Source of the DNA: Bosea beijingensis
GTDB lineage: Bacteria; Pseudomonadota; Alphaproteobacteria; Rhizobiales; Beijerinckiaceae
Assembly (NCBI RefSeq): GCF_030758975.1
Contig: NZ_CP132359.1
Coordinates: 1,070,811 to 1,134,810, forward strand
Length of the DNA: 64,000 nt
Direction: 5' to 3'
Shown piece by piece: positions 1 to 64,000 of this stretch (positions are counted from its first letter, which is position 1; each line of letters opens with the position of its first letter). The notes under the pieces were generated by a model that saw nothing but the letters and a program-made list of their open reading frames with translations, was not told the origin of the DNA and ran no database searches. Position numbers and translations under genes: made by a program.

Positions 1-486
1 CTGCAGGAAGATGGTCTCGTCGTCCGTTCGGGGCGGCGGACGATCGTGACCCGGCTTACCGCCGAGGAAGCCGACGAGATGCTCGCCCTGCGCCGCCGCA
101 TCGAGACGCGCGGCGCGCTGAAGGCCGCGCTCCAGGCTGACGGCCAGGCTCTCGACGACCTGCGCGGCCTTCTGTCGGCCATGATGGAAGCCGCCGCGGA
201 TGGCGATGAGTACCGCGTCATCGAAGCCGACAAGGATTTTCACCTCGCCCTGTTCCGGCTCTCCGGGCTCGATGCGCTCGGACAGATTCTGGCGCGCTGC
301 ATCATGCACTCGAACCGCTACAAGCTTTGGGCGCCGGAACATCGCCGCCCGCTGATCGAGACGGCGCGGCGCCATGACGTTCTCTATGAGCGCCTCGCGG
401 CCGGGGATGGCAGCGGGCTTGCCGCTGCGCTCGGCTCCCATATCGACACGATCGTGATTCAGGGCAGAGACGAGGCCGCGGCATGA
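1..486 (+). CDS. GntR-family regulator, C-terminal FCD domain (5' end outside window)
   Basis: The reading frame is open from base 1, so the gene starts upstream and only the last ~161 residues are visible. The first residues (LQEDGLVVR, then GRRTIV) look like the end of a GntR winged helix, so the GTG at 46 is not the true start. The rest matches an all-helical FCD ligand domain: an Asp-x3-His pair in DKDFHLAL, SGLDALGQIL, then later His residues (TARRHD and SHID), the usual metal/ligand set of the FadR/FCD group. It overlaps the hydrolase gene by 4 bp (ATGA) and so is probably co-transcribed with it. It likely senses an acid or sugar acid used by the following operon. The DNA-binding domain cannot be inspected. 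Confidence 0.85.
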   Translation: MQEDGLVVRSGRRTIVTRLTAEEADEMLALRRRIETRGALKAALQADGQALDDLRGLLSAMMEAAADGDEYRVIEADKDFHLALFRLSGLDALGQILARCIMHSNRYKLWAPEHRRPLIETARRHDVLYERLAAGDGSGLAAALGSHIDTIVIQGRDEAAA

Positions 487-1412
487 GCGCCTTCGTCCAC
501 CCGCAGATGGCACGCATTCTCGCCGCTTTCGCGGCGACGCCGGGTGTCGATTTCAAGACCCTGCCGATCGCTGTGGCCCGCGCCTCCGCGGACGCCGGCT
601 CCATCGCGTGGAACGAGGGCGCCCCCGATATCCCGGCGCGGGAAATCACGTTGCGGGTCGACGGCGCTTCCCTGCGGGGACGTCTCTATCATCCGAAGCC
701 CGGCGCCGCTCTGCCCCTCATCGTCTATGTGCATGGCGGCGGCTGGACCTTCGGCTCGGTCGATACCCATGACGGCACGATGCGCCATCTCACGACGGCC
801 TCCGGCTGCGCCGTCTTCGGGTTCGACTACCGGCTAGCGCCCGAACACCCCTACCCGGCCCCTCTGGACGACACGCTCGCCGCCATCGCCTTCGCCCTGG
901 AAGGCGAGCTCGGTCCCGATGTCGATGCGGGGCGCTGGGCACTTGCCGGAGACTCCGCGGGTGCCACGCTGGCGCTCGCAGCCATGATCCATCGCCGCGA
1001 TGCTGGGCTTGCCCTCCCCGCCACGGCGGCGTTGTTCTACGGCTGCTACGCACCCGATTTCGCCACTGGCAGCCATGCGCTGTTCGGCGAGGGATACATT
1101 CTGACCACGGCGAACATGCGCTGGTACTGGCGCAACTATCTCGGCCCGGCCTTCGATGCGCCGCCAGTGCTGGCCGCACCGCTGAACGCCGATCTTGCCG
1201 GTCTGCCGCCGCTCTATCTCACGGTGGGTGGGCTCGATCCACTCGCCGACGACACGCTTCGCCTAGCCGATCGTCTCGCAGCAGCAGGCTGCGCCTTCCG
1301 CTACGACCATGTGCCGGGCGTGATCCATGGGTGCCTGCGCATGAGCCGGGAGCTCGCGCCGGCGCAGGCCATGATCGACGCAGCGGCCAGCTACATCACC
1401 GAAAGACTATAA
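483..1412 (+). CDS. alpha/beta hydrolase (HSL-type esterase/lipase)
   Basis: 309 aa, cytoplasmic, no signal peptide. It has the hormone-sensitive lipase signature: the oxyanion-hole HGGG motif (VHGGGWTFGS), then DYRLAPEHPYPAPLDD, the nucleophile elbow GDSAG, the acidic residue in GGLDPLADD and the catalytic His in PGVIHGCL. The family hydrolyses small carboxyl esters and sometimes lactones. The start overlaps the regulator stop by 4 bp, and 23 bp separate it from the binding-protein gene, so it belongs to the sugar operon. Inference: it may remove an acyl group or open a lactone on the imported substrate. Substrate unknown. Confidence 0.88.
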   Translation: MSAFVHPQMARILAAFAATPGVDFKTLPIAVARASADAGSIAWNEGAPDIPAREITLRVDGASLRGRLYHPKPGAALPLIVYVHGGGWTFGSVDTHDGTMRHLTTASGCAVFGFDYRLAPEHPYPAPLDDTLAAIAFALEGELGPDVDAGRWALAGDSAGATLALAAMIHRRDAGLALPATAALFYGCYAPDFATGSHALFGEGYILTTANMRWYWRNYLGPAFDAPPVLAAPLNADLAGLPPLYLTVGGLDPLADDTLRLADRLAAAGCAFRYDHVPGVIHGCLRMSRELAPAQAMIDAAASYITERL

Positions 1413-1435
1413 AAAACACCAGGGGAGAGAACGTC

Positions 1436-2656
1436 ATGGAACGCAGGACTTTCATGAAACTTGCGGGAGCGGCCGCGCTCTCCTTCGAAGCCGCCATGCC
1501 GGCGATTGCCCAGGGCAAGGCGACGGTGCGCTGGTGGTATCACTACGACAATCCCCAGAACACGCCGGCCAGCCTCGTCGCGAAATTCGAGGCGGAGAAC
1601 CCGGACATCAAGATCCAAGCCGAGCCGATCCCGTGGGGCGGCGGTACCGACTACATCAACCGCATCTTCTCGTCGCTGGTCGCGGGCAACCAGCCCGATT
1701 GCGCGATGGTGCGCCTGTCCTATCTCTCGCGCTTCGGACAGATGAAGGCGCTCGAGCCGCTCGATGGGTTCCTGACGAACTGGAAAGGCCGCAGTGACAT
1801 TTCCGACGATGTCTGGAAGATCAACCGCTCGCCCGACGGCAAGCAGTACTACATGCCGCTGCATTACGTGGTGATCTATCTCTACTACCGGCAGGACCTG
1901 CTGCAGCAAGCCGGACTCCAACCGCCGAAGAGCTTCGAGGATTTCCTCACGGCGGCCAAAGCGCTGACGAAGGACGGCATCTACGGCTACGGCATGCGCG
2001 GCGGCGCCGGCTGCCACGACAATTGGGGGCCGTTCGTCCTTGGCGGCGGCGCCAGCTTCGACAAGGGCGGGATGATCACGGAGAAGGCGTTCGCGGCGAA
2101 CCGCTGGTTCGTCGACCTCGCCGTGAAGCACAAGGTCGTGCCACCCTCGGCGCCAACCGACGCCTTCCGCCAGATCGTCGACGCCTTCAAGGCCGGCCGG
2201 ACCGGCATGGCGATCCACCATATCGGCTCGGTCGCCGAGGTCGTCGGCGCGCTTGGCGACAAGGTTTCGGCCGTGCCTGTGCCGCGCGGCCCCGATGGCG
2301 GCGGCTGGACCTATTTCGGCGACGAATCCAACGCGATCTTCGCCGGCAGCAAGAACAAGGAGGCCGCCTTCCGGTGGATCAGCTTCCTGTCGAGCGCCGA
2401 AAACAATGCCGAGCAGGCGAAGCTCAGCGGCCAGTTGCCGATCACCATCTCGGACGCGAAGAACTGGACCGTGCATCCCAAGCGCTTCGTCGAGGCGAGC
2501 GATGCTTCCCTGCCTATCGCCAAACCCCTCCCCGACCATGTGAAGACGCCGGATTTCGTCGGCCGCGTCCTGCCCACCAACCTGCAGAGGGCACTGACCG
2601 GCGGGATGAACCCGGATGATCTGATGAAGGCGGTCGAGCTGACCTTCTACGGCTGA
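1436..2656 (+). CDS. ABC transporter extracellular substrate-binding protein (sugar, family 1)
   Basis: 406 aa. The ATG at 1436 is preferred over upstream in-frame starts because it follows an AGGGGAGAGA Shine-Dalgarno stretch and gives a proper signal peptide: ERRTFMKLAGAAAL resembles a Tat motif and AIAQG a cleavage site. The mature protein has the MalE/UgpB layout (WWYHYDN near the start, GGTDYINRIFSSL, then YGYGMRGG, IFAGSKNKEAAFRWISFL). It binds a sugar, polyol or glycoside in the periplasm for the two permeases just downstream. No ATPase gene is present in this operon. Confidence 0.88.
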   Translation: MERRTFMKLAGAAALSFEAAMPAIAQGKATVRWWYHYDNPQNTPASLVAKFEAENPDIKIQAEPIPWGGGTDYINRIFSSLVAGNQPDCAMVRLSYLSRFGQMKALEPLDGFLTNWKGRSDISDDVWKINRSPDGKQYYMPLHYVVIYLYYRQDLLQQAGLQPPKSFEDFLTAAKALTKDGIYGYGMRGGAGCHDNWGPFVLGGGASFDKGGMITEKAFAANRWFVDLAVKHKVVPPSAPTDAFRQIVDAFKAGRTGMAIHHIGSVAEVVGALGDKVSAVPVPRGPDGGGWTYFGDESNAIFAGSKNKEAAFRWISFLSSAENNAEQAKLSGQLPITISDAKNWTVHPKRFVEASDASLPIAKPLPDHVKTPDFVGRVLPTNLQRALTGGMNPDDLMKAVELTFYG

Positions 2657-2721
2657 GGCCGGATCGCATCGCATGGCGCCGGGTGAGCCCGGCGCTCGCC
2701 CTCGATCCCAGGGACGACGCC

Positions 2722-3621
2722 ATGAACAAGGCAACGGCGAGCGGCGCGATGCTTCGCGCGGCGACCCCATATGGCTTCCTGCTGCCGGCCCTGCTGGTGA
2801 CGGCGCTGGTCATCCTGTTTCCGGTCCTGCAGACGGCCTGGTACAGCCTGCACGAATACGTGCTCTACGACCCCGACAATTTCCGCTTTGTCGGCCTGCG
2901 CAATTTCGCGACCGCGCTCTCCGACGAGGTCTTCTGGATCGCCTTGCTGAACTCGGCGATCTGGGTCAGCGGGATCGTCTTTCTTCAGCTCCTGCTCGGC
3001 CTCGGCGCGGCACTGCTGCTCAACCAGAGCTTCTGGTGGCGCGGCATGGCGCGGGCGCTGGTGATCATTCCCTGGGCGCTGCCGAGCGTGATCATCGGCC
3101 TGATGTGGACCTGGATCTACGATTTCAATCTCGGCGTCTTCAACGACATCCTGCTGCGCATCGGCCTGATCTCAGCGCCGCATCCGTGGCTCGCCCAGCC
3201 TTCCACGGCGCTCGCCTGCATCATGCTGGCGCTGGTCTGGCAGGGTTTTCCGTTCTTCACCGTCACCATCCTGGCGGGTTTGCAGACGGTGCCGCACGAA
3301 CTCTACGAAGCGGCCGAGATCGATGGCGCGAATTCCTGGCGGCAGTTCCTCCATGTCACCCTGCCCTCAATCGCCGGCATCGTCGCCACGGCCGTGCTGC
3401 TGCGCATTATCTGGGTGGCCAATTCGCTCGACGTCATCCTGGTCATGACCGGCGGCGGGCCGGGCTATGCCACGCATACGCTGCCGCTCTATGCCTTCCT
3501 GCGGGCCTATACCGGCATGGAATTCGGCTATGCCGCCTCGCTCTCGCTGATGCTGACCGCGATCCTGCTCGGCATCGTCTGGCTCTATGTCCGCCGGCAG
3601 GCCGGGGAGATGGAGCGATGA
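2722..3621 (+). CDS. ABC transporter permease, MalF/UgpA type
   Basis: 299 aa with about six membrane segments. The ATG at 2722 lies close after CAGGGACG; a GTG at 2683 would add 13 residues and is less likely. The C-terminal part has the EAA loop that docks the ATPase (ELYEAAEIDGANSWRQFLHVTLP), followed by GGGPGYATHTLPLYAF, typical of the UgpA/MalF branch. It is one half of the transmembrane channel. The stop overlaps the next permease by 4 bp. Confidence 0.9.
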   Translation: MNKATASGAMLRAATPYGFLLPALLVTALVILFPVLQTAWYSLHEYVLYDPDNFRFVGLRNFATALSDEVFWIALLNSAIWVSGIVFLQLLLGLGAALLLNQSFWWRGMARALVIIPWALPSVIIGLMWTWIYDFNLGVFNDILLRIGLISAPHPWLAQPSTALACIMLALVWQGFPFFTVTILAGLQTVPHELYEAAEIDGANSWRQFLHVTLPSIAGIVATAVLLRIIWVANSLDVILVMTGGGPGYATHTLPLYAFLRAYTGMEFGYAASLSLMLTAILLGIVWLYVRRQAGEMER

Positions 3622-4454
3622 TCCGGCGCCGCTCCTTCGCCCGCAACCTGATCCAGGTCGAAATCCCCGTCCTGCTGGTGCTCGCCTTCGCGCTGGCGCC
3701 CTTCGTCTGGATGCTGCTGACCTCGATCAAGCCGAATGCGGACCTCTCCCAGTTCCCGGTGCGCTATCTGCCGAGCAGCACGACCTTCGAGCACTACCGG
3801 ACGCTGATCCAGCGCACGAGCTTCCCGGTCAACCTGCTCAACAGTCTGATCATCGCCTGCGGCGCCGTGCTGCTTGGGCTCGCGACCAGCGTGCCGGCGG
3901 CCTATTCCTTTTCGCGCTTCCGCTTCGCCGGGCGGCGCACGCTGATGACCAGCTTCCTCGTCATCAACATGTTCCCGATCGTGCTGCTGATCATCCCGCT
4001 CTTCGTGCTGATGCGGATGCTCGGGCTGATCGACACCTTCCTGGGCGTCATCATCGGCCACTCGACCTTCTCGATCCCGTTCTCGATCTGGATGCTGGTC
4101 AGTTATTTCAACGCGATCCCGAAAGACCTCGACGAAGCCGCGACGATCGACGGGGCGTCGCGCCTGCAGACGATCCGGCTGGTGGTGCTGCCGCTGGTGA
4201 TGCCGGGCATCGTCACCACCGCGATCTACGTCTTCATCACCTCGTGGAACGAATACCTGTTCGCGATGATGCTCTCGGGTGAGACGGTCAGGCCGGTGAC
4301 GGTCGCCCTGCAATTGTTCATCGGCGAATTCACGGTGCAGTGGGGCATCCTTACAGCGGGCGGCACGATCATCGCCCTGCCCGTCACCATCCTTTTCCTT
4401 TTTGTGCAGAAGCGCCTCGTCGGCGGCCTGACGGCAGGAGCAGTCAAATCATGA
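3618..4454 (+). CDS. ABC transporter permease, MalG/UgpE type
   Basis: 278 aa. The ATG at 3618 overlaps the stop of the previous permease (ATGA). N-terminal PFVWMLLTSIKPNAD and the EAA loop (DLDEAATIDGASRLQTIRLVVLPLVMPG) identify the MalG/UgpE partner, with six expected membrane segments. It forms a heterodimer with the preceding permease. The operon has no ATPase, so energy must come from a subunit encoded elsewhere, as is known for shared MsmX/MsmK-type ATPases. Confidence 0.9.
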   Translation: MIRRRSFARNLIQVEIPVLLVLAFALAPFVWMLLTSIKPNADLSQFPVRYLPSSTTFEHYRTLIQRTSFPVNLLNSLIIACGAVLLGLATSVPAAYSFSRFRFAGRRTLMTSFLVINMFPIVLLIIPLFVLMRMLGLIDTFLGVIIGHSTFSIPFSIWMLVSYFNAIPKDLDEAATIDGASRLQTIRLVVLPLVMPGIVTTAIYVFITSWNEYLFAMMLSGETVRPVTVALQLFIGEFTVQWGILTAGGTIIALPVTILFLFVQKRLVGGLTAGAVKS

Positions 4455-5353
4455 CCAATGCGATCGGGGTGATCTCGATGTTCTATGCGCGCCCGTTCGG
4501 GCGCGAGCATTTCCCGACCTTCCAGCGCATGAAGCAGGCCGGGGCCGATGTCGTCGAACTGCTCGTGCCGGAGCCGGGCGAGCTCGATCTCGCCGAGACG
4601 AAGGCCGCCGCAGCCGATGCCGGCCTCGCGATCGTGCTGGCCGCGCGGGTGAACCTGACCCGCGACCTCGCCAGCCTCGATCCGGCGGCGCATCAGGCCG
4701 GCATCGCCTATCTCGAGCAATGCGTCGACATCGCCGCTGCGCTGGGCGCCGGGATCGTCGGCGGGCCGCTCTACGGCGCGCCTCTCGTCTTCGCCGGCCG
4801 GGCACCGCACCCGGTCGAACCGGCCGAGCGGCGTCGCCGAGTCGATGCCGTCGTCCGCGGCCTGACACAGGCGGCGAAGCGCGCCACCGACAAGGGGGTC
4901 GTGCTCGGCGTCGAGCCGCTGAACCGGTTCGAGACCGACATGTGCAACACCTGCCGGCATGCGCTCGACTATGTCGAGGCCGTCGCCTCGCCCGCCGTCG
5001 GCGTGATGCTCGATACCTTCCACATGAACATGGAGGAATTCGACCTGGCCACATCGATCCGGCTGGCTGGATCGAAACTCGTGCATTTCCAGGCCAACGA
5101 GAACAATCGCGGCTTCGTCGGCTCCGGCCATATCGACTGGCCGGCGATCGCGCGCGCCTTGGCCGCGTCCGGCTATCAGGGCCCGATCGTGCTGGAGCCG
5201 TTCCGCCGCGACGACGAGGCGGCGGGCGTGACGCTGGCGCAATGGCGCGCACCCGCGCGGAATGAGGATGCGGAGCTCAAGGCCAGCATCGACTATCTCA
5301 AGGCGACGCTCGCCTTCGCCGACCGGCTCGCGACGACGAAGGGAATCGCGTGA
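4451..5353 (+). CDS. sugar phosphate isomerase/epimerase family protein (xylose-isomerase-like TIM barrel)
   Basis: 300 aa, cytoplasmic, start overlapping the permease stop (ATGA). The fold is recognisable from VVELLVPEP, LAARVNLTRDLASLDPAAHQAGI, GVEPLNRFETDMCNT, GVMLDTFHMNMEE and VHFQANENNRGFVGSGHIDW. The family's metal ligands are expected at the Glu of GVEPLNRFE, the Asp of MLDTFHMN, the His of VHFQANENN and the Glu of IVLEPFRR. D-tagatose/psicose 3-epimerases and IolE/IolI share this pattern. It probably isomerises or epimerises the imported sugar or the keto-sugar made by the next gene product. Exact reaction unknown. Confidence 0.85.
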   Translation: MTNAIGVISMFYARPFGREHFPTFQRMKQAGADVVELLVPEPGELDLAETKAAAADAGLAIVLAARVNLTRDLASLDPAAHQAGIAYLEQCVDIAAALGAGIVGGPLYGAPLVFAGRAPHPVEPAERRRRVDAVVRGLTQAAKRATDKGVVLGVEPLNRFETDMCNTCRHALDYVEAVASPAVGVMLDTFHMNMEEFDLATSIRLAGSKLVHFQANENNRGFVGSGHIDWPAIARALAASGYQGPIVLEPFRRDDEAAGVTLAQWRAPARNEDAELKASIDYLKATLAFADRLATTKGIA

Positions 5354-6369
5354 TGACATCCCCCTTGCGCCTCGGCTGGATCGGCTGCGGCACCCATGCC
5401 AACGAGATGCTGCTGCCGCAGGTCACGCGGCACGACGTCGTCCTGCAGGCGATCTGCGACCTCTCGCCGGAGAGCCTCGCCACGACCGGGCGGCGCTATG
5501 GCGTCGCGCCCGAGAACCGGATGAGCGACTGGCGCGCGCTGCTCGCCCGCACGGATATCGACGCCGTCGGCCTCGCGATGGGTCCGAACCAGCATCACGA
5601 GGTCGGCCTCGCGGCCATCGCCCGCGGCCTGCCGCTCTTCATCGAGAAGCCGCCGGCCGCTACCTCCCGGCAGGCGCAGGAGCTGGCGGATGCCGCGAAG
5701 GCCCGGGGCGTTCCGGTCGTGGTCGGCTTCATGAAGCGCTACTCCACCGCCAACCGAACTGCGGCCAATGTCATCCATGCGCCGGAATTCGGGGAAACGG
5801 CGAGCTTCCTTGGCCAGTACATGACGGCGCCGACCTACTTCGCCGGGGATGTCGACTACACCGGCTTCTACCTGCACCATTGCGTGCACTATTTCGATCT
5901 GATCCCTCATCTCATGGGCGAGGTCGCGACTGTCGGCGCGCGCCGGCACGAGTTGGAACCCGGCAAGCTGCTCCTCCATGTCGATTTCCGCTTTCGCAAC
6001 GGCGGCATTGGCACGCTCGTCATGGGCACCCACCAGTCTCGCGGCACGCCGATGGAATGGTGGCAGGTGATGGGCGACCACCGTCGCGTCGAGGTCCGCA
6101 ACCTGCATGAGGTCCGCTATTTCCGCAGCCCCCCGTTCAAGGTGTCGCGCGCGGATGCCAGCCTGACCGAGGCCGAGGATACGCTGGTCTGGGAGCCCAA
6201 TTTCACCGTCGCCGCCAATGAGGACCACAAGGGTTATCACGCGATCCTCGGCGATTTTGTCCGCGCCGCCCGCGGCGAAAAACTGGACTTCCCCGACGCA
6301 ACCGCAGGGGCACGGGCGCTAGCCCTGCTCGAACAGGCCATCGCTTCCGCTGAAGCTACGCACAGCTAA
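5350..6369 (+). CDS. Gfo/Idh/MocA-family NAD(P)-dependent oxidoreductase
   Basis: 339 aa, start GTG-ATG overlapping the previous stop. The N-terminal Rossmann fold begins RLGWIGCGTHANEMLLPQV, followed by ICDLSPESLATT; the family motif EKPPA (FIEKPPAATS) is present. The C-terminal part holds the expected FLGQYMTAPTYFAGDVDYTGFY stretch and HHCVHYFDL, the His region used in catalysis. The family oxidises sugar, inositol or sugar-acid hydroxyls with NAD(P). Last gene of the operon. Together with the epimerase it suggests oxidation-epimerisation chemistry on a sugar or cyclitol. Confidence 0.88.
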   Translation: MMTSPLRLGWIGCGTHANEMLLPQVTRHDVVLQAICDLSPESLATTGRRYGVAPENRMSDWRALLARTDIDAVGLAMGPNQHHEVGLAAIARGLPLFIEKPPAATSRQAQELADAAKARGVPVVVGFMKRYSTANRTAANVIHAPEFGETASFLGQYMTAPTYFAGDVDYTGFYLHHCVHYFDLIPHLMGEVATVGARRHELEPGKLLLHVDFRFRNGGIGTLVMGTHQSRGTPMEWWQVMGDHRRVEVRNLHEVRYFRSPPFKVSRADASLTEAEDTLVWEPNFTVAANEDHKGYHAILGDFVRAARGEKLDFPDATAGARALALLEQAIASAEATHS

Positions 6370-6575
6370 TGATCCTCGGCGCGGGAAGGCACAGAGGGCG
6401 CCGTGCTCCATCACGAGAGCGCGCAAGGGATATCCGCTATCGCCGGTAGCAATGCGCAGTTGCGACGGTATCACTGCGCCACAAGCAGACGCTGGCGCAC
6501 TGCCCCAAACCGGTCGTCGATGCTGAGTGCCGTTAAAATGGCGACGCGCCGATGTATAGGAGCTTCAAGCAGGCG
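6370..6575. other. intergenic spacer between convergent genes, with one partial repeat copy
   Basis: About 200 bp between the end of the dehydrogenase operon and the end of the minus-strand FAD oxidoreductase. At 6475-6493 the sequence TGCGCCACAAGCAGACGCT is nearly the same as 29832-29850 (TGCGCCACTAGCAGACTCT), the left part of the interspersed repeat described elsewhere. I see no gene and no convincing terminator hairpin. Confidence 0.5.
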
Positions 6576-7853
6576 TCAGGCGTGTCCCGGCATTGGCCAG
6601 TCGCGCCGGTCCAGGAATCGGTAGATGCTTTCGACGGTGGGCAGGAACCATGGAGCGCCCGCATAGAACGGGCGCGTTGGAAAAGAGGCAAGCTCGAATG
6701 CGCTCTGCTGCGGAAGATCACCGAGCATCTTCTGAGCGATCCGGTGCCCGAGATAGGTCATGATGACGACCCCCGCGCCCTGGCAGCCGGCAGCAAAATG
6801 GATGCCGTCTCGTTCGCCAATTCCCGGCATTAAATCAAAGGTGAAGCCGATGAACCCCTTCCAGGAATGCGTGACGCGATAGGGCGCCAAGGCCGGCCAG
6901 AGGTCGCAGAGCATGCGGTGCAGCTCCGGAGCGGCATCGCGCTCGTCCATGCGGTTACCGCCCGGCCGCCCGGTGAAGACGATGCGTCGCCCCGCCGGAT
7001 CGCGCCGGAACGCATAGAGTAGCCGCTTGGTGTCACCGCCATTGACGTTGCTCGGCAGGATGCCGGCAATGACTCGCGGCGGCAGTTCCTCGGTCGCGAT
7101 CATGAAGGGCGTCACCGGGATCACCCGGCGCCTGATCTCGGGCAGCTCCGGGCCGGCATAGCCGTTGACGGCGGCGATGAGCCGCGCCGCTCGCAGCGAT
7201 CCCCGGGGCGTGGTCAGCCTGAACCCGCCCGCTTCGCGCTCGATGCGCGAGACATGCGCCCGACCGCAAAGCATGGCACCCGCCACCTCGGCGAGCCGCC
7301 GCACCCCGGCATGCAGCTTGGCCGGGTGGAGCGAACCGGCATCCTCAAGCACAATGCCGCCGTGATAGGCGTCGGTGCCGAGCCATGCGCGCTGGCCGGC
7401 GCGGGTGACGTCGCAGACGCTCATGCCGTGGTCGTGCCGGTAACCCTCAGCCTTGCGCAGCAGGGCCTCGTAGGCCGCAGGAGTATGCGCCGCGACGAAC
7501 CTGCCGGAGCGGCTGTAGTCGACGTCGAGATTCGCGATCAGTGCGTGAAAGAACGCATTCGCCTCGCGCCACTCGGCGCGCAGCCTCGCGGCGCCTTCAA
7601 GGCCGAAACGCCTGTCGATGTCGGCAGGCAGCTTCGGAGCACCGCCAACATGGCCGCTGTTACGCGAGCTCGCGCCGAACCCCGGATCGCCGCTTTCGAG
7701 CACCACGACGCTCAACCCCGCGGCGGCGAGCGCCCGCGCCGCCGTCAGTCCGCAATAGCCGCTGCCGATTATCGCTACATCGCAGCGATCCGGAACGGCA
7801 GCCGGCGCGGGCTGCAGCGCCACATCGTCCCACCAGAGCGGCGTCGTCTTCAT
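6576..7853 (-). CDS. FAD-dependent oxidoreductase, DAO superfamily (PuuB-like)
   Basis: 425 aa. The N-terminal FAD-binding motif is DVAIIGSGYCGLTAARALA, followed by VVVLESGDPGFGASSRNSGHVGG, the arrangement of gamma-glutamylputrescine oxidase and related amine or amino acid oxidases. WKGFIGFTFDLMPGIGERDGIHFAAGCQGAG near the end is the second FAD-contacting segment. The family oxidises a C-N bond and makes an imine plus H2O2 or reduced acceptor. It ends a minus-strand run with another FAD enzyme (7 bp upstream) and an amino-acid-type importer, so the imported compound is probably an amine or amino acid. Exact substrate not known. Confidence 0.87.
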   Translation of the reverse strand: MKTTPLWWDDVALQPAPAAVPDRCDVAIIGSGYCGLTAARALAAAGLSVVVLESGDPGFGASSRNSGHVGGAPKLPADIDRRFGLEGAARLRAEWREANAFFHALIANLDVDYSRSGRFVAAHTPAAYEALLRKAEGYRHDHGMSVCDVTRAGQRAWLGTDAYHGGIVLEDAGSLHPAKLHAGVRRLAEVAGAMLCGRAHVSRIEREAGGFRLTTPRGSLRAARLIAAVNGYAGPELPEIRRRVIPVTPFMIATEELPPRVIAGILPSNVNGGDTKRLLYAFRRDPAGRRIVFTGRPGGNRMDERDAAPELHRMLCDLWPALAPYRVTHSWKGFIGFTFDLMPGIGERDGIHFAAGCQGAGVVIMTYLGHRIAQKMLGDLPQQSAFELASFPTRPFYAGAPWFLPTVESIYRFLDRRDWPMPGHA

Positions 7854-7860
7854 CGCCGCG

Positions 7861-9498
7861 TCACGCGTTCTGGCGCAGGATATGGTTCGCGCAGATATAG
7901 CCCCAGGTCATGTTGGGGCCGATCGTCGTGCCCGATCCTACTGCGCGGGTGCCGAACGGGCTCGCCATCGCGATGCCCGCGCAATAGAGGCCCGCGATGA
8001 TGCTGCCGTCCGCCCGGAGCACCTGGCCCGCCTCGTTCGTTCGGGCTCCACCCTTGGTGCCGAGGAAGGAGCGATTGAACGGGATCGCGATGAACGGGGC
8101 CTTGACGATCGGCTCCATCAGGCCGCTGACCGCGGCGCGCTCGGCCTCCAGCGGTGTCTGGCCGCGCTTGAAATCGTCGTCGCGGCCAGAGGCGGCGAAG
8201 CCGTTGTAGCGGTTGACCGTATCCTCGAAGGCGGCCTGTGGTAGCTTCAGCTTGTGCGCGAGCTCGCGGATGCTGGATGCCCGCGTGACCCATTTGCGAT
8301 CGAGCATTGCGAACCAGCGAAGCAGCCCGGATTTGCCGAAGAAGCGGCCATCGCTGATCAGCCAGACCGGGAGGTTGACCGGCTGGCCGTCAGCGTCGCG
8401 CGCGTCGATGATCTCGCCGAGATTGAAGCGGAATTCGCTGACGAAGCGCTTGCCCTCGCGGTTGACCAGGATCGCGTTCGGCACGGTGTGGAACTGCAGC
8501 GGAATGCCGTGCAGGCGCCCCTCGTAAAGGGTCGGAACCAGCGACGTCATGTTGGCCTGGTTCATATGGGCAAGCTGCGCGCCGACGGCAGCGGCCATGC
8601 GCTGCCCGTCGCCGGTGTTCGTGCGTGGGCTGCCGATATAGTCGACAGGGCCGGGAAAATGCTGCTTGCGCATCTCCTCGTCCCATTCGAAGCCGCCCGT
8701 CGCCAGCAGCACGGCACGGCTGGCCATATAATGCCGGACCTTGCCACCCTGCTCGACCTCGACGCCGGTGATCCGCAAGCCCTCGGTATCCTTCAGGAGG
8801 CGGCGCGCGCTCGCCTTAAGCTCAAGTCGGCAGCCGGCATCGAGGGCGCCCCGGATCAACCCGGTCATCAACGCCGAGCCTTGGCCGCGCTGGTTGGTCA
8901 GCCAGCGCCAGAACAGCACCGGCGCCATCCTGAACACCGTCTTGAAGAAGCGGCGCTGGATGTCGTGCGCGAGCTCCTGATAGGTGAAGATGTGCGGCAG
9001 TGTCGAACCGCGCAGCTTGCGCTTGTAACGGCCCAGGAGGTTGCGGCTTAGCAGTTTCGGCGAGATGGTCCGGCCGCCGCGCTTGCCCCCCGGATATTCG
9101 GCGAAGGGGTCGGCTTCGTGCGTGATCGCGAATTGCAGCGGCGTGTTCGCCTCGATGAAGGTCAGCATCTTGCCGGAATTCTCGGAGAAGGCCTGCCAGA
9201 GCTTGTCCTCGGTCGCCTGCCAGCCCTCCGGAGCACAGGCACGCAGATAGGTCAGTGTTTCCTCGGGGCTGTCGCTGATGCCCTCCGCCAGCATCAGATG
9301 GTTACCCGGCACCCAGGTGCCGGCGCCCGACATCGCGCTGGTCCCCCCGAGCAGATGCGACTTCTCCAGTACGATCACGCTCGCCCCCCCCTTGGCGGCG
9401 GTCAGGGCGGCTGCGATCCCGGCCGAGCCGGAGCCGATGACGACGACGTCCGCCGTGATGATCTCGGGGTCGCCAGCGCGTGCGGTCTCGTTCGGCAT
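7861..9498 (-). CDS. FAD-binding dehydrogenase of the fumarate reductase/3-ketosteroid dehydrogenase family
   Basis: 545 aa from the ATG at 9498 (MPNETARAG); further upstream in-frame codons give an unlikely basic extension. The FAD motif is VVVIGSGSAGIAAALTAAKGG, followed by LEKSHLLGGTSAMSGAGTWVPGN, characteristic of the KstD/flavocytochrome-c group. The C-terminal GLYCAGIAMASPFGTRAVGSG with GTTIGPNMTWG closes the flavin site. The family adds or removes hydrogen across C-C bonds next to a carbonyl. Not a steroid enzyme by context: it sits with an amine-oxidase-like flavoprotein and a polar amino acid importer. No heme-binding CxxCH was seen. Confidence 0.85.
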   Translation of the reverse strand: MPNETARAGDPEIITADVVVIGSGSAGIAAALTAAKGGASVIVLEKSHLLGGTSAMSGAGTWVPGNHLMLAEGISDSPEETLTYLRACAPEGWQATEDKLWQAFSENSGKMLTFIEANTPLQFAITHEADPFAEYPGGKRGGRTISPKLLSRNLLGRYKRKLRGSTLPHIFTYQELAHDIQRRFFKTVFRMAPVLFWRWLTNQRGQGSALMTGLIRGALDAGCRLELKASARRLLKDTEGLRITGVEVEQGGKVRHYMASRAVLLATGGFEWDEEMRKQHFPGPVDYIGSPRTNTGDGQRMAAAVGAQLAHMNQANMTSLVPTLYEGRLHGIPLQFHTVPNAILVNREGKRFVSEFRFNLGEIIDARDADGQPVNLPVWLISDGRFFGKSGLLRWFAMLDRKWVTRASSIRELAHKLKLPQAAFEDTVNRYNGFAASGRDDDFKRGQTPLEAERAAVSGLMEPIVKAPFIAIPFNRSFLGTKGGARTNEAGQVLRADGSIIAGLYCAGIAMASPFGTRAVGSGTTIGPNMTWGYICANHILRQNA

Positions 9499-9551
9499 GA
9501 TAGGGCGTGTCCTCGGGATGAGCGGTCTGCGAAGTGGAGCAGCGATCGGCT

Positions 9552-10199
9552 TCAACGACTTCGGGCGCCGCGGCGCTCGGCATGGCGCAGCAGAAGCGAG
9601 AGCGGAAAGCACATCAGGAAGTAGACGATGCCGACCATGACGTAGATCTCCAGCGGCCTGAAATACTCGGCGCTGAGATCCTGGGCGCGCAGCATCAGGT
9701 CCGGAGCGGCGATGAGCGACGCAACGGAGGTATCCTTCAACAGGTTGATCATGACGTTGCCGATCGGCGGCAGCACCACGCGCACGGCCTGCGGCAGGAC
9801 GATCCAGCGCATCGCCTGCATCGGACGCATCCCGATCGCCAACGCCGCCTCCGTCTGGCCCCGCGCGATCGCCTCGATGCCGGACCGGTAGATCTCGGCC
9901 ATGTAAGCGGCCGTGTTCAGGCCAAGCCCCAGCACCGCGGCCTGGAACGAACTCAACTTCACACCGAACTCGGCCAGCCCGAAATAGATCAGGAAGAGCT
10001 GGATCAGTGCCGGAGTGCCCCGGAAGATCTGGACATAGATGCCCGCGGCACGGCGCAGCATGGCGCTGTGGCTGCGCCGCGCCAGCGCGATGACGAGCCC
10101 CAAGACCAGGCCGATCGCCAGCGCGAAGGCGGCGAGCTGGATGGTCGCCCAGGCCGCAGACAGCAGCTCTGGATAGATGGCGAGCCAGAGCGCGATCAT
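9552..10199 (-). CDS. amino acid ABC transporter permease (HisM/GlnP type), second subunit
   Basis: 215 aa with about five membrane segments. It has the polar amino acid permease pattern: IYVQIFRGTPALIQLFLIYFGL, AAYMAEIYRSGIEAIARGQTEAALAIGM and the ATPase-docking stretch QAVRVVLPPIGN with LLKDTSVASLI. It overlaps the other permease start by 4 bp. With 10196-10876 it forms the channel for the binding protein at 11677-12627. Confidence 0.9.
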   Translation of the reverse strand: MIALWLAIYPELLSAAWATIQLAAFALAIGLVLGLVIALARRSHSAMLRRAAGIYVQIFRGTPALIQLFLIYFGLAEFGVKLSSFQAAVLGLGLNTAAYMAEIYRSGIEAIARGQTEAALAIGMRPMQAMRWIVLPQAVRVVLPPIGNVMINLLKDTSVASLIAAPDLMLRAQDLSAEYFRPLEIYVMVGIVYFLMCFPLSLLLRHAERRGARSR

Positions 10200-10876
10200 G
10201 CCGCCCTCGCCAGCGGATCGAAATGCTTCTCGGTGCGCTGAACCAGTCGCGCCAGCGCCAGGCTCAGCAGGAAATAGATCAGCGCCGCGAGGAAGTAGAT
10301 CTCAGTGCTGCGGAAGGTCTCGCTGACCAGCAGCTTCGCCCGATACGCGAGCTCGGGCGCCGCCGCGGCTGAGGCGAGCGAGGTGTGCTTCAACAGGCCG
10401 ATGCAGAAATTGCCCAGCGCCGGCAGGGCGATGCGAATCGCCTGCGGCGCGATGATCGAGAGCATGATCAGGCCGTTGCTCATGCCGATGGCCTGCGCCG
10501 CCTCGCGCTGGCCCCGATCGACGGCCGCGATGCTACCACGGAAGATTTCGGAACAGACGGCCGCCCCGTTCAGTCCGAAGCCTAGTGTCACGGCGACCGT
10601 CGCCGGGAGCTGGATACCGAGCCGCGACAGCCCGAAATACAGGATAAAGAGCTGCGTCAGCACCGGGACGTTGCGGAACACCTCCAGGAAGGCCAGAGCG
10701 AACCAGCGGAGCGGCGGAAAGCGAGCCTCCCGCATCAGGGCGATGAGCCCACCGAAGATGAAGGCCGCAAGGCTGGAAGCGATCGTCAGACCGACGGTCG
10801 CGATCGCGCCTTCCGACAGGACACCCAGGAAGCGCGGCCAGTCCGCCACGGCCGAGAGGAAGCCCGCTCCGGTCAT
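10196..10876 (-). CDS. amino acid ABC transporter permease (HisQ/GlnP type), first subunit
   Basis: 226 aa. Family landmarks are FLEVFRNVPVLTQLFILYFGL, EIFRGSIAAVDRGQREAAQAIGMS, then PQAIRIALPALGNFCIGLLKHTSLAS. Same fold as its neighbour but clearly diverged, as usual for heterodimeric HisQM channels. Only 3 bp separate its start from the ATPase stop, so the genes are translated together. Confidence 0.9.
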   Translation of the reverse strand: MTGAGFLSAVADWPRFLGVLSEGAIATVGLTIASSLAAFIFGGLIALMREARFPPLRWFALAFLEVFRNVPVLTQLFILYFGLSRLGIQLPATVAVTLGFGLNGAAVCSEIFRGSIAAVDRGQREAAQAIGMSNGLIMLSIIAPQAIRIALPALGNFCIGLLKHTSLASAAAAPELAYRAKLLVSETFRSTEIYFLAALIYFLLSLALARLVQRTEKHFDPLARAA

Positions 10877-10879
10877 CGC

Positions 10880-11674
10880 TCAGTGCTCAAGCACGGCGCG
10901 CAGGAAGTCGCGCGTGCGGGCGTTTCGCGGCTCGCGGAAGATCTGCCGCGCCGGACCCTGCTCGACGATAGAGCCGTCCGCCATGAAGACGACCTCGTCG
11001 GCGACGCTCTCCGCGAACCGCATTTCGTGGGTCACGATCACCATGGTCATGCCGTCCTCGGCGAGCCGGCGCATGACATTGAGGACCTCGCCGACCAGCT
11101 CGGGGTCGAGCGCGGATGTCGCCTCGTCGAAGAGCATGAGCTTCGGCTTCATCGCGAGCGCACGGGCGATCGCGACGCGCTGCTGCTGGCCTCCCGACAG
11201 ACGTTCCGGATACTGGTCGCGCTTGTCCTGCATGCCGACCCGTTCGAGCAGTCTCAGGGCATCGTCTCGGACCTCATCCGATGGGCGTCGCAGCACCTTT
11301 ACCGGGCCGATCATGACGTTCTCGAGCGCCGTCAGATGCGGGAACAGGTTGAAGCGCTGGAAGACCATGCCGATCTGCGAGCGCATCTGCGCCAACCGAC
11401 GTGCCGGCATTGGGACCGGCCCGTTCGGGCCGTCGACCAGTCCGATCGGCGCGCCGTCGATCAGGATCCGGCCGCCGGTCGGTTCCTCGATATGGTTGAT
11501 GCAGCGCAGCAGCGTCGTCTTGCCGGAGCCGCTGGGGCCGACCAGGCAGAGCTTCTGCCCTGCCTGCACCGTCAGATCGATGCCATTGAGGACCCGCAAC
11601 GAACCGAAGCTCTTCTCCAGGGCCTCGATCCGGACCCGCTCGGTCTTCGCCTGCGCCGACATCGCCAGATCCAT
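10880..11674 (-). CDS. amino acid ABC transporter ATP-binding protein (GlnQ/HisP type)
   Basis: 264 aa. Walker A (GPSGSGKTT), Q-loop ([12 protein letters not shown]), signature motif (LSGGQQQR), Walker B followed by Glu ([12 protein letters not shown]) and the H-loop (IVTHEM) are all intact. The inserted segment [19 protein letters not shown] between Walker A and the Q-loop is common in polar amino acid ATPases. It powers the two permeases just downstream on the minus strand. Confidence 0.93.
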
Positions 11675-11676
11675 GA

Positions 11677-12627
11677 TCAGCTGAAGATGGCGCTGAAGTC
11701 ACGCGCCTTGTGCGCGAACGGACCGATCGTGGCTCCCGAAGCATCACGGTCGACACCCAGACGCGGACTCGGCGTCGTCGCCTCGAGATAGGCCGGGCTG
11801 GTAATGCCGTACTTGCCCAGGATCTCCTTGATCTGCCCGGTCTTCCAGAGCCAGGCGATACCGGCATTGATTGCGTCGTACAGGTCGGGGTTCTGGCCAT
11901 AGGTGGCCCAGATCGCGTTGTTCTTGCGCGTCAGAAGCGGCAGGGTATCGTCATAGACGATCGGCACCTGCTTCAGCGCCAGGGCATTCTGCTGGATCAT
12001 GTAGTCGATCACCGGCGCATCGAGCACCGCGAAGTCCAGCCGCCCGGCCAGGATGTCGCGCATGCAGGAATCGATGCCGTCGTAGAGCTTGACCTCCTTC
12101 GTGCCGGGCACCTTCTTCATCTCCGGAACGAAGGCGTAACCGACGCCCGAACCGATGGTGCGGCCCTTGAAATCGGAGATGCCGATCGAGTCCTTGAAGG
12201 GCTCGGACTGCCGCATGATCGCGAATTTCGAGGTGTAGAAGACGGCGTCCGTCAGCAGCATGATCTGGCTACGCGCCGGGGTCCAGGCGAAGTTGCCACC
12301 GAACCAGTCGGCCCGGCCGGACTGGACTGCCTCCACGACCGCCGGGAAGGCGATGATCTGAACCTCAAGCTTGAGCCCGAGCTTCTCGGCGATGCGGCCG
12401 AGCATGTCCAGATCGGTGCCGAAGGGCTTGCCGTCACGGATCGAAGTCAGCGGCATGTCGCCGGTGCAGGCTGCCGTCAGGACGCCCGGCTTGACGGTCT
12501 TCAGCGCCGGCGCCTGCGCGCTTGCCGCCAACGGGGCCAGCCCCGAAGCCGCTCCCAGCGCTCCGGCGCCGAGCTGCAGCAGATGTCGTCGGGAAAGGCT
12601 CGTCATTCCCGTGATGTCGTCGGCCAT
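11677..12627 (-). CDS. amino acid ABC transporter substrate-binding protein (family 3)
   Basis: 316 aa, first gene of the minus-strand operon. A probable Tat signal ([18 protein letters not shown], cleaved near ASAQA) precedes a family 3 binding fold: [29 protein letters not shown] is degenerate relative to the usual GVxxDxxPF form, then [20 protein letters not shown] and [13 protein letters not shown]. The ligand is probably a small polar amino acid, amine or related acid. It is divergent from the IclR gene at 12924, with the twin operator at 12850-12892 between them, so IclR control is likely. Confidence 0.88.
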
Positions 12628-12849
12628 TGCTCATCCCCTTATTTTGGTTGTCCCGAACGCCCCGCGCCGTTGCCGTGCATGGGCCCTAAATCCGTCAGCC
12701 GCTGACTGGGCGCACCCCCCGTAGGCGCAGCGACCGCCCCTCCTCCGCTGCCATCCAGCGACGCCGGCCTGCCGCTTCGACGACGGTTCTCCGTCGCGCT
12801 CCTGTTGAAGCGAACATGACACGGAGATAACGGGTCGCCAATATGAAAA

Positions 12850-12892
12850 CCGAATATCGGGCATAAATATCTTTACAAATACCGATTATCGG
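12850..12892. promoter_or_regulatory. probable IclR operator pair in the divergent promoter region
   Basis: Two near-identical 11-mers, CCGAATATCGG at 12850-12860 and CCGATTATCGG at 12882-12892, each a dyad with CCGA/TCGG arms. The likeness extends outward: ACCGA before and GCAT or ACAT after. Start-to-start distance is 32 bp, about three helical turns, so a dimer of dimers could bind one DNA face. The region (12628-12923) is the only long spacer between the minus-strand transporter and the IclR gene and is locally AT-rich. No clear -35/-10 pair could be assigned. Confidence 0.6.
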
Positions 12893-12923
12893 ACATTGAT
12901 GGCTCAGGAAGGAAATTTTCGGA

Positions 12924-13703
12924 ATGAAGACACCACGAGCGGCCGGGCTGGGAGCCGAGAGTTCATCCAATGTCGAGCGAGCCGCCCAGCTTCTGCTGCT
13001 GCTCGGACCGGCCGGAAGCGATGGCCTCCAATTGCGGGAACTGACCGAGCGATCGGGCGAGAACCGCTCCGCCGTCCATCGCGCTCTGGTCGCACTAGCG
13101 CGGTCCGGTTTCGTGGAAATGCCATCGCAAGGCCGCGGCTATCGATTGGGGCCCTCGATCTTCGCCTTGGCACAGCATCAGAAGCGTCTCGACACCGACC
13201 TCGCTGACATCCGGGCTGCCGCCATCGAGATCGCCTCGCGCTCGGGCCAGTGTACTTATCTGATGGCGCGCGCCGGTCTCGATGCTGTTTGCATCGAAAT
13301 GCTCACTGGCTCCTCGCCGATGCAGACTTTGACAGGGGGCGCAGGAGGGCGCCTGCCGCTCGGCGTCGGCTCGGGCAGTGTCAGCATGCTTGCCACACTC
13401 GACGAACGAACACGCGAGGCGATCCTGGACAACAACGCCGACCGCTATGCCCTTTATTCGAACTGGAGCCGAAAGGAGATCGCCGCTTCTGTCGAAAGGA
13501 CGATGGCGGACGGGTTCTCCTACGAAATCGGCCAGATGTTTCCTGATATCGGCGGTGTCGCGGTCGCAGCACCGGGACGCGACGGAACGGCTGGCTATGC
13601 GATAGTCATCTCCGCACATAAAGACATGTTGACCCCACCTAACCTCGTTGCCTTCGCAAAGATTATGAAGGGAGCAATCGAGCGGGCCGCTTCGAGAGGG
13701 TAA
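12924..13703 (+). CDS. IclR-family transcriptional regulator
   Basis: 259 aa. The N-terminal winged helix (about residues 15-75) reads SSNVERAAQLLLLLGPAG, LQLRELTERSGENRSAVHRALVAL, then GYRLGPSIFALAQHQ. The C-terminal IclR ligand domain follows (AIEIASRSGQCTYLMARAG, RLPLGVGSGSVSMLA, DGFSYEIGQMFPDIGGVAVAAP). It starts 31 bp after the second operator repeat, so it probably controls both itself and the facing oxidoreductase/transporter operon. IclR proteins respond to small organic acids or amino acids. Confidence 0.9.
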   Translation: MKTPRAAGLGAESSSNVERAAQLLLLLGPAGSDGLQLRELTERSGENRSAVHRALVALARSGFVEMPSQGRGYRLGPSIFALAQHQKRLDTDLADIRAAAIEIASRSGQCTYLMARAGLDAVCIEMLTGSSPMQTLTGGAGGRLPLGVGSGSVSMLATLDERTREAILDNNADRYALYSNWSRKEIAASVERTMADGFSYEIGQMFPDIGGVAVAAPGRDGTAGYAIVISAHKDMLTPPNLVAFAKIMKGAIERAASRG

Positions 13704-13720
13704 GCGAGGGCCGTTCTACA

Positions 13721-13764
13721 TGCGCCACGACCGGACATTGAAGCTCCTCCCAGAAGCGGACCTT
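13721..13764 (+). repeat. interspersed intergenic repeat, copy A
   Basis: TGCGCCACGACCGGACATTG (13721-13740) followed after a short variable spacer by CAGAAGCGGACCTTC (13751-13765). The same two-part arrangement occurs at 30667-30712 and 36279-36322, and its right half at 24659-24705, 29831-29873 and 56281-56312. It lies between the 3' ends of the IclR (+) and LysR (-) genes. The rest of 13704-13925 shows nothing else I can name. Confidence 0.65.
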
Positions 13765-13925
13765 CAGTAGGTGCGTACGAAGCCCGATTACTTCTCCTCT
13801 TCGGTGATCGCAAGTTCACTGGAGAGTTCAAGGCGAACCGGCTATACTTGATGAGCCGTCACTGGCCAAAAAATGCTTGCATGAGGACGTACTGGCCTGC
13901 ACGTAGCTCCCCGTCGGCGATCCAT

Positions 13926-14837
13926 CTACTCCCAACCCTTCCGCGCTTCGTCAGCCAACCAAGAGTGCAACACCCGAATGCGCGGAAACTGCGCCCGCTC
14001 GCGCGGGTAGGTCAGAAAATACGCACTGTCGGTTTCGATCACGAGATCATTGGCAACGACAAGGCGACCGGACCGGAGATCCTCGGCAATAAAGGCCAAC
14101 TGCGCGATGGCGAAGCCCAGGCCGTCGATCGCTCCCTGATAAGTCAGGCCAGAGTTCTCGAAGATCAGCAGGCGCTCGAGCTTGACGCCGGATAGGCCCG
14201 CTGCAGCGAACCAACGGCCCCAGTCGTCAGGCCGGCGGAACGAATGCAGCAAGGGCTGCTCCACAAGACGCGCCGCTGGAATGAATACTCGGCCGTCACT
14301 TGCCTCGGCTAATAGTTTGGGGCTGCAAACCGGGACAAGCCGTTCTCCGAACAGGCGCTGGCCTTCAAGACCGTGCCGGATCGACTCGCCCCAATAAATC
14401 GCCGCGTCGATCTGATCACGCTCGAAGTCAACCGGTTCGTGTGAGGTGGTGACCTGAACGGAATAGGTCGCATTTCGGGCATGGAAGCTGCCGAGCCGTG
14501 GAACGAACCACCTGATCGCGCAGGTCGGCGGCAGCTTGATACGCAGCACCTTGTCATTGGCGCCGGCCGAGACCGTCTGCGCCGCATAGGCGATGCGCTC
14601 CAAAGCGGGCCCGATTTCGCGCAGGAAGAACTCGCCGGAACTCGTTAGCTCGACCTTGCGATGCAGCCGGTCGAACAGCTTGACGCCGAGAACCTCCTCG
14701 AGCGTGACGATATGCCGGCTGATCGCCCCGGGCGTGACGTTGAGCTCCTCGCTCGCGGCCGTGAAGCTCAGACAGCGAGCCGCTGCGTCGAAAGCCCGGA
14801 TGGCGTTGAGTGGCGGCAGGCGCCTGGCGTGACCCAT
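13926..14837 (-). CDS. LysR-family transcriptional regulator, GcvA-like
   Basis: 303 aa. The helix-turn-helix covers about residues 7-65: LPPLNAIRAFDAAARCLSFT, AASEELNVTPGAISRHIVTLEE, LFDRLHRKVELTSSGEFFL. A LysR substrate-binding domain follows with the GcvA-group pattern (LPPTCAIRWFVPRLGSFHAR, DAAIYWGE, LVPVCSPKLLAEA). It is divergent from the LeuC-like operon at 14992 with a 154-bp spacer, so it is the likely activator of that operon, with the operon substrate or an intermediate as coinducer. Confidence 0.9.
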   Translation of the reverse strand: MGHARRLPPLNAIRAFDAAARCLSFTAASEELNVTPGAISRHIVTLEEVLGVKLFDRLHRKVELTSSGEFFLREIGPALERIAYAAQTVSAGANDKVLRIKLPPTCAIRWFVPRLGSFHARNATYSVQVTTSHEPVDFERDQIDAAIYWGESIRHGLEGQRLFGERLVPVCSPKLLAEASDGRVFIPAARLVEQPLLHSFRRPDDWGRWFAAAGLSGVKLERLLIFENSGLTYQGAIDGLGFAIAQLAFIAEDLRSGRLVVANDLVIETDSAYFLTYPRERAQFPRIRVLHSWLADEARKGWE

Positions 14838-14991
14838 GATTGAGTTTTCCTCAAGCTATACGCAATTTAATCGTTTGTGCCCGCCGCTTGGCAAGGCGAA
14901 GCTTCGATGCCGCCTGGACACGGGCCCCGAACCACACAAGCGCATGAAGCGCGGGGCCTGGCGAGAGCGGCGGGAAACGGCTCGGGTGAAA

Positions 14992-16398
14992 ATGGCCTCA
15001 CCACGCACGCTTTTTGCGAAGATTTGGCAGGCGCATCGCATCCGCGCTCTCGATGAGACGCGCGATCTGATCTTCGTCGATAGGCATATCCTTCAGGAGA
15101 CGACGAGCGCGGCCGCCTTCGAAGGCTTGGCCGCCGCAGGGCGTAATGTCCGGCATCCGGAGCTCACGGTCGCCACGCAGGATCACATTGTTTCAACCAG
15201 GCCAGGCCGTGACGAGGGCACGAACCCCGGCGGCGCCGAATTGATGCGCCTGATGCGGATCAATGCGACGACCAACCGGATCGCGCATTTCGGAGTGGAA
15301 GATCCGCGCCAGGGCATCGTGCATGTCATCGGCCCGGAACTCGGCCTCGTCCTGCCCGGCACCGTCGTCGCCTGTGGCGACAGCCATACTTCGACTGCCG
15401 GAGGGCTCGGAGCGCTCGGCATTGGCGTTGGCACGAGCGAGGTCGAGCACGTCCTCGCCACCCAGACGCTTGCGCTGCCGCGCCCGAAAACGCTGCGCAT
15501 GACCTTTGAGGGCAAGCCGGGCACGGGCGTGACCGCCAAGGATCTCGTGCTTCATGCGCTCGGCCGCTTCGGGATCGCCGTCGGCGCGGGGCATGCCATC
15601 GAGTATGCCGGCCCGGCGATCCGCGCGCTCCCGGTGGAGGCGCGGCTGACCGTTTGCAATATGTCGATTGAATTCGGCGGACGGCTTGGCCTCATCGCTC
15701 CGGACGACAAGGCGTTCGCCTATGTCGCCGGCAGGGCCTTCGCGCCGAAGGGCACGGAGTGGGACGCCGCGCTGGCGATCTGGCGGACGCTCTACAGCGA
15801 CGACGGCGCCGTGTTCGATCGCGAACTCAGCGTCGATGCCGCGAGCGCACCCCCGCAGGTCACCTGGGGCACGACGCAGGAGGACGTGGTCGGCATCGAC
15901 GAATGCGTTCCAGACCCGCTCGGCATCGCTGATCCCGATCGGCGTCGCCGCGTCGAAGACGCGCTGGCCTATATGGCGATAGAACCTGGTCGCCCCATAG
16001 AGGGATTGCCGATCGACGTCGCCTTCATCGGCTCCTGTACCAACGGCAGGCTGTCGGACCTTGAGGCCGCCGCCGCGGTCGTACGCGGAAGACGCGTCGC
16101 GCAGCATGTCCGTGCGCTGGTCGTGCCCGGCTCGACCTCGGTGAAGCGCGAGGCCGAGGCGAAGGGTCTAGACAGGATCTTCTCTGAGGCCGGGTTCGAG
16201 TGGCGCAGCGCCGGCTGCTCGATGTGCGTCAGCATCAACGAGGATATCGTACCGCCCGGCGCGCGATCGATCGCGACGTCCAACCGGAATTTCGAGAACC
16301 GTCAGGGCGCGAGAGCCCGCACGCATCTCGCAAGCCCTGCCATGGCCGCCGCCGCCGCCGTCGCCGGCGCCATCACCGATGTCCGGAGGATGGGCTGA
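14992..16398 (+). CDS. LeuC-like 3-isopropylmalate dehydratase large subunit paralogue (hydro-lyase, 4Fe-4S)
   Basis: 468 aa from ATG 14992 (MASPRTLFAKIWQAH), matching LeuC's usual start and length; upstream in-frame codons to 14836 add a basic segment with no family resemblance and lie in the promoter. The three cluster cysteines are present: Cys349 in GSCTNGR, Cys409 and Cys412 in GCSMC. Substrate-site motifs include CGDSHTSTAGG, EFGGRLGLIAPD and ATSNRNFENRQG. The family adds or removes water on 2-alkylmalate/maleate-type acids. The neighbours are catabolic, with no leuA or leuB, so another substrate is likely: a substituted maleate or malate, as in dimethylmaleate hydratase DmdA of nicotinate fermenters. 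That role is inference. Confidence 0.85.
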   Translation: MASPRTLFAKIWQAHRIRALDETRDLIFVDRHILQETTSAAAFEGLAAAGRNVRHPELTVATQDHIVSTRPGRDEGTNPGGAELMRLMRINATTNRIAHFGVEDPRQGIVHVIGPELGLVLPGTVVACGDSHTSTAGGLGALGIGVGTSEVEHVLATQTLALPRPKTLRMTFEGKPGTGVTAKDLVLHALGRFGIAVGAGHAIEYAGPAIRALPVEARLTVCNMSIEFGGRLGLIAPDDKAFAYVAGRAFAPKGTEWDAALAIWRTLYSDDGAVFDRELSVDAASAPPQVTWGTTQEDVVGIDECVPDPLGIADPDRRRRVEDALAYMAIEPGRPIEGLPIDVAFIGSCTNGRLSDLEAAAAVVRGRRVAQHVRALVVPGSTSVKREAEAKGLDRIFSEAGFEWRSAGCSMCVSINEDIVPPGARSIATSNRNFENRQGARARTHLASPAMAAAAAVAGAITDVRRMG

Positions 16399-17024
16399 TG
16401 GGCACGCCCTTCCTGAACTTCTCGGGCGTTGCCGCCCCCCTCGTCGTCGAGAACGTCAATACGGACGCGATTATTCCCGCTTCGTATCTGCGCTCGACGA
16501 GCGCCGATCTCGCCGAAGGCCTCTTCGCGCGCTGGCGCTATGACGAGGCGGGGGCCGAGAACCCTGACTTCGTGCTGAACCGCCCGCCATTCAGAACGTC
16601 TGCCCTGATCTTCGCAGGGCCGAATTTCGGCTGCGGCAGTTCGCGCGAGGCCGCGGTCTGGGCGCTGGTGCGCTTCGGCATCCGTTGCGTCGCGGCGCCC
16701 AGCTTCGCCGACATCTTCTACGAGAACGCGTTCCGAAACGGATTGCTGCCGGCCATCGTCTCGCAGGACGATCTTGCGGTGGCGCTCGAACTGGCTTGTG
16801 TACCCGACGGGGCAAGTTTTGCCGTCGATCTGCCCGCCGCTACGATCAGCGGGCCAGCCGGACACGTCATGGACTTCTGTATCCCGCCCTTCAGACGCGA
16901 GGCGCTGCTGCGCGGCGACGACGAGATCGAGACGACCTTGCGTCTTGATGGCGACATCGCCCGCTTCACGGCCGCAGACCGCATCGCACGGCCGTGGATC
17001 CACTCGATCGGAGCCAGGTCATGA
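16398..17024 (+). CDS. LeuD-like 3-isopropylmalate dehydratase small subunit paralogue
   Basis: 208 aa; its ATG shares one base with the LeuC-like stop (TGATG). Swivel-domain landmarks are NVNTDAIIPASYL, FGCGSSREAAVWAL, YENAFRNGLLP and FCIPPFRREALLRGDDEIETTL, all standard for LeuD. It pairs with the product of 14992-16398 to form the heterodimeric hydratase. Immediate coupling to an ICL/PEP-mutase-fold gene by a 4-bp overlap is unlike leucine operons and resembles the hydratase-lyase order known for dimethylmaleate breakdown. Confidence 0.88.
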   Translation: MGTPFLNFSGVAAPLVVENVNTDAIIPASYLRSTSADLAEGLFARWRYDEAGAENPDFVLNRPPFRTSALIFAGPNFGCGSSREAAVWALVRFGIRCVAAPSFADIFYENAFRNGLLPAIVSQDDLAVALELACVPDGASFAVDLPAATISGPAGHVMDFCIPPFRREALLRGDDEIETTLRLDGDIARFTAADRIARPWIHSIGARS

Positions 17025-17920
17025 CGCGGATAGCCTTTCGACGGGCGCTCGAGGCGGAAACGCCGCTGGTCCTTCCCCTGGCGCATGACGCATTGTCGGC
17101 GCGGTTGATTCAGCAGGCGGGCTTTCGTGCCTTCACCGTCGGTGGTTCGGCGCTGCTGGCAGCGCGACACGCCCTTCCCGATATCGGGCTGATCGGCCTG
17201 CGCGACATGGTCGAGGGGCTTCGCGATCTCGCCGCGGCCAGCGACCTGCCGTTCTTGGCGGATGCCGATGACGGCTATGGCGACGTCAAATCGGTCGCGA
17301 GACTGGTCAAGGCCTATGAGGAGATCGGCGTCGGCGGCTTCCTGATCGAGGACCAGGACCGGGACCGCAAGCAGCAGCGCGCCGACCATGGTGGTGCCGT
17401 CGTCGGTCGCGAGGTGGTCGAGGCAAAGCTGACGACCGCGCTGGCGGTGCGCTCGAATCCGGAAACTTTTGTCATCGGCCGGACCGACGCCTACGGAGCG
17501 CTCGGCCTGGACGAGGCCCTGTCGCGGGCAGACCGCTTTCTCGCACTCGGCTGCGACGGCATCTTCATCGCCGGCCTGAACAAACCCGAAGATTTCGAAC
17601 GCGTCGGCCGCACGCTGAAGGGCGCGATGCTGTCGGCCGCCATGTTCGAAAGCGGCGGCACGCCCTGGTTCACCCCCGCCGACCTTGCGGCCATGGGTTT
17701 CCGCATGATCTCCTATCCGGCGAGCCTGATCTTCCGGGTTACGCGGACGATGGCGGATGCGCTGTCCGCGCTCCGATCGACAAGCCTCGGTCAAGGCGCT
17801 TTCGAGCCGATGCCAGCGCCGGAAGAGGCAAGGAAAATACTCGATGAAGCGGTCGATCTGCTGCGCTGGCGCGGGATCGAAGCCGCCGCGAAACACCCAA
17901 CCTCCAAGGACAACGCGTGA
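17021..17920 (+). CDS. isocitrate lyase/PEP mutase superfamily enzyme (lyase or oxoacid decarboxylase)
   Basis: 299 aa; ATG 17021 overlaps the LeuD-like stop (ATGA). The (beta/alpha)8 fold shows LPLAHDALSARLIQQAGF, the Mg-binding strand FLADADDGYG, AYEEIGVGGFLIEDQ and VIGRTDAYGALGLDEAL. The gating-loop signature differs: lyases usually have EDQ followed by KRCGH and PEP mutases EDK-x3-K-x-NS, but this protein has EDQDRDRKQQRADH (residues 110-123), with no Cys. It therefore lacks the usual lyase acid. Options are a divergent 2,3-dialkylmalate lyase, an oxaloacetate-decarboxylase-like enzyme, or another 2-oxoacid C-C bond enzyme. Confidence 0.85.
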   Translation: MTRIAFRRALEAETPLVLPLAHDALSARLIQQAGFRAFTVGGSALLAARHALPDIGLIGLRDMVEGLRDLAAASDLPFLADADDGYGDVKSVARLVKAYEEIGVGGFLIEDQDRDRKQQRADHGGAVVGREVVEAKLTTALAVRSNPETFVIGRTDAYGALGLDEALSRADRFLALGCDGIFIAGLNKPEDFERVGRTLKGAMLSAAMFESGGTPWFTPADLAAMGFRMISYPASLIFRVTRTMADALSALRSTSLGQGAFEPMPAPEEARKILDEAVDLLRWRGIEAAAKHPTSKDNA

Positions 17921-19704
17921 ACCAGATGAAGCCGGTCCAGCCGACCCCCGAGAACAGCAAGCAGTTCGGCAGCGATCCGATCGCGTCGCTCCTGCGCGAG
18001 CTTGGATACCCTTACATCGCGCTGACGCCCGGCGCGAGCTTTCGCGGCCTGCACGACAGCCTGGTCAATTTCCTCGGCAATACCCGCCCGGAATTGCTTC
18101 TCTGCATCCATGAAGAGTGTGCCGTGGCGCTGGCTCACGGCTGGACGCGGGTGACCGGCAAGCCGCTGCCCGTGGCGTTGCACTCCAATGTCGGGCTGAT
18201 GCACGCGACCATGTCGATCTTCAACGCCTGGTGCGACCGCATCCCGATGGTGTTGATCGGCGCGCAGGGCCCGCTCGACGCGATGTCGCGACGCCCCTGG
18301 GTCGACTGGATTCATACTTCGACCGATCTCGGCGCACTCATTCGCGGCTACACGAAATGGGACAACCAGCCGGGCTCCGTGCCGGCTGCGCTGGAAGCCA
18401 TTGTTCGTGCCAACCAGATCGCCACGACCGCGCCCGCTGGCCCGACCTATGTCTGCCTCGACGCCGCGCTGCAGGAGGAACTGCTCGACGCGCCGGTGGA
18501 ACTTCCTCCGCTGGCGCGCTACGCAGCGCCCGCTCCGGCCGACCCATCGGAGGACGCGCTGCGGCAGGCAGCGTCCCTGCTCGCCAGTGCCAGGCGCCCG
18601 CTCCTGATGATCGGCCGTGTCTCGGCGACACGCGCCTGCTGGGACCAGCGCGTCGCGCTTGCCGAAAAGCTCGGCGCCCACGTCCTGACCGATATCAAGA
18701 CTGCGGCGAGCTTTCCCACCGACCATCCGCTCCAGCCGTTCCCGCCCACCTTGTATGTCACGCCTGAAGCTGGAGGGCTGATCCGCGACGCGGACGTGAT
18801 CCTGTGCCTAGACTGGGTCGATCCGGCCGGCACCATGCGGCAGGCCTGCCAAGGCGCGATGCCGGGCGCCAAGATCATCCAATGCTCGCTCGACCAATAC
18901 AGCCATAACGGCTGGAGTATGGATTATCAGGCGCTGCCGCCTGCCGACGTCAACATGCTCGCATCGCCTGACCGGCTGGTCGAATGCCTGCTGCGCGAAC
19001 TCGGCTCGGCACCGTCGAAGACGCCCGTCTCGGTCGTTGCCGCGCCGTCCGATCCAGGCCCGGACATGATCGAGGGACGCATCTCGGTCGAGGCTATGGC
19101 GCGAACCGTCACCGACACGCTCGCACAGGAAAATCCCTCCTATATCCGGCTTCCTCTCGGCTGGCCCGGCTCCTGCTGCCGCTTCAAGGACCCGCTCGAC
19201 TATATCGGCTTCGACGGCGGCGGCGGAATCGGCTCCGGACCTGGCATGGCGGTCGGTGCTGCGCTGGCACTGCGCGACATGAACAGCGACCGGCTCCCGG
19301 TCGCGGTGCTCGGCGACGGCGACTACCTGATGGGGCTGACGGCGCTCTGGACGGCGGTTCATTATCGCGTGCCGCTGCTTGTCCTCGTCGCCAACAACAA
19401 ATCCTTCTTCAACGACGAGCTGCATCAGGAACGAGTGGCACGGATGCGGGGCCGACCCGTTGAGAACCGCTCGATCGGCCTGCGCATGGACGATCCTCCG
19501 CTGGACCTGGCGAAACTGGCGGAAGGACAAGGTGCTGTCGGCCATGGCCCGGCGGCGACGCCGGACTCGCTTTCCGCGATGATCCGTCAGGCGGTCGCGG
19601 ATGTCCGCGCCGGCAAGGTCGCCGTGATCGACGTCTCGGTCGCTCCCGAATATGCCCGCGCGACATCGAACGCGATGCTTCGCCAGTCCAGCCCCGGTTC
19701 CTGA
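17917..19704 (+). CDS. thiamine-diphosphate-dependent enzyme (acetolactate synthase/benzoylformate decarboxylase family)
   Basis: 595 aa, GTG start overlapping the previous stop (GTGA); an ATG lies 9 bp further in. Three ThDP domains are visible: the N-terminal Pyr domain with the catalytic Glu in CIHEECAVALAHGWT (about residue 66), a central domain (SARRPLLMIGRV, DVILCLDWVDPAG), and the C-terminal PP domain with GDGDYLMG followed by VANNKSFFND, the complete GDG...NN metal/diphosphate motif. The family decarboxylates 2-oxoacids or ligates the product to another carbonyl. Followed by an aldehyde dehydrogenase, so decarboxylation to an aldehyde is the simplest idea. Confidence 0.88.
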   Translation: MNQMKPVQPTPENSKQFGSDPIASLLRELGYPYIALTPGASFRGLHDSLVNFLGNTRPELLLCIHEECAVALAHGWTRVTGKPLPVALHSNVGLMHATMSIFNAWCDRIPMVLIGAQGPLDAMSRRPWVDWIHTSTDLGALIRGYTKWDNQPGSVPAALEAIVRANQIATTAPAGPTYVCLDAALQEELLDAPVELPPLARYAAPAPADPSEDALRQAASLLASARRPLLMIGRVSATRACWDQRVALAEKLGAHVLTDIKTAASFPTDHPLQPFPPTLYVTPEAGGLIRDADVILCLDWVDPAGTMRQACQGAMPGAKIIQCSLDQYSHNGWSMDYQALPPADVNMLASPDRLVECLLRELGSAPSKTPVSVVAAPSDPGPDMIEGRISVEAMARTVTDTLAQENPSYIRLPLGWPGSCCRFKDPLDYIGFDGGGGIGSGPGMAVGAALALRDMNSDRLPVAVLGDGDYLMGLTALWTAVHYRVPLLVLVANNKSFFNDELHQERVARMRGRPVENRSIGLRMDDPPLDLAKLAEGQGAVGHGPAATPDSLSAMIRQAVADVRAGKVAVIDVSVAPEYARATSNAMLRQSSPGS

Positions 19705-19719
19705 GAAGCAGCGACGATC

Positions 19720-21195
19720 ATGCCCAGCTCGACAAACAAGACCCTTCCCGCCAATCGCGGCCTCTTCTACGGCGGCGCCTGGCACGAACCCGTCGCAGGC
19801 GGCCGGTTCGAGGTCTGGGACCCTTCGACCGGCGAATCGCTCGGCCATGCCGCCGAGGGCGGCGCAGCCGACGCCGACCTCGCCGTGCAAGCGGCGCGGG
19901 CCGCGTTTCCGGGGTGGCGCGATACGCCGACCAAGGAGCGTGCCCGCATCATCCGCGAGGCTGCCGCAATCCTGCGCGCAAATGCCGACGACCTCGCCAC
20001 GCTCGACGCGCTCGACGGCGGCAATCCCTGGCAGGCGATGTATCACGACGTCGACATCAGCGCCGAGTACATGGAATATTTCGCCGGCCTGGTCGTCGAG
20101 ATGAAGGGCGTGACGATCCCGCTCAAGCCGGGCGTGCTCAACTACACGATGCGCGAGCCGCTGGGCGTCGTGGCACGAATCGGTGCCTTCAACCATCCTC
20201 TGCTGTTCGTCGCCGGCAAATGCGGCGCACCGCTCGCCGCCGGCAACACCATCGTCATCAAACCGGCCGACCAGACGCCACTCTCGGCGCTTCGCATCGC
20301 CGAGCTCTGGCAGGACCTGTTCCCGCCTGGCGTGTTCAACATCGTCACCGGCGGCCGCGACGCGGGCGCGGCGCTTGCCGCACATCCTGGTGTCGCCAAG
20401 ATCGGCTTCATCGGCTCGGTCGCTGGTGGGCGCGCGGTGATGCAGGCGGCAAGCGCGACGCTAAAGCAGCTCACGCTGGAGCTCGGCGGCAAGAACGCGC
20501 TGATCGCCTGTTCCGACACCGCTCCGGAGGTGATCGGGCGCGCCGTCGTGCGCGGCATGAACTTTCGCTATGTCACCGGCCAGTCCTGCAATTCGACGAG
20601 CCGGATCTTCCTGCACGAGGATATCTACGACGCCTGCCTGCCTCATATCGTCGAGGAGGTCTCGAAGATCAGGATTGGCCTGCCGATGGATCGCGGCACC
20701 GAAATGGGCTGCCTCTCCAGCAAGCCGCAATTCGACAAGACGATGAGCTACATCGAACTCGGCAAGCAGGAAGGCGCGCGGCTGCTCTACGGCGGCAAGC
20801 GCGTCGCGGACCCGGCGCTGGCCAAGGGTTACTTCGTCGAACCGACCGTCTTTGCCGACGTGACGGACGACATGCGGATCGCGCGCGAGGAAATCTTCGG
20901 CCCGGTCGTCTCGCTGCTGAAATGGAGCGACGAGGCCGACATGATCCGGCGCGTCAACCAGCTCGACCTCGGACTGACGGCTTCAATCTGGACGCGCGAT
21001 CTCGATCGGGCGCATCGTCTCGCCACACAGGTGCAGTCCGGCTACGTCTGGGTCAACGACGCCGCCACTCACTACGTCGGTGTTCCGTTCGGCGGCTACA
21101 AGCAGTCCGGCATGGGAAGGGAGGAGTCGATCGACGAGCTTCTGGCCTGCACACAGATCAAGAACGTCAATGTGACGTTCCGGCACCGGCCCTGA
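19720..21195 (+). CDS. NAD(P)-dependent aldehyde dehydrogenase
   Basis: 491 aa, standard ALDH length. Catalytic residues are visible: Cys290 in VTGQSCNST, Glu255 in LTLELGGKN, and the substrate Asn in GAFNHP. The cofactor motif IGFIGSVAGGR (GSxxxG form) and the C-terminal PFGGYKQSGMGREES are normal. It is closest by eye to betaine- and semialdehyde-type enzymes. It lies 15 bp after the ThDP gene and probably oxidises the aldehyde that enzyme makes to an acid. Confidence 0.92.
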   Translation: MPSSTNKTLPANRGLFYGGAWHEPVAGGRFEVWDPSTGESLGHAAEGGAADADLAVQAARAAFPGWRDTPTKERARIIREAAAILRANADDLATLDALDGGNPWQAMYHDVDISAEYMEYFAGLVVEMKGVTIPLKPGVLNYTMREPLGVVARIGAFNHPLLFVAGKCGAPLAAGNTIVIKPADQTPLSALRIAELWQDLFPPGVFNIVTGGRDAGAALAAHPGVAKIGFIGSVAGGRAVMQAASATLKQLTLELGGKNALIACSDTAPEVIGRAVVRGMNFRYVTGQSCNSTSRIFLHEDIYDACLPHIVEEVSKIRIGLPMDRGTEMGCLSSKPQFDKTMSYIELGKQEGARLLYGGKRVADPALAKGYFVEPTVFADVTDDMRIAREEIFGPVVSLLKWSDEADMIRRVNQLDLGLTASIWTRDLDRAHRLATQVQSGYVWVNDAATHYVGVPFGGYKQSGMGREESIDELLACTQIKNVNVTFRHRP

Positions 21196-21265
21196 TTTCG
21201 AGGGCAATACCACGACCATAAAACAAAAGGCCGCCAACAACGGCTGCACCTCAGGGAGATGAGAC

Positions 21266-22264
21266 ATGAAGCTTCACGGTCTACCCCGATCGTTTTCGGC
21301 TTTGGCCGCCATCGCATTGGCGGTCGGGCTTTCGGCGAGTGCATCGGCCCAGCAGATCGCAGTCGGCAATTTCGGCGTTTCGGCGAACGGGATGCCCTTC
21401 GCCATTGCCATGGATAAGGGCTTCTTCAAGGACGAGGGCATCACCGTAACCGGCATCATCACCTCGGCCGGAGGCGGTACATCGCTACGCAACATGCTGG
21501 CCGGTGGCGTGCCCTATGGCGAGGTTAACCCCGGCGTCGTTGCCGCGGCGATCCAGCAGGGCGCCGATCTGCGCATCATCTCCGACAACGTCCTGACCGT
21601 CGCCGAGTTCGTCTGGGCTGTGCGGCTGGATTCGCCGATCAAGTCCCTCGCCGACATCAAGGGCAAGAAGATCGGCTATACCAATCCGCGCTCCACCAGT
21701 CAGGCGCTGGCTCAGATGGTTGCCCAGAAGGCGGGCCTGCAGCCCACCGACGTCGAATATGTGCGCACCGGCGGCTTCGGCGAAGGATATGCGGCGCTGG
21801 GCTCCGGCATGATCGATATCGCGCCGATTCCCGAGCCGCTCTGGGCCCAGTACAAGGACAAGCTGCGCGCAATCGCGACCGCCAGCGATATCCTGCCGCC
21901 GCTGTCGAACGTCGTCGGCGTCACCACCGCCAACATGGCCGCCGAGAAAGGCGACTTCATCAAGGCGGTCATCCGCGCCCGCCGCAAGGCGGTGGCGTTC
22001 ATGGCCGAGAAGCCCGACGAGGCCGGCGACATCGTCGCCAAGCATTACAACCTGACCCCAGAAGTCGCACGATCGGCGGTCCACAATCTCGTCGCGTCGC
22101 GCACCGAGGGCATCGAGTACTGGGGCTCCGGCCAGTTCAACATGTCGGGGCTACAACGGATGCTCGACCTGCAGCGTTCGCTGGGTGCGCTGTCGAAGGA
22201 CGTCGATGCGAAAGAGATCGTCGACATGCAGTTCCTCCCGGAAGACATCCGCAAGCCGCGATGA
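21266..22264 (+). CDS. ABC transporter substrate-binding protein (SsuA/TauA/NMT1 type)
   Basis: 332 aa with a Sec signal peptide (ALAAIALAVGLSASASAQQ). The fold motif FGVSANGMPFAIAMDKGFFKDEGI, then SAGGGTSLRNMLAGGVPYGE and DIKGKKIGYTNPRSTSQAL, places it with binding proteins for sulfonates, taurine, nitrate and aromatic or aliphatic acids. A GGGAG Shine-Dalgarno (CAGGGAGATGAGACATG) precedes the start. It is likely to bind the operon's organic-acid substrate. There is a 70-bp spacer after the dehydrogenase gene. Confidence 0.88.
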   Translation: MKLHGLPRSFSALAAIALAVGLSASASAQQIAVGNFGVSANGMPFAIAMDKGFFKDEGITVTGIITSAGGGTSLRNMLAGGVPYGEVNPGVVAAAIQQGADLRIISDNVLTVAEFVWAVRLDSPIKSLADIKGKKIGYTNPRSTSQALAQMVAQKAGLQPTDVEYVRTGGFGEGYAALGSGMIDIAPIPEPLWAQYKDKLRAIATASDILPPLSNVVGVTTANMAAEKGDFIKAVIRARRKAVAFMAEKPDEAGDIVAKHYNLTPEVARSAVHNLVASRTEGIEYWGSGQFNMSGLQRMLDLQRSLGALSKDVDAKEIVDMQFLPEDIRKPR

Positions 22265-23073
22265 AAATGGAAAACAACATAGCGGTGCATGTCAGCCTGC
22301 GCGGCGTGACCAAAGTCTTTCGCCGCGCCGGCGCCGAGGACGTCCACGCACTCGGACCCATCGATCTCGACCTGCGGCGCGGCGAGTTCTTCGCCGTCGT
22401 CGGCCCGTCAGGATGCGGCAAATCTACGCTGCTCGAAGTGCTCGCCGGCCTTGCGCCGGTGACTGAAGGCAGCGTTGAATTCGAGGGCGCCTCCATCAGC
22501 GGCCGGATCGCCGACGGCGTGGGCGTCGTCTTTCAGGAGGATGCGAGCTTCCCCTGGCTCAACGTGTACGACAACATCGCCTTCGGGTTGAAACGCATGG
22601 GCACGCCGGCGGCCGAAATCGAGGCCCGCGTCAGGCGAGCGCTCGATATGATGGGTCTGGCGCGGTTCGCCGAGAGCTACCCCGCCCAGCTTTCCGGCGG
22701 GATGCGGCAGCGGGTCTGCATCGCCAGGACTCTCGTGCTCCAGCCGCGCCTCATCCTGCTCGACGAGCCCTTCGGTGCCCTGGACCAGCAGACGCGGCTC
22801 CTGATGGGCGAGGAGCTGCTGAGGCTGTGGCGCGAGACCGGCGCGACGATCTTCCTGATCACGCATGCGCTCGACGAGGCCGCGATGCTGGCCGACCGCA
22901 TCGGCGTGATGTCGGCACGTCCTGGCCGGCTGCTCGAGACAGTCGAAACCGGCTGGCCCGCCGATCGCGACAGCCGGATCGTCGAGACACCCGAGTTCGG
23001 ACATGTCACCGCCCGGCTCTGGCAATGGCTGCGGGCGGAATCGATGAAGTCGCTCGGATCGGGCGCAAGATGA
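22261..23073 (+). CDS. ABC transporter ATP-binding protein (SsuB/TauB type)
   Basis: 270 aa; the start overlaps the binding-protein stop by 4 bp. Walker A (GPSGCGKST), Q-loop (VVFQEDASFPWLNVYDN), signature (LSGGMRQR), Walker B (LILLDEPFGALD) and H-loop (FLITHALDEA) are intact. The Q-loop ending FPWLNV is typical of the nitrate/sulfonate/taurine ATPases. It drives the two permeases that follow. Confidence 0.92.
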   Translation: MKMENNIAVHVSLRGVTKVFRRAGAEDVHALGPIDLDLRRGEFFAVVGPSGCGKSTLLEVLAGLAPVTEGSVEFEGASISGRIADGVGVVFQEDASFPWLNVYDNIAFGLKRMGTPAAEIEARVRRALDMMGLARFAESYPAQLSGGMRQRVCIARTLVLQPRLILLDEPFGALDQQTRLLMGEELLRLWRETGATIFLITHALDEAAMLADRIGVMSARPGRLLETVETGWPADRDSRIVETPEFGHVTARLWQWLRAESMKSLGSGAR

Positions 23074-23822
23074 AACCGGTCGTCATCCTGCGGCTGGGCG
23101 TCATCGTCGCGCTGATCGCGCTGGTCGAACTGCTGTGCCGCACCGGCGTGATCGACAACTTCACCATGCCGCCGCCCAGCCGCATCGCGAGCGATCTGGG
23201 CGCCATCCTCGTCAGCGGAAAATTCAACGGCGCGATCATGCGCACGCTGTCCAATGCGGCGATCGCCTTCGCGCTGGCGGTATCAGTCGGCATCACGGCG
23301 GCCGTCGCCATCCACGCCATGCGGCCATTGCGCGAGGCCCTCGATCCGCTCTTCGCGACCTATTACGCGATCCCCGTGCTGGCGTTCTATCCCTTGCTGA
23401 TCCTGGTCTTCGGGCTTGGGGACATCCCCAAGATCCTCATCGCCTTCATGCTCGGCGTCATCGCCGTGATCGTGAACACGCTCAACGGCCTGGACAAGGT
23501 TTCCCGTGTTCTCCTGAAGACGGGGCAGATCTTCGGCCTGCGTCGCTTCGAGACCGCGGTGCGGATCACGCTGCCCTCGGCGGCCCCTTTCGTGCTGACC
23601 GGCGTCAAGTTCGCCGTCGCCTATGCGCTGATCGGGATCATCGGTTCCGAGTTCATCATGTCGACCGACGGCATGGGGTTCGAGATCGCTTTCGCCTACA
23701 ACAACTTTGACAACGCGACGATGTACCCGCTCATCCTCCTGGTCGTTCTCGTGTCCATCACCGTCAACATGGCACTGGGCGCCTGGGAGCGTCGGATCCT
23801 GGTGCGGAGAGGCCTGCGATGA
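23070..23822 (+). CDS. ABC transporter permease (SsuC/TauC type), first copy
   Basis: 250 aa from ATG 23070, overlapping the ATPase stop (ATGA). It has the family's MPPPSRIASDL after the first membrane segment, YYAIPVLAFYPLLILVFGLGD, the ATPase-docking helix around FGLRRFETAVRITLPSAAPF, and a C-terminal segment ending near ERRILVRRGLR. Most SsuABC systems have one permease gene; here a second differing permease follows directly, so the channel is probably a heterodimer. Confidence 0.9.
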   Translation: MKPVVILRLGVIVALIALVELLCRTGVIDNFTMPPPSRIASDLGAILVSGKFNGAIMRTLSNAAIAFALAVSVGITAAVAIHAMRPLREALDPLFATYYAIPVLAFYPLLILVFGLGDIPKILIAFMLGVIAVIVNTLNGLDKVSRVLLKTGQIFGLRRFETAVRITLPSAAPFVLTGVKFAVAYALIGIIGSEFIMSTDGMGFEIAFAYNNFDNATMYPLILLVVLVSITVNMALGAWERRILVRRGLR

Positions 23823-24565
23823 CCGGCGACACACCCAGGCTGCGTGGCGCAATTCTGCTGGTCGCAGCACTCCTCGTAGCGTGGCAGCTCGCCTATTGGA
23901 TCGTCGGCGATCTTGCCCTTCGCCCGCCGCTCGCTACGTTCAAGTTTGCCGGCGATCTGATCATGCGCCCGACCTTCTGGCCGCATTTTCTGGAGACCGC
24001 CCAGGCCTTCGGCGTGGCGTTGGCAATCGCCGTCGCATTGGGCCTCCTCATCGGCTTCCTGCTCGGGATGAGCAAGATCGCCGGCGAGGTGCTGGAGCCG
24101 ATGCTTGTCGCGCTCTACTCGATTCCGAAGGTCACGCTCTATCCGATCCTGCTCCTTGCCTTCGGCCTCGGAATGCCGGCCAAGATCGCCTTCGGCGCGT
24201 TGCACGGTTTCATCCCGATCGCGCTCTTTACGATCAACGCCGTCCGCAACGTCCGGCCCATTCTCGTCAAGACGGGTCGCGTGATGAAGTTCGGCCGCTT
24301 CGAGATGATCAGCAGGATCGTCTTTCCGGCGGCGCTGCCAGAGATCTTCACCGGCCTGCGGATCGGCTTCTCGCTGACGATGATCGGCACGGTGCTGGGG
24401 GAGATGTTCGCCTCACAACGCGGCCTCGGCTACATGCTGATGAACGCGATCGGCCTTCACAACGTCGACGTGATCATGGCGATCACCCTGCTCCTCGTCG
24501 CTTTCGCGGCCGTGGTCAGCAGCATACTGCTGATGATCGACAGACGTCTCCACAGGCGCTTCTAG
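23819..24565 (+). CDS. ABC transporter permease (SsuC/TauC type), second copy
   Basis: 248 aa, start overlapping the previous permease (ATGA). Landmarks are ALYSIPKVTLYPILLLAFGLGM, the docking helix around FGRFEMISRIVFPAALPEIF and GEMFASQRGLGYMLMNAIG. It is homologous to but clearly different from the first permease, indicating a heterodimeric channel. Last gene of the nine-gene operon. The following ~95 bases hold no obvious hairpin with a T-run. Confidence 0.9.
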   Translation: MTGDTPRLRGAILLVAALLVAWQLAYWIVGDLALRPPLATFKFAGDLIMRPTFWPHFLETAQAFGVALAIAVALGLLIGFLLGMSKIAGEVLEPMLVALYSIPKVTLYPILLLAFGLGMPAKIAFGALHGFIPIALFTINAVRNVRPILVKTGRVMKFGRFEMISRIVFPAALPEIFTGLRIGFSLTMIGTVLGEMFASQRGLGYMLMNAIGLHNVDVIMAITLLLVAFAAVVSSILLMIDRRLHRRF

Positions 24566-24658
24566 CGCTCACGTCGCCGAGTCTTTGCGGCGAAGGGCTG
24601 GGCAGAACTGCGCCTCTCTAAAAAATTGTACCCCTCACGCTCAGCGGACTGTCGCGGA

Positions 24659-24705
24659 ATGCGCCATTATCTGCCGCTCGTCGGCTGCCCGGAAGCGGAC
24701 ATTGG
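24659..24705 (+). repeat. interspersed intergenic repeat, copy B
   Basis: ATGCGCCATTATCTGC, then a short spacer, then CCCGGAAGCGGACATTGGG (24688-24706). The right half closely matches 29859-29873 and 30698-30712. It sits in the spacer between the end of the organic-acid operon and the DUF982-like gene; nothing else was recognised in 24566-24760. Confidence 0.6.
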
Positions 24706-24760
24706 GTACGGATTGTAGGGGCGTTGGACCATTCATCCGACAGGCTATAAATCGAGACTG

Positions 24761-25033
24761 TCAAACAGCCCTGCGTCCGATTTGGACCAAGCTGTATTGA
24801 GGGGGAAGGGCAGCGCAGGCTTCAGCGAACGCTCTTGTTGCCGCTCTCAAAATTCGCAGGGAACCCCTGGCTTGAGCTTCCTGCAGAAGGAGTAGGGTCC
24901 GCTTAGCGGTCGGCTCGTGCCCCATGACCCTGTCGAGGAACTGAAAGGCCTCCAAAGCCGTTCTGATCTCGATCCTAGGCCCACCAAGCTGCGTAATATA
25001 GATCGTCATCTTCAGATAATGAATCTCGGGCAC
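24761..25033 (-). CDS. small protein, possibly DUF982 family
   Basis: 90 aa from a GTG at 25033, chosen because AAAGGAG lies six bases upstream; a TTG at 25054 or an ATG at 25009 are alternatives. Its pattern (MTIYITQLGGPRIEI, ALEAFQFLDRVMGH, then an alanine-rich helix RILRAATRAFAEAC) resembles the DUF982 proteins that are abundant in Rhizobiales, whose function is unknown. No membrane segment or signal peptide. It is on the same strand as the secretion operon but 100 bp beyond its last gene. The reverse-strand ORF over this area is less plausible. Confidence 0.5.
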   Translation of the reverse strand: MPEIHYLKMTIYITQLGGPRIEIRTALEAFQFLDRVMGHEPTAKRTLLLLQEAQARGSLRILRAATRAFAEACAALPPQYSLVQIGRRAV

Positions 25034-25132
25034 GCTGAGCTCCTTTGGAGACAATACGCGCCTCGTGACGTCCTAGATGCATTCGGCAAGCAATTTTTAA
25101 ATAAATCAGCGCGGAAAAATGCACGGTCAATT

Positions 25133-26167
25133 CTAGAGAAGACCGTGCAGCAAACTTCCGTGAGCGCCGGCCGACGTATCGAAATCTCCGCCAACGTCAC
25201 TATAGGACTGACCGGAGAAGCCGATTTTGACAGCTTCGACCGTGGAGGCGAGGTACGGCAGGTCGATCTGCAGCCCTCCGGCGGTGACGGACGGAGCGTG
25301 GTCCTGTTCAGGCGCCGGGGCGACCGGATCGCCGTCGTTCCCGAACAGGGTCGCCAGCAGGCCGCCGCTGCTGCCGGCATCGTGATCCGCGCCGAGCAGG
25401 CTCTGCGGGATGTCGGTGACCTTTGCGAGCGTCGTGTCTAGCGAATGATCCAGCCGCTCCAGCGCGGCATCGAGCTTGAACGTCGCCGCCGACAGCGCGG
25501 TATCGACCCTTGCCGCGATTGTTTCACCGAGCTGGCCGACCGTCTGGTCGAGCCGCTCGCTCAGCTGCGACTGCTTCGCCTCCAGAGACTCAACCAGCGT
25601 GCTCAGCTTCTCGAACGCCTTGCCGAAATCAGGCGCGTCGCTGCCGCCGATCGCTTCGAGCAGGCTGCGAGCAGGCGCCGAGTCGCTCTGTGCCGTATCG
25701 TCCTTCGCGGCGTCCGCAGCGGGCTGGGTGCCACGCTCGTCCTGATGGGTGGCGCCGGCGCCCGGCATCGATGCTGGAGCGTCGGCCGACATTCCGCCGC
25801 TACGATCCAAGCTCTGGACGGGCGGGTTCGCGGCATTGGTGGGCGCCGTCGGATCGGCGTGTGTCGCTTCGGTGGCAGTGGCTTCCACGACAGGCTTTTC
25901 GGCCGCAGCCGGCGTGCCATCTTGCGCCTCCGGCTGCTGCGCCGATGGAGGCGGATCGCTTGCCCGCTCCGGCTGCTGAACCTGAGCGGCCTCCATGCGG
26001 GCCCGGTCGTCCATCACCTCGGCCAACGCGCCGCTCACCGCTCCCGCCAGGAACACGCCGGTGGTGGCCGCGAGCGCCGCCGCCGATTCGATCCCCTGTG
26101 GGGCAGCCGAGCGCTGTGCGCCCTTCGCGCCGGTAGACTTGATCTCGGCTTTTCCCAGTCCGCTCAT
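25133..26167 (-). CDS. unrecognised Ala/Asp/Pro-rich protein, candidate type I secretion passenger
   Basis: 344 aa, not recognised as a known family. The start has a strong Shine-Dalgarno (TGAGGAGGAGGCGATG). Layout: short basic N-terminus; a moderately hydrophobic Ala/Gly stretch (about 28-50); a long low-complexity Pro/Ala/Glu/Asp region (about 55-165); an amphipathic helical region (about 175-255, KLSTLVESLEAKQSQLSERL); a Gly/Asp-rich tail ending AGAHGSLLHGLL. No classical cleavable signal, no Cys, and no clear RTX nonapeptides. It is 10 bp downstream of the HlyD gene. The ending resembles that of the other flanking protein (GGGLLGGLL at 29279). Secretion by this system is inference; a structural accessory role is possible. 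Confidence 0.75.
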   Translation of the reverse strand: MSGLGKAEIKSTGAKGAQRSAAPQGIESAAALAATTGVFLAGAVSGALAEVMDDRARMEAAQVQQPERASDPPPSAQQPEAQDGTPAAAEKPVVEATATEATHADPTAPTNAANPPVQSLDRSGGMSADAPASMPGAGATHQDERGTQPAADAAKDDTAQSDSAPARSLLEAIGGSDAPDFGKAFEKLSTLVESLEAKQSQLSERLDQTVGQLGETIAARVDTALSAATFKLDAALERLDHSLDTTLAKVTDIPQSLLGADHDAGSSGGLLATLFGNDGDPVAPAPEQDHAPSVTAGGLQIDLPYLASTVEAVKIGFSGQSYSDVGGDFDTSAGAHGSLLHGLL

Positions 26168-26177
26168 CGCCTCCTCC

Positions 26178-27497
26178 TCACTTCTCGCGGAACGAACCTG
26201 AAATCTCGTCCAGCAGCGGGCCGACCAGATATTCGAACAGCGAACGCCCTTTGGTGGGGATTACGACCTCGGCGACCATGCCGGACTGCAGAGCGACCTT
26301 GGCCCTCTGCACGTCCTGATCGTTCATCCGCACCTTGACGGAATAGAAGGCCTGACCGGACCTCTCGTCGGTGATGCGGTCGGCCGAGACGACCACGATC
26401 TCGCCGCGGATCGTCGGCCGTTCGTTGCGGTTGATGCTGACGAGCCGGATATCGGCCTGGCGCCCGGTCGCGACGTCGCTGATCTCGTTCAGCGGCAGGC
26501 GGGCTTCGACCATCAGCGGATTGGTGTTCGGTACGACGTCCATCAGCTTGGCACCGGGCTGGATTACGCCGCCCTCAGTAAAGACGTTGAGGCCGACCAC
26601 CATGCCGCTCGCCGGCGCCTTGATTTCGGTCCGGCCGAGTGCCTCGCTGGCGGCGGCGATGCGTGGCTCGCCGGCGACGAGCTTGGCCTGTACCTCGCGC
26701 AGCCGGTCGGTGACTTCCGCGATGATGCCGCGCTCGATCTTGGCGATCTCCAGCTCCGCTTCGCCCACAGCTTCCTGGATGCGCGCGACTTCGGCGATTC
26801 TGGCACCGCGGTCGGCCTCCAGCTTCGCTGCGTCACGCTCCAGCGCGAGTACGCGGGTTTTAGGCGTATAGCCTGCGGCGAGAAGCTGGCGCGCGCCGCC
26901 GGCTTCCTCCTCCAGCAGCGACTTCTGGCGCTCGAGTCCGGCGATCTGGGCCTGGAGACCGCCGCGCTGCTCGCTGAGCTGGCCGATGCGCTGCCTCAGG
27001 ATATCAGCCTGGGTCCGGGTCTGCCGCTCGCGGGCGGCGAGAATCGCCGTCTCATTGGCAATCGCCTGCTTGACGGCCGCTTCGTCGCGGCGGGCGTCGA
27101 GCGCTCCAAAATCCGGCTGCGTCTTGCGATCGCGCTCGGCGACGAGGCGGGCCTCCTCCGCCAGCAGCGCATCGCGCTCGGCTTGCAGGATATCCAGCCT
27201 GGCCTTCGGCTCGGTCTCCGACAGGACCATCAACACCTGCCCGCGCGCGACGCGATCACCCTCCTTGACGCGCAACTGCCTGATCACGCCGCCATCGGGA
27301 TGCTGCACCGATTGGCGCTGCCCCTCGACCTGGAGATTGCCTTGGGCGATCGCCGCACCCGACAGGGGCGCGAGCGCACTCCAGGCTCCGAAGACGAGCG
27401 CGAAGCCGGCGAGCGTCGCCAGACCCAGCCGCACCGGCCCGGCGGTCGTCATATAGGTGCCGCGGCGGTTGGCCTGAAGCTCCAGGAGTTCCGTCAT
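26178..27497 (-). CDS. type I secretion periplasmic adaptor (HlyD/PrtE family)
   Basis: 439 aa. One N-terminal membrane anchor (VRLGLATLAGFALVFGAWSALAP, about residues 22-44) is followed by the lipoyl-like half motif QHPDGGVIRQLRVKEGDRVARGQVL, a long coiled-coil hairpin (about 95-280), the returning lipoyl half (KAPASGMVVGLNVFTEGGVI) and a beta-barrel end (GRQADIRLVSINRNERP, QSGMVAEVVIPTKGRSLFEYL). This is the TIGR01843-like adaptor that links an inner-membrane ABC exporter to TolC. It is 10 bp after the ABC gene and uses a nearly identical ribosome site (GAGGAGGACGCGATG). No TolC gene is in the window. Confidence 0.92.
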   Translation of the reverse strand: MTELLELQANRRGTYMTTAGPVRLGLATLAGFALVFGAWSALAPLSGAAIAQGNLQVEGQRQSVQHPDGGVIRQLRVKEGDRVARGQVLMVLSETEPKARLDILQAERDALLAEEARLVAERDRKTQPDFGALDARRDEAAVKQAIANETAILAARERQTRTQADILRQRIGQLSEQRGGLQAQIAGLERQKSLLEEEAGGARQLLAAGYTPKTRVLALERDAAKLEADRGARIAEVARIQEAVGEAELEIAKIERGIIAEVTDRLREVQAKLVAGEPRIAAASEALGRTEIKAPASGMVVGLNVFTEGGVIQPGAKLMDVVPNTNPLMVEARLPLNEISDVATGRQADIRLVSINRNERPTIRGEIVVVSADRITDERSGQAFYSVKVRMNDQDVQRAKVALQSGMVAEVVIPTKGRSLFEYLVGPLLDEISGSFREK

Positions 27498-27507
27498 CGC
27501 GTCCTCC

Positions 27508-29223
27508 TCAGGTCACGGTGCCCTGCTGCTTCTTCGGCAGCATGGTCCGCTTGATATGAGCGTAGACCTCCTCCGGCGGGGCGAGCTTCTCCATTCGGCC
27601 TCCGCGAACGAACATCAGCGCGTCGACCACCTCCAGCACCGTATCGCGATGCGTCACGACGATGATCGTCGAGCCCTGCTGCTTCAGCGTCAGGAGCGCA
27701 TTCTTCAGCGCGATCTCGCCAGTGCCGTCGAGATTGGCGTTCGGCTCGTCGAGAATGATCAGCGGCGGCTTGCCGAGCAGCGCGCGCGCCAGGCCAAGCC
27801 GCTGGCGCTGGCCGCCGGACAGCCCGACGCCGCCCGGCCCCAGCATGGTGTCGTATTGCTCGGGCAGTTCCAGCACCATCTCGTGGATTCCGGTCATCTT
27901 CGCGGCCTCGACGATCTCCTCGATGCTGGCTGGACCAAAGCGGGCGATGTTGTCGCGCACGCTGCCGGCGAAGAGGCCGATATCCTGCGGCAGATAGCCG
28001 ATGCGCTTGCCGAGCTCGGTGCGCGACCATTGCGCGTAGTCGATGCCGCCAAGTTGGATCGCTCCGGCCGAGGGAGAGATCGCGCCGACGAGCAGCCGCG
28101 CCAGCGTGCTCTTTCCCGAACCGCTCGGCCCGACGAGCCCGATCGCCTGTCCGGCCGGCAGGTCAAAGGAGATGTCCGACAGGATCGGCGCTTTCCGGCC
28201 GGGCAGCGTGTAACCTAGGCCCTTCGCCGCCATGGCGTGATCATCGGCCGGAACGATGGTGCGCGTCTCCTGCGGCGGCACCTCGCGCAGCAATTCGCGG
28301 ACGCGGGCATAGCCTTGCCGCGCCTCGTTGAAGGAGCGCCAGGTCGCGACCGCCTGCTCGACGGGGACCAGCGCCCGGCCCATCACGATGCTGGCGGCGA
28401 AGATCGTGGCCGGCATGATCGCCTGGCCGATTGCCAGCCAGGCGCCGACGCCGAGCATCAGCGCCTGCAGCAGCAGCCGCGCGACGCGGATGCCAGAGGA
28501 GACGACGGCGTTGCGGTCACTGGCCGAGGCCTGCTCGGTGAGCATCGTGTCGCGGCTGGCGAACCAGTTGCGCTCGATCGCCGGCTGCATGCCCATCCCG
28601 ACGACGACGTCGGAATGACGCAGGATGTTCTCGGTGAAGACATAGGCGCGATTGCCCGACGCTTCCGACTGCCGCAGCGCGCGGCGCGTGATCCGCTCGT
28701 TCAACACGGCAAGACCAAGCAGCAGCAAGGCTGCGAGCGTGGCGACGATGCCGAGCAGAGGATGAATGATGAAAAGCAGGATGAGGTAGATCGGGATCCA
28801 GGGCAGATCGAAGGCGAAATGGATGCCGGGGCCGGTGACGAAGGAGCGGAACTGGTCGAGATCGCGCAGCGTCTGCGCGCCTTTCGAGTAGCCCTGCCGC
28901 GCGGAGCGGACGATCAGCGCCTCAAAGACCCGGCCCGAGAGCGCCGCATCCAGGCGGACGCCGCAGCGGATCAGCAATTGCGAGCGCGCCGCGTCGAGCA
29001 GCCCCATCGTGGCGAGCGCGATCGCCAGGATCAGCGTCAGCATCAAAAGGGTCGTGACGTTCTCGGAGACGAGAACGCGGTTATAGACCTGCATCAGATA
29101 CAGCGGCGAGCTGAGATAAAGCAGGTTGATCGCGCTGCTGAAAAGCCCGGCCAGCGCGAAGGGCCGCCACATGGCTTTCAGGGCGTCGCCAACCTCTTCC
29201 GCAATGATCGCATTGTTTTTCAT
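27508..29223 (-). CDS. type I secretion ABC exporter (PrtD/AprD family permease-ATPase)
   Basis: 571 aa. A membrane domain of about six segments (20-290) precedes the nucleotide-binding domain: Walker A at 365-372 (GPSGSGKST), Q-loop near LPQDIGLFAGSVRDNI, signature LSGGQRQR at 468-475, Walker B IILDEP at 489-494, H-loop VVTHRD near 523-528. There is no N-terminal C39 peptidase or C39-like domain, so it is not a double-glycine bacteriocin processor; it matches the PrtD group that exports proteins with an uncleaved C-terminal signal. Translation begins 17 bp after the intercistronic hairpin. Confidence 0.93.
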   Translation of the reverse strand: MKNNAIIAEEVGDALKAMWRPFALAGLFSSAINLLYLSSPLYLMQVYNRVLVSENVTTLLMLTLILAIALATMGLLDAARSQLLIRCGVRLDAALSGRVFEALIVRSARQGYSKGAQTLRDLDQFRSFVTGPGIHFAFDLPWIPIYLILLFIIHPLLGIVATLAALLLLGLAVLNERITRRALRQSEASGNRAYVFTENILRHSDVVVGMGMQPAIERNWFASRDTMLTEQASASDRNAVVSSGIRVARLLLQALMLGVGAWLAIGQAIMPATIFAASIVMGRALVPVEQAVATWRSFNEARQGYARVRELLREVPPQETRTIVPADDHAMAAKGLGYTLPGRKAPILSDISFDLPAGQAIGLVGPSGSGKSTLARLLVGAISPSAGAIQLGGIDYAQWSRTELGKRIGYLPQDIGLFAGSVRDNIARFGPASIEEIVEAAKMTGIHEMVLELPEQYDTMLGPGGVGLSGGQRQRLGLARALLGKPPLIILDEPNANLDGTGEIALKNALLTLKQQGSTIIVVTHRDTVLEVVDALMFVRGGRMEKLAPPEEVYAHIKRTMLPKKQQGTVT

Positions 29224-29240
29224 GCCGGTGCCCGACGGAA

Positions 29241-29265
29241 ATCCGGGCGGCTAAGCCGCCCGGAT
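29241..29265 (-). terminator. intercistronic GC-rich hairpin between passenger and exporter genes
   Basis: A perfect inverted repeat: arms ATCCGGGCGGC (29241-29251) and GCCGCCCGGAT (29255-29265) around a 3-base loop. On the coding (minus) strand it follows the stop of the small Ser/Gly-rich protein and lies 17 bp ahead of the exporter ATG. Only TTTCC follows, a weak T-run, so it may be a partial terminator or an mRNA 3'-end stabiliser. Such an element would allow high passenger and low exporter expression, as known for other type I secretion operons. Confidence 0.7.
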
Positions 29266-29278
29266 GACGTCCGATCGA

Positions 29279-29608
29279 TTACAGCAGGCCGCCGAGAAGG
29301 CCGCCGCCGCCACCGTTCGAGTCGGTCTCGGAGCTCGACGCGCTGTCATTGCTCGAACTGGTCCCGATGAAGGTCGGGGCCGCCAGGCCGATGCCGAGAT
29401 CACCAATGCCGGTGAAGGACTGGTGATCGCTGTCACCATCCGAGCCATCGCTGCTCTGGCTCTCGGAACGCAGAACATCTGAGAGGCTGAGCCCGAATTG
29501 CGGGTTGGTCCCGAACTCGGTGTTGTTTTCAGAGGAGCTCACGTTCGCTTCACGGCTATCGTTGTTCGAGCCGAGAACGCCGCCCAGGAGATCGTCGAGA
29601 AGTGCCAT
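29279..29608 (-). CDS. unrecognised small Ser/Asn/Gly-rich acidic protein, candidate type I secretion passenger
   Basis: 109 aa from ATG 29608 (MALLDDLLGGVLGSN), preceded by GAAAGGAACC; an upstream start would add a basic 16-residue segment. No family recognised. The middle is rich in Ser, Asn, Asp and Glu (VSSSENNTEFG, SQSSDGSDGDSDHQ) and very acidic, with no Cys, no signal peptide and no membrane segment. The tail is GGGGGLLGGLL, so both ends carry LLGG-like motifs. First gene of the secretion operon. The tail likeness to the 25133-26167 protein (GSLLHGLL) suggests a shared export signal. A spacer of 344 bp upstream (29609-29952) holds its promoter and repeat copy C. Confidence 0.72.
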   Translation of the reverse strand: MALLDDLLGGVLGSNNDSREANVSSSENNTEFGTNPQFGLSLSDVLRSESQSSDGSDGDSDHQSFTGIGDLGIGLAAPTFIGTSSSNDSASSSETDSNGGGGGLLGGLL

Positions 29609-29830
29609 CTTTGGTTCCTTTCGGAGTTTCAGATGCCGACGTCGACGCGCCGACACACTGATAATCCCGGAAAGGCGGGCAGAGTTGCGTCCCGTTGGGT
29701 GACCATTCTGTGAAACTTAAGGCGATTTCGTGGGCGTTATTTCGAAGCCTGAGGATAGTGTTTTTTGAAGTTCCAAGTCCGCGGCCTCGCGACACTCGCA
29801 CCGCTGGCACGATCGCATTCACTTGTCGGC

Positions 29831-29873
29831 ATGCGCCACTAGCAGACTCTAATTCATCGCCCGGAAGCGGACC
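29831..29873 (+). repeat. interspersed intergenic repeat, copy C
   Basis: ATGCGCCACTAGCAGACTCT (29831-29850), then ATTCATCGCCCGGAAGCGGA (29852-29871) and CCT. The left half matches 6475-6493; the right half matches 24688-24700. It lies upstream of the LysR remnant, and copy D lies just downstream of that remnant in the same orientation. Apart from this copy I see no other feature in 29609-29952. Confidence 0.6.
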
Positions 29874-29952
29874 TCTGCGGTACGCCCGCCTCACGACTGG
29901 AACCGGCCCATAGCCAAGCTGACATCATTCGGCCCATTCCTGACATCGTCCA

Positions 29953-30615
29953 ATGCCTATCATCATGGGGACCTCGGCCAAGGGACGCCTGCGGCTCGAT
30001 GTGCCGTCAGCGCTTGGAAACTTCGTCATTTTCCCAGCGCTCGCCGAGTTCAGCGCCCAGTTCTCGGACATCCAGTTAGTAGTCGGCGTCGGCGACCGGC
30101 CAGTGAATCTGATCGAGGAGAGCGTGGATTGCGTCATTCGCGGTGGCAAGCTGGCCGACACGATGCTGGTTTCGCGTCTGCTGTTCAATGACCCGCTGGT
30201 GACCTGCGCTGCGCCCGACTACCTCGCAAAACACGGCATTCCGACATCACCATCAGGATTGGAAAGGCACCACCGGATCGTCGGCTATTTCGGGGGTGTA
30301 ACGGGTGAGCCGGTGCCGCTCCGCTTCGGCAGGAAAAACGAGACCTATGCAATCTCCCGCTTCGACAACGCCACTAGCGACAGCACCAGCCGCATCCACA
30401 TGATGCTGGCCGGCATGGGGGTTGGGCAGATGCACCAGAGCGCAGTCGAGAGCCACCTTTCGTCCAGCGCGCTCGTGAGCGTGCTGGAGGACTGGACGAA
30501 CGACATCATCCCCATGCAGATCACGTATCCGCCCAGCAAGCAGGCCAATGCGAGGCTCAGGGCATTCATTGATTGGATGGCGGCTCAGTTCAAGGCCCAA
30601 CGCGAGCGACGATAG
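29953..30615 (+). pseudogene. LysR-family regulator remnant lacking the DNA-binding domain
   Basis: 220 aa that correspond to a LysR substrate-binding domain only: SAKGRLRLDVPSALGNFVIFPALAEF, then VVGVGDRPVNLIEESVDCVIRGG, VSRLLFNDPLVTCAAPDYLAKHG and the usual C-terminal ADMMxAF-like regions. Full LysR proteins are about 300 aa; the first ~90 residues with the helix-turn-helix are missing. In the same frame a TGA occurs at 29941, 12 bp before the ATG, and no helix-turn-helix is readable upstream in other frames. It is flanked by repeat copies C and D. Probably nonfunctional, although the domain itself has no internal stop. Confidence 0.75.
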
Positions 30616-30666
30616 GTGCTATCGACCCCATCCGGCCAGTGCGATTGGAGTAACGCCGCGCGTCGG

Positions 30667-30712
30667 CATCGCGCCAATTCCGGACATTGAGCCACAGCCC
30701 GAAAGCGGACAT
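30667..30712 (+). repeat. interspersed intergenic repeat, copy D
   Basis: ATCGCGCCAATTCCGGACAT (30668-30687), then TGAGCCACAG and CCCGAAAGCGGACAT (30698-30712). This is the complete two-part form: GCGCCA, CCGGACATTG, then CCCG-A-AGCGGACAT. It lies between the LysR remnant and the LacI gene end. Confidence 0.65.
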
Positions 30713-30741
30713 CGCTTGATGCCAAGACTGGCGCTTCCTCG

Positions 30742-31800
30742 CTAGAGCAGACTCTCGGTCTCAAACGGAAACGGAGGCTTTCGAGACGTCGATGCTCGGA
30801 CGATCAGCTCGGGGGGGAAAACAATACTTGCCGCGTTGGTGGCCTCGCCATCGCGCAAGAGACAGGCAACGGCCGCTTCTGCCATCGCGGACAGCGGCTG
30901 ACGCAAGCTGGTCATCGGCGGGTTCATCAGCCGGGCCAGAAACAGATCGTCGATACCCACCATCGCGACATCCCGAGGAATCGAGAGGCCTTGCTCGCGC
31001 AGGCCCGCTGCCAAGCCGATCGCCAAAAGATCATTCATCGCGATCAACGCCGTCGGTCGCTGCTGCTGGCTCGCAAGAGCAGACGACGCCTCGACGCCGA
31101 GCTCCGCGATCATATCGTCGCCATACTGGTTCTGGGGCAACGAGATCTCGTACACTTGTGCGACGCTGCCCAGGCCGTGCCGTTCGACGGCGCTGAGGAA
31201 GCCTTTGAGGCGAGCGACGCGAGCGGCCGTCTGCGCCGGCCCGGTCACATAAGTGATGCGTCGATGGCCCTGGGCTACGAGATGATCGACCGCGAGCGTG
31301 GTCGCCATGACGTTGTCGACCGTGACGACATGGATGCCCGGCTTCGCGGCGGCGGCATCGCCCTCGAAGGCGACGACAGACAGCCCCCTGCCGACGAGCT
31401 CGGACAGATGCTCCGGGTTCAGCAGCGAGGAGCCCGTGATGATGCCACGCACGCCGAGCGCCATGAGATCCTGCGCGAACTGCTTCTCTTTCTGCGGATC
31501 CCGAAAGGTGTTGCACAGGATGACCTGATGGCTACGCGCCTGAGCGGCATGCTGGATCGCCATGGCGATCGCACCAAAGAACGGATTTGCAACGGCTGGA
31601 ACGAGCAGTCCGATCGTCGCCGTCTTGCCAGTCTTCAGCTGGAGAGCCACCTGGCTGGGCCTGTAGTCGAGCTCGGCGACGGCCGCCTGGATGCGCTCTC
31701 GGGTCGCCGGCGTCATCTTGTCGAGCCGGTCGTTCAGGTAGTTTGAGACGCTGGAAGCCGACACGCCGGCAGCGCGGGCCACATCGAGGATCGTCGCCAT
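30742..31800 (-). CDS. LacI-family transcriptional regulator
   Basis: 352 aa from ATG 31800 (MATILDVARAAGVSASSVSN), the standard LacI start; an upstream in-frame extension of 45 residues is not family-like. The helix-turn-helix and hinge (residues 1-57, ending YRPSQVALQLKTGKT) precede a periplasmic-binding-protein-like effector domain (IGLLVPAVANPFFGAIAMAI, GIITGSSLLNPEHLSELV, GHRRITYVTGPA, PTALIAMNDLLAIGLAAGLRE). Divergent from the sugar importer at 31935, which it likely represses until a sugar ligand binds. Confidence 0.92.
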   Translation of the reverse strand: MATILDVARAAGVSASSVSNYLNDRLDKMTPATRERIQAAVAELDYRPSQVALQLKTGKTATIGLLVPAVANPFFGAIAMAIQHAAQARSHQVILCNTFRDPQKEKQFAQDLMALGVRGIITGSSLLNPEHLSELVGRGLSVVAFEGDAAAAKPGIHVVTVDNVMATTLAVDHLVAQGHRRITYVTGPAQTAARVARLKGFLSAVERHGLGSVAQVYEISLPQNQYGDDMIAELGVEASSALASQQQRPTALIAMNDLLAIGLAAGLREQGLSIPRDVAMVGIDDLFLARLMNPPMTSLRQPLSAMAEAAVACLLRDGEATNAASIVFPPELIVRASTSRKPPFPFETESLL

Positions 31801-31817
31801 ATATCGGCCCTGATTTC

Positions 31818-31835
31818 TGCAGGTATATCGTTGCA
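31818..31835. promoter_or_regulatory. candidate LacI-type operator
   Basis: TGCAGGTATATCGTTGCA, a partial dyad with TGCA ends and a central ATAT, in the 134-bp spacer between the divergent LacI and importer genes. A second possible half-site, GAAACGTTAGC, lies at 31902-31912 close to the importer start. LacI-family operators are typically 16-20 bp dyads, so size and position fit; symmetry is incomplete. Confidence 0.35.
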
Positions 31836-31934
31836 CAAAGCTCGGAGCTATGAAAAGCTTGGAAAAGATGGGCGCGTTCCGATCAGCTAGATGCCCACCA
31901 GGAAACGTTAGCAAGGCCTCCAGGGAGAGCGACA

Positions 31935-33224
31935 ATGGCGAAGACGATTTCGCGGCGCGACATGCTGCGTATGGGCGCGTTGATGGCGGCGCCGGCCATC
32001 CTGAAACTGACCGGCACGCCTGCTGCCGCTCAAGCTGGTCGCCTCAGGATTTCCTGGTGGGGTGGCGCCGATCGCGCCAAGCGGACCCAGGCCGCCATCG
32101 ATGCCTTCAAGGGGCTGAATGTCGGGCTCGACATCGTGCCCGAGAGCGTCGGCTGGGATGCCTACTGGACCAAGCTCGCCACGCAGGTCGCGGGTGGAAA
32201 CCCACCCGACATCATCCAGATGGATTATCGCTATCTGCCCGAGTATGCGCGGCGCGGGGCGTTGCGGCCGCTCGATGACCTGATCCCTTCGGTGATCGAC
32301 GCGAGCGACTACGTCCCCTCTGTGATCGAGGCCGGCAAGATCGACGGCAAGCAGTTCGGCATCCCCATGGGCATGAACAGCGATGTCCTGCTCTACGACA
32401 AGACCATGCTGGAGAAGCTCGGTCTGCCGGCGCCGACGCCAGAGATGAGCTGGGCCGAATTCACGACGCTGGGCGAGAACATCACCAAGAAGGCCAACAA
32501 GCGCGGCTATTTCGGCGCGGCCGACCCGAGCATCATGGAGCCGGAATTCGAATTCTGGGTGCTGACGCGCGGTCGCACGCTCTATGACGCTTCTGGAAAG
32601 CTCGGCTTCACCCGCGACGATGCCGAATCCTGGCTGGCACTCTGCGCCGAGATGCGCGCCAAGGGCGCGATCGCGCCGCCGGAACTCGCAGCCACCGACA
32701 AGATCACCATCGACAGCGATCTGTTGACGACGGGCCACGCGGCCATCACCTTCACCAACAGCAACCAGATCGTCGGCTATCAGGCGGCGAACAAGGGCAA
32801 GATCGGGATGGCCTTCCACCCGAAGGGCGACAAGCCCGGCGAATACCTGAAGCCCTCAATGATGCTGTGCGTCTCGGCGACCGCGGCCGACCCCAAGATG
32901 GCCGCCGCCCTGATCGACTTCATGGTGCTGAAGCCCGGCGGCGCCAAGCTGCTCGGCGTCGAGCGCGGCGTTTCTCCTTCCGCGAAGATTCGCGATCTGC
33001 TGGCGGGGGACCTCGACGAAACAGGGCGCATCCAGGTCGACCATCTCTCGGCGCTCAGCAAGCGTGGCCCCGCGCCGCTGCCTCCCGCTCCGCCGAAGGG
33101 TGCTGCCGAGGTTACGGCCCTGATCCGGCAGGCCGCCGAGAAGGCGGGCTTCAAGCAGCTCACGCCGAAGCAGGCGGCCGATCAACTGGTCTCGGAAGCC
33201 GAGCGCGTCCTGTCCAAGGCCTGA
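31935..33224 (+). CDS. ABC transporter extracellular substrate-binding protein (sugar, family 1)
   Basis: 429 aa. A Tat-like signal (TISRRDMLRMGALMAAPAIL) ends near AAAQAG. The mature part has the family 1 layout: LRISWWGGADRAKRTQAAID, WDAYWTKLATQVAGGNPPDI, FGIPMGMNSDVLLYDKTMLEKLG, and a C-terminal lobe ending KAGFKQLTPKQAADQLVSEAE. Binds an oligosaccharide or sugar for permeases at 33227 and 34161. Under probable LacI control. No ATPase gene in this operon. Confidence 0.9.
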   Translation: MAKTISRRDMLRMGALMAAPAILKLTGTPAAAQAGRLRISWWGGADRAKRTQAAIDAFKGLNVGLDIVPESVGWDAYWTKLATQVAGGNPPDIIQMDYRYLPEYARRGALRPLDDLIPSVIDASDYVPSVIEAGKIDGKQFGIPMGMNSDVLLYDKTMLEKLGLPAPTPEMSWAEFTTLGENITKKANKRGYFGAADPSIMEPEFEFWVLTRGRTLYDASGKLGFTRDDAESWLALCAEMRAKGAIAPPELAATDKITIDSDLLTTGHAAITFTNSNQIVGYQAANKGKIGMAFHPKGDKPGEYLKPSMMLCVSATAADPKMAAALIDFMVLKPGGAKLLGVERGVSPSAKIRDLLAGDLDETGRIQVDHLSALSKRGPAPLPPAPPKGAAEVTALIRQAAEKAGFKQLTPKQAADQLVSEAERVLSKA

Positions 33225-33226
33225 TC

Positions 33227-34180
33227 ATGACGGCATTCCGCGAAAGCGCGGTCACCGCGCCGGGCGTTCGCGCCCGGCGCGCAGGATCCGGGCGCTGGCG
33301 GCGCGCCCTGCCGGGTTACCTGTTCCTGGCCCCTTGGCTCGCCGGCTTCTTTCTCCTGACGCTCGGCCCGACCCTTGTCTCGCTCTATCTGTCGTTTACG
33401 GATTTCGACCTGCTGCGCGCGCCGCAATGGGTCGGCGGGGCGAATTACGAGCGCATCTTCACCTCCGATCCGAAGTTCTGGAGTTCGGTCGCGGTCACAC
33501 TGACCTATGTGGCGATTTCCGTGCCGATGAAGCTCGGATTCGCGCTCGCCATCGCGATGTGGCTCAACCGTGGCATCGCCGGCCTAGGCATCTACCGGGC
33601 GATCTTCTACCTGCCGTCGCTGCTCGGCGGCAGCGTAGCGGTCGCGATCCTCTGGAAGCAGGTCTTCGGCTATGACGGGCTGATCAACCAGCTTCTCTGG
33701 CTCGCCTTCGGCGTCAACGGCCCGAGCTGGATCTCCAACCCGTCGACCTCGCTCTACACGCTCGTGCTGCTCAGCGTCTGGCAGTTCGGCTCGCCGATGA
33801 TCATCTTCCTGGCAGGCCTGCGCCAGATCCCGCGCGATCTCTATGAAGCCGCAAGCATCGACGGCGCGACCCCGCGCCAGCAATTGGTGAAGATCACGCT
33901 GCCTTTGCTCGCACCAGTGATCTTCTTCAACCTGGTGCTGCAGACGATCGAGGCCTTCAAGGCCTTCACGCCGGCCTTCATCATCAGTGGCGGAACCGGC
34001 GGTCCGGTCGATTCCGTGCTGTTCTATACGCTTTACCTCTACCAGCAGGGCTTCGCTTACTTCCGCATGGGATATGCCTCGGCGCTCGCCTGGATCCTGC
34101 TGCTGACGATCGCCGCCTTCACGGCGATCGCGTTCCTGTCACAACGCTATTGGGTCTACTATGAAGACGATCCGCGCTGA
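33227..34180 (+). CDS. ABC transporter permease, MalF/UgpA type
   Basis: 317 aa from ATG 33227, two bases after the binding-protein stop. Six membrane segments expected, starting at YLFLAPWLAGFFLLTLGPTL. The EAA loop DLYEAASIDGATPRQQLVKITLP and TGGPVDSVLFYTLYLY identify the MalF branch. It overlaps the next permease gene by 20 bp. Confidence 0.92.
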   Translation: MTAFRESAVTAPGVRARRAGSGRWRRALPGYLFLAPWLAGFFLLTLGPTLVSLYLSFTDFDLLRAPQWVGGANYERIFTSDPKFWSSVAVTLTYVAISVPMKLGFALAIAMWLNRGIAGLGIYRAIFYLPSLLGGSVAVAILWKQVFGYDGLINQLLWLAFGVNGPSWISNPSTSLYTLVLLSVWQFGSPMIIFLAGLRQIPRDLYEAASIDGATPRQQLVKITLPLLAPVIFFNLVLQTIEAFKAFTPAFIISGGTGGPVDSVLFYTLYLYQQGFAYFRMGYASALAWILLLTIAAFTAIAFLSQRYWVYYEDDPR

Positions 34181-35036
34181 GGGCGCCGCCGCGGCGGAGG
34201 AAGCAGACCGCTCCTGGCGGGCGCTGCCGAAGCATCTGGCGCTGGCGCTCGCCTCGATCGCGATGCTCTATCCGCTCCTTTGGATGTTGAGCAGCTCGTT
34301 CAAGCCGGAAGAGGACATCTTCAGCGACCTCTCGCTCTGGCCACAGACGGTGACACTCGGCAACTATGTCGAGGGCTGGTTCGGCCTCGGCATCCAGTTC
34401 GGACGGTTCTTCCTGAATTCGCTGATCGTCTCGGGCCTGGCGGTGGTCGGCAATCTCATGGCCTGCTCGCTAGCCGCCTTCGCCTTCGCCCGGCTGGAGT
34501 TTCCACTGAAGAAGCTCTGGTTTGCGGCCATGCTGGGCACGCTCATGCTGCCCTATCACGTCACCCTGATCCCCCAATATGTGCTTTTCCAGAAGCTCGG
34601 CTGGCTCAACACCTTCTGGCCACTCGTCGTGCCGAAATTCCTCGCGGTCGACGCCTTCTTCATCTTCCTGATGGTGCAGTTCTTCCGCGGTATCCCGCGC
34701 GAGCTCGACGAGGCGGCGGTCATCGACGGCTGCGGGCCCTGGCGAATCTACTGGAGCATCATGCTGCCTCTGTCGCGACCGGTCCTGGCCGCAGCGGCGA
34801 TCTTCTCCTTCATCTGGACCTGGGACGATTTCTTCGGCCCGTTGCTCTACCTGACCGATGTCGCCAACTACACGGTGCCGCTGGCTTTGCGCGGCTTCGT
34901 CGATGCGACGAGCCGCTCGGCCTGGGGACCGCTCTTCGCGATGTCGATTTTAAGTCTCGTGCCGGTCTTCGCCGCCTTCCTGATGTTCCAGAAGCACATC
35001 ATCGACGGTATCGCGGCATCGGGACTGAAGCGGTAG
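34161..35036 (+). CDS. ABC transporter permease, MalG/UgpE type
   Basis: 291 aa. N-terminal YPLLWMLSSSFKPEEDIF and the EAA loop ELDEAAVIDGCGPWRIYWSIMLP identify the MalG partner. The 20-bp overlap with the upstream permease means tight translational coupling. As with the importer at 1436-4454, an ATPase must be supplied from elsewhere. Confidence 0.92.
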   Translation: MKTIRAEGAAAAEEADRSWRALPKHLALALASIAMLYPLLWMLSSSFKPEEDIFSDLSLWPQTVTLGNYVEGWFGLGIQFGRFFLNSLIVSGLAVVGNLMACSLAAFAFARLEFPLKKLWFAAMLGTLMLPYHVTLIPQYVLFQKLGWLNTFWPLVVPKFLAVDAFFIFLMVQFFRGIPRELDEAAVIDGCGPWRIYWSIMLPLSRPVLAAAAIFSFIWTWDDFFGPLLYLTDVANYTVPLALRGFVDATSRSAWGPLFAMSILSLVPVFAAFLMFQKHIIDGIAASGLKR

Positions 35037-35043
35037 CATCTCG

Positions 35044-36210
35044 ATGATTACAGTCTCATCGCCACCTGCATTCGGCGCAGCCATCCGCGATCAATGGCTG
35101 CTCGATCCGAACAAGCTGACAGTCAATCACGGGGCCTATGGCGCGACGCCGAAGGTGGTGCTGGCTGCCCAGGACGAGTGGCGCCGGCGCATGGAAGCAC
35201 AGCCATCGCTCTTCATGCGCCTAACCCTGCCGCCGGCCCTGCGCGCCGCCGCAGATGCCCTGGCCCGCTTCGTCGGTGCAGAGGGCCGCGACCTCGTCTT
35301 CGCCGACAACGCCACCAGTGGCTGCAACGCCGTGCTGCGTTCGCTCGACTTCACGGCCGGCGACGAGATTCTGATCCTGAGCCATGCATATGGCGCGGTG
35401 CGCAACACGATCCGCTATCTTGCCGAGCGGCACAGGCTGAAGATCGTCGAGGCACAGATCGCGTTCCCGCAACCCGATGCCGGCCAGATCGTGGCGGCGG
35501 TCGCCACGGCGCTGACGAAGCGGACGCGCGTAGCGGTTCTCGACCACATCACCTCTTCGAGCGCGCTCGTGATGCCCATAGCCCGCCTGGTCGCGCTGTG
35601 CCGCGATGCTGGTGTGCCGGTGCTGATCGATGGTGCGCATGCGCCAGCCCAGATCGATCTCGACCTCACCGCTATTGGCGCGGACTGGTATGTCGGCAAT
35701 TGCCACAAATGGTTGATGGCACCCAAAGGCTGCGCCTTTCTCTGGGCGCGGCGCGACCGCCAAGGACAAATCCATCCGCTGACGATCTCCCACGGCTTTG
35801 GCGGCGGCTATGTCGCGGAATTCGACTGGACCGGGACGCGCGATCCGAGCGCCTTCCTCGCGGTCGAGGCGGCACTTGCCTTTCACGACACGCTCGGCGG
35901 CGGCGCCTTGCGCGCGCGCAACAAAGCGCTGGCAGAACGCGGTGCCGCCATTCTGGCGTCGGCGCTTGGAACGGCGGTCGGGGCCAGCCCCGCATATTCT
36001 GGAGCGATGCAGCTCGTTCGACTGCCTATCAATAGCCCTGCAACGCCCGAAGGGGCGCTGGCGGCGCGGCATGAACTGGAGGTCAGAGGCTGCGACGCGC
36101 CTGTATCAGCAATCGATGGCGGACTGTGGCTGCGTCTTTCGGCACAGGCCTACAACGAGGAAGCAGATTTCGAGAAGCTCGCCTGGATTGTTAAATCATT
36201 CTGCCAATAG
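35044..36210 (+). CDS. class V PLP-dependent aminotransferase (isopenicillin-N-epimerase-like), paralogue 1
   Basis: 388 aa, cytoplasmic. PLP-site landmarks are DNATSGCNAVLRSL, LDHITSSSALVMPI, the cofactor Asp in VLIDGAHAPAQIDLD and the Schiff-base Lys in GNCHKWLMAPKG. The C-terminal SHGFGGGYVAEFDWTGTRD is typical of the isopenicillin-N-epimerase-like branch of the CsdA/SufS fold (epimerases, aminotransferases, lyases). It is 7 bp after the permease, in the sugar-importer operon. A close relative is at 44092-45285. It probably acts on an amino acid or amino sugar; reaction unknown. Confidence 0.88.
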   Translation: MITVSSPPAFGAAIRDQWLLDPNKLTVNHGAYGATPKVVLAAQDEWRRRMEAQPSLFMRLTLPPALRAAADALARFVGAEGRDLVFADNATSGCNAVLRSLDFTAGDEILILSHAYGAVRNTIRYLAERHRLKIVEAQIAFPQPDAGQIVAAVATALTKRTRVAVLDHITSSSALVMPIARLVALCRDAGVPVLIDGAHAPAQIDLDLTAIGADWYVGNCHKWLMAPKGCAFLWARRDRQGQIHPLTISHGFGGGYVAEFDWTGTRDPSAFLAVEAALAFHDTLGGGALRARNKALAERGAAILASALGTAVGASPAYSGAMQLVRLPINSPATPEGALAARHELEVRGCDAPVSAIDGGLWLRLSAQAYNEEADFEKLAWIVKSFCQ

Positions 36211-36278
36211 CCGTCTCGCTATCGACGACAACGAAGGGCCGAGTGGCGCCAAGCCGGCTCCAGCATCAGAGGCTGCGC

Positions 36279-36322
36279 TGCGCCACAACCGGACATTGGG
36301 TTGCTGCCCGTAGGCGGACGTT
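36279..36322 (+). repeat. interspersed intergenic repeat, copy E
   Basis: TGCGCCACAACCGGACATTG (36279-36298) is almost identical to copy A (13721-13740). It is followed by TGCCCGTAGGCGGACGTTT (36305-36323). It sits between the class V enzyme gene and the broken PfpI gene. Confidence 0.65.
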
Positions 36323-36434
36323 TAGGCCTGCCAATCCACCTGATCGCGTTGCGTTGGCGCTGTTCGAGTTATGAAGAATGTCAACGAGACAAAGAAGGGC
36401 ACTCGCCTGCACGCATGAGCAGGCAAGCGTTTCG

Positions 36435-36719
36435 TTATTGGAAGCTGCAAAGCAAAAGCGGCAAGACTCTTCGTTCGCGAGCTCGGCCCGAAGGCTCAGA
36501 GGAGCCATTCTCAAGGGCGAACGGGTCATTCATTGGGTCGTCGTTCCAGACATATTCCACACCGCGCGCGATGCGGCCTGCCGTCTCCCGTCCGTAAACC
36601 TTCTCGACTATGGCGAGAACCATGTCAGTTCCGGCGGACACCCCGGACGACGTGATGTACTTGCCGTCCTCGACCCAGCGTGCTCGCCCTTGCCAGTTGA
36701 CCTTCGTGCTCTGGCTGGT
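36435..36719 (-). pseudogene. DJ-1/PfpI-family gene remnant (C-terminal half only)
   Basis: On the minus strand, about residues 52-145 of a 145-residue ORF match the C-terminal half of a DJ-1/PfpI-family protein: VNWQGRARWVEDGKYITSSG, then VSAGTDMVLAIVEKVYGRETA and VEYVWNDDPMNDPFA. The part of the ORF before that (36720-36872) is only the antisense of the AraC-type gene. The N-terminal half with the nucleophile-elbow Cys region is missing, so the gene is truncated at about 36705-36727, where the facing gene is also cut. Confidence 0.75.
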
Positions 36720-37341
36720 GGCCCAGGCCACGACGCATTGGGCACGTTGCAAGTCATTGGCCGCCCAGTTCCCCAGGACCCAGGTCGAAACCGACCCGAT
36801 CTTCGTGCGGGACGGGAACGTATGGACATCGGCTGGTGTGACCGCCGGCATCGATCTGACCTTGGAGCTCATCGAGCAGGACCTGGAGCGGCCAAAGGCC
36901 CTGGCTGTCGCCCGCAGCCTGTTGATGTTCGTGAAACGGCCGGGAGGTCAGGCACAGTTCAGCGCGCCTCTGAGGATTCAACAGGCCGAAGACCGCTTCG
37001 ATGATCTCCACGCCTGGATCTCCGCGAATCTTCCGATCGCCCAGTCGGTAGGGGATCTCGCCGACCATCTCGGTATGAGCGAACGCAGCTTCAGCCGGCG
37101 CTACCGCGCTGCCACCGGCGAGACGCCTGCGAAGGCTCTAGATGGATTGAGGCTGACCGAGGCGCGCCGGATGGCGGAAGACACCGATCTGTCGATCAAG
37201 GACATCGCCTATCGTTGCGGTTATGGCGCGACCGAGTCGATGCGGAGATCGTTTTTGCGTGCGCTCGGCGTTCCTCCGCAGGATTACAGGTCGCGGTTTC
37301 AGGTCGGCGCCGGCAGCGGGCCATCGCTCGACCAGAGTTGA
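36720..37341 (+). pseudogene. GlxA-type AraC regulator remnant (end of PfpI domain plus complete HTH)
   Basis: From about 36727 the frame reads ATTHWARCKSLAAQFPRTQV, DPIFVRDGNVWTSAGVTAGI, the last third of the DJ-1-like sensor domain of GlxA-type regulators, then a complete AraC helix-turn-helix pair (SVGDLADHLGMSERSFSRRY, DIAYRCGYGATESMRRSF). The first ~100 residues are missing; upstream sequence belongs to the oppositely oriented PfpI remnant. An in-frame ATG at 36610 exists only by chance inside that antisense DNA. The HTH domain could still be made, but normal sensing is lost. Confidence 0.75.
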
Positions 37342-37413
37342 GGTGGCACGCTGTAAACTTCGATCGAGAATGCATGCCTCAAAAGCTGAATGCGGCTCCA
37401 TCTGCCATGTGAC

Positions 37414-37480
37414 GAAAATTTCGAGCAGCTTCGGAATCAGAGAACTAAAATTCCGAAGACCAGATTTCGCCGGAATTTTC
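37414..37480. promoter_or_regulatory. nested inverted repeats upstream of the peptide-binding-protein gene
   Basis: Inner perfect dyad CTTCGGAAT (37429-37437) / ATTCCGAAG (37450-37458) with a 12-base spacer; outer dyad GAAAATT (37414-37420) / AATTTTC (37474-37480), both centred near 37445. The region is AT-rich against its surroundings and lies 83-149 bp before the start at 37563, so it may be an operator or promoter. It could also act as a terminator for the regulator remnant. No regulator can be assigned. Confidence 0.45.
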
Positions 37481-37562
37481 TTCCCCTAAGCGCTTCGGCA
37501 TGCTTGGCTTGGCGAAGACGCTCTCAGTTTCACCGATCGCGATGAGGAGATGCATCACCGTC

Positions 37563-39065
37563 ATGTTCAAAAGGTTTGCAACCGTTTCGCTTCTGACGCT
37601 GATGATCGGCGCCGCCCAAGCGACCACGCTCCGTGTTGGTGTGCAGGAAGATCCCGACGCCCTCGATCCGGCGCTCAGCGGCACCTATGGCGGACGCTTC
37701 GTCTTTGCCTCGCTTTGCGACAAGCTCGTCGACATCGCTCCGGACCTCAAGATCGTGCCGCAGCTCGCTCAAAGCTGGGAGTGGGCCGCAGACGGCAAGG
37801 CCATCACCTTTACGCTGCGCCCGGGCGTCAAATTCCATGACGGCACGGCGCTCGATGCCGAGGCCGTGAAATTCAACATCGAGCGCATGAAGTCCATGCC
37901 CGATTCCAAGCGCAAGGCGGAGCTTGCACCCGTCAGCAGCGTCGAGGCCGTCGCTGCCGACAAGGTCAGGCTCGTGCTGTCGGAACCATTCATTCCTCTG
38001 CTGGCCAATCTCAGCGACCGCGCCGGCATGATGGTTTCGCCAAAGGCCGCCAAGGAGAAGGGAGCCGACTTCGCTGCCGCTCCGGTTTGCGCTGGCCCCT
38101 ACCAGTTCGTCGAGCGCAAATCGCGTGACCTGATCCGCGTCAAGAAATTCGCTGATTACTGGAACGCTGGCGCCATCGCCTATGACGAGGTGGTCTACTA
38201 CTACATCGCCGATTCGACAGTGCGGCTGCAGCGCGTCAGAGCGGGCGATCTCGACCTGGCGGAACGCATCGCGCCGACTGATCTGAAAGCCGTGCGCGAA
38301 GACAAGAATCTCGCGCTGCATTCCGCCGAGGGCCTGGCGACCTCGCATCTGATGATCAACGTGGCCAATGGCCCGAAGGCCGATTCCCCGCTCGGGAAGA
38401 ATGCGAAGCTGCGTCAGGCGTTCGAACTGTCGATCGACCGCAATGTCATCAACAAGGTCGCTTTCAACGGCGAATTCGTCGCCGACAACCAGATGGTCCC
38501 GCCATCGAACCCGTTCTATGACGCATCGCACAAGGCCCCCGCGCGCGACGTCGCCAAGGCCAAGGCCCTGATCGCCAGCGCCGGGATGTCTCGCGTTCCA
38601 GTGGAACTGACCTTTGGAAACACCTCGGCCGATGCGCGCGTCGCGCAGATCGTCCAATCGATGTCGGGCGAAGCCGGTTTCGACGTGAAGCTTCTACCGC
38701 TCGAAAACGCCTCGGCGACGGATCGTTATCTGAACGGCAATTTCGAGATGTATATCGGCAACTGGAGCGGTCGCCCCGATCCGGATGCGTCGCTGGTCGT
38801 ATTCTTCGGCTGCCAAGGGTCGCAAAACGTCAACAAATACTGCAACAAGGAGCTTGATGATCTGTTGACCGAGGCGCGCGGCGCTGCCGACGAGGCCAAG
38901 CGCAAGCAGCTCTATGCCCAAGCGACCGGAATCCTCGTCACCGACCTCCCGACCATCCCGATCTATCATCCCAACTGGTTCTTCGCGGCGCGCAAGAACG
39001 TGGAAGGTATCGTGATGGTGCCCGATGGCCTGTTGCGACTGACGGGAATGAAGCCCGGCAAATGA
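37563..39065 (+). CDS. ABC transporter substrate-binding protein, peptide/nickel family 5
   Basis: 500 aa from ATG 37563, with AGGAG 12-16 bases upstream; an in-frame ATG at 37542 is possible. Sec signal peptide FATVSLLTLMIGAAQAT. Mature protein shows the DppA/OppA layout: GVQEDPDALDPALSGTYGGR, PQLAQSWEWAADGKAITFTL, the family motif GVKFHDGTALDAEAVKFNIE and LRQAFELSIDRNVINKVAF. Ligand: oligopeptide or other compound such as a glycoside or opine. First of three genes with permeases at 39127 and 40071. Confidence 0.9.
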   Translation: MFKRFATVSLLTLMIGAAQATTLRVGVQEDPDALDPALSGTYGGRFVFASLCDKLVDIAPDLKIVPQLAQSWEWAADGKAITFTLRPGVKFHDGTALDAEAVKFNIERMKSMPDSKRKAELAPVSSVEAVAADKVRLVLSEPFIPLLANLSDRAGMMVSPKAAKEKGADFAAAPVCAGPYQFVERKSRDLIRVKKFADYWNAGAIAYDEVVYYYIADSTVRLQRVRAGDLDLAERIAPTDLKAVREDKNLALHSAEGLATSHLMINVANGPKADSPLGKNAKLRQAFELSIDRNVINKVAFNGEFVADNQMVPPSNPFYDASHKAPARDVAKAKALIASAGMSRVPVELTFGNTSADARVAQIVQSMSGEAGFDVKLLPLENASATDRYLNGNFEMYIGNWSGRPDPDASLVVFFGCQGSQNVNKYCNKELDDLLTEARGAADEAKRKQLYAQATGILVTDLPTIPIYHPNWFFAARKNVEGIVMVPDGLLRLTGMKPGK

Positions 39066-39126
39066 GGCAGCCGATCGCTCGCTGGCAGCGGGAGTATCGT
39101 CGAAACGGCCAGATGTTGCGCCGGCC

Positions 39127-40068
39127 ATGCTGAGTACGCTTCTTCGCCGGCTCGGCGTGGCTTTGCCGACACTGCTCCTTGTCTCGATGCTGGTCTTCGG
39201 ATTGCAGAAGCTTCTGCCCGGAGATCCGGCGATCGCGCTCGCAGGCGAGGAGCGCGATCCGGACGTGATCGCCTACCTGCGCGAGAAATATCGCTTCAAC
39301 GATCCCATCCCCACGCAGTATATCGCCTGGCTGGGCGGGGTGATTCAGGGAGATTTCGGCAACTCGGTCCGCACCCGGCTGCCGATCGGGACGATGCTAG
39401 CCGAGAAGCTGCCGGTAACGATCGAACTGGCCGTGCTTTCGATGATAGTCGCGATCCTGATCGGTTTGCCAATCGGTATCATAGCGGCGCTGAAACGCGG
39501 GTCAGTTCTCGACTACGGGTCAAGCTTTATCGGGCTCGTCGGCCTTTCCATTCCGAATTTCTGGCTTGGGATCATGCTGATCCTCTTGTTTTCGGTGCAT
39601 CTCGGCTGGCTGCCGGCTGGTGGCTATGTCGCGCCCTCAGAAAGTCTATTCGGCAATCTGAAGTCGATGCTAATGCCGGCATTTGTTCTGGGAACCAGCA
39701 CGGCGGCGATGCTGATGCGGCATACCCGGAGCGCCATGCTGCAGACGATGAGGCAGGATTATGTGCGAACGGCCAGGGCGAAGGGCTCGCGGGAAAAGGA
39801 CGTCGTCGTCACTCATGCGTTGCCGAACGCCCTCATCCCAGTGGTGACGCTCGGGACGCTGCAGTTCGGGGAATTGCTGGCCGGCGCGGTTTTGACGGAG
39901 CAGGTCTTCTCCATTCCCGGCTTCGGCAAAATGATCGTCGATGGCGTTTTCAGCCGTGACTATGCCGTGGTCCAGGCTGTGGTCCTGTGCACAGCGGCCT
40001 TCTTCCTGCTGATGAGCTTCCTCGCCGATGTGGCGTACACGCTCCTGAACCCGAAGCTCAGGGGATAG
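39127..40068 (+). CDS. ABC transporter permease, DppB/OppB type
   Basis: 313 aa with about six membrane segments. N-terminus RLGVALPTLLLVSMLVFGLQ and LLPGDPA, then the docking loop QDYVRTARAKGSREKDVVVT followed by HALPNALIPVVT, are the classic DppB signature; EQVFSIPGFGKM follows. It forms a heterodimer with the DppC-type permease that follows 2 bp later. Confidence 0.93.
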   Translation: MLSTLLRRLGVALPTLLLVSMLVFGLQKLLPGDPAIALAGEERDPDVIAYLREKYRFNDPIPTQYIAWLGGVIQGDFGNSVRTRLPIGTMLAEKLPVTIELAVLSMIVAILIGLPIGIIAALKRGSVLDYGSSFIGLVGLSIPNFWLGIMLILLFSVHLGWLPAGGYVAPSESLFGNLKSMLMPAFVLGTSTAAMLMRHTRSAMLQTMRQDYVRTARAKGSREKDVVVTHALPNALIPVVTLGTLQFGELLAGAVLTEQVFSIPGFGKMIVDGVFSRDYAVVQAVVLCTAAFFLLMSFLADVAYTLLNPKLRG

Positions 40069-40070
40069 AG

Positions 40071-40940
40071 ATGTCCGACACCGTCCCGCTTCCGGACCGC
40101 GGCCGACAGTCTGGCTCACGTCTTGGACTGTCGCGCTTCCTCAGGGCGCCATCGACGTTGATCGGTGCGTTCATCGTCGTGTTCTTCATCGCAGTCGCTG
40201 TCTTTGCGCCACTGATCGCCCCGTATGACCCGAACACGCCCGATTGGATGGCGATCCGATCGGCGCCGAGTGCGGCTCACTGGTTCGGAACGGACGACCT
40301 CGGTCGGGACGTGCTGTCGCGGGTCATCTTCGGCACGCAGGCGTCGCTTTCAGCAGGCGTCGTATCGGTGCTGGTAGCCATGCTGCTGGGCGTGCCGCTG
40401 GGAATGGTCGCGGGGTATTTCGGCGGTGTGACGGATATCATCATCGCCCGTTTGACGGATGCCGTCCTGGCCTGTCCGTTTCTGGTGCTGGCCATTGCAT
40501 TGGCCGCGTTCCTCGGCCCGAGTCTCGAGAATGCGATGATCGCGATCGGCGTCTCGGCCATGCCGATCTTCGTGCGCCTGGCGAGGGCGGAAACGCTGGT
40601 GGTTTGCACCGAGGACTACATCATGGCCGCCCGCTCGCTGGGCATTGGTCATGTCGCCATGCTCTATCGCCAGATCAGTCCCAACATCATCCCGCCAATC
40701 GTCGTTCAGGCCACGCTGACCATGGCGACGGCTGTTCTGGCAGAAGCCGGACTGGCATTTCTCGGCCTCGGCCAGCTTCCTCCGGCCCCGTCATGGGGAA
40801 GCATGCTGGATGTTGCCCGCCAATTCCTCGGCGAAGCCCCCTGGATGGCAATCTGGCCCGGCCTCGCCATCATCGCGATCGTGATCGGGTTCAATCTCCT
40901 TGGCGACGGCTTGAACGACATGGTGACGCCGCAGGACTGA
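40071..40940 (+). CDS. ABC transporter permease, DppC/OppC type
   Basis: 289 aa from ATG 40071 after GGGGATAG. Typical DppC landmarks: APLIAPYDPNTPDW, HWFGTDDLGRDVLSRVIFGT, the docking loop EDYIMAARSLGIG and EAGLAFLGLGQLPPAPSWGSML. Usual Dpp operons continue with two ATPase genes (DppD/DppF); here the operon ends and the next genes are convergent. The ATPases must be elsewhere or lost. Confidence 0.92.
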   Translation: MSDTVPLPDRGRQSGSRLGLSRFLRAPSTLIGAFIVVFFIAVAVFAPLIAPYDPNTPDWMAIRSAPSAAHWFGTDDLGRDVLSRVIFGTQASLSAGVVSVLVAMLLGVPLGMVAGYFGGVTDIIIARLTDAVLACPFLVLAIALAAFLGPSLENAMIAIGVSAMPIFVRLARAETLVVCTEDYIMAARSLGIGHVAMLYRQISPNIIPPIVVQATLTMATAVLAEAGLAFLGLGQLPPAPSWGSMLDVARQFLGEAPWMAIWPGLAIIAIVIGFNLLGDGLNDMVTPQD

Positions 40941-41003
40941 AGACGGCGTCCGGCTGCCCCGAAGCGCTCGCGGGTTACGGAGACAGCAGGGCGCTTGCCG
41001 TCT
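40941..41003. terminator. possible bidirectional terminator between convergent operons
   Basis: Arms AGACGGC (40941-40947) with AAGCGC (40962-40967) pair with GCGCTTGCCGTCT (40991-41003), giving an imperfect two-part stem with a bulge on the left. It occupies exactly the spacer between the convergent DppC-type and GlnQ-type genes. There is no T-run, so strength is doubtful. Confidence 0.35.
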
Positions 41004-41731
41004 CAATGGTGCAGGATCTTGGAGAGAAACCGGATCGCCCGTTCGCTCGCGGGTTTTTCGAAGAATGTCGCGGTTCGGGCGTCCTCGACGATCACGCCCT
41101 CATCCATGAACAGCACACGGTCAGCCACGCGCCGCGCGAAGCCCATCTCGTGGGTCACCACGATCATCGTCATGCCCTCTTTCGCCAATTCGGTCATGAC
41201 ATCGAGGACTTCGTTGATCATCTCGGGATCCAAAGCGGAGGTCGGCTCGTCGAAGAGCATCGCAATCGGATCGAGAGCCAAAGCCCGTGCGATGGCCACG
41301 CGCTGCTGCTGCCCGCCAGACAGGGTCGCGGGGAAACGATCCGCGTGCGAGCGCAGACCGACCCGGTCCAGCAGTTCGAGCGCGCGGGCCAGGCTGGCTT
41401 CCTCGCTGCGCTTCAGCACATGTCGCTGAGCCAGGCAAATGTTCTCGGCCACGCTCATGTGAGGGTAGAGTTCGAAAGACTGGAAGACCATGCCGATCCG
41501 GGCGCGCAGCTTCGGCAGGACCGTCGCGGGATCGCCGACCGACGTACCGTCGACCGTGATCCGTCCCTTCTGGAACGGCTCGAGGCCGTTGATGCATTTG
41601 ATCAGCGTGCTCTTGCCTGAACCCGACGGCCCGCACACAACGACGACTTCGCCCTTCTCGATGCGGGTCGTGCAGTCGTTCAGGACCTGTGTCGCCCCAT
41701 ACCATTTGTCGACATGCTCAAGGGCAATCAC
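41003..41731 (-). CDS. amino acid ABC transporter ATP-binding protein (GltL/GlnQ type)
   Basis: 242 aa from a GTG at 41731 that overlaps the permease stop (GTGA); the long upstream open frame is a shadow of the permease. Walker A (GPSGSGKST), Q-loop (GMVFQSFELYPHMSV), signature (LSGGQQQR), Walker B (AMLFDEPTSALD) and H-loop (VVTHEMGFA) are intact. The very short PATVLPKLRARIG linker is typical of GltL/GlnQ. It powers the importer with 41728-43108 and 43195-44070. Confidence 0.93.
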   Translation of the reverse strand: MIALEHVDKWYGATQVLNDCTTRIEKGEVVVVCGPSGSGKSTLIKCINGLEPFQKGRITVDGTSVGDPATVLPKLRARIGMVFQSFELYPHMSVAENICLAQRHVLKRSEEASLARALELLDRVGLRSHADRFPATLSGGQQQRVAIARALALDPIAMLFDEPTSALDPEMINEVLDVMTELAKEGMTMIVVTHEMGFARRVADRVLFMDEGVIVEDARTATFFEKPASERAIRFLSKILHH

Positions 41732-42384
41732 GGCGCGATCCTTCGCTGCAGCAGGCTGACAGCTTGAGAAGCGGTCCAGCAAATGACGAAAAACACGACG
41801 GCGACGAAGACGTACATCTCCATCAGCCGGTTGTCGCGGCCGCCGATGAGGTCGGCGGCGGTAAGGAAGTCGCGCAGTCCGATGACGTAGACCAGCGACG
41901 TGCTCTTGAAGACATTGATCGACTGCATCAGCATCACGGGGAGCATGGCCCTGAAAGCCTGCGGCAGCACGATGAACCGCATGCACTGCGCCTGGGTGAA
42001 GCCACTGGCCAGACCGGCCATGACCTGGCCGCGACGGACGCCTTCGATGCCAGAGCGAATGATCTCGCAGAAATAGGCTCCCTCGAACAGGATGAAGCCG
42101 ATGACAGCCGAGGAGAAGCCTCCGACCGGGTGCCCGACTGCGAGCGGAACCAGGAAATAGAACCAGAAGATCAGCAGGACGAGAGGGAGAGAACGCAGGA
42201 GGTCGACATAGAACGCTGCGAACCATCGCAAGGGCGCGATAGCCGATCGCCGCATCATCGCGAGCAGCACGCCGAGCGCGATACCTCCCACGATGCCGAG
42301 CGCGGTCAGAAGCAGCGTGATCTGCATGCCCTCCCAGAGCAAGGGCAGCGCCCGCGCGATCACGCCGAAATCGAAGGCACCCAT
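41728..42384 (-). CDS. amino acid ABC transporter permease (GltK type)
   Basis: 218 aa from ATG 42384 (MGAFDFGVIARALPLLWEGM); an in-frame upstream start would add 14 residues overlapping the other permease. Landmarks FYVDLLRSLPLVLLIFWFYF, EIIRSGIEGVRRGQVMAGLAS and VLPQAFRAMLPVMLMQSINVFKSTSL match GltK. Partner of the GltJ-type permease that ends 1 bp upstream. Confidence 0.92.
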   Translation of the reverse strand: MGAFDFGVIARALPLLWEGMQITLLLTALGIVGGIALGVLLAMMRRSAIAPLRWFAAFYVDLLRSLPLVLLIFWFYFLVPLAVGHPVGGFSSAVIGFILFEGAYFCEIIRSGIEGVRRGQVMAGLASGFTQAQCMRFIVLPQAFRAMLPVMLMQSINVFKSTSLVYVIGLRDFLTAADLIGGRDNRLMEMYVFVAVVFFVICWTASQAVSLLQRRIAP

Positions 42385-42385
42385 G

Positions 42386-43108
42386 TCAGCGACTCCCCGC
42401 AGCGAGGGTTCCGGGCAGACGGGCACGCTTCTCGACCAGGCGCATCAGGCCGCTAATCGAAAAGCTGATCGTCGCGTAAATCAGGCTGGCCGCGGCGAAG
42501 GCCTCGATCGATTGCGAGGTATAGTCGGCGACTGCGCGCGTCCGCGCCGTCAGCTCCAGCACGCCGATGGTGAGCGCCAGGGAGGAGTTCTTGAAGACGT
42601 TGAGAAACTCGTTGGTCAGCGCGGGAATGGTCAGCCGATACGCCAGCGGCAGGAGGATCAGCCGATAGACCTGGGCCGTCGTCAGCCCCGTCGCGAGGCC
42701 AGCATTGGCTTGCCCCTTGCCAGCCGTCACGATGCCGGCGCGCAGCTGCTCGGCGACGCGACAGGCCGTGTAGAGCCCGAGACTGATGACAGCCATGGTG
42801 AATTCGGGGTGCGGGAGATCGCGCTTGAGCCAGCGCCCGATTTCGCGCGGCAGGAGTTCCGGCAGGACGAAATAGAACAGGAAGATCTGCACGAGCAGCG
42901 GCACGTTGCGAAAGACCTCGACATAAATCGCCGCGACGGTCCGCGCCGTTTTCGACGGCAAGGTCCGCATCGTCCCGATGACCGAACCCAGGGTGAGGCC
43001 GATGATCCAGGCGCAGATCGAGACGAGAAAGGTCCAGCCGAGTCCCGACAGGATCCAGCCGAAATACGGGTCGGCGAACAGCACCGACCAATTCCAGTTA
43101 TAGCGCAT
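42386..43108 (-). CDS. amino acid ABC transporter permease (GltJ type)
   Basis: 240 aa. N-terminal MRYNWNWSVLFADPYFGWILSG resembles GltJ (a YNWNWGVF-like start). IYVEVFRNVPLLVQIFLFYF, EQLRAGIVTAGKGQANAGLA and LAYRLTIPALTNEFLNVFKNSSLAL follow the family closely. It probably carries glutamate, aspartate or a related acid together with the GltK-type partner. Confidence 0.93.
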   Translation of the reverse strand: MRYNWNWSVLFADPYFGWILSGLGWTFLVSICAWIIGLTLGSVIGTMRTLPSKTARTVAAIYVEVFRNVPLLVQIFLFYFVLPELLPREIGRWLKRDLPHPEFTMAVISLGLYTACRVAEQLRAGIVTAGKGQANAGLATGLTTAQVYRLILLPLAYRLTIPALTNEFLNVFKNSSLALTIGVLELTARTRAVADYTSQSIEAFAAASLIYATISFSISGLMRLVEKRARLPGTLAAGSR

Positions 43109-43194
43109 GCGGGGCGTTTCCGGCCGCGGCTCCGCCGGCGGCTAGGTGACAAGCGAAAGCGGCGGCGCCGGCCATGACCAGCGCCGCAGCGCGA

Positions 43195-44070
43195 TCAATC
43201 GGGATAGTTCTGCATCGACATCAGCAGCTTCAGATCGGCGTCGAGCGGCTGGCCGATGGTCGACATCCACTTTGTGTAGATCTTCTCCCACTCGCCGCTG
43301 CGGTAGAGATCGGCCAGAACCTTGTTGCCGAGAGACCTGAATGCGGAATCGTCGCGGCGGATCACGATGGCGTAAGGGTCGAAGGACAGCAGCCGGCCGG
43401 TCACCATGTAGAGGGCGGGATTCTTCGCCTTCGCGATCAATCCGTATTCCACCACCGCATCGGTCATGTGGGCGTCGGTGCGATCGCTTTCGAGCGCCGC
43501 CCAGGCCTGCGGCTGGTCCTTGGTCGAGAGCACCTTGATGCCGAGATTGAGCTTCTGGTTGAGCTCGTTCAGCACCTTTTCGTTCGTCGTGCCCTGATTG
43601 GCCGACACGACCTTGCCCTTCAGGTCTTCGATTTCCTTGATGCCGCTGTCCTTCTTCACCAGCAGGCGGTTACCGGTGACGAACATCGTGTTGAGGAAAT
43701 CGAGCTGCTTCTGTCGGGAGAAAGTATTGGTCGTGGTGGCGCAGACGAGATCGACGGTACCGTTGATTAGAAGAGGAGTCCGCGTCTGGCCGTTCACCGC
43801 CTGAAACTTGACGGTGAGGTTGTCCATCTTCAGCTCGGCCTTCACCGCTTCCGCAATCTTGTTGCAGATATCGATCGAATAGCCCTGGGGTTTGCCAGCA
43901 GCATCGAAGGAGGCGAAGGGCGGCGAGTCCTCGTTGTGGCCGATGATGATCGTGCCGCTATCCTTGATCTTCTTCAGCGTTCCATAAAGTTCCTGCGCTA
44001 CGGCGCCGCTCCCGGCACAGGCGAGCATCAGGCCCAGAAGCGCTCCCCGGATGATCATGTTCTTGTTCAT
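43195..44070 (-). CDS. glutamate/aspartate ABC transporter substrate-binding protein (GltI type)
   Basis: 291 aa with a Sec signal peptide (IRGALLGLMLACAGSGAVAQ). The start of the mature domain (TLKKIKDSGTIIIGHNEDSP, then PQGYSIDICNKIAEAVKAEL) and NGTVDLVCATTTNTFSRQK are very like E. coli GltI. The ligand is probably L-glutamate or L-aspartate, possibly a D-form given the racemase-family gene in the same run. It lies 21 bp after the class V enzyme gene and 86 bp before the permeases. Confidence 0.92.
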   Translation of the reverse strand: MNKNMIIRGALLGLMLACAGSGAVAQELYGTLKKIKDSGTIIIGHNEDSPPFASFDAAGKPQGYSIDICNKIAEAVKAELKMDNLTVKFQAVNGQTRTPLLINGTVDLVCATTTNTFSRQKQLDFLNTMFVTGNRLLVKKDSGIKEIEDLKGKVVSANQGTTNEKVLNELNQKLNLGIKVLSTKDQPQAWAALESDRTDAHMTDAVVEYGLIAKAKNPALYMVTGRLLSFDPYAIVIRRDDSAFRSLGNKVLADLYRSGEWEKIYTKWMSTIGQPLDADLKLLMSMQNYPD

Positions 44071-44091
44071 TTCACTCCCCGTTTTCGTTTT

Positions 44092-45285
44092 TCAAATCGT
44101 AGCGACCAGCCGGCGGCAAAGGTCCGCCAGCTTCGCGTAGTCCTCAATCTCGTTGTAGGCATGGGCGGAAAGGCGCAGCCATATCCCGCTGGGATGAGCG
44201 TGAAGCGGGACGTCGGTCCTGAATTCGTCGAGCAGCCGGCCACGCAATTCCGTTGCGTGGGCCTTGGTCAGGGGAACGTTTTCCAATGGCAGCCTGACCA
44301 TGGCCATGGCGACCTCATGCCCGGCATTGCCATGGATCGTCCCGAGTTCCGACGCGAGGAGCGCGCCGCCTTTGCCCGCGAGGGCAATGTTGCGCCGCCG
44401 CAGTCCCACCCCACCCAATCTTTCATGAAATGCCAGGGCGCTCTGGATTGCGAGCTGCGCGGTCGCGTCGCGCGTGCCGGTCCAGTCGAATTCGGCCAGA
44501 TAGCCGCCGCCAAATCCATGGGAAACGGTCGTCGGGTGCAGGCCGGCTTGCCTGTCACGGCGCGTCCAGAGGAAGGCGGCCCCTTTCGGCGCCGCCAGCC
44601 ATTTATGGCAGTTGCCGACATAGTAATCGGCGTCCAGCGATCGCAGGTCGATTTCGGTGTGGCCGGGGCCATGGGCTCCGTCCACCAGCAAAGGCACGCC
44701 GGCCTCGCGGCAGGAGGCCGCAATCTCGGCGACCGGCAGCAGCAGCGCGCTCGGCGAGGTGATGTGATCGATGATCGCGATCCGCGTCCTTGGACCGAGA
44801 CAGGCCGCAAATCGCTGCGCGAAGCCGGCAAAATCCTCTTCGGGAAAGGCCAGGGCAGCGGTGACGATGCGTGCGCCCGCCAGCTCGGCGATATAGCGCG
44901 CGGTGTTCGCGACCGCGCCATAAGCCTGACCGTGAAGCACGATCTCGTCGCCCGGCTTCAGCGAAAGCGAGCGAAGGACCGCGTTGCAGCCCGTCGTCGC
45001 GTTGTCGACGAAGACGAGATCGTCACCCTCGGCACCCAGGAACGCGGCCAGTGCCTCGGCGCTGGCCCGCAGTGCCTTCGGCAGGACGCTGCGCATGAAG
45101 ACGCTCGGCTGCGCCTCCATCCTGTCGCGCCAGACCATTTGCTCGGCGAGAACCACCTTGGGTGTCGCGCCGAAAGCGCCATGGTTGGCGGTCAGGTAGC
45201 CGTCATCGAGCGGCCACTCGGCGCGAACGGCCCGACCTAGCGACTGAAACGGGACGTTGTTCACGGATGTGTCCTCGCGGGTCAC
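44092..45285 (-). CDS. class V PLP-dependent aminotransferase (isopenicillin-N-epimerase-like), paralogue 2
   Basis: 397 aa. Shares long identical or near-identical stretches with the 35044-36210 protein: NHGAFGATPKVVLAEQ, DNATTGCNAVLRSL, DHITSPSALLLPVAEI, GNCHKWLAAPKGAAFLW and SHGFGGGYLAEFDWTGTRD. The Schiff-base Lys is in GNCHKWL, the pyridine-contacting Asp in LLVDGAHGPGHTEIDL. Its start overlaps the racemase-like gene's stop by 4 bp, so the two are co-translated. Probably processes an amino acid brought in by the GltI-type importer; epimerase, aminotransferase and lyase functions all occur in this fold. Confidence 0.88.
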   Translation of the reverse strand: MTREDTSVNNVPFQSLGRAVRAEWPLDDGYLTANHGAFGATPKVVLAEQMVWRDRMEAQPSVFMRSVLPKALRASAEALAAFLGAEGDDLVFVDNATTGCNAVLRSLSLKPGDEIVLHGQAYGAVANTARYIAELAGARIVTAALAFPEEDFAGFAQRFAACLGPRTRIAIIDHITSPSALLLPVAEIAASCREAGVPLLVDGAHGPGHTEIDLRSLDADYYVGNCHKWLAAPKGAAFLWTRRDRQAGLHPTTVSHGFGGGYLAEFDWTGTRDATAQLAIQSALAFHERLGGVGLRRRNIALAGKGGALLASELGTIHGNAGHEVAMAMVRLPLENVPLTKAHATELRGRLLDEFRTDVPLHAHPSGIWLRLSAHAYNEIEDYAKLADLCRRLVATI

Positions 45286-45983
45286 GAGCGAGCGGCCAGC
45301 GACCGCTCGACAGCGGCACTGGCGTGCAGCGCGGTCGTGTCGAAGACCGGAAGATCAGTGTCCGACTGCGACAGCAGGAGATCAAGCTCCGTGCAGCCGA
45401 GGATGACCCCGTCCGCGCCGCGCATGCGCGCCGCATCGATCACTGCGCGGCAACGTGCTTTCGATTCCGGGCGAACGATGCCCTGGCAGAGCTCGTCATA
45501 GATGATGCCGTGGACAAGTCGCTCTTCATCGGAGCTGGGTCGCATCAACTGCAGCCCATGCCTGTCCCGCATCCGATCGCGGTAGAACGGCTCCTCCATT
45601 GTGAAACGAGTGCCCAGCAGCAGCGGCCGGCTACTGTTCTCCGCCTTGATCGCGACGGCAGCGATGTCGGCGATATGGATCAGCGGTATGGCGATCGCCG
45701 CGGAAACCTGATCGGCAAGCTTGTGCATCGTGTTGGTGCAGATCAGCAGCATCTCGGCGCCGGCCCGCTCCAAGGCGCGGGCGCCATCGATCATCATGTC
45801 TGCCAGAGCGCCCCAGTCGCCGGCAGCCTGCCGCTCGGCCACTTCCTGAAACTCGACCGACCACAGCACGATCCGCGCCGAGTGCAGGCCGCCGAGCCGC
45901 GCCCGGACGCCTTCGTTGATCAGCTTGTAATAAACGGCCGAGCTTTCCCAGCTCATCCCACCGAGAAGTCCGATCGTCTGCAT
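45282..45983 (-). CDS. aspartate/glutamate racemase family protein
   Basis: 233 aa from ATG 45983 (MQTIGLLGGMSWESSAVYYK); the longer open frame upstream is a shadow of the regulator gene. Both catalytic cysteines of cofactor-independent racemases are visible, in ICTNTMHK and GCTELDLLL, with GGMSWESS and FDTTALHASAAVE typical of the YgeA/RacX type aspartate-racemase branch. It interconverts D and L forms of Asp, Glu or another amino acid. It is the first gene of a minus-strand run with a class V PLP enzyme and a glutamate-type importer, divergent from a MocR-type regulator. Confidence 0.9.
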   Translation of the reverse strand: MQTIGLLGGMSWESSAVYYKLINEGVRARLGGLHSARIVLWSVEFQEVAERQAAGDWGALADMMIDGARALERAGAEMLLICTNTMHKLADQVSAAIAIPLIHIADIAAVAIKAENSSRPLLLGTRFTMEEPFYRDRMRDRHGLQLMRPSSDEERLVHGIIYDELCQGIVRPESKARCRAVIDAARMRGADGVILGCTELDLLLSQSDTDLPVFDTTALHASAAVERSLAARS

Positions 45984-46019
45984 CGTCCCCGCCCTTTGCG
46001 GGTGAACGATGCGTCCGCG

Positions 46020-46050
46020 TGCATGGCGCCGCAATCGCATTGCATGCCAT
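46020..46050. promoter_or_regulatory. candidate MocR-type operator in the divergent promoter
   Basis: In the 87-bp spacer between the racemase and MocR-type genes, direct repeats TGCATGG (46020-46026) and TGCATGC (46041-46047) lie 21 bp apart, two helical turns. Between and overlapping them are a perfect palindrome GCAATCGCATTGC (46031-46043) and an outer dyad ATGGC/GCCAT (46023-46027, 46046-46050). MocR/GabR/PdxR regulators are known to bind direct repeats with such spacing in divergent promoters. Confidence 0.55.
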
Positions 46051-46070
46051 ACAATCGCGAGGAGGCGCCG

Positions 46071-47423
46071 ATGTGGATCCCCGAGCTCGACCCCAGCCGC
46101 CCGGTCTACCGGAGCATCGCCGAAGCTCTCGCGCAGGATATCGCGAGCGGCCGGCTTTCGCCGGGTGACAAGCTGCCGCCGCAGCGGGATCTGGCCCAGG
46201 CTCTCGCGCTCAACCTTTCGAGCGTCACCAAGGCGTATCGCCTGGCTTTCGAGCTCGGCCTCGTCAACGGCGAAACCGGGCGTGGCACCTTCGTGCGAGC
46301 GGGTGGACCGTCCCGCATTCCCTGGCCGTCGGGCGAGAGCCGTTCGAGCATCGACTTCGCATCGAATTTCCCGATGCCGCTCGATCCTTCCGAGGAGGTT
46401 GTGCAGCTCTGCCAGGACATGGCGCGCTACGATGTCGGGCAGCGACTGTTCGAGTACGCGCCCCGGGGCGCCGTCAGCGACGATATTGCTCCGGCCATGC
46501 AATGGCTTGAAGGCCTGGGTGTTCCGGCAGAGCCGGACGGAATCTTGCTCACCTCCGGCGCCATCAACGGGGTGTTCGCCTGCCTGCTGGCGCTGGCGAG
46601 ATCGGGAGAAACGGTTCTCTGCGAGGAGTTGACTTCGCCCGGACTGGTCAGTTGCGCCCGCATGATGGGCCTCAAGCTCGTCGGCATCCCTATGGATGGG
46701 CGCGGCATGAAGATCGACGCCTTCGAGCGGATCGCGACCGAAACGGGCGCTCGCATCGCCGTGCTCAACCCGACCTTGCACAATCCCACGCTGACCGATC
46801 TGTCGCAGGACAGGCGCGAACGACTGGCGGCTTTCGCCTCGCGATCCGGCATGATGATCGTGGAGGATGAAGTCTATGCTCCTTTGCTGGAGACCGTCCC
46901 AACCCCGATCGTTGCATTGGCTCCATCGGCTGTCTGCTACGTGTCAAGTTTCTCGAAGGCGGTTTTGCCCGGTCTACGCATTGGTTACATCGCCGCTCCC
47001 CCGCACATTGCCGAGCGGCTGCGTAATGCCATCCGGGTGAGCACCTGGATGCCCTCTCCGATGCTTGCGAGCCTCGCATCGCGTTGGATCAAGGATGGCA
47101 CGGCATCCCGGCTGATCGCCCGCCGGCGCAATGCCGGGCGCGAACGGATAGAACTGGCGCAGAAAATCCTGGCCGGCCATAAACTCGCCGCCCGCCCGGA
47201 AGGGTTGCATGTGTGGCTGACCCTGCCGGCGCCTTGGCGCAGCGATGAGTTTGCCCTCTACGCCAAAGGCAAGAACCTGTCGGTCATGCCCGCCCAGGAT
47301 TTGGCGGCAGGCTCAGTCGTGCCCGGCCAGGCCGTCCGGATCAGCCTTGGGGCGGAACCTGATCGAAAGCGGCTCGAGCACGGTCTCACACAGCTCACGC
47401 GAATTCTGCAGGGGCGCGACTAA
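46071..47423 (+). CDS. MocR-type regulator: GntR winged helix fused to class I aminotransferase domain
   Basis: 450 aa from ATG 46071, with GAGGAGG just upstream. The winged helix covers about residues 8-72 (YRSIAEALAQDIASGRLSPG, then GDKLPPQRDLAQALALNLSS, ETGRGTFVRAG). The rest is a fold-type-I aminotransferase domain: LLTSGAINGVFACLLALA, NPTLHNPT, the Asp-region MMIVEDEVYAPLL and the PLP Lys in VSSFSKAVLPGLRIGYI. Such proteins sense amino acids through PLP chemistry and regulate a divergent gene. The facing racemase/PLP-enzyme/importer operon is the likely target. Confidence 0.92.
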   Translation: MWIPELDPSRPVYRSIAEALAQDIASGRLSPGDKLPPQRDLAQALALNLSSVTKAYRLAFELGLVNGETGRGTFVRAGGPSRIPWPSGESRSSIDFASNFPMPLDPSEEVVQLCQDMARYDVGQRLFEYAPRGAVSDDIAPAMQWLEGLGVPAEPDGILLTSGAINGVFACLLALARSGETVLCEELTSPGLVSCARMMGLKLVGIPMDGRGMKIDAFERIATETGARIAVLNPTLHNPTLTDLSQDRRERLAAFASRSGMMIVEDEVYAPLLETVPTPIVALAPSAVCYVSSFSKAVLPGLRIGYIAAPPHIAERLRNAIRVSTWMPSPMLASLASRWIKDGTASRLIARRRNAGRERIELAQKILAGHKLAARPEGLHVWLTLPAPWRSDEFALYAKGKNLSVMPAQDLAAGSVVPGQAVRISLGAEPDRKRLEHGLTQLTRILQGRD

Positions 47424-47743
47424 GCTGAGGCGCGAACGTAAGCCGTTACTGCGACCTCCCACCCCCATGCATTCGGCCTCTACGTCGGAGCGGAGCGTGG
47501 GCTCGAGCTGGCAGTATCTGGCGACGAGCTAGATTTCCCCGTTACCGTTCTCAGAATGGCTTAGTACGCGGGAGCTATTTGAGCCAGTCAAGGGTATCTT
47601 TCAGGGTACATGGCCGCGCCTGGGCGTGATTTGAATCCGCTGATTGGGTGATTGTAGGGCCTGCCTCGCTAGATCGACCACGAGCAGACGTTTTGGATAT
47701 CGGCCATGGGTCGCACGCGCTGGCTCAAAGCAAAGTGCCTTGA
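47424..47743. other. non-coding stretch after the MocR-type gene
   Basis: No credible gene. A minus-strand 94-residue frame (47601-47885) is translated repeat sequence with no family resemblance. I looked for a tRNA that could have served as an attachment site for the integrase remnant and found none. Confidence 0.5.
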
Positions 47744-47842
47744 AGCGGATCTTCCGGATGTCAGCTAAGGGCCAACTCCGGTCAAATCTCAAAGCCAACG
47801 ATGCCGCCCGAGAGCGGACGTTCCACAAGTCAGCTAAGGCCA
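47744..47842 (+). repeat. two tandem copies of the interspersed repeat (variant form)
   Basis: Copy 1, 47744-47774: AGCGGATCTTCC followed by GGATGTCAGCTAAGGGCCA. Copy 2, 47813-47842: AGCGGACGTTCC followed by ACAAGTCAGCTAAGGCCA. They are 69 bp apart, same orientation. A similar unit (GACTCTCCAGATGTCAGC then AAGGGCCA) is at 56485-56510. The AGCGGA-C-TT core links them to copies A-E. Confidence 0.6.
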
Positions 47843-47857
47843 CCGAGTTTGGCCTAG

Positions 47858-48356
47858 TTAGCTTGGGCGATCGCGATTTGCGCAAAATTCTGTCCAGCGA
47901 TCCATCATCTTTTTTCGGCGTTCGAACATATCCCCTCGGCGATATGCAGCCTCAACCTTGTCACTCACCGTGTGCGCTAGGGCCATCTCCGCCATCTCGT
48001 TCGGGGTAGTGCGTTTTCTCGGCGATCCAATCGCGAAAGGTCGATCGGAAGCCGTTTGCTGTGAGATCCGTTCGCTCCATGCGTTTGAGCAACGCGAGAA
48101 GCGCAGCGTTCGACAGCGGCTTCTTTGAGTTCGCCTCCTTGAAGACGGGGCCGGTTTGCGGCTTCGGCAGCCCGGCAAGAATTTCAGCCGCGCGCTTTGA
48201 CAGCGACACACGGTGCTCTCGCCGAGCGGCGGAGACCGGCCCCGTCTCCGCCGCATTCCCTGCGCTAAGCAGATGATTTGATTTAGAAATCAAGCTTTTC
48301 TGGCGCTCAGCGCCCCAACGATCACCCCGGTGCCCGTTCCTGCCCGGAAGCGTCAC
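47858..48356 (-). pseudogene. tyrosine recombinase (phage-type integrase) remnant, N-terminus missing and frameshifted
   Basis: Minus-strand translation gives the C-terminal catalytic part of a P4-type integrase in two frames. Frame one: EHRVSLSKRAAEILAGLPKP, GPVFKEANSKKPLSNAALLA, LTANGFRSTFRDWIAEKTHYP. After about 48005 the match continues in another frame: NEMAEMALAHTVSDKVEAAY, RRGDMFERRKKMMDRWTEFC. So one frameshift breaks it between THYP and NEMAEM, and the N-terminal and first catalytic-Arg regions upstream of EHRV are absent or scrambled. The remnant marks an old integration event; no partner element is left. Confidence 0.78.
48227..48253. repeat. perfect inverted repeat inside the integrase remnant
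   Basis: Arms CGGCGGAGAC (48227-48236) and GTCTCCGCCG (48244-48253) with a 7-base loop. It lies just before the EHRV segment of the remnant, in the part where the integrase match breaks down. It may be a relic of an inserted hairpin-type repeat. There is no T-run. Confidence 0.45.
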
Positions 48357-48531
48357 GGATGGTGAGGCTCCCGTTCTTCACCGAGCAATGCACTTCCGAT
48401 TCGCGCCATAAGCAGGCGTTCGAGCCTGGCGCGAAAGCGGATGCAGTTGTCGCACGCGCGAGGCTATCCGCACGACCGGCGGCGGCGATCCTTGCGGGAA
48501 ATCCGATCGTCGCTTTGGCGCACCGTACGAC

Positions 48532-49173
48532 TCACCAGCGCAGGAAGCGTGGCAGGATGAGCGCGCCGAGCGCCGCCACTATCGCCGTCGCGATCATATA
48601 CCAGGTCGCCAGGAAGGGTACCGTATCGTCGGGGCAGTGCAGGCTGTAGGCGACGGTGGCGAGCCCGGCCGAAGCGAGGCCGGCACAGATCCCCGTAAAG
48701 GTGCGGTCGACCGGTGCGCCGCGGCGAGCCAACAGCAGAAGCACAACGAGCGGAAGCAGCGCGTAGAGCGGTACCGCGATGAGGCAGGCCCGCCAGTAGC
48801 GGCCGAAGATCAAGGCTTGCCACTGCTCGGCCGGCGCCTGCGCCAGAATCAGAAGCGCCCAGCCAGCGACGGTCAGGAGCGGAAGCGCAATGAGCGGCAG
48901 GCGCCGCGCCGGCTTCAGGCCCGGCCGCAAGCTGTTCTGGAACAGCACAAGTGCAATGGCCGCAACGCTGGTGCCGAATGCTACCTTGGCGATGACCGGC
49001 AGCGTCGTCCAGGCGCTTGCCAGGTCGGGCCGGGTTCCGAGCGTCAGCAGGACGAGCCCGGCTGTCGCCGCAAGCGCCACGAAGGCCGCGAGCCAGGTCG
49101 CGCGGCGCAGCCAGCCGGTATCGACCGGCCGGCTGTCCATGCTGATCAGGGAGATCAAATCGTTGGTCTGCAT
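48532..49173 (-). CDS. NrsF/DUF1109-family membrane anti-sigma factor
   Basis: 213 aa with about six membrane segments (for example LAAFVALAATAGLVLLTLG and LIAVPLYALLPLVVLLLLA) and a short cytoplasmic N-terminus MQTNDLISLISMDSRPVD, as in NrsF of Caulobacter. HCPDDTVPFLATWYMIAT near the C-terminus is the family's conserved segment with Cys, His and Asp. It follows an ECF sigma factor gene by 87 bp on the same strand, the standard pairing. Likely holds the sigma factor inactive at the membrane until an oxidative or metal signal. Confidence 0.85.
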   Translation of the reverse strand: MQTNDLISLISMDSRPVDTGWLRRATWLAAFVALAATAGLVLLTLGTRPDLASAWTTLPVIAKVAFGTSVAAIALVLFQNSLRPGLKPARRLPLIALPLLTVAGWALLILAQAPAEQWQALIFGRYWRACLIAVPLYALLPLVVLLLLARRGAPVDRTFTGICAGLASAGLATVAYSLHCPDDTVPFLATWYMIATAIVAALGALILPRFLRW

Positions 49174-49260
49174 GTCCGATCTTCGAAGATGATCCGTTTC
49201 AACGGGAATTCGTGGGGAGCCGCCGAAAGGTTACGCCGTGCCTATGCCCGATGCGGATCG

Positions 49261-49833
49261 TCATGGTGGCCGCCTCCGTTTCGAGAGAAATTGCGCCATA
49301 GCCCGAAGGCCACGATGAATCGCGACCTTGGCCGCCGTCTCGGTCATCCCGGCAGCGGTGGCAGCGTCGCCGACGCTGGCGCCCTGTAGCTTGACCTGAT
49401 CGATCAGGCGCCGCGTGCGCTCCGGCAGAGCTTCCATCGCGCGCGCCAGATCGAGCCGCGCGTCTGCCGCGGCGCCTTCCGCCGGACCTGCTAACTGATC
49501 CACCTCGTCGTCGAGCGGCAGCGCACCGGCATGGCGGCCGGAACGGCGCAGATGGTCGACCAGCTTGTAGCGTGCGATTGCGTGCGCCCAGGCCGTCACG
49601 GGGCTCGTCGCGTCATAGGTATGGCGCGACAGGTGCAGCGCCAGGAGGGTTTCCTGCAGGACATCCTCAGCCTCGCTGGCCTCGGTCCGGCCGGCACGGG
49701 CCAGCATCTGGCGGAGGTAGCCGCGCAGCCGCAGGCTGATCGTATCGAGGAAAAGACGATAAGCGGCGGCGTCGCCGGCAAGCGCAGCGAGGAAAACAGG
49801 CCGAAGCCGTGATTCGAATTCATCGAGTGACAA
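49261..49833 (-). CDS. RNA polymerase ECF sigma factor
   Basis: 190 aa from a TTG at 49833 (LSLDEFESRLRPVFLAAL); the frame is open to 49974 and the exact start is uncertain. Region 2 is visible as RGYLRQML, EAEDVLQETLLALHLSRHTY, PVTAWAHAIARYKLVDHLRR; region 4 as ALPERTRRLIDQVKLQGASV, AAKVAIHRGLRAM. Paired with NrsF (48532-49173), it resembles the SigF-type sigma factors of alphaproteobacteria that control oxidative or heavy-metal responses. It diverges from the esterase gene at 49976. Confidence 0.88.
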   Translation of the reverse strand: MSLDEFESRLRPVFLAALAGDAAAYRLFLDTISLRLRGYLRQMLARAGRTEASEAEDVLQETLLALHLSRHTYDATSPVTAWAHAIARYKLVDHLRRSGRHAGALPLDDEVDQLAGPAEGAAADARLDLARAMEALPERTRRLIDQVKLQGASVGDAATAAGMTETAAKVAIHRGLRAMAQFLSKRRRPP

Positions 49834-49901
49834 GGCCGAGACGTCTTCCCGAGAGCCCGCGAGCCGGGGCCGCCCCAATCCGTCGCATGCAGCCGGCCGG
49901 C

Positions 49902-49915
49902 TCACAAGGCTGTGA
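49902..49915. promoter_or_regulatory. short dyad in the sigma factor/esterase divergent spacer
   Basis: TCACAAGGCTGTGA, a perfect 5-bp dyad with a 4-base centre, between the ECF sigma factor and the secreted esterase. It may be an operator or chance. I could not identify an ECF-type promoter with confidence. Confidence 0.25.
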
Positions 49916-49975
49916 CCGGACGATGATGCCGCGCTGCCAGCTCGATAGGCTCGTGCTCCCCAAGGGAGAACCAAG

Positions 49976-50866
49976 ATGGTGCCTCCATCTCGCCTGAGCC
50001 TCGTCGTCGCTTTCGTGACGCTTCTCGGTGGAGCGACCGTGTCGGCGCAGGAGGTCGGCAGCCGGCCCGCCTTGGATGCTTGTCCCGTTGCTGATGGCTG
50101 CCAGGTAGAAAGCGGGAGCTATCGCATAATCCTGCCATCCGGCGTGAAGGCCGGACGCCCGGGCGCGATCATGTATTTCCATGGCTATCAGGGTTCGGCC
50201 GCCGAGACGCTCGCCGATGAAGGTCTCGTCGCCGCGGCGCAGCGGCTCGGTGTCGCGCTGATCGCGCCTGACGGTGTCGTCCACTCCTGGTCCTTTCCCG
50301 GCTCGCCCGCCCGTAACCGGGACGAGTTCCGTTACGTCGGACAGGTGCTCGACGATGCCGTCGCGCGTTTCGGGCTGGACCCGGCCCGCATCATGGCGAG
50401 CGGCTTTTCGCAGGGCGGTTCGATGGTCTGGTATCTGGCCTGCCGCATGCCATCGCGTTTCGCCGCCTTCGCGCCGATCGCCGGAGCCTTCTGGGAGCCG
50501 CTGCCGGAAAGCTGCGACGGCGCGCGTCCGCCATTGATCCATGTCCATGGCACGAGCGATGTGACGGTGCCGCTTGCCGGCCGCACGCTGCGGCAGGGTT
50601 CCAAGCAGGGCGATGTCTTCAAGAGCCTCGCGGTCTTTGCGCCGGGCGGCTGCACCGGCGGATGGGCGGAAGCTGCCCGTGCCCCTGCGCCCGGACAGCT
50701 CGCCTGCCGGGTCGCGACCGGTTGCGACGGCCCGGCGCGGCTCGAACTCTGCCTGCATGTCGGAGGACATGTCGCGGATGCGGCATGGGTCGAACGGGCC
50801 TGGCGCCTGGCTGTTCCTGCCGGAGCGCGCCAGCCACCGCCCGCTGCCGCGCTCACATCTCCGTGA
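49976..50866 (+). CDS. secreted PHB depolymerase/feruloyl-esterase-like hydrolase (LpqC type)
   Basis: 296 aa with a signal peptide (RLSLVVAFVTLLGGATVSAQ). The fold shows MYFHGYQGSAAET (oxyanion region), VRYVGQ-like FRYVGQVLDDAVARFGLDP, the nucleophile Ser in ASGFSQGGSMVW, HVHGTSDVTVP with the Asp, and a late His in LHVGGHVADAAW. Six or more Cys suggest disulfides, fitting export. The family cleaves esters of polymers or small aromatic acids; substrate unknown. It diverges from the ECF sigma gene and so may be in its regulon. Confidence 0.85.
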   Translation: MVPPSRLSLVVAFVTLLGGATVSAQEVGSRPALDACPVADGCQVESGSYRIILPSGVKAGRPGAIMYFHGYQGSAAETLADEGLVAAAQRLGVALIAPDGVVHSWSFPGSPARNRDEFRYVGQVLDDAVARFGLDPARIMASGFSQGGSMVWYLACRMPSRFAAFAPIAGAFWEPLPESCDGARPPLIHVHGTSDVTVPLAGRTLRQGSKQGDVFKSLAVFAPGGCTGGWAEAARAPAPGQLACRVATGCDGPARLELCLHVGGHVADAAWVERAWRLAVPAGARQPPPAAALTSP

Positions 50867-50938
50867 TCCTGTAACCAGACCGCGGTTGCGCACGACTTCT
50901 CCGTCAAGGCCACAACGGCGACCTGCCGGAGACAGACC

Positions 50939-52591
50939 ATGCGCCATGAACGGATAGCAGCCGCCGCCTCGGCGGAAACTGACCCGGAGCAATGCCCGCG
51001 AGGCGCCGATCTCCTGGCGAGGCAACTCGCCGCGGCAGGCGCGACCCATGCTTTCGGCATTCCTGGCGGGGAGGTGCTGGCGCTGGTCGATGCGCTCGAA
51101 CGCGCCGGCATCCGCTTCAATCTCGCGAGGCACGAAAATGCTGCCGGCTTCATGGCGGAGGGGCTCTGGCATGCGACCGGCGCGCTGCCCGTGCTGGTCG
51201 CGACGCTCGGCCCCGGCGCCGCGAATGCGGTGAACGTCGTTGCCAACGCGCAACAGGACCGCGTGCCGCTGATCTTCATCACCGGCTGCGTCGACCAGGC
51301 GCTGGCCGAGAGCTACACGCATCAGGTTTTCGACCATCAGGCCGTGTTGCGCCCACTGGTGAAGGCGAGTTTCCGCGCCGCGCCCGGCACCGAAGACCTC
51401 GTCGTGGCCAAGGCCGTCGCGATCGCCCGGCGCGGACGGCCGGGACCTGTCCATATCGACCTGCCGATCTCGGTCGCGGAAGCTCGCACGGCCCCACGCA
51501 CGATGCCGGCCATCCCACCGACAGCGCCTGCGATCCCGGTCGATCTCCGGCCGGCACAAGCTCTGATCGCTGCCGCGCAAAGACCTCTCGTCATCGCAGG
51601 GCTCGACCTCATGAGCCAGGATGGCGGGGCGGCGGCGCTCGACCTTTTCCTGACCGCCACGGGCGCGCCGCTGCTCACGACCTACAAGGCCAAAGGGCTG
51701 GTGCCGGAGGATGATCCGCGCGTGATCGGGGCCGTCGGCCTTTCGCCCAAGGCCGATGCGCTCGTCCGCCCGCTGATCGAGGCGGCCGACCTGATCGTGC
51801 TTGCCGGCTACGATCCGATCGAGATGCGCCAGGGCTGGCGGGACCCATGGCCGGCCGGAAAGCCTGTCATCGATATCGTCGCGGAGCCGATCCAGCACGG
51901 CATGCATCATTCCAGCCTGCTGCTCGAAGGCGATGTCGGCATGACGCTGGCGCAGCTTTCGGAAGGACGGGTGGCGACGGCGTGCTGGCCACGCGGCGAA
52001 CCTGTCGCCATCCGCAAGGCGCTCCGCGCCGCCTTCGCCGCTCCCGATCGATGGGGGCCGCATGCCGTCTTCGAGACGCTGCGTCGCGTCGCCCCCGCCG
52101 GTACGGCGGCGACCGCCGATTCCGGGGCTCATCGCATCCTGCTCAGCCAGATGTGGAACTGCGACGGGCCGCGTCGCCTGCTGCAGTCGAGCGGGCTCTG
52201 CACCATGGGCTGCGCCTTGCCTCTGGCTGCGGGTGCCGCGCTCGGCTCCGGCCGACCGATCGTGTGCTTCGTCGGCGATGCCGGCCTCGAGATGGTACTG
52301 GGCGAGCTGGCGACACTGCGCGATCTCGGCCTGCCGGTGATCGTGGTCGTGCTCGTCGATCGGGCGCTCGGGCTGATCGCGCTGAAGCAGCACCAGCTCG
52401 GCCTGGCGCGTGCCGGCGTCGATATCGGCGAAACCGATTTCGCCGGAGTCGCCCGCGCGATGGGCGGGCATGGCGCAACGATCGACGATCGCCAAACGCT
52501 GGAGTGCGAGGCGCAGGCGGCCTTCCGGCGCAACGGCTTCACCGTACTCGCCTGTCGCATCGATGCTGCCAGCTACGAGGGGGCGTTCTGA
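50939..52591 (+). CDS. thiamine-diphosphate-dependent enzyme (acetolactate-synthase large-subunit-like)
   Basis: 550 aa. Pyr domain: THAFGIPGGEVLALVDALE, catalytic Glu in LARHENAAGFMAEG, then TLGPGAANAVNVVANAQQD. Central domain: RPLVIAGLDLMSQDGGAA, LTTYKAKGLVPEDDPRVIG. PP domain: VGDAGLEMVLGELATL then VVLVDRALGLIALKQ. The metal motif GDG...NN is changed to GDA...VD, so Mg/ThDP binding may be altered. Real acetolactate synthases are about 570-600 aa with a small subunit; none is here. Its stop shares a base with the OpgC start, an unusual partner. Confidence 0.85.
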   Translation: MRHERIAAAASAETDPEQCPRGADLLARQLAAAGATHAFGIPGGEVLALVDALERAGIRFNLARHENAAGFMAEGLWHATGALPVLVATLGPGAANAVNVVANAQQDRVPLIFITGCVDQALAESYTHQVFDHQAVLRPLVKASFRAAPGTEDLVVAKAVAIARRGRPGPVHIDLPISVAEARTAPRTMPAIPPTAPAIPVDLRPAQALIAAAQRPLVIAGLDLMSQDGGAAALDLFLTATGAPLLTTYKAKGLVPEDDPRVIGAVGLSPKADALVRPLIEAADLIVLAGYDPIEMRQGWRDPWPAGKPVIDIVAEPIQHGMHHSSLLLEGDVGMTLAQLSEGRVATACWPRGEPVAIRKALRAAFAAPDRWGPHAVFETLRRVAPAGTAATADSGAHRILLSQMWNCDGPRRLLQSSGLCTMGCALPLAAGAALGSGRPIVCFVGDAGLEMVLGELATLRDLGLPVIVVVLVDRALGLIALKQHQLGLARAGVDIGETDFAGVARAMGGHGATIDDRQTLECEAQAAFRRNGFTVLACRIDAASYEGAF

Positions 52592-53787
52592 TGGCTGTAG
52601 CGTCGACCACCCCTGCGAAGCGGCCACGCGATGAACGGCTCGACCTCTTCCGCGGCCTGACCATGCTGATCATCTTCGTGGCGCATCTGCCGGAGAATAG
52701 CTGGAATGCCTGGATTCCGGCACGTTTCGGCTTTTCTTCGGGCGCCGAGCTCTTCGTGTTCTGCTCCGGCATCGCCAGTGCCCTCGCCTTCGGCAGCGTC
52801 TTCAAGCGTCGCGGGTGGTGGCTGGGCACGGCCCGCATCGCCTACCGCATCTGGCAGGTCTACTGGGCGCAGATCGGTCTCGTGCTGGCGCTGATCGCGC
52901 TTGCCGCCGCGCTCGACCGAATCTTCGGCCTTGCCGTGCTCGCGCAGCAGTTCCAGCCGCTGCTGGCCGATCCCGAGAACGCGCTGCTTGGCCTGGCCAC
53001 GCTGAGCTGGCAGCCGGACTATCTCGATATCCTGCCGATGTATCTCATCATCCTGGCGCTCGTGCCGGTGATGATGCTGGCGCGAAGGCTTCATGCCGCC
53101 TTCCCTTTCCTGATCGCCACAACGCTTTACGCCACAGTCTGGGCGACCGACCTCAACCTGTCGGGCAACCCGTGGAACGGCACGGGTTGGTTCCTCAATC
53201 CCTTCGCCTGGCAATTGATCTTCTTCATCGGCTTCTTCATCGCCATGAAATGGCTGCCGGTGCCCGCGCTGGGTGACCGACGATTGATGCTGGCGGCTGC
53301 GTTCTTCATCCTGGTCTCGTTGCCCCTGTCCTTCTGGGGCATCCTGGAGCACTGGCCACTGGCGCAGACCGTCCGCGATCTCGTCATTCCCGCCAGCGAG
53401 AAGACCGACCTGCATATCCTGCGTGTCATGCACTTCCTGGCGCTCGCCTATCTCGTGCTCAGCCTGATCGAACCATGGCGGGATCGGCTCGATCGCGGCG
53501 CTGGGCACCTCCTCATCCTGATCGGACGGCAATCGCTGGCCTGCTTCCTGGCAAGCGTCGTGCTGGCACGGCTTCTGGGCACCATCGCCGACATGGCCGG
53601 GCGCGGCGAGCTTGTGGTCGCGTCGCTCAATCTGACCGGTTTCGCGATGATCCTCGCCACCGCGCTCGTCGTCGGCTGGTTCAAGAGCGCGCCCTGGGCC
53701 GGCCCGGCGCGCAAGCTCGCTGCCGAGCCGAGAAACGAGCCGGCGGCGTCTGCGTCGCTGACAACACGGGTCCGTGAAGCGAATTGA
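52591..53787 (+). CDS. opgC: OpgC-family membrane protein (glucan succinyl-/acyltransferase-like)
   Basis: 398 aa from ATG 52591. About ten membrane segments. N-terminal DERLDLFRGLTMLIIFVAHL and GFSSGAELFVFCSGIASALA are hallmark OpgC motifs; FLNPFAWQLIFFIGFFIAMK and GRQSLACFLASVVLARL follow. OpgC proteins belong to the acyltransferase 3 fold and add succinyl groups to periplasmic glucans. No glucan synthase genes are nearby. It overlaps the ThDP enzyme stop by 1 bp, so the two are made together. Confidence 0.9.
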   Translation: MAVASTTPAKRPRDERLDLFRGLTMLIIFVAHLPENSWNAWIPARFGFSSGAELFVFCSGIASALAFGSVFKRRGWWLGTARIAYRIWQVYWAQIGLVLALIALAAALDRIFGLAVLAQQFQPLLADPENALLGLATLSWQPDYLDILPMYLIILALVPVMMLARRLHAAFPFLIATTLYATVWATDLNLSGNPWNGTGWFLNPFAWQLIFFIGFFIAMKWLPVPALGDRRLMLAAAFFILVSLPLSFWGILEHWPLAQTVRDLVIPASEKTDLHILRVMHFLALAYLVLSLIEPWRDRLDRGAGHLLILIGRQSLACFLASVVLARLLGTIADMAGRGELVVASLNLTGFAMILATALVVGWFKSAPWAGPARKLAAEPRNEPAASASLTTRVREAN

Positions 53788-53857
53788 ACGCCGCTTGATC
53801 GAGCTGTCGCGAACTCCCTGACAAGCGCCCTTCGCCGGCGCGGCAATGGAGCAGCCC

Positions 53858-55255
53858 ATGACTTACGCCATTCATCACGATCTCTCCGGCGATCCGATCA
53901 GCGTCTCCGGCGATGCCGCGCGCTTCGCCTGGAACGACATGCTCGAAGCGCTCATGGCCCACGCTGCCGCGACACCCGAGCACCTCGCCCGGACGCTCGC
54001 CGCCGACCCGGATTTCGCGCTGGCCCATGCCGCCAAGGGGCTGATGCTGCTCTCGCTGGCACGCGCCGAACTCGTCGGCCCGGCCCGCGAGTGCCTTGTA
54101 GAGGCGCAAGCAGCCGCGATGTTGCGCCCGGTAACGCGGCGCGAGACGATGGTAGCGGAAGCGCTGGCGCTCTGGCTCGACGACGCTCCGCGCCGGGCAG
54201 CCGAGCGGCTGGAGGCGATCCTCCTCGCCCATCCCTTCGACGTGCTGGCGCTCAAGCTCTCGCATGGCTTGCGTTTCATGCTGGGCGATCAAGCCGAGAT
54301 GCTCGCGGCGCTGAACCGCTTCGCGCCTGGTTTCGGCGAGAGCCATCCGCTCGCCGGCTTCGTCCACGGCTGCCATGCCTTCGCGCTGGAGGAGCGCGGT
54401 TTCTATGCGCAGGCCGAGCATGCCGGCCGCCGCGCCGTGGCGTTGAGCCCGCGCGACGCCTGGGGCCGCCATGCCGTCGCCCATGTGCTGGAGATGACCG
54501 GCCGCACCGACGAGGGCATCGCCTGGCTCGGCAACGGGCGCGGAATCGCACATGCCAACAATCTGCGCTTCCACATCTTCTGGCACCTCGCGCTGTTCCG
54601 GCTGGAGCGCGGTGAGGTCGGCGACGTTCTGCGACTCTATGACGAGGAGATCCGGGCCGAGCCGACCGACGATTACCGCGATATCGCCAACGGCGCCTCG
54701 CTGCTCGCCCGGCTCGACTATGCCGGCGTCGATGTCGGCGATCGCTGGGAGGAGCTCGCCGCCAAGGCCGAGGGGCGCGTCCAGGACGGGTGCCTCGTCT
54801 TCGCCGACCTGCATTATGCCCTCTCCCTGCTCGGCGCCGGCCATGTCGACGGGGCCGAAGCTATCGCCCGCAGCCTAGTCGAGGATGCGAAGGCGCATCC
54901 CAGCAACGAGCGGCGCGGTGCCGCCCGCAACGGGGCGCTCGCCGCCTTCGGGCTGATCGCCTTCCACGAGGGCGACTATGGCGAGGCGGCGCGCCTGCTC
55001 GGCTCGGCTCGCAACGGCCTGATCGCAGTCGGCGGCAGCCATGCCCAACGTGACCTATTCGAGCAGGCCTATGCCGAGAGCCTGATCCGCGCCGGCGAGC
55101 ATGAACGCGCCGCAGAAATTCTCGGCGAGCGCCTGAGCCGGCGCGGCGGCGCCAATCTCTTCGCGACACGCCGGCTGGCGCAACTGCGAGGCCGCAATGC
55201 CGGCCGACTCGCCGCGCTGGCCGTCGCCTCCACCCCGCTCGCCATCACGCACTGA
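53858..55255 (+). CDS. tetratricopeptide-repeat protein, TTC38-like
   Basis: 465 aa from ATG 53858 (GGAG six bases upstream); ATG 53846 would add four residues. All-helical with repeated Ala/Leu helix pairs, e.g. LARTLAADPDFALAHAAKG, RAAERLEAILLAHPFDVLAL, GFVHGCHAFALEERGFYAQA, DAWGRHAVAHVLEMTGR. The conserved HAVAHVLEM and LRFHIFWHLALF with His and Trp match TTC38-like proteins, found in bacteria and animals, of unknown function. No signal peptide, so cytoplasmic. Confidence 0.85.
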   Translation: MTYAIHHDLSGDPISVSGDAARFAWNDMLEALMAHAAATPEHLARTLAADPDFALAHAAKGLMLLSLARAELVGPARECLVEAQAAAMLRPVTRRETMVAEALALWLDDAPRRAAERLEAILLAHPFDVLALKLSHGLRFMLGDQAEMLAALNRFAPGFGESHPLAGFVHGCHAFALEERGFYAQAEHAGRRAVALSPRDAWGRHAVAHVLEMTGRTDEGIAWLGNGRGIAHANNLRFHIFWHLALFRLERGEVGDVLRLYDEEIRAEPTDDYRDIANGASLLARLDYAGVDVGDRWEELAAKAEGRVQDGCLVFADLHYALSLLGAGHVDGAEAIARSLVEDAKAHPSNERRGAARNGALAAFGLIAFHEGDYGEAARLLGSARNGLIAVGGSHAQRDLFEQAYAESLIRAGEHERAAEILGERLSRRGGANLFATRRLAQLRGRNAGRLAALAVASTPLAITH

Positions 55256-55276
55256 CATCCAGTAAGGACCCCTGCC

Positions 55277-55762
55277 ATGACCACTGCCACCATGCCCCGC
55301 AGCTTCGCCCCGCCTTCCACCCGCACAGTGATCCATCTCGCACTAGGTGGTTTCGCCGGCCTCGGTTTCTGGGAATTGTTCTCGGCCGTGCCAACCGCCT
55401 GGTTCGCCGAATATCCGCTGGAGCCGCCGGAACTGGTGAAGTCGCTTTTCTACCATCAGCTCGGCCTGCAGATTTCGACACCGGCAGCCAAGCTGCTGCA
55501 TTTCATCACCGGCTTCCTGTTCTATCCACTCGGCTACTGGATCGTGACGCGCTGGGTGAAGAGCTTCGGCATGCCGGCGGATGGCTGGATCTGGGGCGTG
55601 ATCACCTATTTCATCGCGCTCGCCTTCTTCGCGCCGCTGGCCGGGCAGCATTTCCTGCTGAACGACGTGCCACGCCTGTCCTTCATGAGCCTCATCGGCC
55701 ACGCGATCTACGGCTATCTCGCGGCCTATGTCTTCGAGGCGCTCGAAGCGCGTGGGAGATAA
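55277..55762 (+). CDS. unrecognised small membrane protein
   Basis: 161 aa with four predicted membrane segments: about 18-36 (VIHLALGGFAGLGFWELFSA), 68-90 (LHFITGFLFYPLGYWIV), 103-120 (WIWGVITYFIALAFFAPLAG), 135-155 (LIGHAIYGYLAAYVF). Conserved-looking His and Trp residues inside helices (LHF, QHF, GHAIYGY) would fit heme or metal binding but that is a guess. AGGA-type site before the ATG is weak. It is 4 bp before the YHS gene and likely functions with it. Confidence 0.75.
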   Translation: MTTATMPRSFAPPSTRTVIHLALGGFAGLGFWELFSAVPTAWFAEYPLEPPELVKSLFYHQLGLQISTPAAKLLHFITGFLFYPLGYWIVTRWVKSFGMPADGWIWGVITYFIALAFFAPLAGQHFLLNDVPRLSFMSLIGHAIYGYLAAYVFEALEARGR

Positions 55763-55766
55763 CGCC

Positions 55767-56237
55767 ATGCTCGACAGACGCGCCTTCATCGGCATCGTCA
55801 CTGCAGCCCTTGCTGCCGGAGGCGAGGTAAGCGCCGAGGCACAGCGCCCGGTCAACACGCTCGGCTCGCCCGATGGCGTCGCGATCCGCGGCTACGATCC
55901 CGTCGCGTATTTTCGCGACGGCGGTCCGAAAGCGGGCAAGCCGGAGTTCGAAGTGCGCCATGGCGGCGCGACCTGGCGCTTCGCCAGCGCCGAGCACAAG
56001 GCGCTATTCGAGGCCGAGCCGGAGCGCTACCTGCCGGCCTATGGCGGCTTCTGCGCGTACGGGACCTCGCGGGGCTATCTCGTCAAGATCGAACCCGAAG
56101 CGTGGTCGATCGTCGATGGCAGGCTCTATCTCAACTACGATCTCGGCGTGCAGAAGACCTGGCTCGGACGAACGAAGACCTACATCGCCCGCGCGGATGG
56201 CGACTGGCCGCGCCTGACGACGAAGGATATCCGATAG
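55767..56237 (+). CDS. YHS-domain protein, exported
   Basis: 156 aa from ATG 55767 (MLDRRAFIGIVTAALAAGGE). The DRRAFIG start is a Tat-like motif and a cleavage site is near SAEAQ. The YHS domain follows: VAIRGYDPVAYFRDGGPKAG, PEFEVRHGGATWRFASAEHK, FEAEPERYLPAYGGFCAYGT. YHS domains bind metals, often copper or iron, and YHS proteins of this exported type are found beside oxidases and metal systems. Likely periplasmic metal carrier or sensor; partner membrane protein is the gene 4 bp upstream. Confidence 0.87.
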   Translation: MLDRRAFIGIVTAALAAGGEVSAEAQRPVNTLGSPDGVAIRGYDPVAYFRDGGPKAGKPEFEVRHGGATWRFASAEHKALFEAEPERYLPAYGGFCAYGTSRGYLVKIEPEAWSIVDGRLYLNYDLGVQKTWLGRTKTYIARADGDWPRLTTKDIR

Positions 56238-56280
56238 GACGACCGCTAAGCCGGTTCAGCGTCTGGTAGACTGCCCGATG

Positions 56281-56512
56281 GCCGGACGAGTCTGGAGGCC
56301 GAAGGCGGACCTGCCTATGCGACTCTATGACCAAAACCGCCGGCTTGGTGGGTTCGCGCCTGCAAAAGTGATCGCCAATCTCGGCCGATTTTGAGAGCCC
56401 CGCGGTGCAACAGAATTTCCGAAAGCCAGGTTATCCAATGTCTGCTGCTTGCACTTGCAGATCGCATTTGGCCGCCCTGAACGGGACTCTCCAGATGTCA
56501 GCAAGGGCCACT
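56281..56512 (+). repeat. two diverged copies of the interspersed repeat
   Basis: 56281-56312: GCCGGACGAG, then GCCGAAGGCGGACCT. 56483-56512: GGGACTCTCCAGATGTCAGC then AAGGGCCACT, like 47744-47774. They lie in the ~470-bp spacer (56238-56706) between the YHS gene and the gamma-glutamyltransferase gene. The rest of this spacer shows no gene I can support. Confidence 0.5.
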
Positions 56513-56706
56513 TCCAGAAATGCTGGCTACGATTGATTTCTGATAGCGCCATCGACGACCATCAATACCAAACCTGCCGTGACCTCAGCTATCACTGACC
56601 GGCTTGAACCCATCTCGCCTAGCCTTGATCTTTGCAATGACGCGCTTGCCGTCGCTGAGACGGCCTGCCCTACTGGCGATACCCTCCGCAACATGCCTGC
56701 ATCGGG

Positions 56707-58311
56707 TCAAACACTGATCGCCATGCCGTCGCGTTGCGGATCGGCTCCGCCGGAGCACAACCCGTCGACGATCCCGATCGCGTGCAGGGCGGCGAATGGG
56801 AATGTCTGGGCCGAGCGCTTGACCTCGTATCCTGCGCCGGTGAGTTCGGCGCTGACGCTCCGGCGGATGCGATTGGAAATGTCGATCATGTTCGACACGG
56901 CCATGACGCGGGGTGCCGCAACCGCCTCGAAGGGCGACATGCCGAAATCGATCATGTTCATGATGCCCTGCGCCACCGCCGGCGCGATATAGCTGCCGCC
57001 GGGTGCGCCGATGACGATACGCGGCGTCTCGCCGTCGAAGACGATGGTCGGGGCGGCCGAGGAGGCACGGCGCTTGCCCGGCGCGATCGAGGCCGCCCGC
57101 CCGGGACGCGGGTCGAAGCGGCTCATCGTGCCGTTGTAGATGAAGCCGAGCCCGTCGGTGATCGCGCCGGACGGGCTGCCCAGCGTATGGGTCAGGGCTA
57201 CGGCGTTGCCTTCGCGGTCGACCACCGTGACATGCGTCGTCTCGCGCTGCGACTTGTCCAGCCGGTTGATGACCGCGCGTTCGCCACGGCGGATCGCCTC
57301 CGCCTGCTCGGCGGCGTGCTCCTTCGAGATCAGGCGATCCACGGGCACGTCGACATAGGCCGGGTCGCCCATGAAGCTGTCCTTGTCGATGGTCATGCGC
57401 CGCATGGCCTCGGCCAGCAGGGTGATGTGCTCGGCGCCGCCATGCCTGAGTGCGCCGATGTCGAAATTGTCGAGGATGTGCAACATCTGCAGCATCGACA
57501 TGCCGCTTGCCGGTGGCGGGCTCGTCGAGATGCGGTGGCCGCGATAGGAGCCCCAGATCGGCTTGACGACCGAGAGCTCATAGGCCGCAAGGTCGCGCTC
57601 GCTGATCAACCCGCCCTGGGCTGCGAAATCGGAGGCCATCCGGGCGGCCAGCGAGCCGTGATAGAAATCGTCAGGTCCCGCGCTCGCGAGGTGTTCGAGC
57701 GTTGCCGCGAGATCCGGATTGACGAGCGTGTCGCCGACGCGCTTGGGGCTGCCGTCCGGCCGGAAGAAGACCTCGCGCCCGGTCTTGCTGTAGCGCAGCT
57801 TGTCGCCGGTATTGACCTCGCCCCCACCGCTCTGGTCCTGGCTCCAGAACCAGTGCATGTGCGGGCGCACGAGCACGCCCTCATGCGCCTGCCTGATTGC
57901 AGGCGCCATAACGTCGCGCCAGTCCATCGTGCCGAATTGCGAGAGTGCATGGGCATAACCCTTGACGCTGCCAGGCGTGCAGACGGCGAGATGGCCGAAC
58001 TCGTTGATGCCGCCCTTCAGCAGGAAGGCGAAGCCATCCCGCGTCTGGCCGAGCAGATGCGGCAGCCACATGTCCGGTGTCGCTGAGAGCGAGGCCTTGG
58101 CATAGAACTCGACGATCTCGTGGACGCCGCGGCGCGGCATATAGACCTGCATCGAGCCGAAACCGCCGATGCCGCACATCAGGGGATCCACCACGCCCTG
58201 CATGAAGGCGCAGGCGATCGCGGCGTCGATGGCATTGCCGCCGCGCTCCAGCACTTCCGCCCCCGCCTCTGCAGCCTCGGGCTGGGGCGCAACGATCATC
58301 GCATTCTTCAT
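56707..58311 (-). CDS. gamma-glutamyltransferase/glutathione hydrolase family protein
   Basis: 534 aa, typical length for the family. No signal peptide, so probably cytoplasmic. Self-processing site: TTHVTVVDREGNAVALTHTL, with the nucleophile Thr at about residue 358 that becomes the N-terminus of the small subunit. Other landmarks: EVLERGGNAIDAAIACAF, MCGIGGFGSMQVYMP, the large-subunit SPPPASG, MNQ-like IYNGTMSRFDPRPG, and substrate-side GAPGGSYI. The usual Arg of the alpha-carboxylate site (RxxG region) was not assigned. It cleaves gamma-glutamyl bonds or related amides, fitting a peptide/amide locus. Confidence 0.9.
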   Translation of the reverse strand: MKNAMIVAPQPEAAEAGAEVLERGGNAIDAAIACAFMQGVVDPLMCGIGGFGSMQVYMPRRGVHEIVEFYAKASLSATPDMWLPHLLGQTRDGFAFLLKGGINEFGHLAVCTPGSVKGYAHALSQFGTMDWRDVMAPAIRQAHEGVLVRPHMHWFWSQDQSGGGEVNTGDKLRYSKTGREVFFRPDGSPKRVGDTLVNPDLAATLEHLASAGPDDFYHGSLAARMASDFAAQGGLISERDLAAYELSVVKPIWGSYRGHRISTSPPPASGMSMLQMLHILDNFDIGALRHGGAEHITLLAEAMRRMTIDKDSFMGDPAYVDVPVDRLISKEHAAEQAEAIRRGERAVINRLDKSQRETTHVTVVDREGNAVALTHTLGSPSGAITDGLGFIYNGTMSRFDPRPGRAASIAPGKRRASSAAPTIVFDGETPRIVIGAPGGSYIAPAVAQGIMNMIDFGMSPFEAVAAPRVMAVSNMIDISNRIRRSVSAELTGAGYEVKRSAQTFPFAALHAIGIVDGLCSGGADPQRDGMAISV

Positions 58312-58610
58312 GTCATGATGCTTTCAAAGGTTATCGGGCACTCAGGCAGCAGCCACGGGGCCAGAGATCGAGGATCAATTTCTCGCCTGCCTTATGCAGA
58401 ACGACGCCCATCGCTGCAGACGATGAGAACAAGCGATCACGCTCGGCCGGTACATCGTGCAAAGCTGCACTCGATCGTGCGATGCCGTTCATAATGTCGC
58501 ACAAGCGAGAAGGCTATGCGGGAGATCGTGCGCTCGTCGATTTCAGCTCGCATCACCATGCCGACCCAATCCTTATGCGGTTGACCATAATGTCTCGGAG
58601 GAGCCGGGGC
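58312..58610. other. intergenic region between gamma-glutamyltransferase and M28 genes
   Basis: About 300 bp. The nonamer CATAATGTC occurs twice in direct orientation (58490-58498 and 58586-58594), 96 bp apart. Since both flanking genes run on the minus strand, this spacer should contain the promoter of the gamma-glutamyltransferase gene. The short frames here encode nothing recognisable. Confidence 0.4.
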
Positions 58611-60356
58611 TCACCGGTCGAAACCACCGCATTCATGCTTCCAGACTCCGGCCGGATCGGTTGATAGCTCCGAGGCAGCCGCCAGCAGGCGCGATGCTTC
58701 GGTAAGGCTGTAGGTCAGCCGATTCAGCGCACGCACCGCATCGACTTCCGCAAATCGGGCCTCGTCGCCAGCCGTGCTGGAAGCCAGTCGCCGGAGCGGA
58801 TCGAGAACCGGCCAAGACGTCAGCGAAAGCGCGGGATCGTGCACGAAGCGATCCCCCCGAGTGTAATCGAGCGGGACAAGGATGCGGCTCAGCCGCATGA
58901 CCGCGCGATCATGCGCCGAAGCGTCGAACACCGTGGCATCGACGGCCGCGAGATCCAGGGCAAGAGCTCTTGCATCGCCGACGGCCTTACGGACGTGCGG
59001 CGGAATATCAGTGCGATTCCCGAGCCGATCCAGTTCGCCGGCGAGATCGGCAAGTTGGTTAGCGTAGTCGATCGGCAGCCGCTCCCGCGTCAGAAGTTCC
59101 AGTACGACGCGCAGCACGATCCGCGCGTCCCGCACCAGCAGATCAGGATCGATCTTGTCGATCAGATCGTGCTCGGTATGCCACCACCAACCGAGATCAT
59201 TGCGCATCTTCAGCGCGCTCGGCTCCTGCAGACTGAGGCTCCCGAAAACGGAGGGAATGCCGATCCCTGGGAAGGAATCGTCGGCCGACCGCGCTTTGCG
59301 GCGTCCGGCCAGCTTCTGCCCGGTTTCCTCCGCGATCGCGGCCTCTGCGATGCCAAAAAGGCCTCCGGCCGCTCCGGTCCGGGTCAGATCGTTCGCTCCG
59401 ATTCCTCCGGGGCTGTCGAGATTCACATGGGCCACACAGCGCGCGTCGAGATCCGCCCAATGATTGTCCGCATACCAGGCCGATCCGGAATAGCGCCCCT
59501 GGGAATGCCCGGACCAAAAGCAGATGCGGATGCCCCGGCGCCAGGCCTTGCGGTGCTCCAGGCACAGACGGACCACTTCCAGCATCGCGACATTCGCGGA
59601 GCCGTTATCCATCACGCCGTGAAACCAGGTATCGACATGGCAGGAGAGCAGGACGAAAGGCCCTTGCGGGTCCTCGGCCAGCGGCAGATCGCCGACGAGA
59701 AGCGGCGTCTTGCGCCATCCTGTATCGACTTCCGCGTGAAGCGTGACCTCCAATGCGGCATCCCGCAATGCCTTCCGCAAGGCCTCGCCATCCGCATGTC
59801 CGATCGTCAGCACGACGACTTTCGGCAGGGCTGAACGCGTATCGACCGACGGACTGCCCCAGATCGGCGAGATGCACATCTCATGCAGCAGATGGTGAGG
59901 GCTGATCTGCACCACGCCCGCCGCACCGGCCTGCGAAGCCAGCAAGGCTATCCCGGGCCCCGCTATGCCATCGACCAGAACGATCCGCCCGCGGACATCC
60001 TGTTCGGAAAAGGCCGCATGAGAGCCGTCGCCGAGATCGACGAGCGGCCCGGTCAGCCCGCCGGCTGGCGAAGGAAGCGACATCGAATGCGTGATCGCCT
60101 CGACCGTTCGCCCCTCAACGACGAGCCGGGCCGGCCCGGGAATGCTGATATAGGCGTCATGCTGGATAAGGTCTGTCCACAGGCCGAGCTCGTCGAGCTG
60201 CTCCTTTATCCAGGAAAAGCTGGCGGCCTCCCCAGCTGTTCCGGCCAGCTTCGACCACTGCGCCAGGGTTTCGAGCCCGGACATCATGCGGGCAGCGGAC
60301 ACTCCGTCGACCGGCACCGGCTCCACGCCGCCTCGGGCTTGCATTGCTATGGCCAT
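58611..60356 (-). CDS. M28-family peptidase-like protein with PA domain
   Basis: 581 aa. N-terminal helical part, then a PA insert (about 105-185: GPLVDLGDGSHAAFSEQDVR, GAAGVVQISPHHLLHEM), then the M28 catalytic core. Metal ligands visible: His240 and Asp242 in SCHVDTWFHG, Asp250 in VMDNGSAN, and later HTEHDLIDKID. The usual catalytic Glu-Glu pair is not seen: at the expected place (about 280-295) the sequence is WSGHSQGRYSGSAWYA. So activity may differ from classic aminopeptidases. No signal peptide. The C-terminal ~170 residues are helical and unrecognised. Confidence 0.8.
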   Translation of the reverse strand: MAIAMQARGGVEPVPVDGVSAARMMSGLETLAQWSKLAGTAGEAASFSWIKEQLDELGLWTDLIQHDAYISIPGPARLVVEGRTVEAITHSMSLPSPAGGLTGPLVDLGDGSHAAFSEQDVRGRIVLVDGIAGPGIALLASQAGAAGVVQISPHHLLHEMCISPIWGSPSVDTRSALPKVVVLTIGHADGEALRKALRDAALEVTLHAEVDTGWRKTPLLVGDLPLAEDPQGPFVLLSCHVDTWFHGVMDNGSANVAMLEVVRLCLEHRKAWRRGIRICFWSGHSQGRYSGSAWYADNHWADLDARCVAHVNLDSPGGIGANDLTRTGAAGGLFGIAEAAIAEETGQKLAGRRKARSADDSFPGIGIPSVFGSLSLQEPSALKMRNDLGWWWHTEHDLIDKIDPDLLVRDARIVLRVVLELLTRERLPIDYANQLADLAGELDRLGNRTDIPPHVRKAVGDARALALDLAAVDATVFDASAHDRAVMRLSRILVPLDYTRGDRFVHDPALSLTSWPVLDPLRRLASSTAGDEARFAEVDAVRALNRLTYSLTEASRLLAAASELSTDPAGVWKHECGGFDR

Positions 60357-60405
60357 GGCGTTGGCATCCTCGTCTCTTGCTTCTGCGTGAAAGGAGCCGG
60401 CGCGT

Positions 60406-61194
60406 TCAGCCGACGCTTCGAGAAGCCGCGAGCAGGGCCGAAAGCTCTCGGGCCGCGCTACGAACGGTATCGATCAAAGTGGGAAGGATATTCTCGCTCA
60501 CGCGGCCGGTCGGCGCACCGATATGGATAGTCGCGATGATTTTGCCGTTGGGGCCCATCACCGGCGCGGAGATCGAGATCAGGTCGGGACTCACCTCGCC
60601 ATGGCTGACATAGAAGCCCTGATCGCGAACCCGCACGAGCACCTGACGAAGCCGATCGGGATCGACGCAGGTCCGCTCGGTAAACGCCTTCAGCGGCTCG
60701 CCGAGCAGCGCCTCGCGAAAGGCCTCGTCCTGAAAAGCGAGCAGGACGACGCCAGAGCCGGCATGCATGGGCCTGCTTCCGCCGATGCCCGACAGCACCT
60801 TCACCGCTCGTTCCGGTTCCCACCCCGCTACGCACAGGCTGTTGCGACCATCGCGAACGCGTAGCTGCACCGTCTCGCCCGTGCCGCTTCCGAGCTTCGC
60901 GATGATCGGCCCGGCGATCCTTGCGATATCGATCTGCCGCTCCGCCGCGTTGCCGATCGCCAGCGCGGCCACCCCCAGCCGATACGTGCGCCGTTCCGGC
61001 GTCGAGCTGACGAAATTGCTGGCCTCGAGGCTGCACAGCAACCGGTACACCCTCGCCTTGCTCTGCCCCGAACGCCGCGTGATCTCGGAAAGACCGAGAT
61101 CGGGCGTTTCCGAGATGAGCTGCAGAACGCGGAGCGCCGCGTCGACGGCATCGACGCGATACTTCTCGATCTCCTTGGGCGGGGACGCACTCAT
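60406..61194 (-). CDS. IclR-family transcriptional regulator
   Basis: 262 aa from ATG 61194, preceded by AGGAAGG eight bases upstream; a GTG at 61218 is possible. Winged helix about residues 12-75 (VDAVDAALRVLQLISETPDL, LSEITRRSGQSKARVYRLLC, RRTYRLGVAALAIGNAAERQ). The ligand domain (GETVQLRVRDG, GSRPMHAGSGVVLLAF, GFYVSHGEVSPDLISISAPV) is complete. Divergent from the NodB-like gene at 61338, with operator-like repeats between. It likely controls the peptide/amide locus on both sides. Confidence 0.92.
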   Translation of the reverse strand: MSASPPKEIEKYRVDAVDAALRVLQLISETPDLGLSEITRRSGQSKARVYRLLCSLEASNFVSSTPERRTYRLGVAALAIGNAAERQIDIARIAGPIIAKLGSGTGETVQLRVRDGRNSLCVAGWEPERAVKVLSGIGGSRPMHAGSGVVLLAFQDEAFREALLGEPLKAFTERTCVDPDRLRQVLVRVRDQGFYVSHGEVSPDLISISAPVMGPNGKIIATIHIGAPTGRVSENILPTLIDTVRSAARELSALLAASRSVG

Positions 61195-61272
61195 CTGCCG
61201 AGCCTTCCTTCTGCTCACCCCCGGTTGCCTGGGGTCGTCTCCTTGTGAAGTTGGCCATTAGCACATTGCAAA

Positions 61273-61300
61273 TCGGTTCGCTAGATGAACCATCGGTTCA
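61273..61300. promoter_or_regulatory. candidate IclR operator with alternating inverted repeats
   Basis: GGTTC (61275-61279), GAACC (61287-61291) and GGTTC (61295-61299) form two overlapping dyads: GGTTC-N7-GAACC and GAACC-ATC-GGTTC. The flanks also repeat (ATCGGTTCG and ATCGGTTCA). It lies 78 bp from the IclR start and 37 bp from the NodB-like start, in an AT-rich stretch. Arrangement fits an IclR dimer-of-dimers site. Confidence 0.55.
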
Positions 61301-61337
61301 ATAATTTGACATCGTCGCGACTCCGCCGCAAGCTCTC

Positions 61338-62231
61338 GTGAAATCGACCTTTGGCAGCGCCCCCGACATGGGCCGCGTCATCGAGATCGCAGGGAACGAA
61401 CAGCCGATGGTTTCAGACGCGAAAGACCGCCTTGGCCGGATTCGCTGGCCCGATGACGCCAGAGCCGTCGTCTGCGTCACGATCCATATCGATGGCCCGG
61501 CCGTCGAAGCGGGCCGCGGGCAGAACGCGCTGGGCATCCATAGCCGCGGCAGTTACGCGCTGCGGCGCGGCATCCGGCGCTATCTCGACATGCTGGAACG
61601 CCATGGCGCGAAGGCAACGTTCTTTTGCTGTGGCTACGATGCCGAGCATTGGCCGGAGCCATTTCGGGAAATCCACGAGGCCGGGCACGAGATCGCCGCC
61701 CATGGCTACCAGCACGAGGGTTTCGACCTCGGCGAGAGAGAGCCGGAACTGCTCGAAAAGACGCACCGGATCCTTGAAGGCTTCGGCCAGATACCGGTGG
61801 GCTGGTGCTCGCCATCGGGGCGCAAGAGCCGGCTGACGCTGCCAACGCTGCGCCGCCTCGGCTATATCTACGACGCAAGCGAGAAGGACGAGGACATCCC
61901 CTACCTGCTGGAGGATGGCTTCATGATCCTGCCCAACAACACCGTCTCGCTCGACGATTTCCCGATGTATTTCACGGGCGGCGCCTCGGCTGCGGAGGTC
62001 GAGCGCAACTTCGTGCAGGAGTTCGACGCCGCGCTCGATCGCGACGGCTATGTCCACCTGACCGTGCATCCCCGGGCAGGCGGCGGCTCCGGCACCCCGG
62101 CGCGGGCGGCGGCGGTCAACCGCTTCCTGGCCCACGCGAAGGCGACGCCTGGCACCCGCTTCATGACCTGCCGCGAACTCGCGGAATATTGCCTGAGAGA
62201 ACCTTCCCGCTGGCAGGAGACGCGGGCATGA
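61338..62231 (+). CDS. NodB-fold polysaccharide deacetylase/PuuE-like hydrolase, first copy
   Basis: 297 aa from a GTG at 61338; ATGs at 61368 and 61407 are possible starts. NodB-domain features: VVCVTIHIDGPAV (Asp52 where the family usually has D-D), FFCCGYDAEHWPEPFREIHEAGHEIAAHG, with the metal-binding His pair His122 and His126 in HGYQH, then WCSPSGRKSRLTLPTLRRLG and LTVHPRAGGG. The branch including PuuE allantoinase and cyclic-imide hydrolases looks like this; a sugar deacetylase would be exported, but there is no signal peptide here. Likely hydrolyses an amide or cyclic imide. Confidence 0.82.
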   Translation: MKSTFGSAPDMGRVIEIAGNEQPMVSDAKDRLGRIRWPDDARAVVCVTIHIDGPAVEAGRGQNALGIHSRGSYALRRGIRRYLDMLERHGAKATFFCCGYDAEHWPEPFREIHEAGHEIAAHGYQHEGFDLGEREPELLEKTHRILEGFGQIPVGWCSPSGRKSRLTLPTLRRLGYIYDASEKDEDIPYLLEDGFMILPNNTVSLDDFPMYFTGGASAAEVERNFVQEFDAALDRDGYVHLTVHPRAGGGSGTPARAAAVNRFLAHAKATPGTRFMTCRELAEYCLREPSRWQETRA

Positions 62232-63025
62232 CCGGCTCCCTGCTCATCACCGTGAACGTTCACGGCGTCGGCCCGGAGGCCGCAAGCACCCCGGAAGCCG
62301 AGCTGTTCGGTCGCGATGCCCATGGCCGCTACACCTATCGCATCGGCCTGGTCCGCCTGCTCGACACGCTGCGCGAAGGCGGGCTTCCCGCGACCTTCTT
62401 CTGGCCTGCGACAGAAGCTGAAAAGCTGCCTCACCTGATCGAGCGCTGCCTGCGCGACGGCCACGAGATCGCCAGTCACGGCCGCGCCTTCGAAGACCAT
62501 TCGGCCTTGGATCGCGAGGCGGAAACCGCAGCCATCGGTGAAGCGCATGAAACGCTGCTTCGCCTGAGCGGAGCATCACCGCGCGGCTTCCGTTCGCCGA
62601 CCGGTACCCTGTCGCCCCATACGATCCCGATCCTCCAGAGCCTCGGTTATCTCTACGATTCCAGCTTCCTAGACGATGATTGCCCCTATGGATTGGGCGA
62701 GCATGGCGGCGATCGGATGGTCGAGTTGCCGATCTCGGAGGGGCTGACCGACGCCACGCATTTCCGCCGGCGCGTCACGCAGGACCGCGCCGAGGAACTG
62801 ATGCGCGAGGAGCTGTCAGCCTTGCTCGCCGTCGATGGCTACGCCTGCCTCACGTTCCACCCGCGCGCCGATATCGGCGTCGGCCGCGCAGCGCGCCTGC
62901 CCATGATCCGGCGCCTTGTCGGGCTGGCCGAGGCACGGGGTGCCCGGCCTCTGCTCTGCACCGAACTGGCGCAGCGATTCCGCACAACCGGCATCGCGCC
63001 GACATCTGACACGACCGGAGATTGA
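62228..63025 (+). CDS. NodB-fold hydrolase, second copy with altered motifs
   Basis: 265 aa from ATG 62228 overlapping the previous stop (ATGA). Same fold and order as its neighbour: LLITVNVHGVG, LPATFFWPATEAEKLPHLIE, DGHEIASHGRAFEDH, FRSPTGTLSPHTIPILQSLG, LTFHPRADIGVG. The first motif has VNVHG (His12 where Asp is expected) and the His pair is spaced H-x6-H (His84, His91) rather than H-x3-H. It may be a noncatalytic partner or have a shifted metal site. The pair probably arose by tandem duplication. Confidence 0.82.
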   Translation: MTGSLLITVNVHGVGPEAASTPEAELFGRDAHGRYTYRIGLVRLLDTLREGGLPATFFWPATEAEKLPHLIERCLRDGHEIASHGRAFEDHSALDREAETAAIGEAHETLLRLSGASPRGFRSPTGTLSPHTIPILQSLGYLYDSSFLDDDCPYGLGEHGGDRMVELPISEGLTDATHFRRRVTQDRAEELMREELSALLAVDGYACLTFHPRADIGVGRAARLPMIRRLVGLAEARGARPLLCTELAQRFRTTGIAPTSDTTGD

Positions 63026-63026
63026 G

Positions 63027-64000
63027 ATGCGTGCTTTCGCTGCCCTCGCCCTCGGACTGGCCGCCTTCGCGGCGGCTGGAGGTTCCGCCTCTGCCCAGAC
63101 GCTGCGGACGATGCTCACGTCCGATATCCGGGGGGTGATGCCCGGTCGCAGCCCCGACACCGCAACGGGCAGCGTTCTCCAGAACATCTACGAGGGCTTG
63201 GTCGCTTGGCGCGCCGATGGCAGCGTCGCCCCGATGCTGGCCGAGAAGATCGATATCTCCGCCGACGGCAAGACCTATGTCTTTACCCTCCGCGACGGCA
63301 TCAAGTTTCACAACGGCGCGCCTCTGACGGCGAAGGAAGTCGTCTGGACCTGGGAGCGCTTCCTCGACCCCAAATCCGCCTGGCCGTGCCGCGGCGCCTT
63401 CAACGGGACGAACGCAACGAAAATCGAAACGGTCAAGGCGCTAGACGAACGCCGTGTGGAGTTCCAGCTCGCCGAGCGCAGCGGCTCATTCCTCAGCGCC
63501 ATGGCACGCGGCGATTGCGATTCCGCCGGCATCGCCCATCCAGATGCGGTCGATGCCAACGGCAACTGGGTGACGGCAATCGGCACCGGTCCCTTCAAGC
63601 TGGCCGAGTGGCGCAAGGGCCAGTTCATCGAGCTTGCGAAATTCGCCGATTACAAGCCGCGGACGGAGCCGTCAGACGGCCTTTCTGGCGCGAAGGAAGC
63701 GAAGGTCGACAAGGTCAGGATCGATCTCGTACCGGACGCGCAGGTCGCGAAGTTGGGCATCCTGCAGGGCAAGCTCGATCTCTGGGCCGATGTCGATGCG
63801 GCCTCGATCAAGGATTTCGCCAACGACAAGAACGTCACGGTCGTCACCACGCCGGTCGCCGGCATCTACACGATCCCGCTGCAATCCCGCGATCCGGTTT
63901 TGGCCGATCCGCGGATTCGTCAGGCGATCAGTCACGCGGTCGATCGCGCGAGCCTTGCCAAGGCGGTGCTGGACGATGCGAGCATCGCTTCGCCCTCGCT
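63027..64000 (+). CDS. ABC transporter substrate-binding protein, peptide family 5 (3' end outside window)
   Basis: At least 324 codons, open to the window end; start ATG 63027, one base after the previous stop. Signal peptide AFAALALGLAAFAAAGGSAS ends near ASAQT. DppA/OppA pattern: VLQNIYEGLVAWRADGSVAP, SADGKTYVFTLRDGIKFHNG, APLTAKEVVWTWERFLDP, GTGPFKLAEWRKGQ, DPRIRQAISHAVDR. Permease and ATPase genes are expected just beyond the window. It likely imports the oligopeptide or amide processed by the hydrolases of this locus. Confidence 0.88.
   Translation, partial: MRAFAALALGLAAFAAAGGSASAQTLRTMLTSDIRGVMPGRSPDTATGSVLQNIYEGLVAWRADGSVAPMLAEKIDISADGKTYVFTLRDGIKFHNGAPLTAKEVVWTWERFLDPKSAWPCRGAFNGTNATKIETVKALDERRVEFQLAERSGSFLSAMARGDCDSAGIAHPDAVDANGNWVTAIGTGPFKLAEWRKGQFIELAKFADYKPRTEPSDGLSGAKEAKVDKVRIDLVPDAQVAKLGILQGKLDLWADVDAASIKDFANDKNVTVVTTPVAGIYTIPLQSRDPVLADPRIRQAISHAVDRASLAKAVLDDASIASPS

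Follow-up and report, generated by a model that had tools for sequence, protein, structure and literature searches.

A conserved type I secretion operon of Bosea beijingensis with two candidate passenger proteins

Results

The window analysed here, a 64,000-nucleotide stretch of the Bosea beijingensis genome, carries on its minus strand genes for a small acidic protein (gene 1), an ABC exporter, a periplasmic adaptor and an Ala/Pro/Asp-rich protein (gene 4), in this order. The host of the operon is a soil bacterium. The features of the locus are:

29279..29608, minus strand: gene 1, a 109-aa acidic Ser/Gly/Asn-rich protein (pI 4.05), likely the main passenger
29360..29518, minus strand: gene 1 core module, about residues 31–83, which recurs as a repeat unit in the homologue of genome G992
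29241..29265, minus strand: GC-rich hairpin in the interval between gene 1 and prtD (fold z-score −3.1), read as an attenuator or 3' stabiliser
27508..29223, minus strand: PrtD-type ABC exporter without C39 domain (TIGR01842, E 3.9e-190)
26178..27497, minus strand: HlyD-type periplasmic adaptor (TIGR01843, E 4.4e-101)
25133..26167, minus strand: gene 4, a 344-aa Ala/Pro/Asp-rich protein, likely a second passenger or tether
26021..26089, minus strand: hydrophobic Gly/Ala segment behind a basic stretch at the gene 4 N-terminus, residues ~27–49 (KD19 maximum 1.67 at residue 31)
25415..25627, minus strand: predicted long helix of gene 4, residues 181–251 (AlphaFold2)
25133..25261, minus strand: C-terminal 42 residues of gene 4, comprising an F-x-G-Q-S motif and the tail, conserved across several groups

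An earlier note on this DNA had placed four minus-strand open reading frames here and had assigned the inner two to a PrtD-type exporter and a HlyD-type adaptor. The frames are present at the coordinates it gave and both assignments hold: the exporter scores 633 bits against TIGR01842 type_I_sec_PrtD (cut-off 510) and the adaptor 339 bits against TIGR01843 type_I_hlyD (cut-off 209). The exporter had also been said to lack a C39 domain. Indeed, it has no N-terminal C39 peptidase or C39-like domain: Pfam lists no C39 match, and the alignment to solved HlyB chains starts only at HlyB residue 161. A TolC-type outer channel is available in the genome, as a search for the OEP domain returned seven matches in four open frames elsewhere. 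The near-identical ribosome sites that had been taken as a sign of operon unity are GAGGAGGACGCGATG before hlyD and GAGGAGGAGGCGATG before gene 4, with a 10-base gap each. The order gene 1, PrtD, HlyD, gene 4 is kept at 14 loci in Bosea, Devosia, Pseudolabrys and further genomes of the same bacterial order; the exporters of the 13 other loci are 59–68% identical to that of the window. A protein of 300–1248 residues lies behind hlyD at all 14 loci and starts at most 25 bases from the hlyD end at the 13 loci tabulated. The surroundings of this layout differ among loci, and no neighbour beyond the four genes is common to all 13 loci compared. On sequence grounds, the four-gene set is a genuine conserved operon.

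Is the same layout found from the exporter? In an exporter-first search, with neither flanking gene used as query, all six non-self genomes (59–68% identity) have a small ORF before the pair and a gene 4-like protein behind it. By profile, the small ORF is unrelated to gene 1 in three of the six. Gene 4 was recognised beside none of the seven PrtD homologues examined at 44–48% identity, and a 100/100 branch of the tree sets the operon exporters apart from three of these seven. The expectation that homologues of the flanking proteins always adjoin the exporter stood for gene 1 in the genomes where a gene 1 profile match was located: in nine of nine it adjoins a PrtD exporter. Many of the other database relatives lie on short contigs. 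The gene 1 profile occurs in 2 of 37 Bosea genomes and 4 of 75 from Devosia. In G210, G258 and G308, an unrelated 81–85-aa protein without the LLxGLL tail occupies the gene 1 position. No gene 1 relative was found on viral contigs, nor on plasmids with a single gene 1 relative as query. The window has no Rfam match at gathering scores and no tRNAs. PADLOC matched neither the adaptor nor either outer protein; its seven matches to the exporter we read as generic ATPase similarity. A full-text literature search of partial coverage retrieved no paper on this operon.

What do the outer genes encode? As the earlier note had stated, neither product is recognisable as an RTX protein or protease: no Pfam or NCBIfam match exceeds its cut-off in either. 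There was no RTX Pfam match in the gene 1 or gene 4 proteins searched, and no HasA domain (Pfam) in the 12 gene 1 and gene 4 proteins searched. The GGxGxD motif of the RTX nonapeptide GGxGxDxxx is absent from 14 gene 4 proteins and from 14 gene 1 proteins, of which one is incomplete; the 115 members collected for the gene 1 family have six occurrences in total. Searches of PDB sequences gave no relative for gene 1 at E 1 and none for gene 4 at E 0.1.

The gene 1 protein contains no Cys and two Lys/Arg residues. Its core, of about 50 residues, is single in the window protein and present in at least six copies in G992, where the A4 profile has three matches in each of two pieces (i-Evalue 5e-4 or better). 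The predicted model is weak (pLDDT 66, pTM 0.30). Foldseek comparison with the PDB gave 95 matches at E≤10 and none at E 0.001, the best at E 0.042 with low TM-scores. The top rows are phage tail parts and the long beta-hairpin stems found in pore-forming proteins; given a model pLDDT of only 66, they are treated as chance and no function is read from them.

Gene 4 proteins share a basic N-terminus, with 4–7 Lys/Arg among the first 30 residues in all 14. In 11 of the 14, hydrophobicity over 19 residues peaks in a window that begins at residues 21–31; maxima range from 1.1 to 1.7 and are located elsewhere in three proteins of genus g42. This N-terminus could be a Sec signal or an anchor. In the AlphaFold2 model (pLDDT 43, pTM 0.19 overall), a low-confidence helix covers residues 24–63, over the hydrophobic segment, and mean pLDDT per ten residues is 55–68 across residues 181–250 of the long helix. 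The G992 protein, at 1248 residues, has repeats of its own and 13 GxxxGxxxG matches, against 0–3 in the other gene 4 proteins and 0–2 in gene 1 proteins. Gene 4 also has weak matches that stay under the cut-off, to apolipoprotein, GltJ and others, and the G992 protein matches PF04513 Baculo_PEP_C (83 bits, cut-off 38); we take all of these to reflect a likeness between helical or hydrophobic repeats.

The two outer proteins of the window do end alike, in GGGLLGGLL (gene 1) and HGSLLHGLL (gene 4). A tail pattern, YTNYTNNNNGGNYTNYTNTRR, set once the tails were known and disallowing Ile, was scanned on both strands of the whole 5.56 Mb genome. Only two of its six matches encode Leu-Leu-x-Gly-Leu-Leu-stop, one terminating gene 1 and the other gene 4; the reversed pattern has ten matches in the same genome. 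The expected conservation of the tail among homologues is seen in gene 1, where 114 of the 115 proteins end in L-x-G-x-x, whereas the tail of gene 4 varies between groups and is conserved only in part. Its H-G-(L/F)-(L/F/V) ending is confined to Bosea, G992 and G1065. Devosia proteins end in NALSLL or NALNLL, those of Pseudolabrys and genus g42 in SALG(V/I/L)HHF, and those of G210, G258 and G308 in STHH(A/V)A. Leave-group-out profiles miss the gene 4 proteins of Devosia (best E 0.27), G258 (E 1.4) and G210 (E 11), with G308 and G359 unreported. The full gene 4 tail profile did not retrieve gene 1 proteins or find a common C-terminus. Among the models, only the one that excluded Devosia sequences put the G992 gene 1 protein at the top of the background (E 0.0037), and we make no claim that the two tails are homologous. 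In G210, G258 and G308, the Leu-rich end is absent from both outer genes. This is suggestive of tails and exporter changing together, a pattern drawn from one branch.

Discussion

Most of what is known of type I secretion concerns RTX proteins and giant adhesins. For this operon we infer secretion of a different cargo, and consider it fairly probable that the PrtD/HlyD pair, with a shared TolC, exports gene 1, and probably also gene 4, as surface proteins targeted by their C-termini. The operon would form a self-contained type I secretion unit, with PrtD and HlyD joining one of the TolC-type channels of the cell. Gene 1 would leave the cytoplasm in one step, guided by its uncleaved C-terminal L-L-x-G-L-L tail, and outside could become beta-rich, Ser/Asp-rich surface or matrix material, its module single in most species and arrayed in tandem in at least one. 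Gene 4 begins with a basic, hydrophobic stretch, continues as a long spacer that is helical or of low complexity, and ends in a putative C-terminal signal; it would most likely use the same export machine and may act as a tether or co-subunit. As far as the sequences go, the two passengers of the earlier note become one likely and two plausible: the gene 1 tail is near-invariant, that of gene 4 variable.

Could gene 1 be the sole passenger? Gene 4 would then enter the membrane or periplasm via its basic-hydrophobic N-terminus and assist the exporter as a gate, tether or chaperone, the likeness of the tails being mimicry or chance. Consistent with this, the N-terminal features recur in most gene 4 proteins, and none of the 14 loci lacks gene 4, although its tail drifts and gene 1 is replaced at three. 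However, the hydrophobicity maxima are low throughout and lie elsewhere in the three g42 proteins, the genome's only two Leu-Leu-x-Gly-Leu-Leu-stop ends both lie in this operon, and an accessory of 300–1248 residues that carries repeats in G992 would be unusual. Because both outer proteins are expanded by repeats in G992, structural surface proteins fit better than accessory factors, and we regard an accessory role as rather unlikely. We disfavour still more strongly a plain exporter operon beside which two unrelated genes happen to lie, their tails being alike from Leu/Gly composition. The uneven conservation of gene 4 tails and the ten matches of the reversed pattern are compatible with it, but the layout persists at 14 loci in differing surroundings, the exporter-first result was six of six, and the genome-wide count of encoded tails found the two here; it seems highly improbable.

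It also appears improbable that the flanking proteins form a Cdz-type bacteriocin, a pair held on the surface of the producer and jointly attacking neighbouring cells. Leader-processing exporters such as that of Cdz carry a C39 domain, which the exporter here lacks; no fifth gene common to 13 loci presents itself as a candidate immunity gene, and GxxxGxxxG occurs at most twice per gene 1 protein. According to the available excerpt of PMC5380434, CdzABCDI, the contact-dependent killing system of Caulobacter, likewise unites two unusual cargo proteins, an exporter and an adaptor in one cluster without a TolC homologue, but CdzC is mostly hydrophobic, and gene 1 is acidic and Ser/Gly-rich. Cdz cargo, as that excerpt has it, consists of hydrophobic glycine-zipper proteins with leader peptides and is accompanied by a membrane immunity protein. 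The gene 1 protein, by comparison, is hydrophilic. The patchy occurrence of the gene 1 profile and the GxxxGxxxG matches of G992 gene 4 would suit such a system.

How does the proposed surface export by this PrtD/HlyD pair compare with other systems? Exporter and adaptor are clear members of the PrtD/PrtE systems (TIGR01842/TIGR01843; best solved relative 5l22), which they resemble in having no C39 or C39-like domain and TolC-type proteins encoded elsewhere. The protease cargo of PrtD/PrtE systems consists of RTX proteins. Here, in contrast, the pair is flanked by two non-RTX, non-protease proteins. Proteases are the cargo named in the accessible part of PMC8277102, which also provides, in HasA/HasD, a precedent for non-RTX cargo of an exporter without N-terminal domain: HasA is non-RTX and uncleaved, and HasD lacks that domain. 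Unlike that system, the operon has two candidate cargo proteins, and neither gene 1 nor gene 4 has a HasA or other curated match. The PrsDE system of Rhizobium has larger cargo, mostly encoded apart from prsDE. It is a type I system from the same bacterial order and exports the non-RTX proteins PlyA and PlyB (PMC3034196, in excerpt), although predicted PrsDE cargo is mostly RTX or repeat proteins in the portion available of PMC2275737.

The enlarged pair of candidate cargo proteins in one relative may point to a type of cell-surface material that has been little studied. Tentatively, and with considerable doubt, we raise the possibility of a new class of two-component, type I-secreted surface material, in which gene 1 would supply a self-associating beta module, employed in evolution either alone or as a tandem array, and gene 4 a co-exported tether with a related signal of its own, both growing or changing in step with a dedicated exporter. 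A passenger of some 100 residues that lacks Cys, has almost no Lys/Arg and ends in a near-invariant tail, encoded beside its putative exporter, would be a compact model for cargo recognition by PrtD, and the series from single module to array would allow a test of cargo length versus self-association.

The strong hairpin at 29241–29265 was absent from the earlier note. We propose that gene 1 may be made in excess of the exporter because the hairpin attenuates transcription or protects gene 1 mRNA. A stem of at least 10 pairs is found at the same place in all 13 loci folded. Counting against the proposal, z lies between −1.3 and −2.2 in five of 11 hairpin regions.

An exporter and adaptor flanked by proteins of no known family

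The earlier note had read four minus-strand ORFs as a type I secretion operon, and all four are found at these positions:

29279..29608 (-), gene 1, acidic Ser/Gly/Asn-rich protein of 109 aa
27508..29223 (-), prtD, ABC exporter
26178..27497 (-), hlyD, adaptor
25133..26167 (-), gene 4, Ala/Pro/Asp-rich protein of 344 aa

The PrtD-type exporter and the HlyD-type adaptor both score above curated cut-offs. A C39 domain is absent from the exporter, as had been stated: none appears in the Pfam listing, and alignment to solved HlyB chains starts only at HlyB residue 161. For the gene 1 and gene 4 products there is no Pfam or NCBIfam match over cut-off.

Conservation of the gene order

In searches that began with gene 1, a sample of 61 genomes close to the window's (37 Bosea among them) gave 2 matches, 75 Devosia genomes gave 4 (two being seeds) and 248 genomes from the Pseudolabrys family gave 3 (one being a seed); the first profile found 1 of 397 genomes of the order (Hyphomicrobiales), and a wider profile 1 of 385 of the class, each time the window's own. 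Do gene 1 homologues always adjoin PrtD, as had been proposed for checking? They do in all nine genomes with a gene 1 match whose context was examined, and adaptor and gene 4 follow downstream in eight. In the ninth, Bosea sp. Root381, the contig stops within the exporter gene, and a C-terminal gene 4 fragment, an ORF of 114 aa (L012 / L025, G024:C25), lies on a contig other than that of gene 1 and the exporter. Beside this fragment sits a transposase-like ORF, judged by eye. For gene 4, at least three related proteins other than itself emerged from the protein search, and matches occur in 2 of the 61 genomes of the Bosea sample.

Does the same arrangement emerge from the exporter, in a test that draws on neither outer gene? 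Ten genomes in the order sample of 397 contain an exporter that matches the window's at E 1e-150 or better. One is the window's own genome; identity is 59-68% in six others and 44-46% in the remaining three. Each of the six closer loci carries a small ORF before the prtD/hlyD pair and a protein of 304-476 aa behind it. The gene 1 profile missed all six in this sample, and the rarity counts from gene 1-first searches are therefore lower bounds. A recognisable gene 4 is found at none of the three 44-46% loci, one of which has a 2408-aa repeat protein upstream. The class sample of 353 genomes added four exporters at 44-48%, none with a gene 4 or gene 1 match (the upstream side of one, G488, ends at a contig end). 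In the exporter tree, midpoint-rooted and computed with a programme warning of long branches, a 100/100 branch sets three distant exporters apart from those of the 14 operons and from the Root381 fragment.

In 13 tabulated loci, with starts set by hand, hlyD overlaps the end of prtD by 4 bases or begins at most 13 bases after it, and gene 4 begins at most 25 bases after hlyD; the gene order in genome G254 (L045) is identical. Each of these 14 loci has a GC-rich stem between gene 1 and prtD. In a shuffle test limited to the 11 stem regions of sufficiently short length, z was -2.8 or lower in six and between -1.3 and -2.2 in five. No ORF beyond the four genes is common to all 13 loci above the comparison cut-offs. 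Extra neighbour ORFs are shared within Devosia, and among the relatives' genomes G210, G258 and G308 (two families); between other loci there are two weak neighbour matches (36-38%), at differing distances.

The gene 1 family

Among 5.8 billion proteins, a first search identified 33 gene 1 relatives and a profile search at least 112. We compared 115 sequences, adding the window protein itself and a pair from Devosia to 112 profile matches. L-x-G-x-x stands at the exact last residue in 114, the sole exception being P0022, whose end differs; a pattern of the M-S-I-L-D-x-L-L-G type is present in 104, and Cys in seven. The proteins in the gene 1 position of the 14 operons have a pI of 4.05-4.60 and 0-2 Lys/Arg, with Cys in one only, a partial piece from G992 (a genome in the family of Pseudolabrys); those of G210, G258 and G308, counted here, have no profile relation to gene 1. 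An AlphaFold2 model from 95 sequences, weak at pLDDT 66 and pTM 0.30, predicts a short N-terminal helix followed by an all-beta part.

Genus g42 carries a diverged form, with profile E-values of 0.0022 (G359), 0.01 (G231) and 0.17 (G254, not significant) and the ends GGLLHGLV, GGLLNGLV and GGLLHGLA, respectively. In G210, G308 and G258 (L047, L048, L049) the gene 1 position is occupied by a strongly conserved 81-85-aa protein, 228-253 bases from prtD, which shows no relation to gene 1 by profile, lacks the Leu-rich tail and ends DGVH(V/I)A.

Gene 4 and its C-terminus

The first 30 residues of gene 4 hold 4-7 Lys/Arg in 14 of 14 loci, the most hydrophobic window begins at residues 21-31 in 11 of 14, and the C-terminus contains F-x-G-Q-(S/P) or a variant of this motif. 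Profiles of the C-terminal 42 residues, each built with one group left out, were scored among 2599 partly redundant ORFs (see table). The best background scored 0.38-0.76, apart from a single model in which G992 gene 1 reached 0.0037. These scores therefore tie together four of the six gene 4 groups at the C-terminus. G210, G258 and G308 are assigned by position and motif only. When the six groups were compared pairwise by full-length profiles, 6 of 15 pairs fell below E 1e-3, Bosea-Devosia and Devosia-G992 among them, with a highest probability of at most 59%.

Leave-group-out E-values of gene 4 proteins
Bosea: 4.7e-4, 4.9e-4, 0.022
Pseudolabrys and genus g42: Pseudolabrys 6.5e-6; G254 1.3e-5; G231 1.8e-5; G359 no match reported
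G992: 6.1e-4
G1065: 3.6e-3
Devosia: 0.27, 7.1, 11, 110
G258 1.4; G210 11; G308 no match reported

Likeness of the two tails

The central point of the earlier note was the likeness between the ends of gene 1 (GGGLLGGLL) and gene 4 (GSLLHGLL). Leu-Leu-x-Gly-Leu-Leu-stop occurs twice in the genome, one contig of 5.56 Mb, at exactly these two ends; the pattern was set after the tails were known, with Ile disallowed, and we attach no probability to this count. Across homologues the gene 4 tail varies: the two ends resemble each other in Bosea, and in part also in G992 and G1065. Gene 4 of G210, G258 and G308 ends STHH(A/V)A, and the joint absence of both Leu-rich tails from this branch is suggestive.

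Proposed export

Type I systems of this family carry cargo out of the cytoplasm in one step, through a path formed by exporter, adaptor and outer channel, and the C-terminal signal stays uncleaved (PMC3034196); HasA is a non-RTX precedent whose exporter lacks an N-terminal domain (PMC8277102). The operon is a variant within type I secretion, not a separate category. The observation made from the window is correct, and stronger than its writer could know; its interpretation is partly supported. One passenger is likely: gene 1 would be the chief cargo, carrying the export signal in its tail. A second is plausible, gene 4 being probably cargo as well, and the output would be a surface or matrix protein. 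Secretion, assembly and function stand as proposals here.

Repeat expansion in G992 and adjoining ORFs

In this one genome both outer products are long. The gene 1 position holds a long protein, interrupted by a contig end and a run of 100 N, whose pieces contain 3 + 3 matches to the gene 1 core profile (i-Evalue 5e-4 or better), preceded by a Gly/Thr/Pro repeat. Since the core is repeated here, the window's gene 1 represents one module of a protein that is able to occur as a tandem array. Gene 4 (L032:1130-4876, minus strand) is 1248 residues long; a 28-residue hydrophobic unit occurs in it nine times, and a further region consists of shorter repeats rich in Asn, Thr and Val.

Beside the window's operon, a 220-aa ORF (29953-30615, plus strand) carries a LysR substrate-binding domain at residues 9-213 and no further Pfam family at 1e-5; as the helix-turn-helix part is absent, it may be a remnant. 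Directly downstream of gene 4 lies a 97-aa ORF (24761-25054, minus strand) with no Pfam match at 1e-5.
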